A DNA stretch of 54,541 nucleotides, from assembly GCA_020832655.1 (NCBI GenBank), contig JAFIEF010000017.1, positions 1 through 54,541 on the forward strand, read 5' to 3'. The position numbers and the translations under genes were made by a program. Source of the stretch: Paracoccaceae bacterium. Its GTDB lineage: Bacteria > Pseudomonadota > Alphaproteobacteria > Rhodobacterales > Rhodobacteraceae. Positions 1 to 54,541 of the stretch are shown here, in pieces. The stretch's first letter is position 1. Every line of letters begins with the position of its first letter. The notes beneath the pieces are model-generated. The model was not told the origin of the DNA. It searched no databases and saw nothing but the letters and a program-made list of their open reading frames with translations.

Positions 1-232
1 GCACCACGGCCTTGCCATGCATGATCATCAGATCCAGCGGCACGCCGATGGTTGATTCCATCCCGTGCATGACCATGCCAAGGCTGTCGCCCACCAGAAT
101 GAAATCGGCATATTTGTCGACAATCGCCGCCGTATGCGCGTGGTAGGATGTCAGCGAGACAATCGGCTCGCCCCCCTTGCGCGCGCGGATTTGCGGGACA
201 GTATTGCGGCGGATCGGGGTCTGGGTGCTCAT
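1..232 (-). CDS. panB: 3-methyl-2-oxobutanoate hydroxymethyltransferase, 5' part only
   Basis: First 77 codons of PanB, which adds a hydroxymethyl group from 5,10-methylene-tetrahydrofolate to 2-oxoisovalerate to make ketopantoate, the first pantothenate step. The visible N-terminus has the family stretch [15 protein letters not shown] followed by [14 protein letters not shown], whose Asp-Ser lies at the metal/substrate site. The gene runs off the left edge, so the rest is not seen. Its ATG overlaps the panC stop codon (ATGA at 229-232), so the two genes are translationally coupled in a panC-panB operon. Confidence 0.95.
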
Positions 233-1098
233 GTTCTCTCCTTCGCGGGGTGGACGACGCGGTTGTCGATCAGAAACACGGTGCCGAATTTCACCGCCAG
301 CAATAGCACGGCTGGGCGCGTCAGCGGGCCGGAAATTGGTGCTAGTGTCGCCGCGTCACGAATATCGACCGACTGGACCTGCGCGCGGGGTTCGGCTTCC
401 AGTGTCGCGCGGACATGGCTGCGCAGCCGCGATGCCGTGATGCCGCTGGGTGCGAGTTCCTCTGCCTGGTCCAGCGCGCGGGCCAGAACCGGGGCGCGGG
501 CGCGGTCTGCGGGGGACAGGCGCACATTGCGCGAGGACATCGCCAGCCCGTCGGCTTCGCGCTGGATCGGGGCGCCGATGATCTCGATCTCCATATCCAG
601 ATCCTGCACCATGCGGCGGATGACCGCGAGTTGCTGGTAGTCCTTTTCGCCGAACACGGCGGCATCGGGTCGGATGATGTTGAACAGCTTGGTGACAATC
701 GTCGCCACGCCCCGGAAATGCCCCGGACGCAGCTTGCCGATCAGCATGCGGGCAAGTTCGGTGGTTTCGACAATGGTCTGGGCCTCTGGGTCATAGATTT
801 CCGACACTTCCGGGATGAAGACGGCATCCACCCCCTCAAGGCGCAACAGTTCCAGATCGCGCGCCTCATCGCGGGGGTAGCTGTCAAGGTCTTCATTGGG
901 GCCGAACTGGGTGGGGTTGACGAAGATCGAGGCCACCACCTTGCCTGTCTCGCCCGCGCGCAGGCGGGCGCGGCGCATCAGCGACAAATGCCCGTTATGC
1001 AAGAAGCCCATTGTCGGCGCCAGCACCACCGGCACGCTCTGGCTGCGCCATTGCGCCACAAGCGCACGGATCGCGGATTTGCTGCGGCAGATATCCAT
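229..1098 (-). CDS. panC: Pantothenate synthetase (pantoate--beta-alanine ligase)
   Basis: Cytoplasmic enzyme that adenylates pantoate and condenses it with beta-alanine to give pantothenate. A 289-residue protein, the usual family length. It shows the HIGH-like nucleotide site [10 protein letters not shown] (residues 28-37), [21 protein letters not shown] and the C-terminal [12 protein letters not shown] loop. The start was set at 1098, the second of two adjacent ATGs, because AAGGAG lies 5 bases before it. A longer reading to 1146 adds an untypical N-terminus. It is followed by panB with a 4-base overlap. Confidence 0.95.
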
Positions 1099-1183
1099 CA
1101 TCGCTCCTTCGCGCCGGGATGTCAGCCTTGCTTCTAGGCAGTTCATCGCATTGCGGCAAGATGGTGCTGCATGGTTCGGGGGG

Positions 1184-2650
1184 TCAGTAGCTGATCAGGT
1201 TCATCACATGGAACAGCCCGGCCGACAGCAGGGCGGCGCAGGGCACCGTGACCACCCAGGCCGCGATGATCGTCAGGAAATGCCCCCGCCGCACCACCCG
1301 CTTGCGCTTGCGCACCTCGGACGGGGTCAGGGTGTCGGTGCGGTTTTCCTTCAGGATGCGCTCGTGATACCATTCCCGAAAGAAACCCACCCCGAAAATC
1401 GCCCCAATCGCGATATGGGTCGAACTGACCGGAAGCCCCAGCCAGGATGCAAAGATCACCGTGATCGCCGCGGCCAGCGCCACGCAATAGGCGCGCATGG
1501 CGTTCAGGCGGGTGATCTCATTGCCGACGATCTTGATCATTTTCGGACCGAACAGCAACAGCCCCACCGACAGGCCAACGCCGCCAATCAGCATCACCCA
1601 TAGCGGAATGCTCACCTGATCCGATGCGCCCCCATCCTGCACCGCATGCACAATTGCGGCCACAGGGCCGATGGCATTGGCCACGTCATTGGCCCCATGC
1701 GCAAAGGACAGCAGCCCGGCCGAAAAGATCAGCGGGATGCTGAACAGCGCCTTGAGAGATTTCTTGCGATTCTCCATCCCCTGGCTCTGGCGGCGGATGA
1801 CCGGGCGCATGAGAAATGTCAGCACAACACCCATGACCAGCCCCGCCAGAACAGCGTTCTGGAACGAGACCTTGTAGACCTTGTCCAGCCCCTTGAGCGC
1901 CAGATAGGTGGTGAAACACCCCCCCATCACCCCGATCAGGATAGGCACCCAGTAGCGCGCCGCCGCGATCATGTCAGGGCGGTAGATGATGCGCGTCTTG
2001 ATGATGGCCAGAAAAATCGCGGCGAAGATGCCGCCCAGCAACGGCGAGATCACCCAGCTTGCCGCAATCCGGCCCATCATGGGCCAGTTGACTGCCGTGA
2101 AACCCGCCGCCGCGATGCCCGCGCCCATCACCCCGCCGACAATGCTGTGTGTGGTCGAGACCGGCGCGCCGATCCATGTGGCAAGATTGACCCACAGCGC
2201 GCCTGCCAGCAGCGCCGCCATCATCGCCCAGATGAAGATGCGGGTTTCGGCAACGGCTTCGGGCGTGATGATCCCGCGCGAGACCGTGCCCACCACATCG
2301 CCGCCCGCAATCAGCGCGCCTGCGGTTTCGCATATGGCGGCAATGATCAGCGCGGTGCCAATGGTCAGCGCCCGCGCACCGACCGCTGGCCCCATATTGT
2401 TGGCAACATCATTGGCCCCGATATTGAGCGCCATATACGCCCCGATAATCGCTGCCGCGATAACGATCAGCCCCAGAGGGTCGAAGCCGATCAGCATTGC
2501 GGTGACGATGCCGGTCAGCGCCATGAAGGCCAATGCGACCCCCGGCGCGACCAGCGGGCGCGCAGTATAGGCCACCGCCTGTTCCAGCGCAGTGATACGC
2601 CCCAGATCCTTGTTCAGGGTTTTCCAGGACTTCTCGACTTCATGGGACAC
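1184..2650 (-). CDS. pit: Inorganic phosphate transporter, PiT family
   Basis: Inner-membrane low-affinity phosphate (metal-phosphate)/cation symporter of 488 residues. The PiT duplication is visible: GANDVANNMGP at residues 78-88 and GANDVANAIGP at 319-329, each in a hydrophobic bundle, with VSTTHSIVGG and VSSTHIAIGA following in the two halves. A hydrophilic stretch near 280-300 probably forms the large cytoplasmic loop. The start is a GTG with AAAGG 9 bases upstream; there is no earlier in-frame ATG. No PhoU-like (DUF47) partner is adjacent, although one often accompanies this family. It is on the same strand as panC but 85 bases upstream of it, so co-transcription is uncertain. Confidence 0.93.
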   Translation of the reverse strand: MSHEVEKSWKTLNKDLGRITALEQAVAYTARPLVAPGVALAFMALTGIVTAMLIGFDPLGLIVIAAAIIGAYMALNIGANDVANNMGPAVGARALTIGTALIIAAICETAGALIAGGDVVGTVSRGIITPEAVAETRIFIWAMMAALLAGALWVNLATWIGAPVSTTHSIVGGVMGAGIAAAGFTAVNWPMMGRIAASWVISPLLGGIFAAIFLAIIKTRIIYRPDMIAAARYWVPILIGVMGGCFTTYLALKGLDKVYKVSFQNAVLAGLVMGVVLTFLMRPVIRRQSQGMENRKKSLKALFSIPLIFSAGLLSFAHGANDVANAIGPVAAIVHAVQDGGASDQVSIPLWVMLIGGVGLSVGLLLFGPKMIKIVGNEITRLNAMRAYCVALAAAITVIFASWLGLPVSSTHIAIGAIFGVGFFREWYHERILKENRTDTLTPSEVRKRKRVVRRGHFLTIIAAWVVTVPCAALLSAGLFHVMNLISY

Positions 2651-2724
2651 AGCGCCGGACCTTTGTGACAGTTCGATGACACCGGGTCAGTAGCAACAAT
2701 AACCGCCGGGAACAATGCGCCAGA

Positions 2725-3192
2725 TCAAGCGTTTCCGGCCATCTGTCGCAGCAAGACGGCAAGTTCGGGGTCACGCACCAATGCAGCGGCCTGCGCCAGC
2801 GGAACCCAAGCCCGCTCGCGCCTGCCCGCTTCGGGATAGGAGCTGGAAACTTCCGTGACATCGAGCCGGAAAATCTGTGCCCGACAGGAGACCGGCAGCC
2901 CGCTTTTCTTGACCTTGGTATAGGTGAAAGCCCCGATCGGCGCTGTGCCGATGACACCGCGCACCCCGGCTTCCTCCCACGCCTCTATGGCCGCCGCCTC
3001 GGCCAGGGTCTTGCCCTTCATCGGCCAGCCCTTTGGGATAATCCATTGCTTCAGCCGCAAGGTGCGGATCAGCAGCACCTCTGCTCCATTCGGCCCTTCA
3101 CGCAGACATAACGCCGCCGCCTGCACAAAGGCAGGGCGGACCTGTTCGACAATCAGGTTCAGCAATTTGCGCGTCATCGGGGCTGCGTGCAT
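2725..3192 (-). CDS. Nudix hydrolase, DIPP-like
   Basis: A 155-residue (or 150 if the second ATG at 3177 is used) Nudix-fold protein. The IPKGW motif and the Nudix helix GWPMKGKTLAEAA...EAWEEAGV are clear, and they resemble the diphosphoinositol/diadenosine polyphosphate hydrolase-like branch common in alphaproteobacteria. Compared with the consensus GX5EX7REUXEEXGU, the first Glu is Lys and the Arg is Ile, while the metal-binding EAWEE is kept, so activity is likely but substrate choice is unknown. It could clean up nucleoside diphosphate derivatives. It stands between pit and arfB on the same strand, with no clear operon link. Confidence 0.85.
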   Translation of the reverse strand: MHAAPMTRKLLNLIVEQVRPAFVQAAALCLREGPNGAEVLLIRTLRLKQWIIPKGWPMKGKTLAEAAAIEAWEEAGVRGVIGTAPIGAFTYTKVKKSGLPVSCRAQIFRLDVTEVSSSYPEAGRRERAWVPLAQAAALVRDPELAVLLRQMAGNA

Positions 3193-3266
3193 GGGCTGCT
3201 CTTATGGATTTCGACAGGCAGTGACGTAGTTTTGTGGCAGCTTCAAGACAATCTGGCGTGATTGTA

Positions 3267-3695
3267 TCAGGTAAGATCCGTTCCGGGTGTGGCGCGTCCG
3301 GCCTTGAGTGCGGACCGGTGCGCCTTGCCCGCAAGCCGCCGGCGTTTGCTGGCCAGTGTCGGGCGGGTCGGGATGCGGCGCTTGGGGCGCTCCAATGCGC
3401 GGCGCACCAGTTCGGCCAGTCGCTCGCGGGCGATCTCGCGGTTGCGGGTCTGGCTGCGCGTGTCCTCGACCTTCAGCGTCAGCGCGCCATCCGCCCCCCA
3501 GCGCCGCCCTGCCAGCTGCTTCAGCCGCGCCTTGACCGGGGCGGGCAGGCTGGGGCTGCGCGCGGCTTCAAAGCGCAACTCGACCGCGCTTGCAACCTTG
3601 TTGACGTTCTGCCCGCCGGGGCCGGAGGCGCGAATGAAGGATTCGGTGATCTCCCAATCCTGCAAACTGATTTCATCGCTGATCCATATCGACAT
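3267..3695 (-). CDS. arfB: Alternative ribosome-rescue factor / peptidyl-tRNA hydrolase ArfB (YaeJ)
   Basis: Releases stalled ribosomes on non-stop mRNAs by hydrolysing peptidyl-tRNA. The 142-residue protein has the class-I release-factor GGQ in ASGPGGQNVNKV (GGQ at 27-29), and a basic Lys/Arg-rich tail (RPKRRIPTRPTLASKRRRLAGKAHR) that in ArfB enters the empty mRNA channel. It lacks the codon-recognition domains of PrfA/PrfB. The start at 3695 was chosen over the 5-codon-longer reading because GAGGG lies 8 bases upstream and MSIWISDEISL is the typical N-terminus. A strong hairpin immediately upstream (3724-3749) separates it from the previous transcript. Confidence 0.93.
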   Translation of the reverse strand: MSIWISDEISLQDWEITESFIRASGPGGQNVNKVASAVELRFEAARSPSLPAPVKARLKQLAGRRWGADGALTLKVEDTRSQTRNREIARERLAELVRRALERPKRRIPTRPTLASKRRRLAGKAHRSALKAGRATPGTDLT

Positions 3696-3723
3696 GACAC
3701 GTGCCCTCATGCAGGGAATCGAA

Positions 3724-3749
3724 AGGGCCGCCAGATAGCAGGCGGCCCT
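3724..3749 (-). terminator. Hairpin terminator upstream of arfB
   Basis: A perfect 9-bp stem (AGGGCCGCC/GGCGGCCCT) with an 8-base loop; on the minus strand it is followed by TTTCG. It lies downstream of the putative small ORF 3821-3877 and 29 bases before the arfB start. It probably ends transcription from the yhhQ/small-ORF side. The T-run is short, so Rho-independence is not certain. Confidence 0.55.
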
Positions 3750-3820
3750 AAACGAGCTTCAGGAGATGGAGCCAATTAGAGCACAGGCTCAATCAAAAGG
3801 GTGTCCCATCCGGGCTGCCG

Positions 3821-3877
3821 TCAGGTTCTGCCCCCTTTGACTGTCTTCGCACCTCTCTCCAACATCACTCTAGACAC
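3821..3877 (-). CDS. Possible 18-residue small protein (unrecognised)
   Basis: A GTG-initiated ORF encoding MSRVMLERGAKTVKGGRT. It is preceded by a near-perfect Shine-Dalgarno, AAAGGAGGT with a 6-base spacer to GTG, better than that of most confirmed genes here. The peptide is basic and has no membrane segment. A longer in-frame ATG at 3895 lacks its own ribosome-binding site. A terminator-like hairpin follows at 3749-3724 and a TTGACA sits at 3942-3937, so the region could be a short independent transcript (small protein or sRNA), or a leader of arfB. No family is recognised; the case rests on SD strength and layout alone. Confidence 0.4.
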   Translation of the reverse strand: MSRVMLERGAKTVKGGRT

Positions 3878-3906
3878 TGGACCACCTCCTTTCATTGCGT
3901 TGCTGT

Positions 3907-3942
3907 TATCTAGGATGGTGGCACATATTTTGTGTTTGTCAA
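3907..3942 (-). promoter_or_regulatory. Possible promoter for the small ORF
   Basis: TTGACA (3942-3937) lies just beyond the yhhQ stop, in a locally AT-rich stretch, and TAGATA (3912-3907) follows, but 24 bases apart, too far for a standard sigma-70 pair. One hexamer may be fortuitous. Confidence 0.25.
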
Positions 3943-3948
3943 AAGAAA

Positions 3949-4557
3949 TTATGCGACAGGTTGCGTAATTCTTCTCACGATGATGCGGAATGGCGCCAAA
4001 GCCAGCAGGGCCAGCCCCAGCTTCACCCCCCAATCGGCCACCGCCAGACTGACCCACAGCGGCACCGTCGGCCCCCAGCCCAGAAGCGGCAGCGCCTCTG
4101 CCGCCCAGGACACATCATCACCGGGGTTGATGAAGGCCAGGCTGGCCGAAAAGGCGATGGAAAAGAACAGCACCGTGTCCACGGTCGATCCCACCAGGGT
4201 AGAGGCCAGCGGCGCGCGCCACCAGCGCCCTTCGCGCAGCTTGTCGAAGATCACCACATCAAGCATCTGCGCGGTCAGGAAGGCCAGCCCAGAGCCGATG
4301 GCAATGCGCAGCGTGGTCGCATCAAAGGCCGAGGCCACCAGCGATGACGCCACCCCCACGGCAAAGCCCGCCCAGACCACGCGCCGCGCGGCTTGTGGGC
4401 CATAGATCCGGTTCATGATGTCATTGACCAGAAAGGCCAGCGGATAGGTGAAGGCACCCCAGGTCAGCCAGTTGCCGAACAGGAATTGCACAAGGATATT
4501 GGAAGCGACGACAATCGCCGCCATGGCCAGAATGCCGGGCAGATATTTGCGGGTCAT
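3949..4557 (-). CDS. yhhQ: Queuosine precursor transporter, YhhQ/VUT family
   Basis: Inner-membrane protein of 202 residues, predicted to import preQ0/preQ1 or a related queuosine precursor for tRNA modification. About six hydrophobic segments are visible, and family features include VASNILVQF in the first helix, FPLAF-like TYPLAFLVNDIMNRIYG, and VGSTVDTVLFFSIAF. The start at 4557 (MTRKYLPGILAMAAIVV) is preferred over a 14-codon extension because membrane helix 1 begins directly and CGGAAC lies 8 bases upstream. No queuosine biosynthesis gene is adjacent. Confidence 0.85.
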   Translation of the reverse strand: MTRKYLPGILAMAAIVVASNILVQFLFGNWLTWGAFTYPLAFLVNDIMNRIYGPQAARRVVWAGFAVGVASSLVASAFDATTLRIAIGSGLAFLTAQMLDVVIFDKLREGRWWRAPLASTLVGSTVDTVLFFSIAFSASLAFINPGDDVSWAAEALPLLGWGPTVPLWVSLAVADWGVKLGLALLALAPFRIIVRRITQPVA

Positions 4558-4664
4558 GGATATGTGTTCCGTTTTGACAAGGTTGCGGAGACTTGGCACC
4601 CCATGAAGCGGAGTGCGAATTGCGCAGCCATACCGCCATCACGCGCGCAGGGCAAGCCTGCTGC

Positions 4665-4710
4665 TTTCATCCTTGCCCAAATATCCCGGGGTGTGGGGCA
4701 GCGCCCCACA
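4665..4710 (-). repeat. Dispersed 3' element with hairpin, copy 1
   Basis: On the plus strand it begins TTTCATCCTTGCCCAAATAT and runs into an 8-bp perfect hairpin (TGTGGGGC-agc-GCCCCACA, 4692-4710). A near-identical motif next to GC hairpins occurs at 44537-44648. This copy lies 12 bases behind the mepA stop on the minus strand and may act as its terminator. The motif looks like a repeat common in roseobacter genomes, but that is from memory and was not checked. Confidence 0.55.
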
Positions 4711-4721
4711 AGGCCCATGCG

Positions 4722-5606
4722 TCAGGGTGCCGCCAGAACCTCGCCGCATTGCGCGGGCAGATCGGCCAGGGTGAATTCGCGCGGGTGGCGGCGGCGCGGG
4801 GCAGGTGGCTCGGTGCGTTCACGCCGGGGCGGGTTCAGGAAATCCGTGACCCACCATTCCAGCGTCGCGTCGCAGCCATTGCCGCCCTTTGACAGTTCCG
4901 CCACGCTTGGGGTCTGGGTCACGCAATGGCGGTTGCCGCGCGGGCAGCGCAGCCGGACATGGAAATGGTAGTTGTGGCCCACAGCGGGGCGGATCTTCTG
5001 CAACCATCCGGTATCGGCGCGGGTCGCGGTCTTGCACATCTCGATCTTGACGGCTGCGGCCACGAAGATCCGGTCCACGCGCGCATCCAGCGCGGCCTGT
5101 TTGAGCAATGCATGATGCTGGCGCGTCCAGTTGGCATTGACGCTGCGCTGATCCTCGCTGCGCACCGAGATTGAACTGAGGCTTTCGCGTTCGGCCACCG
5201 ACAGATCAAGGCGGCGCGGTGGCAGCATCCAGATATCGATATCCAGCCCGATCTGGTGGCTGGCATGGCCAGAGGTCATCGGCCCGCCGCGGGGCTGGCT
5301 GATATCGCCGATATACAGCCCCTTCCAGCCGATCTGCTGGGCTGTGCGTGACAGATCCTGCACATAGGCAATCGCGTCCGGGTGGCCCCAGTTGCGGTTG
5401 CGCGACAGCCGCATCGCCTGCCAGGACGGGCCGGTTTCGGGCAGCCGCACCAGCCCGGCGGCGCAGCCATTGGCATAGCTGCCAATCGCCTGCGGTTCTT
5501 GCAGCGAGGGCATCTGCCTGGCACCGAAAAGCTGATTGGCCAGCGATTGCGGCTGTGCCGCGACCGGCAGGGCGGCAAGGATCAGGGCGATAAGGGCTGT
5601 GCGCAT
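4722..5606 (-). CDS. mepA: Penicillin-insensitive murein endopeptidase MepA
   Basis: Periplasmic zinc endopeptidase (M74) that cuts the D-Ala-meso-DAP cross-links of peptidoglycan. The 294-residue protein starts with a signal peptide (MRTALIALILAALPVAAQ). The metal region is clear in GDISQPRGGPMTSGHASHQIG followed by LDIDIWMLP, and in GHNYHFHVRLRCP near the C-terminal third. Cys residues flanking the HFHVRL region fit the disulfides of the family. The start overlaps the upstream MFS gene by 25 bases, so the two are probably co-transcribed. The C-terminus is Pro/Arg-rich. Confidence 0.92.
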   Translation of the reverse strand: MRTALIALILAALPVAAQPQSLANQLFGARQMPSLQEPQAIGSYANGCAAGLVRLPETGPSWQAMRLSRNRNWGHPDAIAYVQDLSRTAQQIGWKGLYIGDISQPRGGPMTSGHASHQIGLDIDIWMLPPRRLDLSVAERESLSSISVRSEDQRSVNANWTRQHHALLKQAALDARVDRIFVAAAVKIEMCKTATRADTGWLQKIRPAVGHNYHFHVRLRCPRGNRHCVTQTPSVAELSKGGNGCDATLEWWVTDFLNPPRRERTEPPAPRRRHPREFTLADLPAQCGEVLAAP

Positions 5607-6943
5607 GTGAATTCCGGCTCACCTTCGGGGTTGACCCAGATTAGCAGCACAAGGCCCAATGCGAAAAGCCCGATCAGCGGCGCTACCCCCAGCCGCTGGC
5701 TTTCGGTCAGCGTGGTGGCCAGCGCGATCAGCCCCGGCGCCACGAAGGACAAGACCTTGCCCGACAGCGCGTAAAGCCCGAAGCCTTCGGTCATGCGCGC
5801 AGGGTCGGCTTGCCGCACCAGCATGGTGCGGCTGGCGGCCTGCAATGCGCCACCGCCCGCGCCGATCAGCCCGCCGCAGATATAGAAGGTGATATCAGGC
5901 AACCCCGACCCGTCGGGTACGGGCGCATACAGCACCATGCCGCGATCTGTGCCCACAATCACGATGCAGACCGCGATCAACAGCAGGACACAGGCAATGA
6001 TCACAGGTTTGGGACCGTAGCGCGAATCCATCCGCCCGCCGATGAAGCAGGCAAAAATGCCGACAATGGTGGCGACGATCCCGAACACCCCGATCTGGGT
6101 GATCGACCAGCCCAGCACACCGGCGGCGTAGATGCCGCCAAAGGCATAGATGCCGTTCAGCGCGTCACGATAGATCATCGATGACCCCAGATAGGCAAAC
6201 AGGCTGCGTCGTCCGGGCAGGGCGCGCAATGTGGCCTTCAACTCGCTCAGCCCGCGCTTGACGGCACCGCGCGCGCGGTGCGGGTTGGCCGGGTCATGCA
6301 CCCACAGGAAGAAGGGCAGCACGAAGACCAGATACCACAGCGCCGAGAATGGCCCCACCGCGCGGGTGCCTTCGCGCGCCTCTGCGTCCAGCCCCAGGAT
6401 CGGGGCATGGCCCAGCAGGGTGCGGCCCTGATCGTTTTCTGCCAGCAGAAGCAGCATAAGGATCAGCGAGATCAGCCCGCCCAGATAGCCCAGCGCCCAG
6501 CCGGTGCCGGAAATGCGGCCCAGCGCCTCGCGCGGGCCCAGCGTGGGCAGCAGCGAATTGGTGAAGACAATGCCGTATTCCAGCCCCATCATGCCGATGG
6601 CAAAGGCGATCAGGATCAGCAGGATGCGTGTCTGGTCGGCCCCCGGCACGGCCCACCACAGCGCCCCTGCCCCCAGCATGTAAAGCGCCGACCACAGCAG
6701 GATCCAGCGTCGCCGATGACCGGAGCAGTCGGCAATCGCCCCCAGTATCGGGGCGCAAAGCGCGGTCAGCAGGCCCGATATGGCCAGCATCCAGCCCCAC
6801 ATCGCCTGCCCGCTGACCGGGTCGGGCGCCACCGCAGAGGTGAAGTAGGGCGCGAAGATGAAGGTCAGCAGCAGAATGTTGTAGGGCTGGTTCGCCCAGT
6901 CGAACATCCACCATCCCCAGATACGTTTGCGCGCCTGCTGCAT
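5582..6943 (-). CDS. MFS transporter, UMF1 (Atg22-like) family
   Basis: Inner-membrane transporter of 453 residues with about 12 hydrophobic segments. The N-terminal WWMFDWANQPYN is the hallmark of the UMF1/Atg22-like branch, as is GRISGTGWALGYLGGL in the middle. Eukaryotic Atg22 exports amino acids from the vacuole; bacterial substrates are not established, so none is assigned. It overlaps mepA by 25 bases and lies upstream of it, which hints at export or recycling of cell-wall amino acids, but this is only inference. Confidence 0.85.
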   Translation of the reverse strand: MQQARKRIWGWWMFDWANQPYNILLLTFIFAPYFTSAVAPDPVSGQAMWGWMLAISGLLTALCAPILGAIADCSGHRRRWILLWSALYMLGAGALWWAVPGADQTRILLILIAFAIGMMGLEYGIVFTNSLLPTLGPREALGRISGTGWALGYLGGLISLILMLLLLAENDQGRTLLGHAPILGLDAEAREGTRAVGPFSALWYLVFVLPFFLWVHDPANPHRARGAVKRGLSELKATLRALPGRRSLFAYLGSSMIYRDALNGIYAFGGIYAAGVLGWSITQIGVFGIVATIVGIFACFIGGRMDSRYGPKPVIIACVLLLIAVCIVIVGTDRGMVLYAPVPDGSGLPDITFYICGGLIGAGGGALQAASRTMLVRQADPARMTEGFGLYALSGKVLSFVAPGLIALATTLTESQRLGVAPLIGLFALGLVLLIWVNPEGEPEFTCAQPLSP

Positions 6944-7057
6944 GACCGCCCTGTTATGTTGCTGACGACGCCAAGTTGCGCAGGCAATCTTCAGGCTGGC
7001 AAGTCAAAACTGATGTCGGCTGTGGCTATCCGGTGGCTGGCGCAATGCGGCCCGACA

Positions 7058-7079
7058 ACGCCGCGGAAAGCAGCGGCGT
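7058..7079 (-). terminator. Possible terminator behind cckA
   Basis: A 7-bp inverted repeat (ACGCCGC/GCGGCGT) with an 8-base loop lies 73 bases beyond the cckA stop on the minus strand. It is followed by TTGT, not a real T-run. The remainder of 6944-7151 shows no gene. Confidence 0.35.
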
Positions 7080-7151
7080 GACACGTGGGGCACAGGGCAA
7101 TGCGGCCCGGTCACACCCGCCCCTGCGATGCGCGGCGCGCGCGCGGCGCGG

Positions 7152-9461
7152 TCAGTCACATAGCACGGCCCGGTCACGAAGCTGGGCGTCGACAATTGCG
7201 GTCAGTTCCTTCAGCGAAAAGGGCTTGGCCAGAAAGGTTGCATGCGTCACCCGGTCGCGCGCGGCGCTGCGGTTGTCCTCGGCATAGCCGGACATGAACA
7301 CCACAGGCGTATCAGGGTGCTGCGTGCGGATGCGCGATACCCAGCCCGGCCCGTCCAGCCCCGGCATGATGACATCGGTGACGAACAGGTCAGGCCGCAC
7401 GCTTCCGTCAGCAAGGATGTCCAGCGCGGCCTCGCCCGAATCGGCTTCCAGCACCTGATGGCCCTGCAATTGCAGGGCGCGCGCCGCGAAAGAGCGCACG
7501 GGCGCTTCATCCTCTACCAGCAGCACAAGGCTGCGGGGCTTGGTCGGCATGGCGGCCACCGCTGCGCGGGCCTGCCCCGCAGCGTGGCTGGAAAGTCGGG
7601 TGTCCTGCGGCTTGAAATACAGGCTGACAGTCGTACCCAGCCCTTCTTCGCTGTCGATGAAGATGAAGCCCCCCATCTGCTTGACCAGACCATAGGCGGT
7701 AGACAGGCCCAGCCCCGTGCCTTCGCCCTGCCGTTTGGTGGTGAAGAACGGTTCGAACAGTTTTGGCAGATTGGTCCTGGGGATGCCCAGCCCCTGATCA
7801 CGCACCTCGATCACTGCATATTCCCCGGCGGGCAGGCGGACCTGATCGCGCGCCAGCCCGTCAGGCAGGTTGCGCAGTTCGGTGGCGATGACGACCTCGC
7901 CCCCCAGCGGCATGGCATCGCGCGCATTGACCACCAGATTGATCAGGATTTGTTCCAGTTGCCTTCGGTCGGACCGGATCGCCAGCGGTGGTTCGGCATA
8001 GCGCAGGCTCAACGTGATCTTTTCCCCCAGCAGGCGGTTCAGAAGATGCACCAGATCCGCCAGCGTGGCATGCAGATCCAGCGTTTCGATCTGAAGCGTC
8101 TGCTTGCGCGAAAAGGCCAGAAGCTGGCGTACAAGCGCAGCGGCGCGATTGGTGTTTTGCTGAATCTGCATCAGGTCGGGGTAATCGACATCATTGCTGT
8201 CATGGCGCATCACGATCAGTTCGCAATGCCCCGAAATGGCGGTCAGCAGATTGTTGAAATCATGCGCCACCCCGCCTGCCAACTGGCCGATTGCCTGCAT
8301 TTTCTGGCTTTGGGTGAATTTTGCTTCCAGCGATTTCAGTTCGGTCGCGTCATGCATCACCGCCAGCGTGTAGCCTTCCGGCCCGCCGGGAAGCTTGCGC
8401 AGCGAGACCTGAATATACGCTTCCTCCCCGCGCCGGGCCAGACGCATGACTTCGGTGCTGTGTGCCAGATGGCCGGAACGCACATCTTCCAGCCACTCGA
8501 CCAGCGGGCGGCCCAGTCCTTCCAGCCGGTCGCAGAGCCGGACATCGTCGCGTGTCGTGATCTGCAACAGTCGCCGCGCGGCCTGATTGGCCAGTGCGAT
8601 GCGCCCGTCCGGTGCGATATGGGCAATGGCTACTGGCAGCGCGTTCAACGCCTGATCAATGTCCCCGATGGCGGGCAGGTCAGGCGGCGGCAGCAACAGC
8701 ACTATGCCCGCTTCATCAGCGCCGCCTTGACGCCAGGCAATCCGTCGGCCCGCATCTGCGGGCAGGCTGACGGGCGCGGACTGCCCCGGTGCCGGCGCTG
8801 ATCCCGGCAGAAGCTGATCCAGTCGCTTCAGAGATGCCGTGCCAAGCGCGGCTTGCAGCGCGGCCGAGATCCGGGTGATGCGTCCTTCGGCATCAAAATG
8901 TGCCCATTCCAGTTCCTGCAAGCCTCGATCCTGTGGCAGGTTTTGCGGATGCAGAACCCAGAGGAAGGCGTTGCCGGGCGTTACAGTGACTTCGGCCAGC
9001 CATGTCGTTCCTTCGACAAACAACTCGTCGCGGGCGACGCCCTGAGACTGGGCCTGATCATGCATCCGGGCGATATAGCGGCTGGGCGACGCCTTGACGC
9101 CTGAAAGCCAGACATCCAGCGCGTAGTCATGTGGGGCAAGAATATCCGCGCCGGTGTGATTGGCCCATGTGACCGCATGATCAGACCCTTGTGCCAGAAA
9201 GCCGGGCTGGGCCGAGTTGCCGAGCAGCGCATCGATTATGCGCCGCTCTTGCCGCAAGTGGTAGCGATGCAATGTGCCTGCTGCGCCCAGCAGCAGGGCC
9301 AGCAGACCAAGCGAGACCCCGATGGACAAGGCAGTGTGGGTGCGTACGCCCTGATCAGGCAGCATCAGTGCCAGCACGGTCAGACCAATCCCCCCAAGGC
9401 CCAACGCGAACGCCATGCTCAGGCTCTTGCGCAGATCGAGGAAAGGCAGAAATCGCATCAT
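7152..9461 (-). CDS. cckA: Hybrid sensor histidine kinase, CckA-type cell-cycle regulator
   Basis: Membrane-bound hybrid kinase/phosphatase of 769 residues that in alphaproteobacteria feeds phosphate through ChpT to CtrA. Order: two N-terminal membrane helices (about 14-35 and 46-65), two PAS-like regions (about 80-180 and 270-375), HisKA with [12 protein letters not shown] (His near 400) and the CckA-like [11 protein letters not shown], HATPase with N-box [18 protein letters not shown] and GTGLGLS, then a receiver domain with the acceptor Asp in FVTDVIMPG (about 696) and the conserved Lys in LAKPFS. The start is the first of two ATGs; a TTG two codons earlier is less likely. The neighbours give no further hint. 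CckA in this family often controls motility and gene-transfer-agent genes. Confidence 0.9.
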
Positions 9462-9613
9462 GAACAAGCTTTCCGAGCAATACCCGATCCGGCATGCGGC
9501 CCTGCTGAACCGCCGGACCCAACGTCGCAGGCCAATTTGAAGAAATGGTTAACAGGAATGCGATTGTTTGCAACCTGAAGTTGTTTTGGCCGGATGCTTC
9601 GCTGCTGTCTGGA

Positions 9614-10768
9614 TCAATCAAGCTTCTGCATAACGGCCAGGTAAAACCCGTCACCGCCGTCAAGCGGGGTGAATTGCCGTTGCAGGATCAGCCGGAATTC
9701 CGGATGCGCAGCGAGGAAGGTGTCAATTTGCGCGGCATTTTCGGCCCGCAGCATCGAGCAGGTCATGTAGCACAGCCAGCCCCCTGCCCGCACCCGCCCA
9801 GCAGCGTCGTGCAGAATTTGGGTCTGGCTGCTGCACAGCGCCTCCAGCCCGGCGGGGGTCAGGCGCCATTTTCCGGCAGGCGCGCGCCGCCAGCTGCCCG
9901 ACCCCGAACAGGGCACATCCGTCACCACCATGTCGAACGTCCCGCGCGGCGCATCGGCAAGCGTGATCCTCGCGCCGGCACGGGCCGCGCGGGCGGGCAG
10001 ATCCTGCATCCGCGCGGGGTTGGCGTCATGGGCGGTGACATGCGCGCCAAGCGCAGCCAGCGCCAGCGCCTTGCCGCCACCACCAGCGCAGTAATCCAGC
10101 ACGCGTAACCCGGCCGGGTCGGGCAGCGCATGGATCACGGCCTGCGAGGCCGCGTCCTGCAACTCCACCAACCCTTCGGCAAAGGCTGCGGACTGGCGCA
10201 GCTTGCGGGCATTGCCGGTGATTTCCAGCGCTGTGGGGGCCAATGCGTGGGGTTTCGTGTCGATCTGGTCGCGGGCCAGCACCTCGCGCGCCTGCTGCAA
10301 GCTCGCGCGCGCCGGATTTACGCGCAGGAAGACCGGCGCGCGCTGGCGCAGACGCTGCATGACGGGCGCGAAATCCACCCCCAGCGAATGGCGCAGATCC
10401 GGGGCCAGCCAGTCAGGGCAGTCCAGCGCCACATTCTCGGGCATGGGGCCGGGGGCATGGGCGGCCTCGGGCCGCGCCAGCGGGGCAGGGGCATGGCCTT
10501 GCCCGGAAAAGATCTCCGCCGCGTTCTGATCCTTCGCGCGCAGAAGCCCCAGAATCAGCGCGCGCCCGGTCTCTGCCCCGCCCAGATGGGCGAAGGACCG
10601 TTGGCAGCGCAGGCAGTCAAACACATGGTCGCGTATTGCCGCGCGGTCCTTCGACCCTGCGAAACGATGGGTTCGTGCCCAGCCGGTCAGCGCCTGTTCG
10701 GCAGGGCGTCCTGACAAGATCAGATCCAGTATCTCGATTGCGGCTTGCAGGCGGGCAGCAGGGGTCAT
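9614..10768 (-). CDS. RsmB-like 16S rRNA cytosine-C5 methyltransferase
   Basis: SAM-dependent RNA m5C methyltransferase of 384 residues. An N-terminal NusB-like helical part (MTPAARLQAAIEILDLIL...) precedes the Rossmann methyltransferase domain. SAM motif I is LDYCAGGGGKALAL, and the two catalytic cysteines are in DVPCSGSGSWRR and MTCSML, which also fixes the RsmB/RsmF superfamily. The start at 10768 was chosen because the 33-residue extension to 10867 is Arg/Pro-rich and unlike the family; no strong SD is visible. It is RsmB-like by layout, but the exact target base is not shown. Confidence 0.87.
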   Translation of the reverse strand: MTPAARLQAAIEILDLILSGRPAEQALTGWARTHRFAGSKDRAAIRDHVFDCLRCQRSFAHLGGAETGRALILGLLRAKDQNAAEIFSGQGHAPAPLARPEAAHAPGPMPENVALDCPDWLAPDLRHSLGVDFAPVMQRLRQRAPVFLRVNPARASLQQAREVLARDQIDTKPHALAPTALEITGNARKLRQSAAFAEGLVELQDAASQAVIHALPDPAGLRVLDYCAGGGGKALALAALGAHVTAHDANPARMQDLPARAARAGARITLADAPRGTFDMVVTDVPCSGSGSWRRAPAGKWRLTPAGLEALCSSQTQILHDAAGRVRAGGWLCYMTCSMLRAENAAQIDTFLAAHPEFRLILQRQFTPLDGGDGFYLAVMQKLD

Positions 10769-10934
10769 CGGGTGCGCGGGTCCATGACTGGGAAGGCAGC
10801 TTGCCTCTATCAGCTTGGCGCGCCGCCTGCCAGCGCCCGGAACGCGCCAAGGCGCTGGACGCCGCACAGGGCGGCGGGCAGGGCCGACAGGGTGGGTGGG
10901 CGGGGCGTGTTCCGGGCGCCTTGCCCCGCCGGGG

Positions 10935-11351
10935 TCATTTCTCGGGCGGGATCGAATAGGTCAGCGAGGCACGCGCCACCGGCTGCGCCAGCCCTTGGGA
11001 ATAGATCAGGCAATCGCCCACGGCCAGCACGCGCCCCAGCTTCAGCAGCCGCGCGGTGCAGACCAGATCCACCCCCGCGGCGGGTTTGCGCATGAAATCG
11101 ATCGCGCAATTGGTGGTCACGCTCAGCGCCTTTGGTCCCACCTGCGACAGAATCGCCAGATAGACCGCGACATCGGCCAGTGCGAACATGGCCGGTCCCG
11201 ACACGGTCCCGCCGGGGCGCAGATGGCGTTCATGATGCAAGAGCCGCACGGTAATATCGCCCGGCTGCACGGCATCGATGGCGAACATATCTGCAACCTG
11301 CCGGAACTCTGATTTCAGAAAGGCGCGCAACGCGTCTGCATCCATCTTCAT
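10935..11351 (-). CDS. PaaI-family acyl-CoA thioesterase
   Basis: A 138-residue hotdog-fold protein. The conserved PaaI/DUF4442-like core is seen in HHERHLRPGGTVSGPAMFALADVAVYLAIL and the second-strand VTTNCAIDFMRKP. It would hydrolyse an acyl- or aryl-CoA; substrate unknown. The start at 11351 (MKMDADALRAF) has AGGGGGCCAGGGCC just upstream; the longer reading to 11666 runs into the divergent gene and is rejected. It is divergent from the enoyl-CoA hydratase 79 bases away, so both may share a control region in CoA metabolism. Confidence 0.85.
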   Translation of the reverse strand: MKMDADALRAFLKSEFRQVADMFAIDAVQPGDITVRLLHHERHLRPGGTVSGPAMFALADVAVYLAILSQVGPKALSVTTNCAIDFMRKPAAGVDLVCTARLLKLGRVLAVGDCLIYSQGLAQPVARASLTYSIPPEK

Positions 11352-11430
11352 GGCCCTGGCCCCCTGCTCTTGATCTTTCACATATGCAATATGACAGTTA
11401 CACTCTGCCCAGCATGAAAGGATTGACAAG

Positions 11431-12222
11431 ATGAGCGATGATATTCTGCAATGTGACGTTGCGGCAGGGGTGGCACGGGTCACGCTGAACAGCCCCGGCA
11501 ATCTGAACGCGCTGTCAGATCGGATGCTGGCGGCACTGAAACACAAACTGGGCGCGCTGGCGCAGGATACGCGGGTCAAGGTGGTGGTGCTGCGCGGGTC
11601 AGGCAAGGCGTTTTGCGCGGGCCATGATCTGAAGGAAATGCAGGCCGGACGCGCCGCGCCCGACAAGGGGGCGGGTTATTTTGCCGATCTCTTTGGCCGC
11701 TGCGCCGAAGTGATGCAGATGATCCCTGCCCTTCCCCAGCCCGTGATTGCACAGGTGCATGGCATTGCCACGGCGGCGGGCTGTCAGCTTGTGGCAAGCT
11801 GTGACATGGCGGTGGCGGCCGAAGGCACGCGCTTTGGTGTCAATGGTGTCAATATAGGGCTGTTCTGTTCGACACCGATGGTGGCGCTGTCGCGCAATAT
11901 TCCGCGCAAGATGGCTTTCGAGATGCTGACCACCGGCCAGTTCATCGATGCGCCGCGCGCGCAGGCGCTGGGGCTGGTCAACCATGTTGTGCCTGCCGAC
12001 GCGCTGGAGGAAGAGACGCAAGCCCTGGCCCAAACCGTGGCCGCCAAGCTGGGCGCGGCGGTGCGGATCGGCAAGCAGGCCTTCTATCGGCAGGCCGAAA
12101 TGGGGCTGGCCGATGCCTATGACTATACTGGCGAGGTCATGGTCGAGAACATGTTGCTGCGCGACACCGATGAAGGCATCAGCGCCTTTCTGCAAAAGCG
12201 CAAGCCGGATTGGGCAGAATAG
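11431..12222 (+). CDS. Enoyl-CoA hydratase/isomerase family protein
   Basis: Crotonase-fold protein of 263 residues, typical length. The oxyanion-hole stretches KAFCAGHDLKEM and GIATAAGCQLVASCDMA are present. The catalytic-Glu position in the second stretch region reads FGVNGVNIGLF rather than the classic GxPExxLG, so hydratase chemistry is uncertain; this matches the ECHDC3-like subgroup. SD AAAGGA precedes the ATG by 8 bases. The divergent PaaI thioesterase suggests an acyl-CoA role. Confidence 0.85.
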   Translation: MSDDILQCDVAAGVARVTLNSPGNLNALSDRMLAALKHKLGALAQDTRVKVVVLRGSGKAFCAGHDLKEMQAGRAAPDKGAGYFADLFGRCAEVMQMIPALPQPVIAQVHGIATAAGCQLVASCDMAVAAEGTRFGVNGVNIGLFCSTPMVALSRNIPRKMAFEMLTTGQFIDAPRAQALGLVNHVVPADALEEETQALAQTVAAKLGAAVRIGKQAFYRQAEMGLADAYDYTGEVMVENMLLRDTDEGISAFLQKRKPDWAE

Positions 12223-12352
12223 TCCCGACAATGCGGCGCGACACCGGCGTTTGCGGCTGGTGTTCGCCGTCTGACGAAAGCTTCCCGATCCCAGGCGGTT
12301 CGGTCGCGACAGGCGGCAATGTGGGACGGAGCGGACGTTTGCCACATGCTTG

Positions 12353-13966
12353 TTAGTCTGGCTTTGCATCTAGTTCTGCAATCACTTGTTCGACGACACT
12401 TTGTATAGTGGTATACTTCACCTTAAAGAATTCTCTTCGTTGAGTTAACCGATACTGTGCGAGCCGCTCGTGGATAATACCTTCCACACGGCGTGGGTTC
12501 TTCACTTTCCATGAGTTCATTACTCCAAAACTATCTGGCTGACCTGTACTAGACGCCAATTGCGACGCACGTTCATCAGCCGTTTTGGTAGTGAACCCAA
12601 CCTTGTATACATCTTTCTCGTGTTGCGCATTGCGCATTACGTAAACTTCGCCGCTCTCGCTTGTATGAATACCTGATCGAACGGATACCGTCTTGCTGTT
12701 TTGCGGCGGTGAAAACCCTAGAGACTCTTCCCAAGATTCTGTAACATTAACCCACGTCTTGCCTTGTACTTGATCGCCATTCTTCCCGACTCCCAATTGA
12801 TCAGGGCGAAGAGATTTCCAGTACCCTTTCTGCTCGACCTTGAATTCAACGACACTGAATTTCCGAAAAGAACTGGGCTGGTTCGGCCAAACAATAGTAG
12901 CAACATTAACAAAATTCGGCACCTCATGTTTTGCAAGTGTCTTCCTCGCCTTTCGCACTTGAGTACTTCGTTCACGCATTCGGAGCCCAGTCGGAGCCCG
13001 GACAATGCTCATGTCATCGCTGTCATAGACGCCAAGTAGGATATGGGGCAACTCTCCCAGCAAAGCGAAAACCTGAGAATGCTCCTGCAAGGCGCGATAT
13101 GAATTTTCAAATCTAGTTGCTGCATCGATATTGTTCCTGCCGAAGCCGCCCTTCGACAAAAACGTATATGTTTCTCGATTGTCGGTAATTACATCAAAAG
13201 TATCTTTCCTTTCCGTCAGGATGTACCTGACCAGAGTGGTGCCGCGTGATAGATCAATCGTCATTAGAAATACGACCGGATAAAGTAAAGAGTACTCAAA
13301 AAAATCCTCATGGTTTATATCCAAATTACCATCAGGAAGAAAAGGCTTGGCTGGGTTTCGCTCAGCTGAATTGGGCCCCAACGGTTCAAGCGATTTGTCG
13401 GGGTTGTTCTTTGCAGCAATTCCAAAGATTGATAGTTCGTCACCATGGCGGACGCAAGACCATCCGAAAAGAGCAAGCTGCTTAATTCCTGTAAACTGCA
13501 AGTCCCCGTACCCGCCTGGGACAGCTACGGAATAAATTGTGCTTTCTTCAAGTTGGAAAAGATCTTTCGCTTTGCGCTCTAGGTTGGGATCGGTTAGCCG
13601 GTCAAGAATGTAGTTCAGGTCCACCGACAAGTATTTTTCTGGAAGAATCTTCAGAACAAACGCATCATCATCCGGCTCCACAAAATCTTTAATGACATTA
13701 AACGACTCGGGTTGTTGCGATCCGTAAGCGCTGAACGTTCTATTATTATACTCTTGAACGAACTCTCTAAGCTTTCGATCAATAAAGAAGTTGGGACCAT
13801 TTAACGACTGTGCGAAGTCAAGATACTTTGCTCGCTCAACCATTGCTGCAACATGGCGCTTTTGTTCTAATGTAAGCTTTGGCCCCCTAGACTTCGGATC
13901 AATCCGCGTAGCTAGGGTGAAACGTTTTATCTTCTCGGCTCGCGTCTTCCGTCTGTCGACGCTCAT
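12353..13966 (-). CDS. Large accessory protein with C-terminal GIY-YIG/T5orf172-like domain
   Basis: A 537-residue protein (581 if the earlier start at 14098 is used). The last ~110 residues (GEVYVMRN...VYKVGFTTKTADERASQL...RREFFKVK) match the T5orf172/MUG113 branch of the GIY-YIG nuclease fold. The N-terminal ~420 residues are not recognised and show no membrane helices. The start at 13966 (MSVDRRKTRAEKIKRF) is a guess; no strong SD is seen. Its GC content is visibly lower than neighbours, with AT-ending codons, and it is flanked by a dispersed repeat at its 5' side. This suggests horizontal acquisition. A role in DNA processing or phage defence is possible but unproven. Confidence 0.75.
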   Translation of the reverse strand: MSVDRRKTRAEKIKRFTLATRIDPKSRGPKLTLEQKRHVAAMVERAKYLDFAQSLNGPNFFIDRKLREFVQEYNNRTFSAYGSQQPESFNVIKDFVEPDDDAFVLKILPEKYLSVDLNYILDRLTDPNLERKAKDLFQLEESTIYSVAVPGGYGDLQFTGIKQLALFGWSCVRHGDELSIFGIAAKNNPDKSLEPLGPNSAERNPAKPFLPDGNLDINHEDFFEYSLLYPVVFLMTIDLSRGTTLVRYILTERKDTFDVITDNRETYTFLSKGGFGRNNIDAATRFENSYRALQEHSQVFALLGELPHILLGVYDSDDMSIVRAPTGLRMRERSTQVRKARKTLAKHEVPNFVNVATIVWPNQPSSFRKFSVVEFKVEQKGYWKSLRPDQLGVGKNGDQVQGKTWVNVTESWEESLGFSPPQNSKTVSVRSGIHTSESGEVYVMRNAQHEKDVYKVGFTTKTADERASQLASSTGQPDSFGVMNSWKVKNPRRVEGIIHERLAQYRLTQRREFFKVKYTTIQSVVEQVIAELDAKPD

Positions 13967-14080
13967 GTTGCTCGATACTCCGAATAGCTTGGAAGGAATC
14001 CACCGTGATAATTCTAAGCGCTCGGAATCCTCTTGTCGACGCTTCCTTAAGCTTGGCAGGCCCTTTACTTCTGCGCGACC

Positions 14081-14129
14081 GTCGGCTTCGGGCTCCAAAC
14101 CGACATCGGGTATCTTGTGTCAGGTGGCG
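14081..14129 (-). repeat. Dispersed structured repeat, copy A
   Basis: A 49-base segment whose reverse complement begins 4 bases after the stop of the RTX gene (14134). It matches 21650-21699 in opposite orientation, 29 of 30 bases in the core (plus strand ends TATCTTGTGTCAGGTGGCG). The distal part can fold: GTCGGT/GCCGAC here against GTCGGC/GCCGAC in copy B, a wobble-compatible difference that keeps the stem. Function unknown; a terminator or REP-like element is possible. Confidence 0.65.
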
Positions 14130-14133
14130 GATA

Positions 14134-16140
14134 CTAGACCGCAAACAGATGGTCGTCGCCCAGATCCCCGCGCAGCACCGCGACCAGATTGCCGCCAAAT
14201 TCCAGCAAGGGCTGCGTGACCGGCAGCGCCGTGCCGTTGTTGGCGGGGCTTTGCGCCAGTTCTTCGGGCAGGATGATCGCGTCGGGGGGCGCGCGCAGCC
14301 CCATTGCGATGCGCAGCGCGTCCAGCGCATCGCGGATGCTGACACGGCCATCGCCATTGATATCGGCGGCGACGTAATCCGAAACGGTCGGTTCTGACCC
14401 GTTCAGGTAGGCAGGCTTCTGGCCCAGCGCCAGACGCAATATGTCGGTCGAGGTGCCATTGCCGAAACTGGTGCCACCGGGCAGGGCGAAGCTGTGGTCA
14501 ATCTCCAGCTTGGCGGGCTGCGCCAGATCCAGGCTGAAGCTGCCATCGGCGGCAGTGATGGTTTCGCCCAGTATCTCGGCGCTGTCCTTGTCGCGGGCGA
14601 TGATGCGGATGCCGCCCAGCCCAGCCCCGTTGCGGTCGGTCAGGGTGAAGACCGGGGGCGGGGGCGGTTCTGACGGGGGCAGATCCCCCGACAGGTCCGA
14701 CAGGTGAGCAAGCATATGCAGCCGGTCCGGGGTGGCGAAGCGCCCGTCGGGAAACAGGTCGGCCAGTTCCAGCGGCAGCAGGTCAGCAGCAGTGATCTTG
14801 ACCACAGCATCACGATAGCTGATCAGTGCACCATCAGCGGAAGGGCTGATCTGCAATTGCTGCGGGCTGCGCATCATCGGCCAGGCCGAGACATCCAGCC
14901 GGTCCACGCCGCGCTCGAAATCGGTGATCTGCACCAGCCCCATCGCCGGATGCATGACGAAGGTATCAACCCCCGCCCCGCCGGTCATGATGGTATGCCC
15001 CGGCCCGGCCACCAGAATGTCATGCCCCTCGCCGCCATTCAGATGATCGCCCGCCGCCTTGCCGATCAGCAGATCATCTCTGGCGCTGCCCATGACCGTG
15101 CCCGGCGCGTCCGGTTTGCCGCTGGCCACCAGCCCAAGCTGTGCAATCGGCAGTTTCAGCGTGGTCAGCCCGGCATCCTTGGCGCTGCCCACAAGCACCA
15201 GCAGGTTTTCGCCCGCGACCACGGTTTCCAGCGCCGATACAGAGTTAAGCCCGGTTTCGGGCGTGTCTTCCAGCGATTGCATCCAGACCAGCCGCCCATC
15301 GGGCAGAAGCGTGAACAGCGTCACCCCGAAATCGCTGCCCGCGGCCACGATCAGCGCATGATCGCCGATCTGCGCATGGGCAATGGCCTGCACATCGGCA
15401 AAACGGGTGGCCCCGGTATCAGTGACATGATCGACAACCATCAGCGCACCATCTGCGCCCACTTTCACGACGCTAAGCGAATTTGTGCCCGCTGCGGCCA
15501 GCACCGCCCATGTCTGACCATGCGCGGAAAACACGGTCAGGGCCGTGGGTGCGGCAATCCACAGCCCGTCTTCAAGGCCAAGCATCCTGGCCAGTGTCAG
15601 GTTGCCGTCGGCATCGCTGGCATAGCTGTAGAGTAACGGCTCATACCGCCCCAGCGCCAGCACGCCGCCATCATGATGGGTATAGGCAATGGTGTCGGCC
15701 TGCCATGCGGCGGGGCCGGTGGCGGGCACCACTTCCGAACTCTGCAGCGCCAGAATCTGCTGCGCGACAGGGTTGGCCGGATCGGCGCGGATGTGATCCA
15801 GATCGGTCCAGCGCCGCGCCCCGATACTGCCATCATTGAACAGCCGATATCCGATCGCGCTGGTCAGGTTGGTGGTCACGCCCAACTGGAATGACCCGTC
15901 GATGCGGTGCGGCACGACGGTCAGCGCGGCCGAGCGGTTGATGCCGGCATGAAACAATACACTGTCGCGCACGCTCAGACCGTCAGGCGCGACATGATAG
16001 GTCACCAGCCCGCCATAGGCGCGCGAGTTGGTCACCGCGAACACACCGTGCTGGCGTTCGACGATGACGATCGAATCTATGCCGATATCAAGCGCGGGAT
16101 CCCCGGTCGCGCTGCGGCCCAGCACTTGCAGCCACATCAT
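14134..16140 (-). CDS. RTX/dockerin-like calcium-binding protein with propeller-like N-terminus
   Basis: Protein of 668 residues without an N-terminal signal peptide. Residues ~1-340 form repeated beta-rich units (VV..L..DG.L...) resembling a beta-propeller. Two to three RTX-like glycine/aspartate repeats follow (ARDDLLIGKAAGDHLNGGEG, then GGAGVDTFVM), a Pro-rich linker, a carboxypeptidase-regulatory-like beta domain, and near residue 600 the EF-hand-like DINGDGRVSIRDALDALRIAMGL, a dockerin type I signature. The C-terminus LRGDLGDDHLFAV is hydrophobic with acidic residues, as in type I secretion substrates. It is likely secreted, perhaps by the LapBCE-like system at 21.8-26.6 kb. Start at the first of two ATGs; the GTG at 16149 is less likely. 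Confidence 0.75.
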   Translation of the reverse strand: MMWLQVLGRSATGDPALDIGIDSIVIVERQHGVFAVTNSRAYGGLVTYHVAPDGLSVRDSVLFHAGINRSAALTVVPHRIDGSFQLGVTTNLTSAIGYRLFNDGSIGARRWTDLDHIRADPANPVAQQILALQSSEVVPATGPAAWQADTIAYTHHDGGVLALGRYEPLLYSYASDADGNLTLARMLGLEDGLWIAAPTALTVFSAHGQTWAVLAAAGTNSLSVVKVGADGALMVVDHVTDTGATRFADVQAIAHAQIGDHALIVAAGSDFGVTLFTLLPDGRLVWMQSLEDTPETGLNSVSALETVVAGENLLVLVGSAKDAGLTTLKLPIAQLGLVASGKPDAPGTVMGSARDDLLIGKAAGDHLNGGEGHDILVAGPGHTIMTGGAGVDTFVMHPAMGLVQITDFERGVDRLDVSAWPMMRSPQQLQISPSADGALISYRDAVVKITAADLLPLELADLFPDGRFATPDRLHMLAHLSDLSGDLPPSEPPPPPVFTLTDRNGAGLGGIRIIARDKDSAEILGETITAADGSFSLDLAQPAKLEIDHSFALPGGTSFGNGTSTDILRLALGQKPAYLNGSEPTVSDYVAADINGDGRVSIRDALDALRIAMGLRAPPDAIILPEELAQSPANNGTALPVTQPLLEFGGNLVAVLRGDLGDDHLFAV

Positions 16141-16305
16141 TACACCCACATCTCACCCGGTTGTGACGATGGGACATGCGCGCGCCCCTGCCGCGCCCTG
16201 TTCGCGGCCAAATAGCGGCATTTCGGTTGCATTTTCCGCAATGATGCGGGTCTGGCTGCGGGGTCGGTAGGGCTTCGTTCAGGCGTTTTAACGACACTGG
16301 GCAGC

Positions 16306-17109
16306 ATGAACCATGCTGCGCGATATCAATCCGCCCTGCCAGGGGGGCGTTGGGTGCCGGTGACGGATCCGGGCCTGAACGGGCAGGGCTGGTGCTGGCC
16401 GGACAGTTTCGCCTTTGCGCATCGCTTCCACATGCTTCCGGTATTCGCCGACGAGCATGAAGCCATTGCCGCGAACCTGCCTGTTGTGTTTGACGACAGC
16501 GCCATGCCCTGGGCCGTGCTGCGTCTGGCGCGGGGCGGGCCATCGGCAATGATAGCCATGAACGGGGTCTGGCGCGGCAGCCATGTGCCAAAGGCGCTGT
16601 GCACCTACCCCTTTGCCCTGGGGCCGCAAGGGGATGACGCCGCGCTGTGGGTGGACGCCGATAGCAGGCTGATCAGGCCAGCGCCGCAGGGCCAGCCCTT
16701 TCTGGGGCCGGATGGCCAGTTGACGCCGGCGCTGGCGCAGCTTCAGTCGAGGCTGGCCAAAAGGGCGCAGACGCTGCCGCGCATGCAGACGGCGGCACAT
16801 GCCATCCTTCAGTCAGGGCTGTTGCAGCCATTCCCGCAGGAAAGCGCCCTGGCGGGGTATTTCACCCTGTCGCGCGCGCGGCTGGCCGGGCTTGGCCGGG
16901 CAGAGATTGCGCGGCTGCACCGCAGCGGCGCGCTGGCACTGGCGCTGGCGCATTTCGTGTCGCTGGCGCATGTCGCGCTGATGGCACGGGCGGAGCAAGA
17001 CCTTGCCACCCCATCCAGCCGCGCCGGCAGCGCGCAAGGGCAAGACAGGCTGGCGGAGTTCCTGACCGCAGTGCAGTCGGATCGAACCGCGCCCGATGTC
17101 ACCTATTGA
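16306..17109 (+). CDS. SapC family protein
   Basis: A 267-residue protein of the SapC family, named after a Campylobacter S-layer secretion locus. The diagnostic middle region CTYPFALGPQGDDAALWVDADSRLI and the earlier HRFHMLPVFADEHEAIAANLPVVFDD are present; no signal peptide or membrane helix is seen. The biochemical role is not known. It is divergent from the RTX protein with 165 bases between starts, which could be a shared control region, and the pairing with a secreted calcium-binding protein is suggestive. It converges on ask, ending 24 bases from its stop. Confidence 0.8.
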   Translation: MNHAARYQSALPGGRWVPVTDPGLNGQGWCWPDSFAFAHRFHMLPVFADEHEAIAANLPVVFDDSAMPWAVLRLARGGPSAMIAMNGVWRGSHVPKALCTYPFALGPQGDDAALWVDADSRLIRPAPQGQPFLGPDGQLTPALAQLQSRLAKRAQTLPRMQTAAHAILQSGLLQPFPQESALAGYFTLSRARLAGLGRAEIARLHRSGALALALAHFVSLAHVALMARAEQDLATPSSRAGSAQGQDRLAEFLTAVQSDRTAPDVTY

Positions 17110-17133
17110 TGCGCAAGCCGCGCGCCGCCCGGA

Positions 17134-18558
17134 TTACGCCGCCTTCTTCGGCGCGACCGCCTGGCTGGGCACAAAGCGCGCATGCAGACAGCGTATCGCT
17201 TCGGCCAGATCTTCGCGCGCGATCAGGAATTGCACCTCTACCCGGCGCAGCCCCTGGCTTGCAGCGTGAACCGCGATTCCGGCCTGATCCAGCGCCTGCA
17301 AGCCATTGAGCAACACCTGCACCTGCCGCAGATCAGAGCCGATCACCGAAACCATCGCCATCGGGCGTGCGGTGATGGTCGAGTTGGGATAGCTGTCGAG
17401 GATCTCTGCCTCGGCGCGTTTGATCGCCTTCAGTGATCCGCTAAGGTAATGCGTGATGGTGTTGGCATTGGACTGCTTCGACACGATCCACAGCTTGTGG
17501 CGCGTCAGCGCGGCCAGCGCGCAGGCATCATAGCCTTTCACCCCCACCATGTCGGGTTCATGCAGTTCGAAAGCCTGAACATCCAGCCCCGTGACCATTT
17601 CAACGCGCCCGGCCTCGCCGCCTTCGGGGCCGATCAGCGTGCCGGGATCCTGGGGTTCAAACGCATGCTTGACGCGCAGCGGCACATCAGCGCGTCGCAG
17701 CACGCGCGCGGCATTGGGGTGGATGGCTTCCATCCCCAGATTGGACAACTGATCCGCCACATCATAGCTGGTGCGCCCGATCTTTACGGTGTTTTCCACC
17801 CCCACAATCTTGGGGTCGGCCGATGACAGGTGGAATTCCTTGTGGATGATTGCCTCTTGCGCGCCGGTCAGCGCGGCAAGATTGGCAAACACCACTTCGG
17901 AATAGCCCCGGTCATATTCGCGCATCAACCCTTCGGCGCAATGGGCATAGCCGGTGACGATGGGCAGCTCTGCCGAAAGATCGATCCCCGCCATCGCCTG
18001 TTCCAGCCGCTGTGACAGCGATGGGTTGTCGCCATCGCGCCAGCCCGACAGATCGACAAAGCGCGCATTGACATCATGGCGCTGCAGCAAAAGCGTGGTG
18101 ACAAAGGCCGAATGCGCCTCGCCCAGGCCCGAAAGCAATTCGCGCACCGTCTGCATCTGCTGAGAGATGCGGAAATGCCCATAAGACCCCAGACGCTGCA
18201 AATCCATCAGACAGGCGCGCGCGCCTTCCATGCGGTCGCGCACGAAGGCATCGGCGCGTTCGCGGTCGGCGTCATGGGTCAGGATATCGGCATGAATGGC
18301 GCACATCCGCGCCGCGGTGTCGCCAAGCGCGTCTTGCCAGCCCGCGCCGCTATCATCGCTGGCAAAGCGGGCATAGACACCGGGCGAGCCGGTCTTCTTG
18401 TGTTCCAGCAGCAGATTGGTGATGCCACCGAAGGCAGAGACAACGAAGATGCGGTTATAGATGTCCGCTTTCTTGCGGCCGCCCAGAAACAATGTGTCAA
18501 CAAGTTCGGGCGCGCGGCTCATGCAGGTGCCGCCGATTTTCTCGACTGTGTGGTTCAT
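17134..18558 (-). CDS. ask: Aspartate kinase, ectoine-cluster type (Ask_Ect)
   Basis: Phosphorylates aspartate to feed aspartate semialdehyde into ectoine synthesis. The 474-residue protein has the KIGGTCMS N-terminus (variant of KFGGTS), VVSAFGGITN, and two C-terminal ACT domains (about 330-460, including VSVIGSDLRQVQ). The variant N-terminus and long helical insert are typical of Ask_Ect, which in ectoine producers shows altered feedback control. It is the last gene of ectA-ectB-ectC-ask, 42 bases after ectC, so co-expressed with the osmoprotectant pathway. Confidence 0.95.
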   Translation of the reverse strand: MNHTVEKIGGTCMSRAPELVDTLFLGGRKKADIYNRIFVVSAFGGITNLLLEHKKTGSPGVYARFASDDSGAGWQDALGDTAARMCAIHADILTHDADRERADAFVRDRMEGARACLMDLQRLGSYGHFRISQQMQTVRELLSGLGEAHSAFVTTLLLQRHDVNARFVDLSGWRDGDNPSLSQRLEQAMAGIDLSAELPIVTGYAHCAEGLMREYDRGYSEVVFANLAALTGAQEAIIHKEFHLSSADPKIVGVENTVKIGRTSYDVADQLSNLGMEAIHPNAARVLRRADVPLRVKHAFEPQDPGTLIGPEGGEAGRVEMVTGLDVQAFELHEPDMVGVKGYDACALAALTRHKLWIVSKQSNANTITHYLSGSLKAIKRAEAEILDSYPNSTITARPMAMVSVIGSDLRQVQVLLNGLQALDQAGIAVHAASQGLRRVEVQFLIAREDLAEAIRCLHARFVPSQAVAPKKAA

Positions 18559-18600
18559 GTCAGTTGCGGCAGGTGGCTTTTCACCCCTACCAGCCCTTGT

Positions 18601-18987
18601 TCAGGATGTTTCCAGCGCGTAAGACCCGTCGGCCTGATGCACTTCGCGCCCCGTTACAGGCGGGTTGAAGCAGCAGGCAAAGACGCATTCGGTCTTGCAG
18701 CGCAACGTGTGCTTGTCATGCTGATCCAGCGCATACATCACGCCGGGGCGAATTTCGTGCACTTCGCCTGTGGCCAGATCCTCGATGCTGCCCTCGCCCG
18801 AGATGCAGTAGACGCTCTCGAAGTGGTTCTTGTAATGGAAGGTGTGCTCGGATCCTGCGGCGATGGTGGTGATGTGAAAGGAAAATCCCATCCCGTCATC
18901 AGCCAGCAGCATGCGCACTGACTGCCATTGCTGATCGGCCACGCGGCGATCAGTGTTCTTGGCCTTGTGAAAATCTCTGATGATCAT
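18601..18987 (-). CDS. ectC: L-ectoine synthase
   Basis: Cyclises N-gamma-acetyl-diaminobutyrate to ectoine. A 128-residue cupin, usual length. The iron-site residues known for EctC fall at the expected places, Glu57, Tyr85 and His93 ([27 protein letters not shown]). The start at 18987 ([12 protein letters not shown]) is the family N-terminus; the longer frame to 19062 overlaps ectB. It starts 5 bases from the ectB stop, showing tight coupling. No ectD hydroxylase follows, so hydroxyectoine is not made from this cluster. Confidence 0.97.
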
Positions 18988-18991
18988 TGGG

Positions 18992-20254
18992 TTACTCCGC
19001 TGCGATTTTGGTGGCGGCTTGCGCCTGCACGGCAGCTTCCAGAATATCCAGCCCCTTGGCAAGCTGGTCTTGCGGGATCGTCAGCGGGGCCAGCACCTTG
19101 ACCACCTCGTCATGCGCGCCAGAGGTTTCGATGATCAGCCCATGCTGAAAACAGGTGGCGCAGACACTTGCGGCCAGATCGCCGCAGCCGACATCAATGC
19201 CCTGCATCATGCCACGCCCCTTCAGTACCGCGCCGGGCACATGCGCGGCGATACCCTGCAAGCGCTGGGTCAGGAAAGCCGATTTCGCTTTGGTCTGGTG
19301 CTGGAATGCGTCATCAGCCCAGAATTTTTCCAGCGCCACGCGGGCAGTGACAAAGGCATGGTTGTTGCCACGGAAGGTGCCGTTATGTTCCGCCGGTTTC
19401 CACACATCCAGATCAGGGCGGATCAGCAGCCCGGCCATCGGCAGCCCCATCCCCGACAGCGATTTCGCCAGCGGGATCAGATCGGGCTGAATGCCCATCC
19501 CTTCGAAGCTGAAGAAGGGGCCAGTGCGACCGATGCCCGCCTGAATGTCATCCATGATCACCAGCGCGCCATGTTCGCGCGCCAGCGCCTGAATGCCTTG
19601 CAGGAACTCGGCCGAGGCGGCGTTCAGCCCGCCTTCGCCCTGTACGGGTTCGATCAGGAAGGCCGCGGGCGCATCAATGCCGCTGGAAGGATTTGCCAGC
19701 ATTGCGCGGATCATGGCAAGGCTGTCCACCCCGTCCAGCGCATCTTCATAAGGCATGCGCACCACGCCATGCAGCGAAGTGCCAGCGCCTGCGCGCTTGC
19801 CGGCATTGCCGGTCGCGGCCAGCGCGCCCATTGTCATGCCGTGAAAACCATTGGTGAAGGCGATGATGGTGTCGCGGCCGGTGGTCTTGCGCGCCAGCTT
19901 CATCGCGGCCTCGACCGCATTGGTGCCGGTTGGGCCGGTGAACATGAATTTGTAATCCATCCCGCGCGGGGTCAGGATCAGGCGTTCAAAGCTTTCCAGA
20001 AACGCCGCCTTGGCGTCGGTGTGCATGTCCAGCCCATGCGTGACCCCGTCGGCGCTGATATGCTCGATCAGCGCGGCTTTCATTTCGGGGTCGTTATGGC
20101 CGTAATTCAGCGATGAACACCCGGCCAGAAAATCGATATAGTCGCGCCCCGCATCATCGGTCAGGGTGGCGTTGCGGGCACGGGTGAAGGTGACGGGGAA
20201 GGCCCGGCAATAGCTGCGGGCCTCTGATTCGCGGCGTGTGTAGATATTGGTCAT
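18992..20254 (-). CDS. ectB: L-2,4-diaminobutyrate transaminase
   Basis: Converts aspartate semialdehyde and glutamate to diaminobutyrate, the first committed ectoine step. The 420-residue PLP class-III aminotransferase has [35 protein letters not shown] (Asp pair ~235-236) and the PLP lysine at ~264 in [15 protein letters not shown]. The start at 20254 gives the typical [17 protein letters not shown]; the longer frame to 20677 overlaps ectA. SD is weak. It is 65 bases downstream of ectA. Confidence 0.97.
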
Positions 20255-20319
20255 CGAAGTATTCGGCACCAGAGGCGCCGCCTTTCGGTTCAGGAATTGG
20301 GATAGGTTCGGCCGGGCGA

Positions 20320-20862
20320 TCAGGCCGCCATGCGCAGCGATTTGCGCGGCAGGCTGATGGTGACCAGATGCTCGGTCGCGTGCTGGCCGTCCAGATGTGC
20401 GTCGCGTTCGAAATGCGGCGCATCGCTCAGATCTCCGGCCATATCGCGCGCGAAGCTGCGAAACAGCCCCCAGGAAGCTTCGTTGGAACGCGTGATCGTG
20501 GTTTCCATCTGTGTCACCGGCTTGCAGATCGGGCGGCGCAGCAGACCTTTGAGCATGCGCTTGCCCAGGCCCAGCCCGCGCGCATCGGAATGCACCGCCA
20601 CCTGCCAGATGAACAGCGTGTCGGGGCTTTCGGGGGGGATATGGCCGGAAATCCAGCCCAGCAGGCGCCCTTCGCATTCAGCCAGAATGCAGGTCTCGGC
20701 AAAATGCGTGCATTGCACGAGGTTCATATACATCGAATTCTGGTCCAGCGGCGGGCAGTCGGCCACCAGCTTCCAGACATCAGAGCCGTCCTCCTTGGTG
20801 GGGCGGCGCAGCGCGACCGGGTTGGCGGTCTGCGGCTGGAGTATAACAGAGTGCTTTGACAT
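20320..20862 (-). CDS. ectA: L-2,4-diaminobutyrate N-acetyltransferase
   Basis: GNAT acetyltransferase of 180 residues that acetylates diaminobutyrate using acetyl-CoA. The acetyl-CoA-binding loop VAVHSDARGLGLGKRMLKGLL and the EctA-typical LVADCPPLDQNSMYMNLVQC and MYMNL regions are present. The start at 20862 (MSKHSVILQP) follows AGG motifs and excludes an unrelated 23-residue extension. First gene of the operon, divergent from the MarR regulator, with a recognisable promoter at 20897-20926. Confidence 0.96.
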   Translation of the reverse strand: MSKHSVILQPQTANPVALRRPTKEDGSDVWKLVADCPPLDQNSMYMNLVQCTHFAETCILAECEGRLLGWISGHIPPESPDTLFIWQVAVHSDARGLGLGKRMLKGLLRRPICKPVTQMETTITRSNEASWGLFRSFARDMAGDLSDAPHFERDAHLDGQHATEHLVTISLPRKSLRMAA

Positions 20863-20896
20863 GTGCCTATTTTTTCCTGCTTTCAGCGTTGGCAAT

Positions 20897-20926
20897 ACTA
20901 TATAATGGCGCATAAGTGCTTTGCAA
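20897..20926 (-). promoter_or_regulatory. Putative ectA promoter
   Basis: On the minus strand TTGCAA (20926-20921), an 18-base spacer and TATAGT (20902-20897), about 35 bases before the ectA start. The -10 overlaps ACTATATA on the plus strand, which as I recall equals one half-site of the EctR1 operator of Methylomicrobium. The match covers only one half and may be chance. Confidence 0.5.
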
Positions 20927-20957
20927 CCCAAAGTAATAGCTATTTGGAGTTGACAGA

Positions 20958-20972
20958 TTTTATCATATAAAA
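20958..20972. promoter_or_regulatory. Palindrome in the ectA-ectR intergenic region
   Basis: TTTTAT-CAT-ATAAAA, a perfect 6-bp palindrome with a 3-base centre, in the 200-base AT-rich gap between ectA and the MarR gene. Nearby are TTGACA (20950-20955), an outer inverted pair CAGATTT/AAATCTG and two AGCTATTT direct copies. A MarR-family operator is the natural guess. Confidence 0.4.
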
Positions 20973-21062
20973 CAAGCTAATAACGCCGAAATGCCAAATC
21001 TGCACCAGCTATTTCGGTGAAAAATGTTTCTGTATACGAATTATTTGATGAACAAATGAACT

Positions 21063-21644
21063 ATGTGGCGCGAAACCGGGCTACCGCGGGTTGAAGTTTC
21101 GTGTCGCAACGGGCAAGCTGCGATCCTTGGCAGTAAAGAGGCGTTGGCAAAGGTGATCGAGAGGTCGGCGGAAACACTGATTGCGGTGCGGCGCGTTGTG
21201 CATGCGCTGGAAGCGAATGCGCGGGCGATGGCGCGCGCCTCGGGGCTGACGCAGGCGCAGCTTCTGGTGCTGCTGGAAGTGGCGCAGCACGGGCAGGAAA
21301 TGCCGCGCGACATTGCCCGCGCGCTGGGGGTGGGGCAGGCCACGATCAGCACGCAGATCGACAAGCTGGAAGCACGCGGATTGCTGCGGCGCGAGCGGCG
21401 GCGCGCGGACCGGCGCGCGATCTGGGTGATCCTGACCGACAAGGGCCGCGCGCTTCTGGACGAAATCCCCGACCCGCTGCATCAGCGCTTTACGGAACGA
21501 TTCGAGACGCTGCCGCATTGGGAACAGACGCTGATTCTGAGCGTGGCGCAAAGGCTGGGCGCGCTGTTTGACGCCGAAGACGCCCCGCCCCTGCCACAGG
21601 CCGAGGGCAGTGTCAGCAAGGCCCAGCAGCTTGATACAGCCTAG
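21063..21644 (+). CDS. ectR: MarR-family regulator, EctR-like
   Basis: A 193-residue winged-helix regulator. The MarR core is seen in GLTQAQLLVLLEVAQHGQEMPRDIARALGVGQATIS, LEARGLLRRERRRADRRA and VILTDKGRALL. It is divergent from ectA, the place where ectoine repressors (EctR/CosR) occur, so it probably senses osmotic state and controls ectABC-ask and itself. The start is uncertain: the first ATG lacks a good SD, and a GTG inside the frame near residue 30 has AAAG upstream. A dispersed repeat begins 6 bases after its stop. Confidence 0.88.
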   Translation: MWRETGLPRVEVSCRNGQAAILGSKEALAKVIERSAETLIAVRRVVHALEANARAMARASGLTQAQLLVLLEVAQHGQEMPRDIARALGVGQATISTQIDKLEARGLLRRERRRADRRAIWVILTDKGRALLDEIPDPLHQRFTERFETLPHWEQTLILSVAQRLGALFDAEDAPPLPQAEGSVSKAQQLDTA

Positions 21645-21649
21645 GTGTT

Positions 21650-21699
21650 CGCCACCTGACACAAGATACCCCATGTCGGCTTGAAGCCCGGCTGCCGAC
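21650..21699 (+). repeat. Dispersed structured repeat, copy B
   Basis: The same element as 14081-14129, in opposite orientation and again starting a few bases after a stop codon (here of the MarR gene). It begins CGCCACCTGACACAAGATAC and contains a 6-bp stem GTCGGC/GCCGAC. The preceding AGGTG and CACCT can also pair around a TTCGC loop, forming a first hairpin that includes the stop codon region. Confidence 0.65.
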
Positions 21700-21776
21700 G
21701 CTTGCGCCATAGCCCCCGCGCTCGGGCGCGGCGCAGCGGGCGCGGGAACCCTTCGTCAAAGGGCGAACAACAGGCG

Positions 21777-23087
21777 CTACTCGCGGAAGGCACGCTCCTT
21801 CACGCGCACGACGGGCGTGGTCAGATATTGCAGCACGGTCTTGCGCCCGGCCAGCATGTCAACCTCTGTGACCATACCCGGCATCACCTCTACCGCGACG
21901 CCATCGGCATCCAGAAAGCTGTCTTCCGTGCGCACCTGCACGATGAAGAACTCCTCTGCGTCGCGGTCGGACCGCGTGACAGCATCGGCCCCGATACGGG
22001 TGATTTCGCCATCCAGACTGCCATAGCGCGAAAAATCATAGGCGGTGACCTTCACCTTCACCGGCTGGCCGGGATAGACAAAGGCAATATCGGCGGGCCG
22101 GACATAGGCTTCGACCAGCAGCGTGTCATCCAGCGGCACAATCTCGATCAGATCTTCGCCCTGCCGCGCAAGGCTGCCCAGCGTGGTGCGGTGAATGCGG
22201 TTCACCACCCCGCGCATCGGCGCGCGGATTGCGGCGCGTTCGGCGCGGTCGCGCAAGGCGGGCAGGCTGGGTTCCAGCGCAGCAAGTTCAGCCGTGCTGA
22301 TCGCCAGATCCGACAGCGTGGCAGAACGCTGGCGCGCCCGCAGCGCGCGGATCTGGTCGTCGATTTCATCCAGCCCCGCCTGCATCCGTGCCAGCCCTGC
22401 CTGCGCGCGGATCTCGCGCCCGCGCCATTCGCTGTCGCGGCGGCGCAATTCCAGCAGCGTGGTTTCGGGTTCCACCCGGCGCGCGACCAGCGGTTCCATC
22501 ATCGCGCGCTCTTCGGCGATGATTTCCAGCGTTTCGCGCGCGCTGTCCAGTTCGGCCGAGGCTTCGGCATATTGTTCCAGCCGCTGGCGGCGCTGGCGTT
22601 CCAGAATGTCGATTTCGGCGGCCAGCTCATCCTGCCTTGCATGGTAAAGCGCGGTTTCCGATCGCACCACGGCAGGCGCTTGCTGGATCAGCACGGGCGA
22701 AAATTCCAGATCGACGCGGTCAATCTCTGCCTGCAACCGTTCGATCCGGGCCATCAGCCCGAAGGCGCGTTGCTGTTCCTGATCAAGCTGCGCGCCAAGC
22801 TGGGTGCCATCAAGTTCCATCAGGATATCGCCCTGTTCGACGATATCGCCCTCTGCGACATGCAGCGCTTGCAGGATGCCCGGTTCGGTGGCCTGAATCA
22901 CCTGAATCGCCTGGCTGGGCACGATGCGCCCTTCAGCGCGGGTGACATCATCGATTTCGGTGCGCGCCGCCCAGATGATTGCAGTGATGAAAAACAGCAC
23001 GATCAGCCCCAGCAGCAGGCTGCCGCGCCAGTTTTCGCGGCCCTGCATTTCACGCGCCAGAGTGTCCAGATCAAGCCTTTGTGCCAT
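21777..23087 (-). CDS. Type I secretion membrane fusion protein (HlyD/LapC-like)
   Basis: Periplasmic adaptor of a type I exporter, 436 residues. One N-terminal membrane helix (about 24-45, LLLGLIVLFFITAIIWAA) is followed by a beta-barrel/lipoyl half (VIQATEPGILQALHVAEGDIVEQGD), a long alpha-helical hairpin rich in Glu/Arg (about 110-290), the returning lipoyl half (IRAPMRGVVNRI) and the C-terminal HlyD signature (GMVTEVDMLAGRKTVLQYL). Starts 17 bases inside the ABC gene, so it is translationally coupled and last in tolC-ABC-hlyD. The long hairpin fits an RTX exporter. Confidence 0.93.
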   Translation of the reverse strand: MAQRLDLDTLAREMQGRENWRGSLLLGLIVLFFITAIIWAARTEIDDVTRAEGRIVPSQAIQVIQATEPGILQALHVAEGDIVEQGDILMELDGTQLGAQLDQEQQRAFGLMARIERLQAEIDRVDLEFSPVLIQQAPAVVRSETALYHARQDELAAEIDILERQRRQRLEQYAEASAELDSARETLEIIAEERAMMEPLVARRVEPETTLLELRRRDSEWRGREIRAQAGLARMQAGLDEIDDQIRALRARQRSATLSDLAISTAELAALEPSLPALRDRAERAAIRAPMRGVVNRIHRTTLGSLARQGEDLIEIVPLDDTLLVEAYVRPADIAFVYPGQPVKVKVTAYDFSRYGSLDGEITRIGADAVTRSDRDAEEFFIVQVRTEDSFLDADGVAVEVMPGMVTEVDMLAGRKTVLQYLTTPVVRVKERAFRE

Positions 23088-25230
23088 CTGCCCCCCCGCG
23101 TGGCTGCGACAGCATGGATTTCGGCCCATCCGCCGCGACCTTGCCCTGATCGACCACGATCACGCGGTCCACCAGTTCCAGCAGGCTGGTGCGGTGGGTG
23201 ACGATGATGACCGTGCGGTCGGCCAGTTCGGATTTCAGCCGCGAAATCACCGCAGCTTCATTCTGCACATCCATGCTGGAGGTGGGTTCATCCATCAGCA
23301 TGATCGGCGGGCGGCCCAATAGCGCGCGCGCCAGCGTGATTGCCTGCTTCTGCCCGCCCGAAAGCCCCTCGCCGCGTTCGGCCAGCATCATGTCATAGCC
23401 TGCGGGGTGGCGGCGGATGAAATCCTCGACCCCGGCAATCCTGGCGGCTTCGATGATTTCATGGTCGCGCGGGCGCATCGCGCCGATGGCGATGTTTTCG
23501 CGCACTGTGCCCGAAAACAGCCAGATGTCCTGCAACACCGCGCCCATATTGCGGCGCAGATCGCCGGGGTCGATCTGGCGAATATCGATCCCGTCCACCA
23601 GCACTGCACCCTCGCGCGGTTGATAAAGCCCCAGCATCAGCCGCGCGACCGTGCTTTTGCCAGACCCGATCCGGCCCAGAACTGCGACCTTTTCCCCCGG
23701 CTTGATGGTGAAAGAGACATTGCGCAGTGCGTCGATGCTCTGGTCAGGATAGGCGAAGGACACATTGTCGAAGCGGATTTCGCCATCCAGCGTCGGGCGC
23801 GAGATCCAGCCCTTGCCTTCGGGGCGTTCGCTGGCCGATTTCATCAGCGCGTCAAGGCTGTTATAGGAGGTCCGCGCCTGATTGAAGCGCGTCAGCGTCT
23901 GGGCAAGCTGCGCCAGCGGCGCCAGGGTGCGCCCGGTCAGGATCACGGCTGCAATCAGCGCGCCCATGCTGACCTCGCCCGCGGTGATCAGGAACACGCC
24001 ATAGAACACGATCATCACCTGCGCGCCCTGCTGGGCAAAAGCGGTGGCGTTGATGGCAAATTGCGTCACCGCGCGCGCCTTAAGCCCATGATCGGACTGG
24101 CGCGCAATTGCTTCTTCCCAGCGCGCGCGCATGCGGCGCTGCGCGCCTGCGGCCTTGATGGTTTCCAGCCCGGTCAGGGTTTCGACCAGAACGCCTTGCT
24201 TGGACTGGCCTTCGGAAAAGCTTTTCTCGGCCAGCCGTGCCAGAACCGGCTGCACGGCAATGCCCACGATCAGCACGAAAGGTACGGCCAGCGCAGGCAC
24301 AATCGCCAGCGGCCCGCCGATCAGATAGATCACGCCGATAAACAGCAGGATGAAGGGCAGATCCACCACCGCGACCAGCGTGGCAGAGGTGAAGAAATCG
24401 CGCAGCGTTTCAAACTCGCGCAGCGTGCTGGCCAGCGCGCCGGTCGAACCCTTGCGTTCACGCATCTGCAGATCAAGGATCTGGTCGAAGATGCGCCGCC
24501 CCATCACCATATCGGCACGCTGTCCGGCCTTGTCGATGAAGCCCGCGCGCAGGGTCTTGATCAGGAAGTCGAACACCAGCGCCAGCCCGACGCCGACGGT
24601 CAGCGCAATCAGCGATTCGATGGCTTCATTGGGCAGCACCCGGTCATAGACCACCATGATGAACAGCGCCGTCGAGAGCGACAGGAAATTGGCGATGATC
24701 GCGGCCAGCAAAACCTGGGTATAGGCCCAGCGGTTGTCGGCCAGGGTGGCCCAGAACCAGTGCCCCTGCCGCCCGGTCGCATTCAGCGCGATGTCGTCGC
24801 GATGTTCGGGGCGCAGAAGCAAGGCATAACCGGTATAGACCGGCTCCAGCTTGTCGCGGGCGATGCGCCCTGCGCCTTCGCCCAGCGCGGGGTCGAAGAT
24901 CGCCAGATCGCCATTCGCCAGCACATCTTCCACCACCACGGCGCGGTCGTCATTCAGGATCAGAATCGCCGGGGTCAGGCTGCCATCGAAAGCCGCAAGC
25001 GCGCGCTGCCCGAATCCCACCTGAATGCCCGCGCGCTCGGCGGCGGTGATGGCGTCGCGCAGCGTGGCCGCGCCATGCGTCCCGCCCTGCGCGGACTGTA
25101 TCGCGGCCAGTGTCATTGGCCGGTCAAGACTGGCGGCCACATGCAGCAGGCAGGCTTCGAGCTGGCTCATCTCGTCATTGCTGCTGCCGCGGTCGGCCGT
25201 ATTCAGTTTGACAACGCGCGGGTCAGTCAT
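23071..25230 (-). CDS. Type I secretion ABC transporter with degenerate C39-like domain (LapB-like)
   Basis: Inner-membrane ABC exporter of 719 residues. Residues ~15-140 form a C39-like domain in which the catalytic Cys/His pattern is lost, as in substrate-docking CLD domains. About six membrane helices follow (~165-430, ending in LITAGEVSMGALIAAVILTGR), then the ATPase with Walker A GRIGSGKST, signature LSGGQKQA, Walker B IMLMDEPTSS and H-loop VTHRTS. Such exporters move unprocessed, C-terminal-signal RTX proteins. It overlaps tolC by 8 and hlyD by 17 bases. Confidence 0.94.
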   Translation of the reverse strand: MTDPRVVKLNTADRGSSNDEMSQLEACLLHVAASLDRPMTLAAIQSAQGGTHGAATLRDAITAAERAGIQVGFGQRALAAFDGSLTPAILILNDDRAVVVEDVLANGDLAIFDPALGEGAGRIARDKLEPVYTGYALLLRPEHRDDIALNATGRQGHWFWATLADNRWAYTQVLLAAIIANFLSLSTALFIMVVYDRVLPNEAIESLIALTVGVGLALVFDFLIKTLRAGFIDKAGQRADMVMGRRIFDQILDLQMRERKGSTGALASTLREFETLRDFFTSATLVAVVDLPFILLFIGVIYLIGGPLAIVPALAVPFVLIVGIAVQPVLARLAEKSFSEGQSKQGVLVETLTGLETIKAAGAQRRMRARWEEAIARQSDHGLKARAVTQFAINATAFAQQGAQVMIVFYGVFLITAGEVSMGALIAAVILTGRTLAPLAQLAQTLTRFNQARTSYNSLDALMKSASERPEGKGWISRPTLDGEIRFDNVSFAYPDQSIDALRNVSFTIKPGEKVAVLGRIGSGKSTVARLMLGLYQPREGAVLVDGIDIRQIDPGDLRRNMGAVLQDIWLFSGTVRENIAIGAMRPRDHEIIEAARIAGVEDFIRRHPAGYDMMLAERGEGLSGGQKQAITLARALLGRPPIMLMDEPTSSMDVQNEAAVISRLKSELADRTVIIVTHRTSLLELVDRVIVVDQGKVAADGPKSMLSQPRGGADGTKA

Positions 25231-26620
25231 CCGCGGCCTCCGCCGCCGCCGCCGCAGTCTGTGTGGGGTGCGGCAGCGAGATGGCGAACACGTCCAGAAT
25301 ATCGCCGGTCAGCGCCAGCGCCGCATAGCCCGACAGCGCAACTTCGCGTTCGGCGGCAATCAGGGCTTCATTGGCTTCGAACAAATCGCGCTGTGCGTCC
25401 AGCAGCCCGGTCAGCGACCGCCGCCCGATCATGAATTCTTCTTCCGAGGCTTCGACCGTGGCGCGGTTGGCGCGCACGGCTTCGCGCGCGGCGGCAACGC
25501 GCGCGACACCGGCCCGCTGGTCTGAACGCAGATTGGCCAGCGCGCGCAGGATATCGCGCGCCAGCCCCTGCCGTTCGGCCTGCACGGCTTCAAGCTGGGC
25601 TTCGGCAGCGCGGATCTGGGCCTGCCGACTGCCCGGTGCGCCGGGGTCATGCTCGATATCCAGCGTGGCGCGGCTGCTTCTGCGCTGTGCCGCACCGTCG
25701 ATACGAATGCGCGGCAAGCGCTGCGACTGCGCCACCGCAACATCGGCCTTGGCGGCGGCGATGCGGGCTTCCATCCCCAGGATGCGCGGGCTGGTTTCGA
25801 TCAGCATGGCATCGGACTGGTTGGGCAGGCCGGGCGCGCGCGGCGGGGCGGGAAGCGTCCCCTGGGCACGCACACCGAAGGCTGCGGTAAAGCCTGCCTC
25901 GGCGCGGTCAACGCGGGCATTGGCATCGGCGGCGCGCGCCCGCGCGGTCGCCAGCCGGGCCTCGGTTGTCAGCACATCGGCGGATGCCCCGGCCCCGGCA
26001 TCGGCGCGCTCGCGCATCTGCCTTAGAACCCGTTCATGCGCGCGCACATTTTCCGCAGCAATGCGGGCCCGTTCGCGCGCGCTGCGCAGGTCATGCCAGG
26101 CCGTTACGGCATCCAGCGCCAGCGCCGCGGCGATTTCCTGCCTTGCGCCGCGGTTTTCGTAGACCCGCGCCTGTGCGGCAACCTGACGGCTGGCGGAAGC
26201 CCCGCCATCATAGACAAGCTGCATCACCCGCAGCATCGGGCTGACACTGCCGCCGGTGACGGCACCATTGACCACGCTTCCCAGCGTGGCCGAGACAAGG
26301 AATTGCGGGTAGAAGCCCCGCCCTTCGGCATCGGCGCGGGCCTGAGCTGCGCGCACCCCGGCGCTGGAGGCCGAAAGCTGCGGATGCGCCGCGACCGCGC
26401 GGCCAACCTGCTGGCCGAAGCTTGATCGCGCCACATCGGTTGCCACGCGCGCCGGACGTTCAGAAGCGGGCGCGTCAAAACTTTCTGCGATATTGCTGAG
26501 GTCCGGGGCAGATGCGCAAGCCGCAAGAAGCAACGCCGTCGCCAGCGCCAGACCGCCACGATGCGCCAGTCTTGCCACTGTTGCCCTGTCCCCCGTCGGC
26601 GCCAGCTTCGGCTTAGTCAT
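25223..26620 (-). CDS. TolC-family outer-membrane channel (LapE-like)
   Basis: Outer-membrane exit duct, 465 residues. An N-terminal lipoprotein-type signal ends in LLLAACAS (lipobox Cys ~35). Two repeated coiled-coil TolC units (about 85-260 and 270-440) are rich in Ala, Arg and Glu, and the second carries the family pattern GRRSLTGLLDAQRDLFEANEALIAAEREV. First gene of the tolC-ABC-hlyD operon. No periplasmic protease (LapG) or c-di-GMP receptor (LapD) lies nearby. Confidence 0.9.
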   Translation of the reverse strand: MTKPKLAPTGDRATVARLAHRGGLALATALLLAACASAPDLSNIAESFDAPASERPARVATDVARSSFGQQVGRAVAAHPQLSASSAGVRAAQARADAEGRGFYPQFLVSATLGSVVNGAVTGGSVSPMLRVMQLVYDGGASASRQVAAQARVYENRGARQEIAAALALDAVTAWHDLRSARERARIAAENVRAHERVLRQMRERADAGAGASADVLTTEARLATARARAADANARVDRAEAGFTAAFGVRAQGTLPAPPRAPGLPNQSDAMLIETSPRILGMEARIAAAKADVAVAQSQRLPRIRIDGAAQRRSSRATLDIEHDPGAPGSRQAQIRAAEAQLEAVQAERQGLARDILRALANLRSDQRAGVARVAAAREAVRANRATVEASEEEFMIGRRSLTGLLDAQRDLFEANEALIAAEREVALSGYAALALTGDILDVFAISLPHPTQTAAAAAEAADD

Positions 26621-26763
26621 TCATCGTTCCAATCTGCCATTATGCCCGGACTGTCTGGTTACGCTGTCCGGCAGCACGCGAAATAACAGCCCTTAACTAT
26701 CAAGACCGTCTTAAGGCATCTTTGCGCGAAACGCCACGAGGTTTCTGCACTGCGCTGACTGCG

Positions 26764-27405
26764 CTAATCCAGTGAAGTGACCCATAATATCTCTGCATTC
26801 TCGCGCGAAAGCGAGATCACGTTATGCCCCATCGTTGCGTCATAATAGGCGCTGTCGCCCCGGCGCATGTCCACCGGGGCATAGTATTCGGTCAGCAGCC
26901 TGATCTCACCGGTCAGCACATACAGGAATTCCTCGCCGCCATGCCGCACCCAGCCGTCGAAGTCTTCCATGCTGCGCGCGCGCACCCGCGCCTGATAGGG
27001 CAGCATCTTCTTCGCGGTCAGCCTGGCCGCCAGCAGCCGGTGATCATAGGTCGGCGTGGGATGGCTGGCGCCTTCGGATTTCAGCGTGACGACCATGCGC
27101 CCGCCCGCCTGCGGGTTGCGCGGCGGTGTGAATAGCTGCGGCACAGAGATATCAAGCCCGCCTGCAAGCTTCTTGAGCGCGTCATAGGTGGGCGACATCT
27201 GCCCGTTCTCGATCTTGGACAGGGTAGAGCGCGCCAGCCCCGCCGCGCTGGCAGCCTGTTCCAGTGTCCAGCCGCGCGCCTTGCGCAGCGCGCGCACCCG
27301 CTCGGCCAGATCGATGGGCTGGGCCGGTTCGATCGCATCACCCTGACGGGCGATGCGCAGCAGGCTGGGTGTGTCGCTGTCATTCATGGCCATTGCTTTA
27401 GGCAC
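26764..27405 (-). CDS. Xre-family regulator with C-terminal cupin domain
   Basis: A 213-residue DNA-binding regulator: HTH of Xre type at about 30-85 (LRKARGWTLEQAASAAGLARSTLSKIENGQMSPTYDALKKLA shape) followed by a cupin sensor domain at ~130-212 (GEEFLYVLTGEIRLLTE, AYYDATMGHNVISL). Such proteins commonly bind a small metabolite and control the adjacent gene. The start is a GTG at 27405 with AGAGGA 7 bases upstream; ATGs at 27393 and 27387 are alternatives. It diverges from the CoA-ligase operon only 47 bases away, so it probably controls that operon. Confidence 0.88.
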   Translation of the reverse strand: MPKAMAMNDSDTPSLLRIARQGDAIEPAQPIDLAERVRALRKARGWTLEQAASAAGLARSTLSKIENGQMSPTYDALKKLAGGLDISVPQLFTPPRNPQAGGRMVVTLKSEGASHPTPTYDHRLLAARLTAKKMLPYQARVRARSMEDFDGWVRHGGEEFLYVLTGEIRLLTEYYAPVDMRRGDSAYYDATMGHNVISLSRENAEILWVTSLD

Positions 27406-27452
27406 TCACGCATCCTCTTGCAACTGGCATTGGCCCGGCGTAGCTGTGGCGC

Positions 27453-28964
27453 ATGCTGTCGATTAGCGATCCCACAGGCCCGGCGCCTTGCCCCGTACCG
27501 TTCAACATGGCGCGTCATGTGCTGGCCGCAGGTCAGGCCACGCCCGACAGGATCGCGCTGCAAATCCTGCGCGCCAGCGGCGCCGAGCGCTGGTCCTATG
27601 CCCGGCTGATCGCGGCTGTGCGGGGCACTGGCACGGGGCTGTTGCGCGCGGGGCTGGAACCGGGACAGCGGGTGCTTTTGCGCATCGGCAACAGCGTCGA
27701 TTTCCCCGTGGCCTATCTGGGGGCGATTGCGGCGGGGCTGGTGCCGGTGCCGACCTCGACCCAACTGACCGGCCCGGAAATCACGCGCATGGCCGCAGGG
27801 CTGGCCCCGGCGATGGTGCTGGCCGGTGAGGGCGTGGCGCTGCCCGACCACCCCGCCCCGGTGCTGGGGCTGGAAAGCCTGCGCGCGATGCATGACTTGC
27901 CGCCCTGTGGCTGGCATATGGGCGATGCGGATCGCCCCGGATACATCATCTACACATCCGGCAGCGGGGGCAGCCCGCGCGCGGTGGTGCATGCGCATCG
28001 CGCGGTCTGGGCACGGCAGATGATGTGGCAGGGCTGGTATGGGCTGCGCGCCGATGACCGCGTGCTGCATGCCGGGGCTTTCAACTGGACCTACACGCTG
28101 GGCACCGGGCTGATGGACCCCTGGGCGATTGGTGCGACCGCGCTGATCCCTGATGCAGGCGCGCCGCTGGCGCTGATGCTGAAACGCTTTGACGCGACGC
28201 TGTTTGCCGCTGTGCCGGGGGTCTATCGCCAGTTGCTGAAAGACGGGCGCAAGCTGGACCTGCCGCGCCTGCGTCACGGGCTGTCGGCGGGTGAAAAACT
28301 GCCCGATGCCACGCGCGACGCGTGGCGCGCAGCGACGGGGTGTGCGATTTACGAGGCGCTGGGCATGTCCGAATGCTCGACCTATATCTCTGCCAGCCCT
28401 GACCGACCGGCCCCCGCTGGCAGTGCTGGCTATCCGCAGACAGGCCGTCATATCGCCGTGCTGGGCGAAGATGGCCAACCCGTGGAACGTGGCAAGCCGG
28501 GTGTGCTGGCCGTGCATCGCGCCGAACAGGGGCTGATGCTGGGCTATCTGGGCACGGATCGCGCGCCCGAATTGCCGCTTCGGGGCGACTGGTTCCTGAC
28601 CGGCGACCGCGCCAGTATGGCCGATGACGGGGCGATCAGCTATCTGGGGCGCGATGATGACATGATGAATGCAGGTGGCTTTCGCGTCTCGCCGCTGGAG
28701 GTGGAGCGCGCTTTGGCCGACCATCCCGGTATCCTTGAAATTGCCTGCGCGGAGGTTCAGGTCAAACCCGGTGTCAGCGTTATCGCCGCCTTCTATACCG
28801 GGCCGGACCCGCTGGAAGAGGCAGCGCTGGCCGATTATGCCAGCGAGCGGCTTGCGCGCTACAAGCAGCCCCGGCTTTACCGCCACATGGATGCGCTGCC
28901 CAAGGGCGCCAATGGCAAGCTGTCGCGCAAGACATTGCGTGACAGCTTCAAGGGGGGTGCATGA
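27453..28964 (+). CDS. Acyl/aryl-CoA synthetase (ANL superfamily)
   Basis: Adenylate-forming ligase of 503 residues that activates an organic acid with ATP and CoA. Motifs: IIYTSGSGGSPRAVVHAHRA (P-loop), YEALGMSECS (A4/A5), GDWFLTGDRASMADDGAISYLGRDDDMMNAGGFRVSPLEVE (A7/A8), and the catalytic Lys in PKGANGKLSRKTL. It resembles the benzoate-CoA ligase branch, though substrate specificity is not read from the sequence. First gene of a chain joined by ATGA overlaps with the FrnE-like and MFS genes; regulator divergent. Confidence 0.85.
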   Translation: MLSISDPTGPAPCPVPFNMARHVLAAGQATPDRIALQILRASGAERWSYARLIAAVRGTGTGLLRAGLEPGQRVLLRIGNSVDFPVAYLGAIAAGLVPVPTSTQLTGPEITRMAAGLAPAMVLAGEGVALPDHPAPVLGLESLRAMHDLPPCGWHMGDADRPGYIIYTSGSGGSPRAVVHAHRAVWARQMMWQGWYGLRADDRVLHAGAFNWTYTLGTGLMDPWAIGATALIPDAGAPLALMLKRFDATLFAAVPGVYRQLLKDGRKLDLPRLRHGLSAGEKLPDATRDAWRAATGCAIYEALGMSECSTYISASPDRPAPAGSAGYPQTGRHIAVLGEDGQPVERGKPGVLAVHRAEQGLMLGYLGTDRAPELPLRGDWFLTGDRASMADDGAISYLGRDDDMMNAGGFRVSPLEVERALADHPGILEIACAEVQVKPGVSVIAAFYTGPDPLEEAALADYASERLARYKQPRLYRHMDALPKGANGKLSRKTLRDSFKGGA

Positions 28965-29593
28965 TCCGGCTTGATATCTATTCCGACCCGGTCTGTCCGT
29001 GGTGCTTCATCGGCAAGGCAAGGCTGGCCCGCGCGCTGGAAAGCCGCCCCGGCCACCCGTTCGAAATTCACTGGCAGCCCTTTCAGCTAAACCCCGACAT
29101 GCCTGCCGAGGGCATGGAGCGGCAAGAGTATCTGGCGCTGAAATTCGGCGGCGATCAGGGTGTGCTGGACGCCTATCGCCCGGTGGTCGAGGCCGCCGAA
29201 GAAATCGGCCTAACGCTTGATCTGCCCGCCATCACGCGCATGCCCAACAGCGCTGATGCGCATCGGCTGATCCACTGGGCCGGGCTGGAAGGGCGGCAGA
29301 ACGCCGTGGTGGACGCGCTGTTTCGCGCGTTTTTCCAGCAGGGGCGCGATATCGGCCAGCAGGATACGCTGCTGGATGTTGCCGCCAGTGTCGGGCTGGA
29401 CCGGCTGATGATCGCCCGCCTGCTGGCGAGCGATGCCGACCGCGTGCTGATCCTTGACGCCGACCGTTCGGCGCGCGCGCGCGGGATCACTGGCGTGCCG
29501 TTCTTCATTCTGGACCAGTCGCATGCCCTGTCCGGTGCGCAGCCTGTCGCGCTGTGGCAGGATGTCATCGACCAGTTGTCGCGCCCCGAATGA
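28961..29593 (+). CDS. DsbA-family FrnE-like thioredoxin-fold protein
   Basis: A 210-residue cytoplasmic (no signal peptide) DsbA-fold protein of the FrnE/2-hydroxychromene-2-carboxylate isomerase group. The active-site CPWC is at 12-15 (DIYSDPVCPWCFIGKARL), and TGVPFFILDQSHALSGAQP contains the cis-Pro loop. FrnE homologues are oxidoreductases or isomerases; a redox role, or handling of an aromatic acid with the neighbouring ligase, is possible. Its ATG overlaps the CoA-ligase stop, with SD AAGGGGGG immediately upstream. Confidence 0.85.
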   Translation: MIRLDIYSDPVCPWCFIGKARLARALESRPGHPFEIHWQPFQLNPDMPAEGMERQEYLALKFGGDQGVLDAYRPVVEAAEEIGLTLDLPAITRMPNSADAHRLIHWAGLEGRQNAVVDALFRAFFQQGRDIGQQDTLLDVAASVGLDRLMIARLLASDADRVLILDADRSARARGITGVPFFILDQSHALSGAQPVALWQDVIDQLSRPE

Positions 29594-30804
29594 TCAGCCT
29601 GCGTCCGACCCGCCCGCTGCGTTTTGGCGAATTTGTCGCGCTGATGGCGCTGATGATGTCCTCTGTGGCGTTTTCCATTGATGCAATGCTGCCTGCACTG
29701 CCCGATATCGGTGCTGCGCTGTCGCCCGATGCGCCGGGGCGCGCGCAGCTTGTCGTCACCTCTTTCGTGCTGGGGCTGGGGGTCGGGACATTGTTCTTCG
29801 GGCCGGTTTCCGATGCGTTCGGGCGCAAATCGGTGCTGCTGGCGGGGCTGGCAATCTTCATTCTGGGCGCGGCGCTGGCACTGCAGGCCACCACTATTGA
29901 CGGGCTTCTGGCGGCGCGCGTCCTGCAAGGCGTGGGGGCTGCCGCGCCGCGTGTGGTGGCCACGGCGATGGTGCGCGACCTTTATGAAGGGCGCCGCATG
30001 GCGCGGGTGATGTCGATCATCATGACGCTGTTCGTGCTGGTGCCTGCCCTGGCACCGATGATCGGGGCGGGGATCATCTGGCTGGCTAACTGGCAGGCGA
30101 TCTTTCTGGCTTTTGTCGGGTTCGGGCTGCTCAGCGGGCTGTGGCTGACCCTGCGCCAGCCCGAAACCCTGCCCCCAGAGAACCGCCGCAGTCTGGCCCC
30201 GCGCGGTCTGGCCCGCGCGCTGTGGCAGATCATCACCAACCGCGCCGTGATGATCTATGTCGCCGCCTTGTCCTTTGCCTTCGCGCCGCTTTATCTGTGG
30301 CTGTCGAACCTGCCGATGATCTTTGATGATGTGTTCGACCGCGCGGCGCAGTTCCCGTTCTGGTTTGCGGCCACTGCGCTGATTGCAGGCTCTGCCAGCA
30401 TTCTGAATGCGCGGCTGGTGATGCATCTGGGCATGCGCCGCATCGCGACTGTGGCCTTTGCCTGTCAGCTTGGGCTGGCGCTGCTGTATCTGCTGGCGCT
30501 GCAAGCCGGACTGCCCGCGATATGGGAATTTGCGCTGTTCTTTGTCTTCATGTCCTCGGCCTTTCTGGCCATCGGGCTGACTTTCGGAAATCTGAACGCG
30601 CTGGCGATGCAGCCACTGGGGCATATGGCGGGGATCGGTGCGTCAACGGTTCAGGCGGTCTCGACCGTGGCGGCGGTGGGGATCGCGGTGCCGATGTCGC
30701 TGGCCTATGACGGCACCCAGTTCGCGCTGGTCAGCGGGGTCATCCTGTGTTCGGCCTGCGCGCTGGGGCTGATGCTGCTGTCGTTGCGGCTGCCCGAGGG
30801 CTGA
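29590..30804 (+). CDS. MFS efflux transporter, Bcr/CflA family
   Basis: Inner-membrane drug:proton antiporter of 404 residues with about 12 hydrophobic segments. Family pattern: SIDAMLPALPDIGAAL in helix 1, FFGPVSDAFGRKSVLLAGL (motif A) and RVLQGVGAAAPRVVATAMVRDLY (motif D/C region). The start at 29590 overlaps the previous stop as ATGA. As the third gene of the CoA-ligase/FrnE unit it may expel a compound handled by them, or be a drug pump. It ends 22 bases from the convergent sdaA stop. Confidence 0.9.
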   Translation: MISLRPTRPLRFGEFVALMALMMSSVAFSIDAMLPALPDIGAALSPDAPGRAQLVVTSFVLGLGVGTLFFGPVSDAFGRKSVLLAGLAIFILGAALALQATTIDGLLAARVLQGVGAAAPRVVATAMVRDLYEGRRMARVMSIIMTLFVLVPALAPMIGAGIIWLANWQAIFLAFVGFGLLSGLWLTLRQPETLPPENRRSLAPRGLARALWQIITNRAVMIYVAALSFAFAPLYLWLSNLPMIFDDVFDRAAQFPFWFAATALIAGSASILNARLVMHLGMRRIATVAFACQLGLALLYLLALQAGLPAIWEFALFFVFMSSAFLAIGLTFGNLNALAMQPLGHMAGIGASTVQAVSTVAAVGIAVPMSLAYDGTQFALVSGVILCSACALGLMLLSLRLPEG

Positions 30805-30826
30805 TAGTCGCCCCAACGGGCGCCGT

Positions 30827-32197
30827 TCAGCAATTGGGCATGTTCACCGCCAGACCGCCCAGCGCAGTTTCCTTGTATTTCTCGGACATGTCGGCCCCGG
30901 TCTGTCGCATCGCCTCGATGCAATTATCCAGCGGCATGAAATGCGTGCCATCGCCGCGCAGCGCCAGACTGGCCGCTGATACGGCCTTGATCGCGCCCAG
31001 CCCGTTGCGTTCGATGCAGGGCACCTGCACCAGCCCCTTGACCGGATCACAGGTCATGCCAAGGTGATGTTCCAGCGCGATTTCGGCGGCGTTTTCCACC
31101 TGTTCAGGCGTGCCGCCCAACACCGCCGCCAAACCCGCCGCCGCCATTGCCGAGGCAGAGCCGACCTCTGCCTGACAGCCGCATTCCGCACCAGAGATCG
31201 AGGCGTTATGCTTGATCAGCCCGCCAATTGCCGCAGCCGTCAGCAGGAACTCACCCAGTTGCCGCGCCGACGCCCCCGGCACATGGTCCAGCCAGTAGCG
31301 GATGGTTGCAGGCACCACCCCCGCCGCGCCATTGGTGGGCGAGGTCACGACCTGCCCGCCTGCGGCGTTTTCTTCATTCACCGCCATCGCATAGACGCTG
31401 ATCCAGTCATTGATGGTATGGGGGGCAGACAGGTTCAGCCCGCGCTCGGCCAGAAGGGCGGCATGAATGCCCCTGGCGCGTCTGCGCACCTGCAAGCCAC
31501 CGGGCAGAATGCCCTCGCCGCTCAAGCCCCGCGCGATACAGTCATTCATCACCTGCCAGATCCGCGCAATGCCCTGATCCAGCGCGTTCGGGTCACGCAG
31601 CCGCAGTTCATTGGCACGCTTCATCGCGGCGATGCTCTTGCCGCTCTTGCGCGCCATCTCCAGCATCTGCGCCGCGCTTTCAAAGGGATAGGGGAAATCC
31701 GATGCCTGATCGGGTGCGGGCTTGCCCAGTTCATCCGCTGTGACGACAAAGCCCCCGCCAATGGAAAAATAGGTCTCCTGCGCGATCACATCGCCCTGCG
31801 CATCAGTGGCCATCAGCACCAGAGCATTGGCATGGCCGGGCAGGGGGGGGCCGTAATCAAAGATCAGATCGGTTTTCGGGGCAAAGCGCAACCGGCCCAG
31901 CCCCGGCGCCTCCACATGCAAGCTGGCATGGATATCGGCCAGTGTCTTTTCGGCGCGTTCGGCGTCATAGGCGTCGGGGGTAAACCCCGCCAGCCCCAGA
32001 ATCACCGCGCGGTCGGTGGCGTGCCCGACCCCGGTAAAGGCCAGCGAGCCATGCAGCCGCGCGCGCAGCCCCTGCACCGCGAAGGGAAGCGCGCGCAGAT
32101 GGTCCAGAAACCGCGCCGCCGCAACCATCGGCCCCATCGTATGCGAAGAGGACGGGCCGATTCCCACCTTGAAGATATCGAACACTGAAAGGAACAT
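30827..32197 (-). CDS. sdaA: L-serine ammonia-lyase (serine deaminase)
   Basis: Iron-sulfur serine deaminase, serine to pyruvate plus ammonia, single-chain type, 456 residues. The beta-domain begins [20 protein letters not shown]; the alpha-domain has [12 protein letters not shown], the Fe-S cysteines in [20 protein letters not shown] and [19 protein letters not shown], and a C-terminal MPNC whose Cys can enter the active site as a tail ligand. The start at 32197 replaces a longer reading by 27 codons because [12 protein letters not shown] is the family beginning. Divergent from the cytochrome gene. Confidence 0.95.
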
Positions 32198-32327
32198 CTG
32201 CGCCCCCGCTTTTATCGCCATTCGTGGCGACCCTAAATCCTTCGCTGCCGCAATAACAGACAGCAAACGACGCCGCATGATGCAATTCTGACATTGCGTG
32301 CAGGGGGAATTCTGGCATCATACGCCA

Positions 32328-32708
32328 ATGACCCGAGTATTTGCCCTGCTGTGCTGTGGCGCTGTTCTGGCGGCATGCAACCCCTTCACCGGCCCGCAGG
32401 CCGGGCGCGCGCTCTATGATCAGAACTGCGCCAGTTGTCACGGCAGCGACGGGCGCGGCGGCGCGCATGTGCCGGATCTGACCGGGCTGGCCGCGCGCCA
32501 TGACGGGCGTTATCCGCAGCTTCTGGTGCTTAACAAACTCGATGGTTATGCCCGCGGCGATGTTGTATATAGCGGGGTCGAGATGCCCGAATTCGGCCAT
32601 CTGCTGACCGGGCGGCTGACGCGGGTGCAGACCGATCGCGGCCTGTCGCGCCCGCTGCCCGAGAAGCTGATCGCGCTGGACGCCTATCTGCAACGCATCC
32701 AGCGCTGA
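32328..32708 (+). CDS. Monoheme c-type cytochrome lipoprotein
   Basis: A 126-residue protein with a lipoprotein signal (MTRVFALLCCGAVLAAC; lipidated Cys about 17) and one heme-c site CASCH (34-38) in NCASCHGSDGRGG. A Met near GVEMPEFGHLL is the likely sixth ligand. It should sit on the periplasmic face of a membrane and carry electrons. An earlier in-frame ATG at 32298 is not preferred, since the lipobox fits the later start. No oxidase genes are adjacent. Confidence 0.82.
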   Translation: MTRVFALLCCGAVLAACNPFTGPQAGRALYDQNCASCHGSDGRGGAHVPDLTGLAARHDGRYPQLLVLNKLDGYARGDVVYSGVEMPEFGHLLTGRLTRVQTDRGLSRPLPEKLIALDAYLQRIQR

Positions 32709-32764
32709 GGCGGCCTTGCGCCCGGCCTGCACGGGCCATGACCGCGCGGTGACGAATTGACCCC

Positions 32765-32793
32765 TTAAACCCCGCCACGAAACCGCCTATAAG
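32765..32793 (+). promoter_or_regulatory. Putative rpiA promoter
   Basis: TTAAAC (32765-32770), a 17-base spacer and TATAAG (32788-32793) in CCTATAAGGCG. The same CCTATAAGGCG string precedes ileS at 44698, suggesting a shared housekeeping promoter type. The start codon lies about 28 bases downstream. Confidence 0.45.
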
Positions 32794-32821
32794 GCGCGAA
32801 AGATCACCAAGAGGGCGTGCC

Positions 32822-33610
32822 ATGATTGACCAGCTTACCCCAGTGGACCGGGCGAAATATGCTGCTGCCCATTGCGCGGCGGATTTCGTTCAGGACGGAA
32901 TGCGGGTCGGGTTGGGCACGGGGTCAACGGCTGCATGGCTGGTGCGCCGCCTTGGTGCGCGCGTGCGCCAGGAAGGGCTGCGCATCATCGCGGTGCCGAC
33001 CTCTACCCGAACCGCGCAGCTTGCGCGCGAGGTGGGGATCAATGTGGTAACGCTGGATGAAGCGCGCTGGCTGGACCTGACCATTGACGGGGCCGATGAA
33101 TTCGACGCCGAACTGACGCTGATCAAGGGTGGCGGCGGGGCGCTGTTGCAGGAAAAGATCGTGGCCACGGCCTCTGACCAGATGGTGGTGATCACCGATG
33201 CCGCGAAAGAGGTCAGGACGCTGGGTGCCTTCCCGCTTCCGGTCGAGGTCATTCCCTTTGGCTGGCAGGCCAGCAAGGCACTGGTCGAGGAACTCTTGTC
33301 CTCGATGGATGTGATGGGGCGCAAATCCGCGCTGCGCATGAATGGCGATCAGCCCTTCGTCACGGATGAGGGCAATTATATCCTTGATCTGGCGCTGGAA
33401 CGCATCGGCAACCCGCGCCAGCTTGCACTGGTGCTTAATCAGGTGCCGGGGGTGGTTGAAAACGGGCTGTTCGTTGATATCGCCGATCAGGTGGTGATCG
33501 GCTACCCGGATGGAAAATGCGAAATGCGCGACCTGTCCAGCGGCACGGCCGAAATCAGCCACGCCCAGATCGATCTGGGCGAAGTGCAGAACGCCTTCAG
33601 CGATCTGTGA
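32822..33610 (+). CDS. rpiA: Ribose-5-phosphate isomerase A
   Basis: Interconverts ribose-5-phosphate and ribulose-5-phosphate in the pentose phosphate and Calvin pathways. A 262-residue protein with GLGTGSTAAW, PTSTRTAQLA, DLTIDGADEFD and the catalytic KGGGGALLQEKIV, all RpiA signatures. The start at 32822 has GAGGGC about 5 bases upstream. It is followed 21 bases later by gor, possibly one transcript linking NADPH supply to glutathione reduction. Confidence 0.96.
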   Translation: MIDQLTPVDRAKYAAAHCAADFVQDGMRVGLGTGSTAAWLVRRLGARVRQEGLRIIAVPTSTRTAQLAREVGINVVTLDEARWLDLTIDGADEFDAELTLIKGGGGALLQEKIVATASDQMVVITDAAKEVRTLGAFPLPVEVIPFGWQASKALVEELLSSMDVMGRKSALRMNGDQPFVTDEGNYILDLALERIGNPRQLALVLNQVPGVVENGLFVDIADQVVIGYPDGKCEMRDLSSGTAEISHAQIDLGEVQNAFSDL

Positions 33611-33631
33611 GTGAAAACCTTCGGGGGATAA

Positions 33632-34996
33632 ATGGGTTTCGACTATGATCTGTTCGTGATCGGCGGCGGCTCTGGCGGGGTCAGGGCAGCGCGGATTGCG
33701 GCATCCGAACATGGCGCGCGTGTGGCGCTGGCAGAGGAATACCGCATGGGCGGCACCTGTGTCATTCGCGGCTGCGTGCCCAAGAAGCTGATGGTGTTTG
33801 CCTCTGGCTTTCCCGGTAGCGTGTCCGATGCGCAAGCCTATGGCTGGGACGCGCAGATCGGCGGGTTTGACTGGGGCGTGTTCCGCGCCAAGCTGGATGC
33901 GGAACTGACCCGGCTGGAAAACGCCTATCATCGCAACGCCACTGCTGCGGGGGTCGAGATTTTCGACTGCCGCGCCACGCTGGCTGGCCCGCATGAGGTG
34001 GCGCTTGCCGATGGGCGCAAGGTCAGCGCCAGGCATATCCTGATCGCCACAGGAGGCCGCCCCGTGGTGCCACAGAAATGGCAAGGTTTCGGGGCCATGA
34101 CCTCGAACGAGGTGTTCCTGATGGACCGGCTGCCGAAATCGCTGCTGATCGTGGGCGGGGGCTATATCGCCAGCGAGTTTGCCTGCATCTTCAACGGGCT
34201 GGGGGTCAGAACAACGCAATTCTATCGCGGCGCACAAATCCTGCGCGGCTTTGACGACGAAGCCCGCGGCCATATCGCCGATGAGATGATCGCGAATGGT
34301 GTCGACCTGCATCTGGGCACCGATGTGGTGGAAATGGAAAAGCGCGGCGCACAGATCTGGGTGAAGGCCACAACCGGGCATGACGCGACCTATGACGCGG
34401 TGATGTTCGCCACGGGCCGCAGGCCCAACACCGACGGGCTGGGGCTGGAAGCGCTGGGGCTGGAACTGAAAGCCAACGGCGCCATCCCGGTGGACCGCTA
34501 CAGCCAGAGTGCGATCCCGTCGATCTATGCCGTGGGCGATGTCACCGACCGCGCCAATCTGACGCCTGTGGCGATCCGCGAAGGCCATGCCTTTGCCGAT
34601 ACCGTCTTTGGCGGCCGCCCGACATACTTCGATCATGCGCTGATCCCGACGGCTGTTTTCACCCAGCCCGAATTCGGCACGGTCGGCCTGACCGAGGAAG
34701 ACGCCCGCGCGCACGGGCCGGTCAATGTCTATACGGCGGCGTTTCGTCCCATGCACAGCCTGTTCGCAGGCCGTGACAATCGCGCGATGATGAAGCTGAT
34801 CGTTTGCCGCGACAGCGACAAGGTGCTAGGGTGCCACATCGTCGCGGACCATGCAGGCGAGATGATCCAGCTTGCCGGCGTTGCCATCGCAATGGGGGTG
34901 ACGAAAGCAGATTTCGACCGCACGCTTGCCGTGCATCCCACAATGGCCGAAGAACTGGTCACAATGCGGACAGCAACGCGCAGCCATAGCGATTAA
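33632..34996 (+). CDS. gor: Glutathione-disulfide reductase
   Basis: NADPH-dependent flavoenzyme, 454 residues, that keeps glutathione reduced. Features: FAD site GGGSGGVRAARIAA (10-25), redox cysteines in MGGTCVIRGCVPKKL (about 43 and 48), NADPH domain IVGGGYIASEFACI, ATGRRPNTDGLGLE, and the C-terminal catalytic His in HPTMAEE. Length and cysteine spacing fit glutathione reductase rather than lipoamide dehydrogenase or mercuric reductase. SD CGGGGG lies 5 bases upstream of the ATG. Confidence 0.95.
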   Translation: MGFDYDLFVIGGGSGGVRAARIAASEHGARVALAEEYRMGGTCVIRGCVPKKLMVFASGFPGSVSDAQAYGWDAQIGGFDWGVFRAKLDAELTRLENAYHRNATAAGVEIFDCRATLAGPHEVALADGRKVSARHILIATGGRPVVPQKWQGFGAMTSNEVFLMDRLPKSLLIVGGGYIASEFACIFNGLGVRTTQFYRGAQILRGFDDEARGHIADEMIANGVDLHLGTDVVEMEKRGAQIWVKATTGHDATYDAVMFATGRRPNTDGLGLEALGLELKANGAIPVDRYSQSAIPSIYAVGDVTDRANLTPVAIREGHAFADTVFGGRPTYFDHALIPTAVFTQPEFGTVGLTEEDARAHGPVNVYTAAFRPMHSLFAGRDNRAMMKLIVCRDSDKVLGCHIVADHAGEMIQLAGVAIAMGVTKADFDRTLAVHPTMAEELVTMRTATRSHSD

Positions 34997-35076
34997 GGGT
35001 TGAATTCGGGGGGGCTTGGCCCAACTGATGATCAGCAAGAATTCCGACAGAACGTAACGAAATGAATGGAGTCCTG

Positions 35077-36195
35077 ATGTCTGGAAACGGTGGTGGACCT
35101 TGGGGAGGGGGCGGCAATCGCGGCGGCGGCAATCGTGGCAGCGGCGGCGGCGGTCGTGGTGATCAGCCCCATATCCCTGAAATCGATGAGATCGTCAAGA
35201 AAGGGCAGGAACAGCTTCGTGTGCTGATGGGCGGCGGTGGCGGCGGCAAGAATGGCCGTGGCATGGGCGGTCCGGGCTTTTCCAAGCGCGGGGTGTTTCT
35301 GGGGCTTGTCGCGCTGGTGGTGATGTGGGCGTTCGCCTCTTTCTACACAGTGCGCCCCGAAGAGCGCTCGGTCGAATTGCTGTTCGGCCAGTATTACAAG
35401 ACCGGCAATCCCGGCCTGAACTTCGCGCCCTGGCCGGTTGTCAGCCATGAAGTCGTGCAGACCACGACCGAACGTGTCACCGAAGTCGGCACCGGTCGCA
35501 GCGCGCTGGATACCGGCCTGATGCTGACCCGCGACGAAGCCGTGGTGGATATTGAATTCCAGGTGGTGTGGAATGTCTCGGACCCGGCGCGCTTTCTGTT
35601 CAATCTGGCCGATCCGCGCGAAACCGTGCGCGCGGCGTCGGAATCGGCGATGCGCGACATTATTGCGCGTTCGGAACTCTCGCCGATTCTGAACCGCGAC
35701 CGCGGTGCCATTGCCGCTGATCTGCGCGCTGCGGTTCAGGAACTTCTCGACAGTTACGAATCCGGGATCAGCGTGATTCGGGTGAACTTCGACAAGGCCG
35801 ACCCGCCCGAACAGGTGATCAACGCCTTCCGCGACGTGCAGACCGCGCGGCAGGAACGCGACCGGCTGGAACGCGAGGCCGACGCCTATGCCAACCGTGT
35901 TCTGGCGCAAGCGCGCGGCCAGTCCGCGCAGCTTCAGGAAGAAGCCGAAGCCTACCGTGCCGAGGTGGTCAACAACGCCCAGGGTGAGGCCGCGCGCTTC
36001 GTCTCGGTCTATTCCGAATATGTCAACGCGCCCGAAGTAACGCGCAAGCGGATGTATCTGGAAACGATGGAACGCGTTCTGGGCGATATGAGCCTGACGA
36101 TTCTGGATAATGTGACCGGTGGCGAGGCTGGCGGCAGCGGTGTGCTGCCCTATCTTCCGCTTGATCAACTTCAACGCCAGCGGGGGGCGAACTGA
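35077..36195 (+). CDS. hflK: FtsH protease modulator HflK
   Basis: SPFH/band-7 membrane protein of 372 residues that forms, with HflC, a cage around FtsH. It has a Gly-rich N-terminus (~1-60, many GGG stretches), one membrane helix (RGVFLGLVALVVMWAFASF, about 73-92), the SPFH domain (~95-260) and an Ala/Glu coiled coil with SAQLQEEAEAYRAEVVNNAQGEA. Start at 35077 chosen for GGAG 5 bases upstream rather than the ATG five codons before. The TGA overlaps the hflC ATG by one base. Confidence 0.95.
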   Translation: MSGNGGGPWGGGGNRGGGNRGSGGGGRGDQPHIPEIDEIVKKGQEQLRVLMGGGGGGKNGRGMGGPGFSKRGVFLGLVALVVMWAFASFYTVRPEERSVELLFGQYYKTGNPGLNFAPWPVVSHEVVQTTTERVTEVGTGRSALDTGLMLTRDEAVVDIEFQVVWNVSDPARFLFNLADPRETVRAASESAMRDIIARSELSPILNRDRGAIAADLRAAVQELLDSYESGISVIRVNFDKADPPEQVINAFRDVQTARQERDRLEREADAYANRVLAQARGQSAQLQEEAEAYRAEVVNNAQGEAARFVSVYSEYVNAPEVTRKRMYLETMERVLGDMSLTILDNVTGGEAGGSGVLPYLPLDQLQRQRGAN

Positions 36196-37199
36196 TGAAA
36201 AAAGCAGGTGTTTTGATACCCGTTGTGGTGGTGGCGCTTGTCACGGCATTTTCAGCGCTGTTCATTGTCGATGAACGTGAAAATGTCCTGGTGCTGCAAT
36301 TCGGTCAGGTGAAGCAGGAAATCACCGAGCCGGGCCTTGGTTACAAGTTCCCCTTCATTCAGGAAGTGGTGCGCTATGATGCGCGGATCCTCGGGCTTCA
36401 GACCCAGCCGCTGGAAGTCACCCCGCTTGATGACCGCCGCCTTGTGGTTGATGCCTTCCTGCGCTGGCGCCTGAATGATGTGCGCCGCTTCCGCGAAGCC
36501 GTCGGTGTGGACGGGATGCGCGCCGCGCAGGGCCGGATGGACCGCATCATGAATGCCGCCATCCGCGAAGTTCTGGGGTCGGTGCCGTCCAGTGCAGTTC
36601 TGTCCGAAGACCGCACCGCGCTGATGAACCGCATCCGCGAACTGGCGCGGCGCGAGGCGCAGACTCTGGGCATCGAGGTGATCGATGTGCGTCTGACCCG
36701 CACCGACCTGCCGCGCGAGAACCTGGAAGCCACCTTCGCCCGGATGCGCGCAGAGCGTGAACGCGAAGCCGCCGATGAGCGTGCGCGCGGGAACGAGGCC
36801 GCGCAGCGTGTGCGCGCACTGGCTGACCGCACCGTGATCGAGCTGGTCTCGGCCTCGCGCCGCGAAGCAGAGATCATCCGCGGTGAAGCCGATGCCGAAC
36901 GTAACCGCATCTATGCCGAAGCGTTCAACCTGGACCCGGAATTCTTTGCCTTCACCCGTTCGATGCAAAGCTATGAGCGCGCGCTGCGTGGAGAAAACAC
37001 CACAATGGTGCTGCGCCCCGACAGCGAATTCTTTACCTTCCTGCGCACTGACGGGATCGGCGAAGATGTACTGCAGGCGGTGCGTCAGGCGGCAGAGGAA
37101 ATCGCCGAGGATCCCGACCGCGTGTTGCAGCGCGCGCCGGCACCCGACCCGGAGGAACCCGATGCAGTGCGCGAGCTTGAAGCCATCATCGGCAATTAG
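36195..37199 (+). CDS. hflC: FtsH protease modulator HflC
   Basis: Partner of HflK, 334 residues. An N-terminal membrane helix (VLIPVVVVALVTAFSALFIV) precedes the SPFH domain (DERENVLVLQFGQV, PFIQEVVRYDARI), a helical Arg/Glu-rich stretch (ERAREREAADERARGNEAAQ type, about 175-215) and SASRREAEIIRGEADAERNRIYAEAF. It is the direct translational neighbour of hflK and is followed by the DUF2065 protein after 11 bases, as in other alphaproteobacterial hfl operons. Confidence 0.95.
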   Translation: MKKAGVLIPVVVVALVTAFSALFIVDERENVLVLQFGQVKQEITEPGLGYKFPFIQEVVRYDARILGLQTQPLEVTPLDDRRLVVDAFLRWRLNDVRRFREAVGVDGMRAAQGRMDRIMNAAIREVLGSVPSSAVLSEDRTALMNRIRELARREAQTLGIEVIDVRLTRTDLPRENLEATFARMRAEREREAADERARGNEAAQRVRALADRTVIELVSASRREAEIIRGEADAERNRIYAEAFNLDPEFFAFTRSMQSYERALRGENTTMVLRPDSEFFTFLRTDGIGEDVLQAVRQAAEEIAEDPDRVLQRAPAPDPEEPDAVRELEAIIGN

Positions 37200-37210
37200 G
37201 GCGCGACCGG

Positions 37211-37414
37211 GTGACGCTGTCCACGCTGATACTGGCCCTTGGGCTGGTGCTGATTTTCGAGGGGCTGGTCTTTGTACTGGCCCCTCGGCGCATTGAAGAC
37301 ATCCTGCGCATGCTGGCGGCCATGCCGGTCGAAACGCGGCGCCTGATCGGTTTTCTGGCGCTGGTGCTGGGGGCGCTTCTGGTCAGCCTGTCGCGGCTTG
37401 TTGGCGGGGGATGA
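37211..37414 (+). CDS. DUF2065 (YjeT-like) small membrane protein
   Basis: A 67-residue inner-membrane protein with two hydrophobic helices (about 3-24 and 44-63) joined by a short basic loop APRRIEDILRMLAAMPVETRRL, as in the DUF2065/YjeT family. The role is unknown; in many proteobacteria it follows hflC, so it may be linked to FtsH control. The start is GTG at 37211. It ends about 120 bases before degP. Confidence 0.85.
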   Translation: MTLSTLILALGLVLIFEGLVFVLAPRRIEDILRMLAAMPVETRRLIGFLALVLGALLVSLSRLVGGG

Positions 37415-37470
37415 TATCGCCATCACGTCTGGTTGAAATCGCCAACGCCCTGTTTGCGTTTGACATCGCA

Positions 37471-37482
37471 CAACTTAAGTTG
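37471..37482. promoter_or_regulatory. Perfect palindrome upstream of degP
   Basis: CAACTTAAGTTG, a perfect 12-bp palindrome 55 bases before the degP start, lying just after TTGACA (37460-37465) where the -35/-10 spacer would be. No good -10 was found. A regulator operator is plausible; the DUF2065-degP gap holds nothing else. Confidence 0.4.
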
Positions 37483-37536
37483 CTGGAAAATCCGTTCAGC
37501 AGAATGGCGGGGCGACGCCCATGCAAGGAGAGACCG

Positions 37537-39000
37537 ATGACCTTACGCGCAGTAACCCGATACCTGCCGCATCCTGTTTTTCAGTTCCTGCAATTGCTGG
37601 TTCTGGGCCTGTTGTTCATGCTGGCGCAAGCCACGCTTCTGGCCGCGCAAGAACGCCCCGAAAGCTTTGCCGATCTGGCAGAGCGGGTCAGCCCCGCTGT
37701 GGTCAATATCACCACCACCACGACCATTGCCACGCGCCTTGACCGCGACGGCCCGCGCCTGCCCGAAGGCTCGCCCTTCGAGGATTTTTTCCGCGACTTC
37801 TTCGAAGGGCCGCAGGGCCGCCCTGACCGCCCCCGCCAGAGCCAGGCGCTGGGGTCGGGTTTCATCATTTCTGATGACGGGTATATCGTTACGAACAATC
37901 ATGTGATCGACGGGGCCGACGAAATCCTGATCGAGACATTTTCCGGCCTGCAACTGAATGCACGGCTGGTGGGCACGGACCCGGCCACTGATCTGGCACT
38001 GCTGAAGGTCGATCATGACAGCCCGCTGCCATCAGTGCCCTGGGGCGATGCCGAAGAGGCGCGCGTGGGTGACTGGGTTATCGCGGTCGGCAACCCGCTG
38101 GGGCAGGGCTTTTCGGTCAGTGCGGGCATCATCTCTGCGCGCGGGCGCGCATTGCAAGGCAATTTCGACGACTACATCCAGACCGATGCCGCCATCAACC
38201 GGGGCAATTCGGGGGGGCCGCTGTTCAACATGGCGGGCGAGGTGATCGGCGTGAACACCGCGATCCTGTCACCCACAGGCGGTTCGATCGGGATCGGGTT
38301 TGCGATGTCGTCGAATGTGGCGGTGAATGTGATCGAGCAATTGCGAGAGTTTGGCTCCACCCGGCGCGGCTGGCTGGGGGTGCGCATACAGGATCTGACC
38401 GAGGAAATGGCTGAAGCCATCGGGCTGGACCGTGCCGAAGGCGCGATGGTGACAGAAGTCATGGATGGCCCGGCCAGAGAAGGCGGCATGCTGTCGGGCG
38501 ATGTCATCCTGCGCTTCGATGGCAGCCCGGTGCGCGATACCCGCATGCTTGTGCGCCGCGTGGCCGATGCGCCTGTGGGTGCTGCGGTCGATGTAGAGGT
38601 GTTTCGCGATGGCGAGGAACTGATCCTTGCCGTGACGCTGGGCCAGCGCGAACTGGCCGAAGCCGCTGACCGTGTCCCGGCCCCGGCCGCGCCCGAAACC
38701 CCGCAGCGGGTTCTGGGCATGGAGGTGCAACCCCTCGATGACGCGCTGCGCGCCGAACTGGACCTTCCCGCCAGCGCGCTGGGGCTGGTGGTGCGCGCGG
38801 TTGATCCTGACAGTGACGCCGCCCAGAAGGGTATCCAGCCGGGCGATCTGATCATCGAAGCCAATCAGCAACCTGTAAGCAGCGCCGACGATCTGCAACA
38901 GCGCGCCGATGATGCGCGCGAGGCAGGCCGCCGTTCGGTTCTGGTGTTGCTGCGACGCGGCAGCGATCCGCGCTTTGTCGCGCTAAGCCTTGGGGAATGA
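37537..39000 (+). CDS. degP: Do-family periplasmic serine endopeptidase (DegP/HtrA)
   Basis: Periplasmic quality-control protease/chaperone of 487 residues. N-terminal signal region (LQLLVLGLLFMLAQATLLAAQ), trypsin-like domain with triad His122 (TNNHVID), Asp152 (ATDLALLKV) and Ser225 (NRGNSGGPLFN), a Q-linker and two PDZ domains (~255-350 and ~390-480). Start at 37537 rests on AAGGAG with a 6-base spacer; the 42-codon extension upstream crosses the palindrome and is rejected. Context with hflKC marks an envelope protein-quality cluster. Confidence 0.95.
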   Translation: MTLRAVTRYLPHPVFQFLQLLVLGLLFMLAQATLLAAQERPESFADLAERVSPAVVNITTTTTIATRLDRDGPRLPEGSPFEDFFRDFFEGPQGRPDRPRQSQALGSGFIISDDGYIVTNNHVIDGADEILIETFSGLQLNARLVGTDPATDLALLKVDHDSPLPSVPWGDAEEARVGDWVIAVGNPLGQGFSVSAGIISARGRALQGNFDDYIQTDAAINRGNSGGPLFNMAGEVIGVNTAILSPTGGSIGIGFAMSSNVAVNVIEQLREFGSTRRGWLGVRIQDLTEEMAEAIGLDRAEGAMVTEVMDGPAREGGMLSGDVILRFDGSPVRDTRMLVRRVADAPVGAAVDVEVFRDGEELILAVTLGQRELAEAADRVPAPAAPETPQRVLGMEVQPLDDALRAELDLPASALGLVVRAVDPDSDAAQKGIQPGDLIIEANQQPVSSADDLQQRADDAREAGRRSVLVLLRRGSDPRFVALSLGE

Positions 39001-39027
39001 TCGGCGTGCGGCCATGCGTGCCTTGGG

Positions 39028-39060
39028 CGGGGCTGCGGCGTGATGCCGCATCCCCCCTTT
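39028..39060 (+). terminator. Terminator after degP
   Basis: GGGG-C-TGCGGC-gtgat-GCCGCA-T-CCCC stem, with one mismatch, followed by CCTTT. It lies 28 bases after the degP stop and probably ends the hfl-degP transcript. Confidence 0.6.
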
Positions 39061-39203
39061 AGGCTTTATCGGCAAGGTGGCCTTTCCGGGCTTGATTGGC
39101 TGTCGCGTGCCGCTAGACTCTGTTGCGAATCTGGTGGTCGCGGTGGATGATCGTCTGATTTTTTTTGGTGCGGTTGACGCACCCATAGTTGACGGAGGAA
39201 CCA

Positions 39204-39638
39204 ATGTCGAAACTGAAACTGTCGTCTTTTGCCGCTTTGCTGCTTGCACCTGCCCTGGCGCATGCGGAACCCACAGGTGATGCCGCCGCCGGAGAGCAGA
39301 ACTTCCGTCAATGCGCAAGCTGTCATGGTATTGTTTCACCAGATGGCGAGGTGACACATCGCGCGGCACCCACCGGGCCGAATATGTGGGGCGTTTCCGG
39401 GCGTCAGGCGGGCGCGTATGAAGGCTATACGCGGTTTTCGAACGCAATTGTCGCCGCGGGCGAGGAACATGGTCTTGTCTGGGACGAGGAAAGCTTCGTA
39501 GCCTATGTCAGTGACCCCAGCGGCTATCTGCGCGATGTTACGGGCGACGCGCGCGCGCGCAGCAACATGAACCACCGCCTGCGCGGTTCTGCCGAAGATA
39601 TCTATGCCTATCTGGCACAGTTCGGCCCTGCAGAGTGA
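39204..39638 (+). CDS. Periplasmic class I cytochrome c (c2-like)
   Basis: A 144-residue soluble cytochrome. Signal peptide MSKLKLSSFAALLLAPALAHA, heme site CASCH (37-41) and the sixth-ligand Met in RARSNMNHRL near the C-terminal third. TGPNMWGVSGRQAGAYEGYTRFSNAI is typical of c2/c550-like electron carriers. Start at 39204 has GGAGG 5 bases upstream; a 5-codon longer ATG is rejected. A perfect terminator follows, so it is monocistronic. Confidence 0.9.
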   Translation: MSKLKLSSFAALLLAPALAHAEPTGDAAAGEQNFRQCASCHGIVSPDGEVTHRAAPTGPNMWGVSGRQAGAYEGYTRFSNAIVAAGEEHGLVWDEESFVAYVSDPSGYLRDVTGDARARSNMNHRLRGSAEDIYAYLAQFGPAE

Positions 39639-39659
39639 TTTTGCCAAAGCGGCATGAAT

Positions 39660-39693
39660 AACGGGCATGGTTTCGCGCCATGCCCGTTTTTGC
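39660..39693. terminator. Bidirectional Rho-independent terminator
   Basis: A perfect 11-bp stem AACGGGCATGG/CCATGCCCGTT with a 7-base loop and a TTTTT run on the plus strand. It separates the cytochrome gene from the convergent universal stress gene and could serve both. Confidence 0.9.
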
Positions 39694-39729
39694 ATGTCCG
39701 GTTTTCAGGAATCACAGCTGCGCGCCCGA

Positions 39730-40155
39730 TCAGTCGCGCACCACATAGACCGATTGTTTGGCATGGCGCACCACCCGCGCGGCATTGGGGCCAAGCAGGT
39801 AATCGCGTGCCTCTGGCCGGTGCGCGGCCATGATGATGACATCGACCTCCAGCTTGTCCGCTGCGCGCAGGATCTCGTCATAGACATTGCCATGCAGCAC
39901 ATGGGGATGCACCTCGACAGAGCCGGGAACATTGTCGCGCACCCAGGCGCGCAACGCTTCACCGAACTGGTGCAGCGCGGTCTGTTCAAACCCCTTCTGG
40001 AAGAATGTCCCCACCATCGACAGCCCGAAATCGGGCAACACGCTGACGACATGCAACTCGCCGCCCTTGGCCAGCATATTCTGCGCCTCTGCCATCGGCT
40101 TGATCCAGGAGGCAGGCGATGACAGGTCAATCGGCAGCAGGATCTTCTTGGGCAT
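39730..40155 (-). CDS. Universal stress protein (UspA family)
   Basis: A 141-residue single-domain Usp. The core KILLPIDLSSPASWIKPM, VDVIIMAAHRPEARDYLLGPNAARVVRHAKQSVYVV is typical; the ATP-binding pattern Gly-2x-Gly-9x-Gly is only partly kept (LGPNAARVVRHA), so nucleotide binding is uncertain. Start at the second of two ATGs, GGAG 6 bases away; the other adds one residue. It lies just downstream of the TRAP permease, 25 bases apart, and may be co-transcribed with the uptake system; Usp proteins are often paired with TRAP genes (TeaD type). Confidence 0.88.
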   Translation of the reverse strand: MPKKILLPIDLSSPASWIKPMAEAQNMLAKGGELHVVSVLPDFGLSMVGTFFQKGFEQTALHQFGEALRAWVRDNVPGSVEVHPHVLHGNVYDEILRAADKLEVDVIIMAAHRPEARDYLLGPNAARVVRHAKQSVYVVRD

Positions 40156-40180
40156 CATCCGCTCCTTTCATGGATGAATG

Positions 40181-42823
40181 TCAGAACGCCGGCACGGTCT
40201 GCCGACGCCGTTGCAGCAAGATCACCCCAAGCAGCAGCAGCAGCGCAGGGATATAGAAGATCTGTGCGGGCATCCGCTCTGCCGGGCGCAGCACTGCATC
40301 CAGCATGACTTGCTGACTACCGTAGAAATCGAAATCCCCCAACGCACGCTGGAAGGGAGAGCCGAACATCGGCTCATCCATCGCAACCCCGTCTTCCGAC
40401 GGCATCAGGAACAACCCTGTGCCCATCATCCGCTGCGCCTCGGGGGTGTCATCGACCATCAGCACCAAGGTTGTGCTGCGCGGATTGCCGGTGTTGAAAT
40501 CCGGCCCCGAGACCGCAAGGCGCAACTCATCCCCCGGCGCGGCGGCTTGCAGAACCTGCTCGAATTCGGTTCCCGGCAGGCTTTCGAATTCTGGTTGAAC
40601 GCGGTCGAGCCAGAAATTCGGCACGAACAGCGTGAAGGCCACCAGCAGCAGCGCTGCGGATTCGTGGTATTTCGAGCGTGCCAGGAAATAGCCCTGCGTG
40701 GCGGCGGCAAACAGCAGCATCGCGAAGGTCGCAATCACGAATATGAAGGCCGCCTGCGCCATCCCCGCCGCCGTGCCCAGATCAACCCCGTAAAGGATAA
40801 GCGTGGGGTTGTAGATGAACAGGAAGGGCAGCGCCAGCGTGCGCAGGCTGTAGAAAAAGGCCTGAAAGCCGGTTCGTATCGGATCACCGCCCGATACCGC
40901 AGAGGCCGCGAAACTCGCCAGCCCCACAGGGGGCGTGACATCCGCCATCAGCCCGAAATAGAACACGAACAGATGCGCCGCGATCAGCGGGATGATCAGC
41001 CCTTCCTGCGCGCCAAGACTGACCACCACAGTTGCCATCAGAGACGACACCACGATGTAATTCGCCGTGGTCGGCAGGCCAAGCCCCAGGATCAGCGAGA
41101 ACACCCCCACCAGCAGCAGCATCAGGAACAGATTGCCCAGCGCCAGCAACTCGACCAGCCCGGCCAGTTCGGTGCCAATCGGCGTGCGGGTGACAGTGGC
41201 CACGATAACCCCGGCGGCCCCGGTGGCCACGGCAATGCCGATCATGTTGCGTGCGCCGGAAATCATGCCATCGACCAGATCGGTAATGCCGTTGCGCAGC
41301 TCGGCCATGAAATTGCCCTCCCCGCGCATCAGGGCTTTCAGCGGACGCTGGGTCAGGATGATGAACAGCATCGTGATTACAGCGAAATAAGCCGATTTCG
41401 CGGGCGACTGACGTTCGACCATCAAAAACCAGATCAGCACCAGAATCGGCAGCAGGTAATGCAGCCCGGTGGGGACGACCTCTTTCATCACCGGCAGGGT
41501 GATCTTCTTGGCCTTTGGGTCATCAAGTTCCAGATCCGCGCGTTTCGACGCAACCCACAGACACGCCAGATAGATCACCAGAATTGCACTCAGGATAACG
41601 GCGCCCGAAATCGCGGGTGCCACATCGCGCAGGAAGTTCACAGTCGCGATGACACCGTAGAACGCCGCGCCTGCGACCACAAAACCTATTGCCACCTTCA
41701 GCAGCATTGCCAGCAGGCTCGACCCCTGGCCAAGCGCCGGGATGCCGTTCTTCAGCGCTTCCAGATGCACGATATAGATCAGTGCGATATAGCTGATCAC
41801 CGCCGGAATGAAGGCGTGCTTGATCACTTCCAGATAGGAAATGCCCACAAACTCGACCATCAGAAAGGCCGCTGCCCCCATCACCGGCGGCATGATCTGG
41901 CCATTGACCGATGATGACACCTCGACCGCGCCTGCCTTTTCAGATGAAAAGCCCACGCGCTTCATCAGCGGAATGGTGAAAGTGCCGGTTGTCACCACAT
42001 TCGCGATGGACGAACCGGAAATAAGCCCGGTCGCGCCCGACCCCACCACGGCCGCCTTGGCAGGGCCGCCGCGCAGATGCCCCAGCCCGGCAAAGGCCAG
42101 CTTGATGAAATAATTGCCTGCACCGGCCTTGTCGAGCAGCGCGCCGAACAGAACGAACAGGAACACAAAGGCTGTGGACACCCCCAGCGGAATGCCGAAC
42201 ACGCCTTCGGTTGACAGCCATTGCGTGTTGATGATGCCGGTAAAGCTGCGCCCCTCATGCGCGATCAGATCGGGGATCAGCCAGCCCTGCCCGAAATAGC
42301 TATAGGCCAGGAATACACTGCCGACGATGGTCAGCGCCGGGCCCAGCGCGCGGCGGCTGGCTTCCAGCAGCAGCACAAGCCCGATGATGCCGACGATGAT
42401 CTGGGTCTGGGTGGGCAGACCTTCGCGTGCCGTGCCGGAGATCTCGCGCGAGAACCAGAACACGTAAAACGCGCAGCCCGCAGCAGTAATGGCAAGGATC
42501 CAGTCATACCAGGGGATGTAGCGGCGCGGCGAGGCCTTGAAGGCCGGATAGGCCAGAAAGGCAAGAAACAGTGCAAATGTCAGATGCATGGGCCGGGTCT
42601 GGTCTGACCCGATGACCCGCACAAAGGGGATATGCTGCGCCCAGCTGAATTGCGGGTCGGCGATCCATATCTGGAAGCACGACCACAGGAAGGCGACGAT
42701 CGCGATCAGGGCGGCGATATAGCGGTTATCGGGGCTGCGTCCACCTGAATCCGTGCTGGCGACCAGATCCTGAAGCTCGTCATCGCTGAACTGACGCCCT
42801 GCCGGCTTTTGCTCGGTCGACAT
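40181..42823 (-). CDS. TAXI-TRAP transporter fused permease (DctQM) with C-terminal extension
   Basis: Inner-membrane permease of 880 residues fusing the small (Q) and large (M) TRAP subunits; about 16 hydrophobic segments. Large-subunit motifs: GSGATGLISGSSIANVVTTGTFTIPLMKR, VMGAAAFLMVEF, GLGLPTTANYIV and HLFVFYFGLMADVTPPVGLASFAA. A C-terminal domain (~700-855) with a PDZ-like/DUF3394 look and one last membrane helix follows. Start 42823 (MSTEQK) avoids a 22-residue low-complexity extension. The sodium- or proton-driven substrate is not readable. Confidence 0.92.
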   Translation of the reverse strand: MSTEQKPAGRQFSDDELQDLVASTDSGGRSPDNRYIAALIAIVAFLWSCFQIWIADPQFSWAQHIPFVRVIGSDQTRPMHLTFALFLAFLAYPAFKASPRRYIPWYDWILAITAAGCAFYVFWFSREISGTAREGLPTQTQIIVGIIGLVLLLEASRRALGPALTIVGSVFLAYSYFGQGWLIPDLIAHEGRSFTGIINTQWLSTEGVFGIPLGVSTAFVFLFVLFGALLDKAGAGNYFIKLAFAGLGHLRGGPAKAAVVGSGATGLISGSSIANVVTTGTFTIPLMKRVGFSSEKAGAVEVSSSVNGQIMPPVMGAAAFLMVEFVGISYLEVIKHAFIPAVISYIALIYIVHLEALKNGIPALGQGSSLLAMLLKVAIGFVVAGAAFYGVIATVNFLRDVAPAISGAVILSAILVIYLACLWVASKRADLELDDPKAKKITLPVMKEVVPTGLHYLLPILVLIWFLMVERQSPAKSAYFAVITMLFIILTQRPLKALMRGEGNFMAELRNGITDLVDGMISGARNMIGIAVATGAAGVIVATVTRTPIGTELAGLVELLALGNLFLMLLLVGVFSLILGLGLPTTANYIVVSSLMATVVVSLGAQEGLIIPLIAAHLFVFYFGLMADVTPPVGLASFAASAVSGGDPIRTGFQAFFYSLRTLALPFLFIYNPTLILYGVDLGTAAGMAQAAFIFVIATFAMLLFAAATQGYFLARSKYHESAALLLVAFTLFVPNFWLDRVQPEFESLPGTEFEQVLQAAAPGDELRLAVSGPDFNTGNPRSTTLVLMVDDTPEAQRMMGTGLFLMPSEDGVAMDEPMFGSPFQRALGDFDFYGSQQVMLDAVLRPAERMPAQIFYIPALLLLLGVILLQRRRQTVPAF

Positions 42824-42884
42824 GCAGCCACCCCCTGCTGAATTGTTCTTGAAATCTGTCGGGGCAGCCAGAAAGGGCTGCCAA

Positions 42885-42913
42885 GGCATGGCCCCCGATC
42901 AAGGGGCCATGCC
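42885..42913 (-). promoter_or_regulatory. Intercistronic stem-loop between receptor and permease
   Basis: An 11-bp perfect stem GGCATGGCCCC/GGGGCCATGCC with a 7-base loop in the gap after the TAXI receptor stop. No T-run follows on the minus strand. It probably stabilises or partly ends the receptor transcript so the receptor is made in excess of the permease, as is usual in TRAP operons. Confidence 0.65.
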
Positions 42914-42938
42914 AGGCTGACATGCAGATTGCCTGCGA

Positions 42939-43904
42939 TCAGTCGATCAGACCGGCTTCGCGGTAGTAGCGCTCTGCACCGTCATGCAGCGGGGCCGACA
43001 GCCCGTCGCTGACCATCTCTGCAGGGTCAAGACCGGCCAGGGCGGGGTGCAGCCCGGTGAACTGGTCCAGATTCTCGAAGATGGCCTTGGTCACCTGGTA
43101 GGCGACTTCGTCGCTGACCGCATCCGAGGATACGAAGGTCGCGCCGACACCGAAGGTGGTGACATCTTCGGCCGTGCCGCGATACATCCCGCCCGGAATG
43201 GTTGCCATGCGGTAATAGTCGCGCTCTTCGACCAATGCGCGGATCACGTCATTATCGACATTCACCAGCACGGTGTCACAGGCAGTGGTGGCTTCCTGAA
43301 TAGCGCCAGAGGGGTGGCCCACAGTGTAGACGATGGCGTCCACATTGTTGTCGCACAGCGCCAGCGACTGTTCGCCTGCGGGCAGTTCGGTGGTCTGGGC
43401 GAAGGTGTCCTCGGTCCAGCCCATTGCTTCCATCACCACTTCCATCGTGCCGCGCTGGCCGGAACCGGGATTGCCGATATTCACACGCTTGCCGGGCAGG
43501 TCATCAAAGCTGGTGATCCCCGCATCGGCGCGCGCCACCACGGTAAACGGCTCCGGGTGCAGCGAGAACATCGCGCGCAGCCCTTCAAATGGGCCGTTTT
43601 CCTCGAAACGCGAGGTTCCGTTGAAGGCATGGAACTGCCAGTCAGACTGCGCCACGCCGAATTCCAGCTCGCCCGAGCGGATAGCGTTGATATTGAAGAT
43701 CGACCCGCCGGTCGATTCCACGCCGCAGCGAATACCATGCTCGGCCCGGTCGCGGTTGACCAGACGGCAGATTGCGCCGCCGGCGGGGTAATACACCCCC
43801 GTCACCCCGCCAGTGCCGATCGAGATGAAGGTTTCCTGCGCAGCGGCGGCGCTGCCAATCATCGCGCCTGCCGCAAGCAACCCTGCTGTCAATGTCTTGT
43901 TCAT
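42939..43904 (-). CDS. TAXI-family TRAP solute receptor
   Basis: Periplasmic binding protein of 321 residues. Signal peptide to about 22 (...SAAAAQE), then the TAXI signature SIGTGGVTGVYYPAGGAICRLVNR, ESTGGSIFNINAIRSGELEFGVAQSDWQF, and GKRVNIGNPGSGQRGTMEVVMEAMG. It feeds the fused permease just downstream. Substrate is unknown (TAXI members bind glutamate, other organic acids). SD GGAGG 5-6 bases before ATG is excellent. Confidence 0.95.
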   Translation of the reverse strand: MNKTLTAGLLAAGAMIGSAAAAQETFISIGTGGVTGVYYPAGGAICRLVNRDRAEHGIRCGVESTGGSIFNINAIRSGELEFGVAQSDWQFHAFNGTSRFEENGPFEGLRAMFSLHPEPFTVVARADAGITSFDDLPGKRVNIGNPGSGQRGTMEVVMEAMGWTEDTFAQTTELPAGEQSLALCDNNVDAIVYTVGHPSGAIQEATTACDTVLVNVDNDVIRALVEERDYYRMATIPGGMYRGTAEDVTTFGVGATFVSSDAVSDEVAYQVTKAIFENLDQFTGLHPALAGLDPAEMVSDGLSAPLHDGAERYYREAGLID

Positions 43905-44059
43905 CTTTACCTCCGTTGGTTGTTCTTGATCGATCGCTGCCGTGAAGGCGCATGCAGGGCATGCCCGTCACGGTCCGATATCGCAACCAAACACCAGCGA
44001 TGGAATCGAGTCAAGCAATTCAAAGCGCTTGCGGTCCGACCCCTGGGTCGCCCGCAGAC

Positions 44060-44473
44060 TCAGCTTTCAAACACCTGCTCAATGCGGGCAAAGCCCTTGA
44101 CCTCGATCGGATTGCCTGACGGATCACGGAAGAACATCGTCCATTGCTCGCCGGGTTCGCCGGCGAAACGCAGGCTGGGCGGGATCACGAACTCGACCCC
44201 GGCTGCGCGCAACCGCTCGGCCAGCGCCTGGAATCGCGCAAGATCCAGCACCAGCCCGAAATGTGGCATCGGCACCATGTGATCGCCCACCTTGCCAGTG
44301 GGGGCACTGGCGAAGGGCGTGCCCAGATGCAGGCTGATCTGGTGGCCGAAGAAATCGAAATCCACCCAGCTCTCGGTGCTGCGCCCCTCGGCACATCCCA
44401 TTACCCCGCCATAAAAGGCGCGTGCAGCCTCCAGATCATCGACATGATAGGCGAAATGAAACGGCATCAGCAT
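44060..44473 (-). CDS. VOC-family (glyoxalase-like) protein
   Basis: A 137-residue protein with the two-fold betaalphabetabetabeta VOC layout: FHFAYHVDDLEAARAFYGGVMG at the start and PHFGLVLDLARFQALAERLRAAGVEF...GEQWTMFFRDPSGNPIEVKGF at the end. Possible metal ligands are His (FHFAYHV), His (MPHFG) and Glu (PIEVK). It may be a ring-cleaving dioxygenase or an isomerase; no specific reaction is assigned. SD GGAGGG is 8 bases upstream of the ATG. It lies 155 bases downstream of the TAXI receptor's 5' end, so it is outside that operon. Confidence 0.85.
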   Translation of the reverse strand: MLMPFHFAYHVDDLEAARAFYGGVMGCAEGRSTESWVDFDFFGHQISLHLGTPFASAPTGKVGDHMVPMPHFGLVLDLARFQALAERLRAAGVEFVIPPSLRFAGEPGEQWTMFFRDPSGNPIEVKGFARIEQVFES

Positions 44474-44536
44474 GGGCAGACCCTCCCTTTACCCTCAGAA
44501 CTGCCGCATCCCGGCCCTCAAGGCAAGCATGCAGGG

Positions 44537-44648
44537 TTTCATCTTGCCCGAAATACTCAATTGGTGTCCGGGGGTTTCTCAAGGGGGGCTGGCCCCCCTT
44601 GAGGCGGGGGGTTCTGGCCGCAGGTCAGCCGGGGGGCGGCAGCCCCCC
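44537..44648 (-). repeat. Dispersed element with tandem GC hairpins, copy 2
   Basis: Starts TTTCATCTTGCCCGAAATA (20 of 22 positions match copy 1 at 4665) and is followed by a 12-bp inverted repeat CTCAAGGGGGGC/GCCCCCCTTGAG (44578-44603) and a second GGGGGGC-ggca-GCCCCCC (44631-44648). It occupies part of the 358-base gap 44474-44831 between the divergent VOC and ileS genes. Confidence 0.55.
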
Positions 44649-44676
44649 GTCCCCTGTCGCGGATGCGCCTTGCCAC

Positions 44677-44705
44677 TGGACGCGCAAGGGCAGGCCACCT
44701 ATAAG
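44677..44705 (+). promoter_or_regulatory. Putative ileS promoter
   Basis: TGGACG (44677-44682), a 17-base spacer and TATAAG (44700-44705). Transcription would start near 44712, practically at the leader ATG (44713), so the leader would be leaderless or nearly so. The CCTATAAGGCG context recurs before rpiA. Confidence 0.5.
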
Positions 44706-44712
44706 GCGGCGC

Positions 44713-44763
44713 ATGGCACAGATAGCGATCATCCTTCAGCGAATTAGCGTCCCGGCACTCTGA
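44713..44763 (+). CDS. Putative ileS leader peptide (16 residues, 4 Ile codons)
   Basis: ORF MAQIAIILQRISVPAL with Ile codons ATA, ATC, ATC and ATT. It lies between the putative promoter and ileS. ATA is very rare in this GC-rich DNA. The last codons overlap the 5' arm of a perfect 10-bp hairpin, so the ribosome position on the Ile codons could change folding. This is the layout expected of an attenuator sensing charged tRNA-Ile. No conservation could be checked. Confidence 0.4.
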   Translation: MAQIAIILQRISVPAL

Positions 44764-44827
44764 CGCGCCCGGAGTGCCGGGTCAGCCTTGGCGCCCGCCA
44801 TTTCCCTGACATCGCGAAAAGTGACCC
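44751..44827 (+). promoter_or_regulatory. Candidate ileS attenuator hairpins
   Basis: Hairpin 1: CCCGGCACTC (44751-44760) with GAGTGCCGGG (44772-44781), loop containing the leader stop codon. Alternative: GGGTCA (44779-44784), overlapping hairpin 1, can pair with TGACCC (44822-44827), 5 bases before the ileS ATG. The two structures exclude each other. No T-run is present, so translational control is more likely than intrinsic termination. Confidence 0.4.
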
Positions 44828-44831
44828 TGCC

Positions 44832-47800
44832 ATGAGTGACACCCCTGACTACAAAGACACGCTGTTCCTGCCGCAAACCGATTTTCCCATGCGCGCAGGC
44901 CTGCCATCGCGCGAACCCGACTGGCTGGCACGCTGGGAACGTATCGGCATCTATGACCGGCTGCGCGAGAACGCCGAAGGCCGCAAGCCCTTCATCCTGC
45001 ATGACGGCCCGCCTTACGCCAATGGACATCTGCATATCGGGCACGCGCTCAACAAGGTTCTGAAGGATTTCATCACCCGCAGCCAGCAGATGCTGGGGCG
45101 GGACGCACGCTATGTGCCGGGCTGGGATTGCCACGGCCTGCCCATCGAGTGGAAGATCGAGGAGCAATACCGCGCCAAGGGGCTGGACAAGGACGCGGTG
45201 GATATCGTCGATTTCCGTCAGGAATGCCGCCGCTTCGCCGAAGGCTGGATCGAGGTGCAGCGCGAGGAATTCAAGCGCCTTGGCATCACCGGCAAATGGG
45301 ATGACCCCTATCTGACGATGGATTACCACGCCGAGGCCGTGATCGCGGATGAGTTCATGAAACTCGTGATGAACGGCGCGCTCTATCAGGGGTCGAAGCC
45401 CGTGATGTGGTCGCCGGTGGAAAAAACCGCGCTGGCCGAGGCGGAGGTCGAGTATCACGAGCACACATCGCACACGATCTGGGTGGGTTTTCCGGTTGAG
45501 CATCTGAAATACGCAATCGTCGGAGAAGAACCGCTTTCAGACGGCGTTGACTTGACCCGTGAGATGGGAAAACCGTCGACGAGATCGTCAAGCAAAGAAC
45601 TTTCAATAGAAGAGCTTAAAGCGCATTCGACATGTGTCGTGATCTGGACGACAACACCGTGGACGATCCCGCAAAACCGTGCAGTCGCGTTTAACCCAAG
45701 CTTTGCTGCGGTGTCTTACAGTATCTACGAGGTATCTGAGGTCGATGAGGGTTCAAAACTTTCAGTCGGCCAATGGATTATGCTTGCAGATGGATTATCG
45801 GTTGGCTTGCAAGAGAAATTCAAAGCAAAGCTTTTCCAACGCTATCAGGTCCAAAATGAATTCTTGAAATCAATCATCCTCGCCCACCCTTTCCGAGGCG
45901 TTGTCGAGGGCGACGAAGATAACGGGAACAACTGGAATTTCGAAGTGCCCTTGCTCCCCGGCGATCACGTCACCAATGACGCTGGCACCGGGTTCGTTCA
46001 CACCGCCCCCAGCCATGGCGATGACGACTATCAGTTGTATCTCAAGTTCAAGGATGAGCATCCTGACTTTAAGATGACGTATAACGTCGAACCAGACGGC
46101 AGCTACCGCGCCGATCTGCCGCTGTTCGGGGGCGAGGTCATCATCAAGCCCGATGGCAAGGAAGGCGGCGCGAATGTGGCCGTCATCAAGCAACTGGCCT
46201 ATGCAGGCGCGTTGTTTGCCAAGGGCAAACTGCGCCACAGTTACCCCCATAGCTGGCGGTCAAAGGCGCCGCTGATCTATCGCAACACCGCGCAATGGTT
46301 TGCGGCCATCGACAAGCCGGTCGATGATGGGATGGGCGAGCATGGCGACACCATCCGCGCCCGCGCGCTCGAATCCATCGACAAATTGGTGAAATGGACT
46401 CCCCAGACCGGGCGCAACCGGCTCTATTCGATGATCGAGGCGCGGCCCGACTGGGTGCTCTCGCGCCAGCGCGCCTGGGGCGTGCCGCTGACCTGTTTCA
46501 CCAAAAAGGGTGCCAAGCCCACCGACCCCGATTTCCTGCTGCGCGATGCGCAGGTGAATGCCCGCATCAAGGATGCATTCGAGGCCGAAGGCGCGGATAT
46601 CTGGTATCGCGCGGGCTTCAAGGAACGCATGCTGGACGGGCTGCATGACCCTGACGCCTATGAGCAGGTGTTCGACATCCTTGATGTGTGGTTCGATTCA
46701 GGCTCGACCCATGCCTTCGTGCTGCGTGACCGCGAAGATGGCAGCCCCGACGGGATTGCCGACCTTTATCTGGAAGGGACCGACCAGCATCGCGGCTGGT
46801 TTCATTCCTCGATGCTGCAAGCCTGCGCCACCAAGGGGCGCGCGCCCTATAGGGGCGTGCTGACGCATGGTTTCACGCTGGACGAAAAGGGCATGAAAAT
46901 GTCCAAATCGCTTGGCAACACGGTCGCGCCGCAAGAGGTGATCAACGAATATGGCGCGGATATCCTGCGGCTGTGGGTGGCGCAATCCGATTACACGGTC
47001 GATCTGCGCATTGGCCGCGAGATCCTGAAAGGCGTGGCCGACAGCTATCGCCGGTTGCGCAACACCATGCGCTTCCTGTTGGGCAATCTGGACGGGTTCA
47101 GCGATGACGAACGCGTTGCCCCCGCCGATATGCCGGAACTGGAACAATGGGTGCTGCACCGTCTGGCGGAACTCGATATGCAGGTGCGCAAGGGCTATGG
47201 CACCTACGATTTTCAGGGCGTGTTCCAGAAGCTTTTTACCTTCGCGACATCGGATCTGTCGGCCTTCTATTTCGACATCCGCAAGGACGCGCTTTACTGC
47301 GACGGGGCCGACAGCCTGCGTCGCCGGTCTGCGCGCACTGTGCTGGACATATTGTTCCACCGCCTGACCACATGGCTGGCGCCCGTGCTGGCCTTCACGA
47401 TGGAAGATGTCTGGCTGTCGCGCTTCCCCGGCGATGACAGTTCGGTGCATTTGCAGGACTTCCCCGCCACGCCTGCCGACTGGCTGAATGAACCGCTGGC
47501 GCAGAAATGGGCGGGCATCCGTCAGGCGCGGCGCGTCGTCACGGCGGCGCTGGAAATCCAGCGCCGCGACAAGGTGATCGGCGCATCATTGGAAGCCGCC
47601 CCGGTGGTGCATGTGCGTGACGACGCCATCATGGCGGCGCTGAAATCGGTCGCGTTTGCCGATATCTGCATCACCTCTGGCATGGCGCTGACCGCAGACC
47701 CGATCCCGGCTGAAGCCTTCCGCCTGCCCGAAGTGCAGGGTGTGGGGGTGGTGTTCGAACGCGCCGAGGGCGAAAAATGCCAGCGCTGCTGGAAGATCAC

Positions 47801-47864
47801 GCCCGATGTCGGGCGCAACACGCATCCGGGCACCTGCAAACGCTGCAGTGACGCGCTTGGCTGA
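44832..47864 (+). CDS. ileS: Isoleucyl-tRNA synthetase
   Basis: Charges tRNA-Ile, 1010 residues, class Ia. HIGH motif at 68-71 (PPYANGHLHIGHALNK), editing domain with VIWTTTPWTIPQNRAVAF and GFVHTAPSHGDDDY (~268-400), KMSKS in GMKMSKSLGNTVAPQEV, anticodon-binding region, and a C-terminal zinc finger (CQRCW...CKRC). Within 45481-45960 (residues ~217-376) GC falls to about 50% by my count against about 62% in sampled flanks, with AT-ending codons and an ATA; the reading frame is intact. It is preceded by a candidate attenuator. Confidence 0.97.
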   Translation: MSDTPDYKDTLFLPQTDFPMRAGLPSREPDWLARWERIGIYDRLRENAEGRKPFILHDGPPYANGHLHIGHALNKVLKDFITRSQQMLGRDARYVPGWDCHGLPIEWKIEEQYRAKGLDKDAVDIVDFRQECRRFAEGWIEVQREEFKRLGITGKWDDPYLTMDYHAEAVIADEFMKLVMNGALYQGSKPVMWSPVEKTALAEAEVEYHEHTSHTIWVGFPVEHLKYAIVGEEPLSDGVDLTREMGKPSTRSSSKELSIEELKAHSTCVVIWTTTPWTIPQNRAVAFNPSFAAVSYSIYEVSEVDEGSKLSVGQWIMLADGLSVGLQEKFKAKLFQRYQVQNEFLKSIILAHPFRGVVEGDEDNGNNWNFEVPLLPGDHVTNDAGTGFVHTAPSHGDDDYQLYLKFKDEHPDFKMTYNVEPDGSYRADLPLFGGEVIIKPDGKEGGANVAVIKQLAYAGALFAKGKLRHSYPHSWRSKAPLIYRNTAQWFAAIDKPVDDGMGEHGDTIRARALESIDKLVKWTPQTGRNRLYSMIEARPDWVLSRQRAWGVPLTCFTKKGAKPTDPDFLLRDAQVNARIKDAFEAEGADIWYRAGFKERMLDGLHDPDAYEQVFDILDVWFDSGSTHAFVLRDREDGSPDGIADLYLEGTDQHRGWFHSSMLQACATKGRAPYRGVLTHGFTLDEKGMKMSKSLGNTVAPQEVINEYGADILRLWVAQSDYTVDLRIGREILKGVADSYRRLRNTMRFLLGNLDGFSDDERVAPADMPELEQWVLHRLAELDMQVRKGYGTYDFQGVFQKLFTFATSDLSAFYFDIRKDALYCDGADSLRRRSARTVLDILFHRLTTWLAPVLAFTMEDVWLSRFPGDDSSVHLQDFPATPADWLNEPLAQKWAGIRQARRVVTAALEIQRRDKVIGASLEAAPVVHVRDDAIMAALKSVAFADICITSGMALTADPIPAEAFRLPEVQGVGVVFERAEGEKCQRCWKITPDVGRNTHPGTCKRCSDALG

Positions 47865-47972
47865 GATCAGGCTGGCCCTGCGCGCTCTGGCGCGCGGGGC
47901 GATCTTGCTTGTGCGACCGACTGGACAGATGCCGCGCGACACCTAACTCTGGCCAGACAGGCTGGAGGGCGG

Positions 47973-48638
47973 ATGAAACGCGCATTGGTGATCGGATCGT
48001 CGGGCGGGATCGGGCAGGCGCTTTGCGCCGCATTGGCGGGGCAGGGCTGGCAGGTCACGGGGCTGTCGCGCAGCCGCGACGGGCTGAATGTGATCGATGA
48101 GGCATCCATTGCACAGCATCTGGGCGCGCTGCAAGGGCCGTTTCAGCGCATCCTGATCACCACCGGCGCGTTGGAAATTGACGGCCACAGCCCCGAAAAG
48201 GCGCTGAAACATCTGACCGCGGATGCAATGGCCGCGCAATTCGCGCTCAACACCATCGGCCCTGCGCTGGTGATGAAACATGCGCTGCGCTTGCTGCCGC
48301 GCGATGAAGCTGCCGTGCTGGGCGCGCTATCGGCGCGGGTGGGGTCGATCGGCGAAAATCGCGCGGGGGGCTGGCACAGCTACCGCGCTGCCAAATCCGC
48401 GCTGAACCAGATCATTCGCGGCACGGCCATAGAGTTGGGACGGACACACAAGAACGCGGTCTGCGTGGCGCTGCATCCGGGCACAGTGGCCACGCGCTTC
48501 ACGCAAGACTATCTGGGTCGCCACCCCTCGGTCTTGCCATCCGAGGCTGCGAATAACCTGCTGCGCGTGATCGACAGCCTGACGCCCGCGCAATCGGGGC
48601 TGTTCATTGACTGGGCGGGAAAGCAGGTCGCATGGTAA
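47973..48638 (+). CDS. Short-chain dehydrogenase/reductase
   Basis: NAD(P)-binding Rossmann enzyme of 221 residues. Cofactor motif GSSGGIGQALCAAL (about 8-21), catalytic YRAAK with upstream Ser (SARVGSIG), and HPGTVATRF after it. Substrate is unknown; the CsgA-like subgroup is often next to photolyase genes. Its stop overlaps the photolyase start by 7 bases, so the two are translated together. Confidence 0.87.
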   Translation: MKRALVIGSSGGIGQALCAALAGQGWQVTGLSRSRDGLNVIDEASIAQHLGALQGPFQRILITTGALEIDGHSPEKALKHLTADAMAAQFALNTIGPALVMKHALRLLPRDEAAVLGALSARVGSIGENRAGGWHSYRAAKSALNQIIRGTAIELGRTHKNAVCVALHPGTVATRFTQDYLGRHPSVLPSEAANNLLRVIDSLTPAQSGLFIDWAGKQVAW

Positions 48639-50158
48639 GGCTGGTGCTGGTGCTGGGCGACCAACTCAGCCATGACATCCATGCGCTGCGCAAGGCCGAT
48701 CCCGCGCGCGATGTGGTGGTGATGGCCGAAGTGGCCGAGGAAGCCGCCTATGTCCCCCACCACCCCAAGAAGATTGCATTCCTGTTCACCGCCATGCGCA
48801 AATTCGCATCTGAACTGCGAGAGGCGGGCTGGCAGGTCGCCTATACGACGCTGGATGATGCGGAAAATACCGGTTCAATCCCCGGTGAATTGCTGCGTCG
48901 GGCCGAAGATCATGGGGCGCGCGAGGTACTGGCAACCAAACCGGGCGAATGGCGGCTGATCGCGGCGTTGCAGGAGATACCGCTGAAAGTCGCGCTGCTG
49001 GCCGATGACCGTTTCCTGTGTTCGCATGCCGCGTTTCAGGCCTGGGCCAAGGGGCGCAAGGCGCTGCGGCTGGAATATTTCTACCGCGAAATGCGGCGCA
49101 AGACCGGCCTGTTGATGGAGGACGACAAGCCGGTGGGCGGCAAGTGGAATTACGACCATGACAACCGCAAACCCGCGACAGCCGATCTGTTCCGCAAGGG
49201 ACCGCCCGAAGCGCAAGGCGGCGCAGTGCTGGACGACGTGCTCGATCTGGTCGAGGCGCACTTTCCCGACAATTTCGGCACGCTGCGCCCATTCACGTTC
49301 CAGACCGACCGCGCAGGCGCATTGCGGGCGCTGGATCATTTCATCACCCATACGTTGCCCGATTTCGGCGCGTATCAGGACGCCATGCTGCAAGGTGATC
49401 CGTATCTTTATCATGCCGTGATCGGGCTTTACCTGAATGCAGGGCTGCTTTCCCCGCTGGAGGTTTGCAAACGGGCCGAGGCCGCCTATCAGGCGGGCGC
49501 AGCCCCCATCAATTCGGTCGAAGGTTTCATCCGCCAGATCATCGGCTGGCGCGAATTCATCCGGGGCATCTATTTTCTGGAAGGGCCGGATTATACGCGC
49601 TGCAATGCGCTGAACCATCAGCGCAAGCTGCCGGCCTTCTACTGGGGGGCGGAAACGCGGATGAACTGCATCGCGCAGGCTGTGGACCAGACCCGCGATC
49701 TGGCCTATGCCCATCACATCCAGCGGCTGATGGTGACAGGCAATTTCGCGCTGCTTGCGGGCATCAATCCGGCACAGGTGCATGAATGGTATCTGGCGGT
49801 CTATGCCGACGCCTGTGAATGGGTCGAAGCGCCCAATACCATCGGCATGTCGCAATTTGCTGATGGGGGTGTGGTGGCGTCAAAACCCTATGTCAGCTCG
49901 GGCGCCTATATCGACCGGATGTCGGATTACTGCGCGTCCTGTCATTATCGCGTGAAAAAGAAGACCGGCGCGAAAGCCTGCCCCTTCAACCTGCTTTACT
50001 GGCATTTCCTGACCCGCCACCGCGACCGCTTTCAGGGCAATCCGCGTATGGCGCAAATCTATCGCAACTGGGACCGGATGGATCAGACCCGCCGAAAGCA
50101 GGTGCTGGCAGAGGCGCAGGATTTTCTGGACCGCATGGCGCGGGGCGAGACAGTATAA
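48632..50158 (+). CDS. FeS-type cryptochrome/(6-4) photolyase (PhrB/CryB-like)
   Basis: Flavoprotein of 508 residues that repairs (6-4) photoproducts using light, or acts as a light sensor. The four [4Fe-4S] cysteines fall at 346 (MNCIAQA), 434 and 437 (DYCASCH) and 450 (KACPFNL), a fixed 4-residue offset from my recollection of Agrobacterium PhrB. The antenna domain is N-terminal (RLVLVLGDQLSHD) and the FAD region includes HHIQRLMVTGNFALL and EWYLAVYADACEWVE. Overlaps the SDR. Confidence 0.93.
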   Translation: MVRLVLVLGDQLSHDIHALRKADPARDVVVMAEVAEEAAYVPHHPKKIAFLFTAMRKFASELREAGWQVAYTTLDDAENTGSIPGELLRRAEDHGAREVLATKPGEWRLIAALQEIPLKVALLADDRFLCSHAAFQAWAKGRKALRLEYFYREMRRKTGLLMEDDKPVGGKWNYDHDNRKPATADLFRKGPPEAQGGAVLDDVLDLVEAHFPDNFGTLRPFTFQTDRAGALRALDHFITHTLPDFGAYQDAMLQGDPYLYHAVIGLYLNAGLLSPLEVCKRAEAAYQAGAAPINSVEGFIRQIIGWREFIRGIYFLEGPDYTRCNALNHQRKLPAFYWGAETRMNCIAQAVDQTRDLAYAHHIQRLMVTGNFALLAGINPAQVHEWYLAVYADACEWVEAPNTIGMSQFADGGVVASKPYVSSGAYIDRMSDYCASCHYRVKKKTGAKACPFNLLYWHFLTRHRDRFQGNPRMAQIYRNWDRMDQTRRKQVLAEAQDFLDRMARGETV

Positions 50159-50212
50159 CGCGCCTTGCGCAGCAGGCTTGCCGCCCGCACCGTGCTCGCC
50201 TATGGATAAGCC

Positions 50213-51328
50213 ATGTCACAGCCGCGCTACACAGACCTTGTTGCCCAGCTTCCTGCCACAGTGCCCTTTGTCGGGCCAGAGGCGCATATCCGCGCCGCAG
50301 GCCGCGCGTTTCGCGCGCGGCTGGGGGCGAATGAAAGCGGCTTCGGCCCTTCGCCCCGCGTCATCGCGGCGATGCAGGACGCCGCCGCTGATGTCTGGAT
50401 GTATGGCGACAGCGAATGCCATGATCTGCGCGCAGCCCTTGCCGTGCATCATGGCGTCGCGCCTGAAAACATCATCATCGGCGAAGGCATTGATGGGCTT
50501 CTGGGCCTGCTGGTGCGCATGATGGTCGGCCCCGGCGACCCGGTGGTCACATCTGACGGCGCATACCCGACCTTCAACTACCATGTCGCGGGCTTTGGCG
50601 GCGAGTTGCACAAGGTGCCTTACCGCAACGATCATCAGGATCCGGCAGCGCTGCTGGAACGGGCCGAGCAGCTTGCCGCGAAGCTTGTCTATATCTGCAA
50701 CCCCGACAACCCGATGGGAAGCTGGCATTCGGCCCGCATCATGGGGCGGATGATCGATGCCGTGCCCGAAGGCACGCTGTTGGTGCTGGATGAAGCCTAT
50801 ATCGAGGCCGCGCCCGAAGGCACCGCCCCGCCGCTGGATGTCGAAAATCCGCGCGTGATCCGCATGCGCACCTTTTCCAAGCTTTACGGGCTGGCCGGGC
50901 TGCGCGTGGGCTATGCAATAGGCGCGGCCCCGCTGATTGCGATGTTCGAGCGTATCCGCAACCATTTCGGCATGGGGCGGCTGGCGCAGGCCGGCGCGTT
51001 GGCGGCCTTGCACGATCAGGACTGGCTGGCCCATGTGCAGGGCTGTGTTGCCGGCGCGCGCGCGCGGCTGGGGCAGATCGCGGCCGATAACGGGCTGCAT
51101 GCGTTGCCTTCGGCCACGAATTTCGTCACCATCGATTGCGGGCGCGATGGCGATTTCGCGCGCGCCGTGCTGCATGAGCTGATGGCGCGCGACGTCTTTG
51201 TGCGCATGCCCTTCGTTGCGCCGATGGATCGCTGCATCCGCGTCAGCACCGCGCCGGAGCCGGAACTGGCGGTATTTGCCGAGACCCTGCCAGAGGCGCT
51301 GCGCATGGCCATGCGCGACGGTTCCTGA
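50213..51328 (+). CDS. Histidinol-phosphate/aromatic aminotransferase-like PLP enzyme
   Basis: Class I/II aminotransferase of 371 residues. Features: LGANESGFGPSPRVI, IICNPDNPMGSW region (YICNPDNPMG), VLDEAYIEAAP and the PLP lysine in RTFSKLYGLAGLRVGYAIG. HisC-like by motifs but distinct from the biosynthetic copy usually in the his operon, so it may serve aromatic amino acids or another keto acid; pathway not fixed. SD is unclear. It converges on modC. Confidence 0.85.
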   Translation: MSQPRYTDLVAQLPATVPFVGPEAHIRAAGRAFRARLGANESGFGPSPRVIAAMQDAAADVWMYGDSECHDLRAALAVHHGVAPENIIIGEGIDGLLGLLVRMMVGPGDPVVTSDGAYPTFNYHVAGFGGELHKVPYRNDHQDPAALLERAEQLAAKLVYICNPDNPMGSWHSARIMGRMIDAVPEGTLLVLDEAYIEAAPEGTAPPLDVENPRVIRMRTFSKLYGLAGLRVGYAIGAAPLIAMFERIRNHFGMGRLAQAGALAALHDQDWLAHVQGCVAGARARLGQIAADNGLHALPSATNFVTIDCGRDGDFARAVLHELMARDVFVRMPFVAPMDRCIRVSTAPEPELAVFAETLPEALRMAMRDGS

Positions 51329-51394
51329 GCAAGCAAGCCGCGCGCATATCTGTCCGGCACATCACAGGCGCGGCTGGCGATACCGGCGATCCGG

Positions 51395-52482
<1,088 letters not shown>

Positions 52483-52483
<1 letters not shown>

Positions 52484-53151
52484 CAGCCCAGCCTTCTGCC
52501 GACGCGGGCCGACAGCGCGAAGGTCACTGCAATGGTGAACAGGCTGATCGCCACCAGAACTGCCGACATGGTCGCCGCCGCGCTTGTGTCGAAGGCTTGC
52601 ACGCGGTCATAGATGGCGATGGCGATGGTCCTGGTTTCACCGGGGATCGAGCCGCCGACCATCAGCACGATGCCGAATTCGCCCAGCGTATGGGCGAAAG
52701 TCAGCACCATCGCCGTGACCACGCCCGGCCAGGCCAGCGGCAATTCCACCTTCCAAAGGCTGCGCAGGGGCGACATGCCGCAACAGCTTGCCGCCTCGCG
52801 CACCTCTGGCGGGATTGCCTGAAAGCCGCGCTGCGCGGGCTGCACCGCGAAGGGCAGGTTGAACAGGATCGAGGCCACAACCAGCCCCTGGAAGCTGAAC
52901 ACAAGCTGGCTGCCAAAGACGCCGTGCCACCATTGCCCGATGGGCGCGTTGCGCCCCAGCGTGACCAGCAGATAGAAGCCCAGCACTGTGGGCGGCAGCA
53001 CCAGCGGCAGCATCACCAGCGCTTCGACCAGCGCCTTGCCGCGAAACCGGCGAAACGCCAGAAACCGCCCGAACAGGATCGACACCGGCAGCAGGATCAC
53101 GACGGTCCAGAATGCGAGCTTCAATGAGAGTTCCAGAGCGGTCCAGTCCAC
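52483..53151 (-). CDS. modB: Molybdate ABC transporter permease
   Basis: Inner-membrane channel subunit of 222 residues with about five hydrophobic helices. The EAA loop that contacts ModC is in EAASCCGMSPLRSLWKVELPLAWPGVV, and the family motif GEFGIVLMVGGSIPGETRTIAIAIYD is clear. Starts with GTG at 53151, 3 bases after the modA stop. Tight spacing shows one transcript. Confidence 0.94.
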
Positions 53152-53154
53152 GCC

Positions 53155-53949
53155 TTACTCCTCTGGCAGGGCGAAGCCATACCGCTCCATGATCGCGCGG
53201 GCGGAAGGTTCCATCATATAGGCGTAAAATGCCTCGGCCACTGGCCCGGCATTGTTCATCAGTGCCATGCGCTGGCGCAGGGGTTCGTGCCAGTTCTCGG
53301 GGATCAGCTCATATGTGCCGCGTGGCGCGACCTGCGGTGCCAAGGCCAGCGAATAGGCGATGATCCCGCCTTCGGCATTGCCCGAAAGCGCGAATTGCGC
53401 GGCCTGGCTTACATTCTCGCCCAGCACCATGAAGGGTTGCAGTGCATCCCACAGCCCGCGCGTGATCAGCGCCTCGCGCGCGCGCATGCCATAGGGCGCG
53501 TGTTCGGGGTTGGCGATGGCGAAGCGCGTAATCTGCCCCGCCGCCAGCATCGCGGCCAGATCGTCCAGTTCCGCATCTGGCGTCAACTCCGACCCATGCG
53601 GCACCATGATCACCACCCGCCCGATGGCGTAAAGATCGCCTTCGTCGCGGGTGAAGCCATCGGCATGCAGATCGTTGATGAACTGCTCATCGGCCGCCAT
53701 GAATATCTCGAACGGTGCCCCCTCGCGGATCTGTCGGGCGAAATTCCCGGTAGAGCCTAGCGAAAGCCGCACCTGCATACCCGTCTCTGCCGCAAAGGCT
53801 GCTGCGATGTCTTCAACGGCGAATTGCAGGTCCGAGGCGGCGGCAACGACCGGCACGTCATCCTGCGCCAGCATGGGCGCTGCGCTCAGCAGAAACGACA
53901 ATGATGCTGCAAGAACAGGAATATATCGACGGCCAAAGCCAAATTGCAT
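53155..53949 (-). CDS. modA: Molybdate ABC transporter substrate-binding protein
   Basis: Periplasmic molybdate receptor of 264 residues. Signal peptide MQFGFGRRYIPVLAASLSFLLSAAPMLA, then VVAAASDLQFAVEDIAAAF, SLGSTGNFARQIREGAPFEIFMAADEQ, and IANPEHAPYGMRA. The Ser and backbone sites typical of oxyanion binding are in these stretches. Start at 53949 chosen for GGGTGG upstream and for the clean signal; longer ATG at 53982 adds 11 residues. First gene of modABC; no ModE box recognised upstream. Confidence 0.92.
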   Translation of the reverse strand: MQFGFGRRYIPVLAASLSFLLSAAPMLAQDDVPVVAAASDLQFAVEDIAAAFAAETGMQVRLSLGSTGNFARQIREGAPFEIFMAADEQFINDLHADGFTRDEGDLYAIGRVVIMVPHGSELTPDAELDDLAAMLAAGQITRFAIANPEHAPYGMRAREALITRGLWDALQPFMVLGENVSQAAQFALSGNAEGGIIAYSLALAPQVAPRGTYELIPENWHEPLRQRMALMNNAGPVAEAFYAYMMEPSARAIMERYGFALPEE

Positions 53950-54231
53950 CCGTGTCCACCCGGTAACATGTTGAAACCGCATATCATCGGAAACTGGCGG
54001 TCTGCGCAAGCGTTCTGCTTGCGCGCGCGTTGCCTTATCTTGCGGAAAACGCGCGCAGGCGGGATGTCAGCGGGTCATGCCGGACAGCGCCCGCCTCTGC
54101 GCCCCTAGATCGCGGACAGCGCATGCGACATTGCGCAAGCCGGAAGCGCCTGTGGGCGAATGGCGCGCGGGGCTTGCGGAAGGGGGCACTAATGCGCCAA
54201 GCTGGGCCTGATTGACCTACAGGAGGCGTTG

Positions 54232-54541
54232 ATGGGCTACATTCTTGCACTTGATCAGGGCACGACATCCAGCCGCGGGATCATGTTTGATGCCGGCATG
54301 AACATCGCTGCCATCGCGCAAGAGGAATTTCCGCAGCACTACCCCCGATCAGGCTGGGTCGAGCATGACCCCTCGGACCTGTGGGCCACCACAGCGGCGA
54401 CCGCCCGAGCGGCGATTGAAAAGGCGGGGCTGGCGGCGCGCGATATTGCCGCCATCGGCATCACCAACCAGCGCGAAACCACCCTGGTCTGGGACCGCAA
54501 GACCGGCAAGCCCATCCATAACGCAATCGTCTGGCAGGACC
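54232..54541 (+). CDS. glpK: Glycerol kinase, 5' part only
   Basis: First 103 codons of glycerol kinase (ATP + glycerol to glycerol-3-phosphate). The N-terminal ATP-binding [17 protein letters not shown] and the glycerol-site [13 protein letters not shown] are visible; the rest lies beyond the window. SD AGGAGG 5 bases before the ATG is strong. The 282-base gap 53950-54231 before it holds no recognisable gene and presumably carries divergent promoters for modA and glpK. Confidence 0.95.

Follow-up and report, generated by a model that had tools for sequence, protein, structure and literature searches.

A putative isoleucine-responsive leader element before ileS that recurs across Alphaproteobacteria

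Results

The leader region of ileS

The window analysed here is a stretch of 54,541 nucleotides (contig JAFIEF010000017.1 of a Paracoccaceae bacterium, positions 1 to 54,541), and it contains ileS, the gene for isoleucyl-tRNA synthetase, preceded by promoter-like boxes, a short putative leader ORF and a hairpin (Table 1). The ORF, whose nucleotides are ATGGCACAGATAGCGATCATCCTTCAGCGAATTAGCGTCCCGGCACTCTGA, has the four Ile codons (ATA, ATC, ATC and ATT) that the earlier note had counted among its 16 codons, and the perfect 10-bp hairpin described over its last codons is also confirmed, its 5′ arm being formed by these codons. The first base of AUU lies 8 nt 5′ of the first base of the hairpin. 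CTGGAC and TATAAG are separated by 18 nt, and a further 7 nt separate TATAAG from the A of the leader ATG, a spacing from which this A is the likely +1. The leader start is therefore probably leaderless, in agreement with what had been claimed. The claim of a promoter holds as far as the spacing of the two boxes is concerned, which is conserved in the genus, whereas a strict sigma-70 consensus scan of the window region gave 0 sites.

Table 1. Features of the ileS leader region in the window (positions of the window)
Feature	Position	Strand	Details
-35-like box CTGGAC	44676..44681	+	CTGGAC in 29/30 genus loci; ATGGAC in L015
-10 box TATAAG	44700..44705	+	TATAA 12-13 nt 5′ of the leader ATG in 30/30 genus loci
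Putative leader ORF, MAQIAIILQRISVPAL and stop, probably leaderless	44713..44763	+	ATG at 44713, 16 codons, stop TGA at 44761-44763; in-frame ATG in 362/369 elements
CGA-AUU codon pair, proposed Ile sensor	44740..44745	+	AUU at 44743-44745; sequence comparison, codon counts
16-nt core CGAATTAGCGTCCCGG	44740..44755	+	Proposed span from P-site codon to leading edge of the ribosome
Hairpin 5′ arm CCCGGCACTC	44751..44760	+	Inside the leader ORF; family alignment, covariation
Hairpin 3′ arm GAGTGCCGGG	44772..44781	+	Family alignment, covariation
ileS, isoleucyl-tRNA synthetase, 1010 aa	44832..47864	+	ATG at 44832; Pfam tRNA-synt_1 and zf-FPG_IleRS

A terminator scan of the window found no U-tract after the hairpin, and an Rfam search of positions 44000-45500 returned three weak, chance-level matches far below threshold and no T-box. 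Folding of the window RNA gives a modest gain over shuffled sequences (z -1.91, 9/200 shuffles equally good); the strength of the case for a leader element is comparative and does not lie in the folding of the window by itself. The exact core-plus-hairpin pattern occurs once in the genome of origin. In six ORFs of the window, AUU accounts for 27 of 164 Ile codons and CGA for 5 of 183 Arg codons, the prevailing codons in the window genes being ATC and CGC, respectively.

Conservation within the genus and the family

An ileS match was found in 35 of 37 same-genus genomes, and 30 were inspected as loci, taken through ileS with no motif used in choosing them. All 30 share the promoter spacing, the leaderless arrangement, the hairpin and a leader ending in R-I-x-x-P-A-L before the stop; the leader peptides have 15-19 residues, and the first x is S in all but one, where it is R. 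The ATA codon, which the earlier note had called very rare, is present in the window leader and is not conserved in the genus, where the durable Ile codon is ATT. The pairing GGGTCA/TGACCC, which had been put forward as an exclusive alternative to the hairpin, occurs in the window and in no other of the 30 genus sequences and so does not belong to the conserved element. Another candidate, a GCGAAUU/AAUUCGC pairing before ileS, was rejected: by eye it is found in part of the genus and does not look family-wide.

A covariance model built from the core of the genus sequences only (R1) matched 171 of 295 genomes of the family (Rhodobacteraceae) under strict filters. A second model (R2), built from 89 diverse sequences that are themselves family members, matched 148 of the 149 genomes of an order sample and 72/72 genera, which the taxonomy used places without exception in this one family. 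Among 88 of the loci (L034-L121), 85 contain the ileS motif and have the element before ileS; two more (L043, L081) end too early to show ileS, and L116, with no ileS motif, is a second weak match of genome G166. In a motif-independent check, ileS was searched for by protein in 21 genomes, 18 of them without an R1 match, two with weak R2 matches and one without an R2 match. It was found in 20 (17, two and one of these groups, respectively); the element precedes it in 17 of these 20 loci, with a changed core in one (L298), and is absent from three.

The typical family leader reads M-x4-A-I-I-(I)-R-I-[T/S/I]-x-P-A-L-stop, and Ile makes up 305 of 1237 residues in the family leaders, with further Ile codons upstream of CGA-AUU in Rhodobacteraceae. 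CGA is present in 114/114 loci and ATT in 112/113, counts that are biased because the loci were chosen with a CGAAT pattern. (The leader count of 114 leaves aside four of 118 loci, namely L043, L081 and L116, which show no ileS motif, and L068, a core variant; the duplicates L001, L032 and L033 were excluded, and L089 was excluded from the ATT count.) In the same CGAAT-chosen loci, all seven bases of the heptamer CGAAUUA, the last of which already belongs to the codon after AUU, are nearly invariant. The exceptions suggest that the Ile codon is the most durable item: ATA replaces ATT in L051, so that Ile is kept; base 7 of the core is changed in L068, L089 and L298; and in L274, L276 and L277 CGA (R) gives way to AGC (S) with ATT retained.

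Covariation was assessed in an alignment, A4, of 89 of the 114 sequences, which leaves out 24 of the 30 genus loci and L089. It jointly supports the hairpin (stem 1) and another stem with the arms GGCGY/GCRCC (stem 2, arms 3:4). They are paired in 90.0% of cells, compared with 86.8 in shuffles, and their covariation is 0.169, compared with 0.115, with 0/500 shuffles as high in either case; the numbers of double-change pairs and of pair types were reached by 36 and 35 of 500 shuffles. Compensation is visible by eye in L084 (CTCGGCG/CGCCGAG) and is also found in L266 (CCGACG/CGTCGG). RNAalifold on the family alignment recovered only the base of stem 1, and stem 2 is absent in the family register from the six genus sequences of A4. 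The alignment of relatives that the earlier note had asked for thus finds both the Ile codons and the stem conserved, and the comparison does not tell against the leader.

Distribution in Alphaproteobacteria

R2 matched 44 of 240 Alphaproteobacteria, many of them weakly, and CGAATTA-N4-CCCGG is present in 17/17 of the fetched R2 matches outside the family. An exact pattern consisting of CGA-AUU-A-N4-CCCGG plus the far arm of the hairpin was found in 94 of 385 alphaproteobacterial genomes, while the reversed-pattern control gave 2. In a phylum sample, the pattern occurs in 33 of 67 alphas vs 2 of 182 other Pseudomonadota. Among the taxa that carry the element are Rhizobium, Agrobacterium pusense, Mesorhizobium, Methylobacterium, Bosea, Ruegeria, Roseovarius, Phenylobacterium and Azospirillum. 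Two Phenylobacterium MAGs (L381, L409), which we take to belong to the same family as Caulobacter, carry the core.

The element keeps to a single reading frame. Among 369 distinct elements, many of them from Rhodobacteraceae, 362 have an in-frame upstream ATG (within 75 nt, no stop) in the frame of CGA-AUU, whereas the two other frames gave 24 and 40; elements less than 75 nt (upstream) or less than 200 nt (downstream) from the end of a locus were omitted. Outside the family the numbers are 96 of 102 vs 6 and 16. Fifteen elements from records labelled as non-alpha, which were set apart from the 369, gave the chance-like values 3, 4 and 4. A -10-like hexamer lies 12-14 nt 5′ of the in-frame ATG in 247 of the 362 leaders, compared with 10 at a control distance, and leaderless starts thus seem common. 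R, I, P and A/V recur in leaders across the class, although these residues are partly fixed by the search pattern. In ileS leaders outside the family, Ile accounts for 64 of 612 residues before R-I, and many of these leaders have little Ile beyond R-I.

Genes downstream of the element

The targets were surveyed at 102 distinct sites outside the family. In 51 of them ileS is present in the fetched flank, and in 48 of these 51 it lies no more than 200 nt from the hairpin. At L243 ileS is 1.2 kb from the element, and at L178, L179 and L210 an ACT-like ORF stands between the element and ileS. The other 51 sites comprise 39 with an ACT-like small protein, five with an AAA_33 kinase-like protein, four with an NTF2/SnoaL-like protein, one with a PALP enzyme of threonine-deaminase (ilvA) type (L201) and two in which nothing was recognised. 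Pfam scans were run on one kinase, one NTF2-like protein (whose match was below cut-off) and two PALP proteins, the others being grouped by eye or motif. We know of no link between isoleucine and the kinase and NTF2-like targets (9/102).

The ACT-like small protein was assigned by its match to a profile made from 19 proteins of this kind. Against PDB, this profile gave three small subunits of AHAS (acetolactate synthase) with E-values of 0.2-0.6, below a top row that is an unrelated leucine-rich repeat protein (0.086). The NCBIfam AHAS small subunit model matched 1 of the 19 members (6e-4), and the two members tested had no Pfam match. Given these weak matches, resemblance to the AHAS small subunit is perhaps a lead, and the name ACT-like is used in that sense. 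At L160 a PALP (ilvA-type) gene comes after the ACT-like gene, and in many leaders of the ACT class the leader overlaps the start of the next gene. In a named collection, at least 119 stretches carry the element, at least 80 of them with ileS and at least 8 with an ACT-like gene nearby; ilvA-type ORFs were recognised there by eye in L323, L375 and L433 (Azospirillum brasilense).

By sequence comparison, then, the leader first noticed in the window is real, strongly conserved and larger than one gene, being class-wide and having other targets too. Its recurrence across Alphaproteobacteria, also before other genes that are likely tied to isoleucine, suggests that it is probably a shared and little-described isoleucine-shortage switch of this class.

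Discussion

Proposed mechanism

We propose that the leader is a ribosome-mediated, isoleucyl-tRNA-responsive element controlling ileS in cis. When Ile-tRNA is scarce, a ribosome would wait at AUU in its A site, CGA occupying the P site, and its leading edge would lie on CCCGG, the base of the 5′ arm, so that the hairpin would be held open. When Ile-tRNA is plentiful, the ribosome would pass and exit at the stop codon, allowing the hairpin to fold and to lower ileS expression directly, with no antiterminator partner. CGA through CCCGG spans 16 nt, and a ribosome reaches about as far from the start of its P-site codon to its leading edge; while it waited at AUU for Ile-tRNA, it would thus just cover the hairpin base.

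We hold this mechanism, taken as a whole, to be slightly more probable than not, and its parts deserve separate judgement. That the element controls in cis in response to isoleucine is quite likely, and that the signal arises when a ribosome at AUU opens the hairpin has about an even chance. Given control by isoleucine, shortage would fairly probably raise rather than lower ileS. The folded hairpin could act through pausing of RNAP and Rho-dependent termination in the C-rich stretch that is seen by eye between the hairpin and ileS in Rhodobacteraceae, and which makes Rho possible, or, with a U-run behind it such as certain Rhizobiales have (L346, L348), as a weak terminator; either of these as the output step is doubtful. 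At least five T occur in the 7 nt after the hairpin in 11 of 387 elements only, and the window has no such run, which suggests that the output is not an ordinary terminator. On the same count, we rejected the first hairpin as an intrinsic terminator.

Folding was modelled in 59 of the 89 family leaders, those with four recognisable arms. The mean probability of stem 1 is predicted to be 0.97 in the free RNA and 0.96 with a ribosome three codons earlier, and to fall to 0.04 with a ribosome at AUU. With a ribosome at the stop codon it is 0.00, so that in the model opening is not specific to AUU. The additional Ile codons upstream in Rhodobacteraceae fit a simple on-switch poorly, because a ribosome stalled there leaves the hairpin closed.

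Alternative explanations

The alternative that survives best, although improbable, is that CGAAUUA is an RNA site, such as an RNase E cut between GA and AUU or the site of a protein or sRNA, which depends on ribosome traffic, the hairpin stabilising the downstream fragment. The consensus of RNase E is RN↓WUU, into which GAAUU fits, and the near invariance of seven bases, albeit in CGAAT-chosen loci, exceeds what coding would need. Nevertheless, an RNA site does not account for the lock to one reading frame, nor for an Ile codon that outlives the other bases of the heptamer, as in the locus with ATA, the three in which CGA is lost and two with base 7 changed (L068, L089).

About as improbable is a classical attenuator of the trp/ilv type, in which pairing of arm 2 with arm 3 decides whether stem 3:4 forms, or in which, as the earlier note had it, the segment that follows arm 2 pairs near the ileS start. 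Four arms are indeed recognisable in the 59 leaders modelled, stem 2 covaries, and complementarity between arms 2 and 3 reaches 85.5% of cells. However, this 2:3 pairing is no better than in shuffles (85.2%), and with a ribosome at AUU its predicted mean probability is 0.02, while stem 3:4 is at 0.70 vs 0.77 in the free RNA. The switch between 1:2, 2:3 and 3:4 was rejected on these two grounds; the pairing of the earlier note, confined to the window among the genus sequences, the lack of a U-tract in the window and the six genus sequences without stem 2 in the family register also argue against this type of attenuator. No conserved partner that would free or block the ileS start was found. The folding model thus favours a hairpin that the ribosome opens directly over an antiterminator switch. 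The attenuation by a leader peptide that had been claimed for the window therefore stands in part: an Ile-containing leader and a hairpin do precede ileS, but the trp-like switch between two pairings finds no support, since no alternative partner of arm 2 is predicted in family leaders, not even when a ribosome is placed on the Ile codon.

We consider it still less probable that the nascent peptide itself arrests the ribosome, R-I-x-x-P-[AV] stalling it perhaps in response to a small molecule and the codons mattering through their residues only. Peptides of the SecM type do stall ribosomes, some known arrest peptides having Pro in the A site, and the residues R, I, P and A/V, which the search pattern partly fixes, recur in the class. 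Against this, the codons CGA and ATT are nearly fixed though CGC and ATC prevail in the window genes, P-A overlaps the arm of the hairpin, the x positions vary, and R is replaced by S in three loci (L274, L276, L277) with I unchanged. As unlikely is a role limited to coupling or Rho, in which ileS would be held at a constitutive level by uORF and hairpin and isoleucine would give no signal: it would suit the overlap of many ACT-class leaders with the next gene and the C-rich stretch before ileS in Rhodobacteraceae, but not an Ile codon that keeps one place before the hairpin even where other core bases change, the presence of ileS and ilvA-type genes among the targets or the Ile-rich family leaders.

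Relation to known systems

The isoleucyl-tRNA-responsive element that we propose shares with attenuators of the trp/ilv type the principle that a ribosome at regulatory codons decides the fate of a hairpin. As in these systems, a short predicted ORF with a coding signature and cognate codons lies before a cognate gene, ileS; unlike them, the window and most elements have no U-tract terminator, and an exclusive antiterminator pairing was found neither by prediction nor by comparison. It is therefore likely that the leader works like a leader-peptide attenuator that lacks two features that define the trp type, the U-tract terminator and the antiterminator.

In Caulobacter crescentus, where ribosome profiling mapped coding sequences and 375 leaderless mRNAs were reported, CCNA_03934 is named the ileS leader CDS and appears in a figure legend as a negative control; the extracts of that paper give neither its mechanism nor its conservation, and also mention an ilvBN attenuator of Caulobacter (PMC4117421). 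This leader CDS is a small coding sequence that, by its name, precedes ileS, as does the window leader. A parallel in arrangement is uORFC-8-2, a Rhodobacterales cysS leader motif with tandem Cys codons and a U-run terminator (PMC8632094). Like the element of the window, it is a leader ORF with codons for the synthetase's own amino acid before an aminoacyl-tRNA synthetase gene, and it occurs in the same order; it differs in its target, cysS, and in the tandem Cys codons and the 3′ U-run, neither of which the ileS leader of the window shows. The main text of PMC8632094 does not mention ileS, and its supplements might hold a sister motif.

The Sinorhizobium meliloti trpL/peTrpL leader (PMC10117765) likewise resembles the window leader in being a leaderless short ORF in an alphaproteobacterium, of 14 aa, but it is part of a tryptophan attenuator before trpE. 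The ileS T-boxes reported for Actinobacteria are tRNA-binding RNAs that sense the charging of Ile-tRNA before ileS (PMC1262725), as is proposed here by another route, and the window element differs from them in giving no T-box match to Rfam. No description of the class-wide module was found in the open-licence PMC papers searched.

If our proposal is correct, a common and easily scanned control by isoleucine shortage precedes an essential synthetase in rhizobia, roseobacters and relatives of Caulobacter, and the small ACT-like proteins, a family that stands alone, acquire a suggested regulatory setting. The element would also be a minimal attenuator, its signal being one codon pair one footprint from a hairpin, in which the interplay of codon identity, ribosome position and RNA folding could be tested cleanly. 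More tentatively, we suggest that the module may define a class-wide isoleucine-shortage regulon of ileS, ilvA-type, ACT-like, kinase and NTF2-like genes, which would act by direct occlusion with no antiterminator, and in which the choice of codon, not the number of codons, would set the sensitivity. In that regulon reading, CGA-AUU sits exactly one ribosome footprint before the GC hairpin.

The ACT-like gene and its neighbors

At three of the loci fetched from other genomes (L178, L179, and L210), the element, i.e. the leader ORF with its overlapping hairpin, is followed by the ACT-like ORF and then by ileS, so that its two main targets adjoin, which hints at a common function. At ACT-class sites (e.g. 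L180, L181, L218, L238, and L249), the leader ORF extends across the hairpin and its end falls 11-20 nt past the ACT-like gene's start codon; this overlap suggests that the two are translationally coupled. We also observe a tandem pair of elements, about 200 bp apart, ahead of a single ACT-like gene in L250, L252, and L253. At the ileS loci of one genus (L274, L276, and L277), CGA is replaced by AGC while ATT and the hairpin are retained, a natural experiment on what CGA contributes.

Other downstream genes

The CGAATTA-hairpin element also precedes an AAA kinase-like gene in L156, L157, L251, L205, L236, L372, L390, and L427, with leader peptides such as MWMMCGTRRISCPA*; the L157 protein, the one scanned for domains, is AAA_33. 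No isoleucine connection was evident for the kinase-like targets of these eight loci. Upstream of NTF2/SnoaL-like genes (L165, L187, L188, and L190), the short leaders end in RI[S/T]xPA*.

Occurrences in records labelled as other than Alphaproteobacteria

One Planctomycetota MAG carries CGAATTAAAAGCCCGGCATTTT..AAATGCCGGG at three places (L359, L363, and L380), two of which have no leader ORF; these matches look like an unrelated repeat that happens to fit the pattern. In L323, labelled as a Marinimicrobia MAG, the leader MNQRINSARIMAPAL* lies upstream of an ilvA-type ORF, reflecting either a mislabelled contig or transfer.

Region upstream of the ileS leader

The minus-strand genes of this region bear presumptive names based on resemblance. 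In several loci of the same genus (L004, L005, L009, L017, L018, and L020), repeats similar in appearance to those listed below are present at the corresponding position.

Features upstream of the ileS leader in the window
Feature	Position	Strand	Remark
TRAP-transporter-like genes and glyoxalase-like ORF (presumed)	40181-43904 and 44060-44473	minus	divergent from ileS leader
G/C-rich inverted repeats, CAAGGGGGGCTGGCCCCCCTTGA and GGGGGGCGGCAGCCCCCC	44578-44655		upstream of promoter
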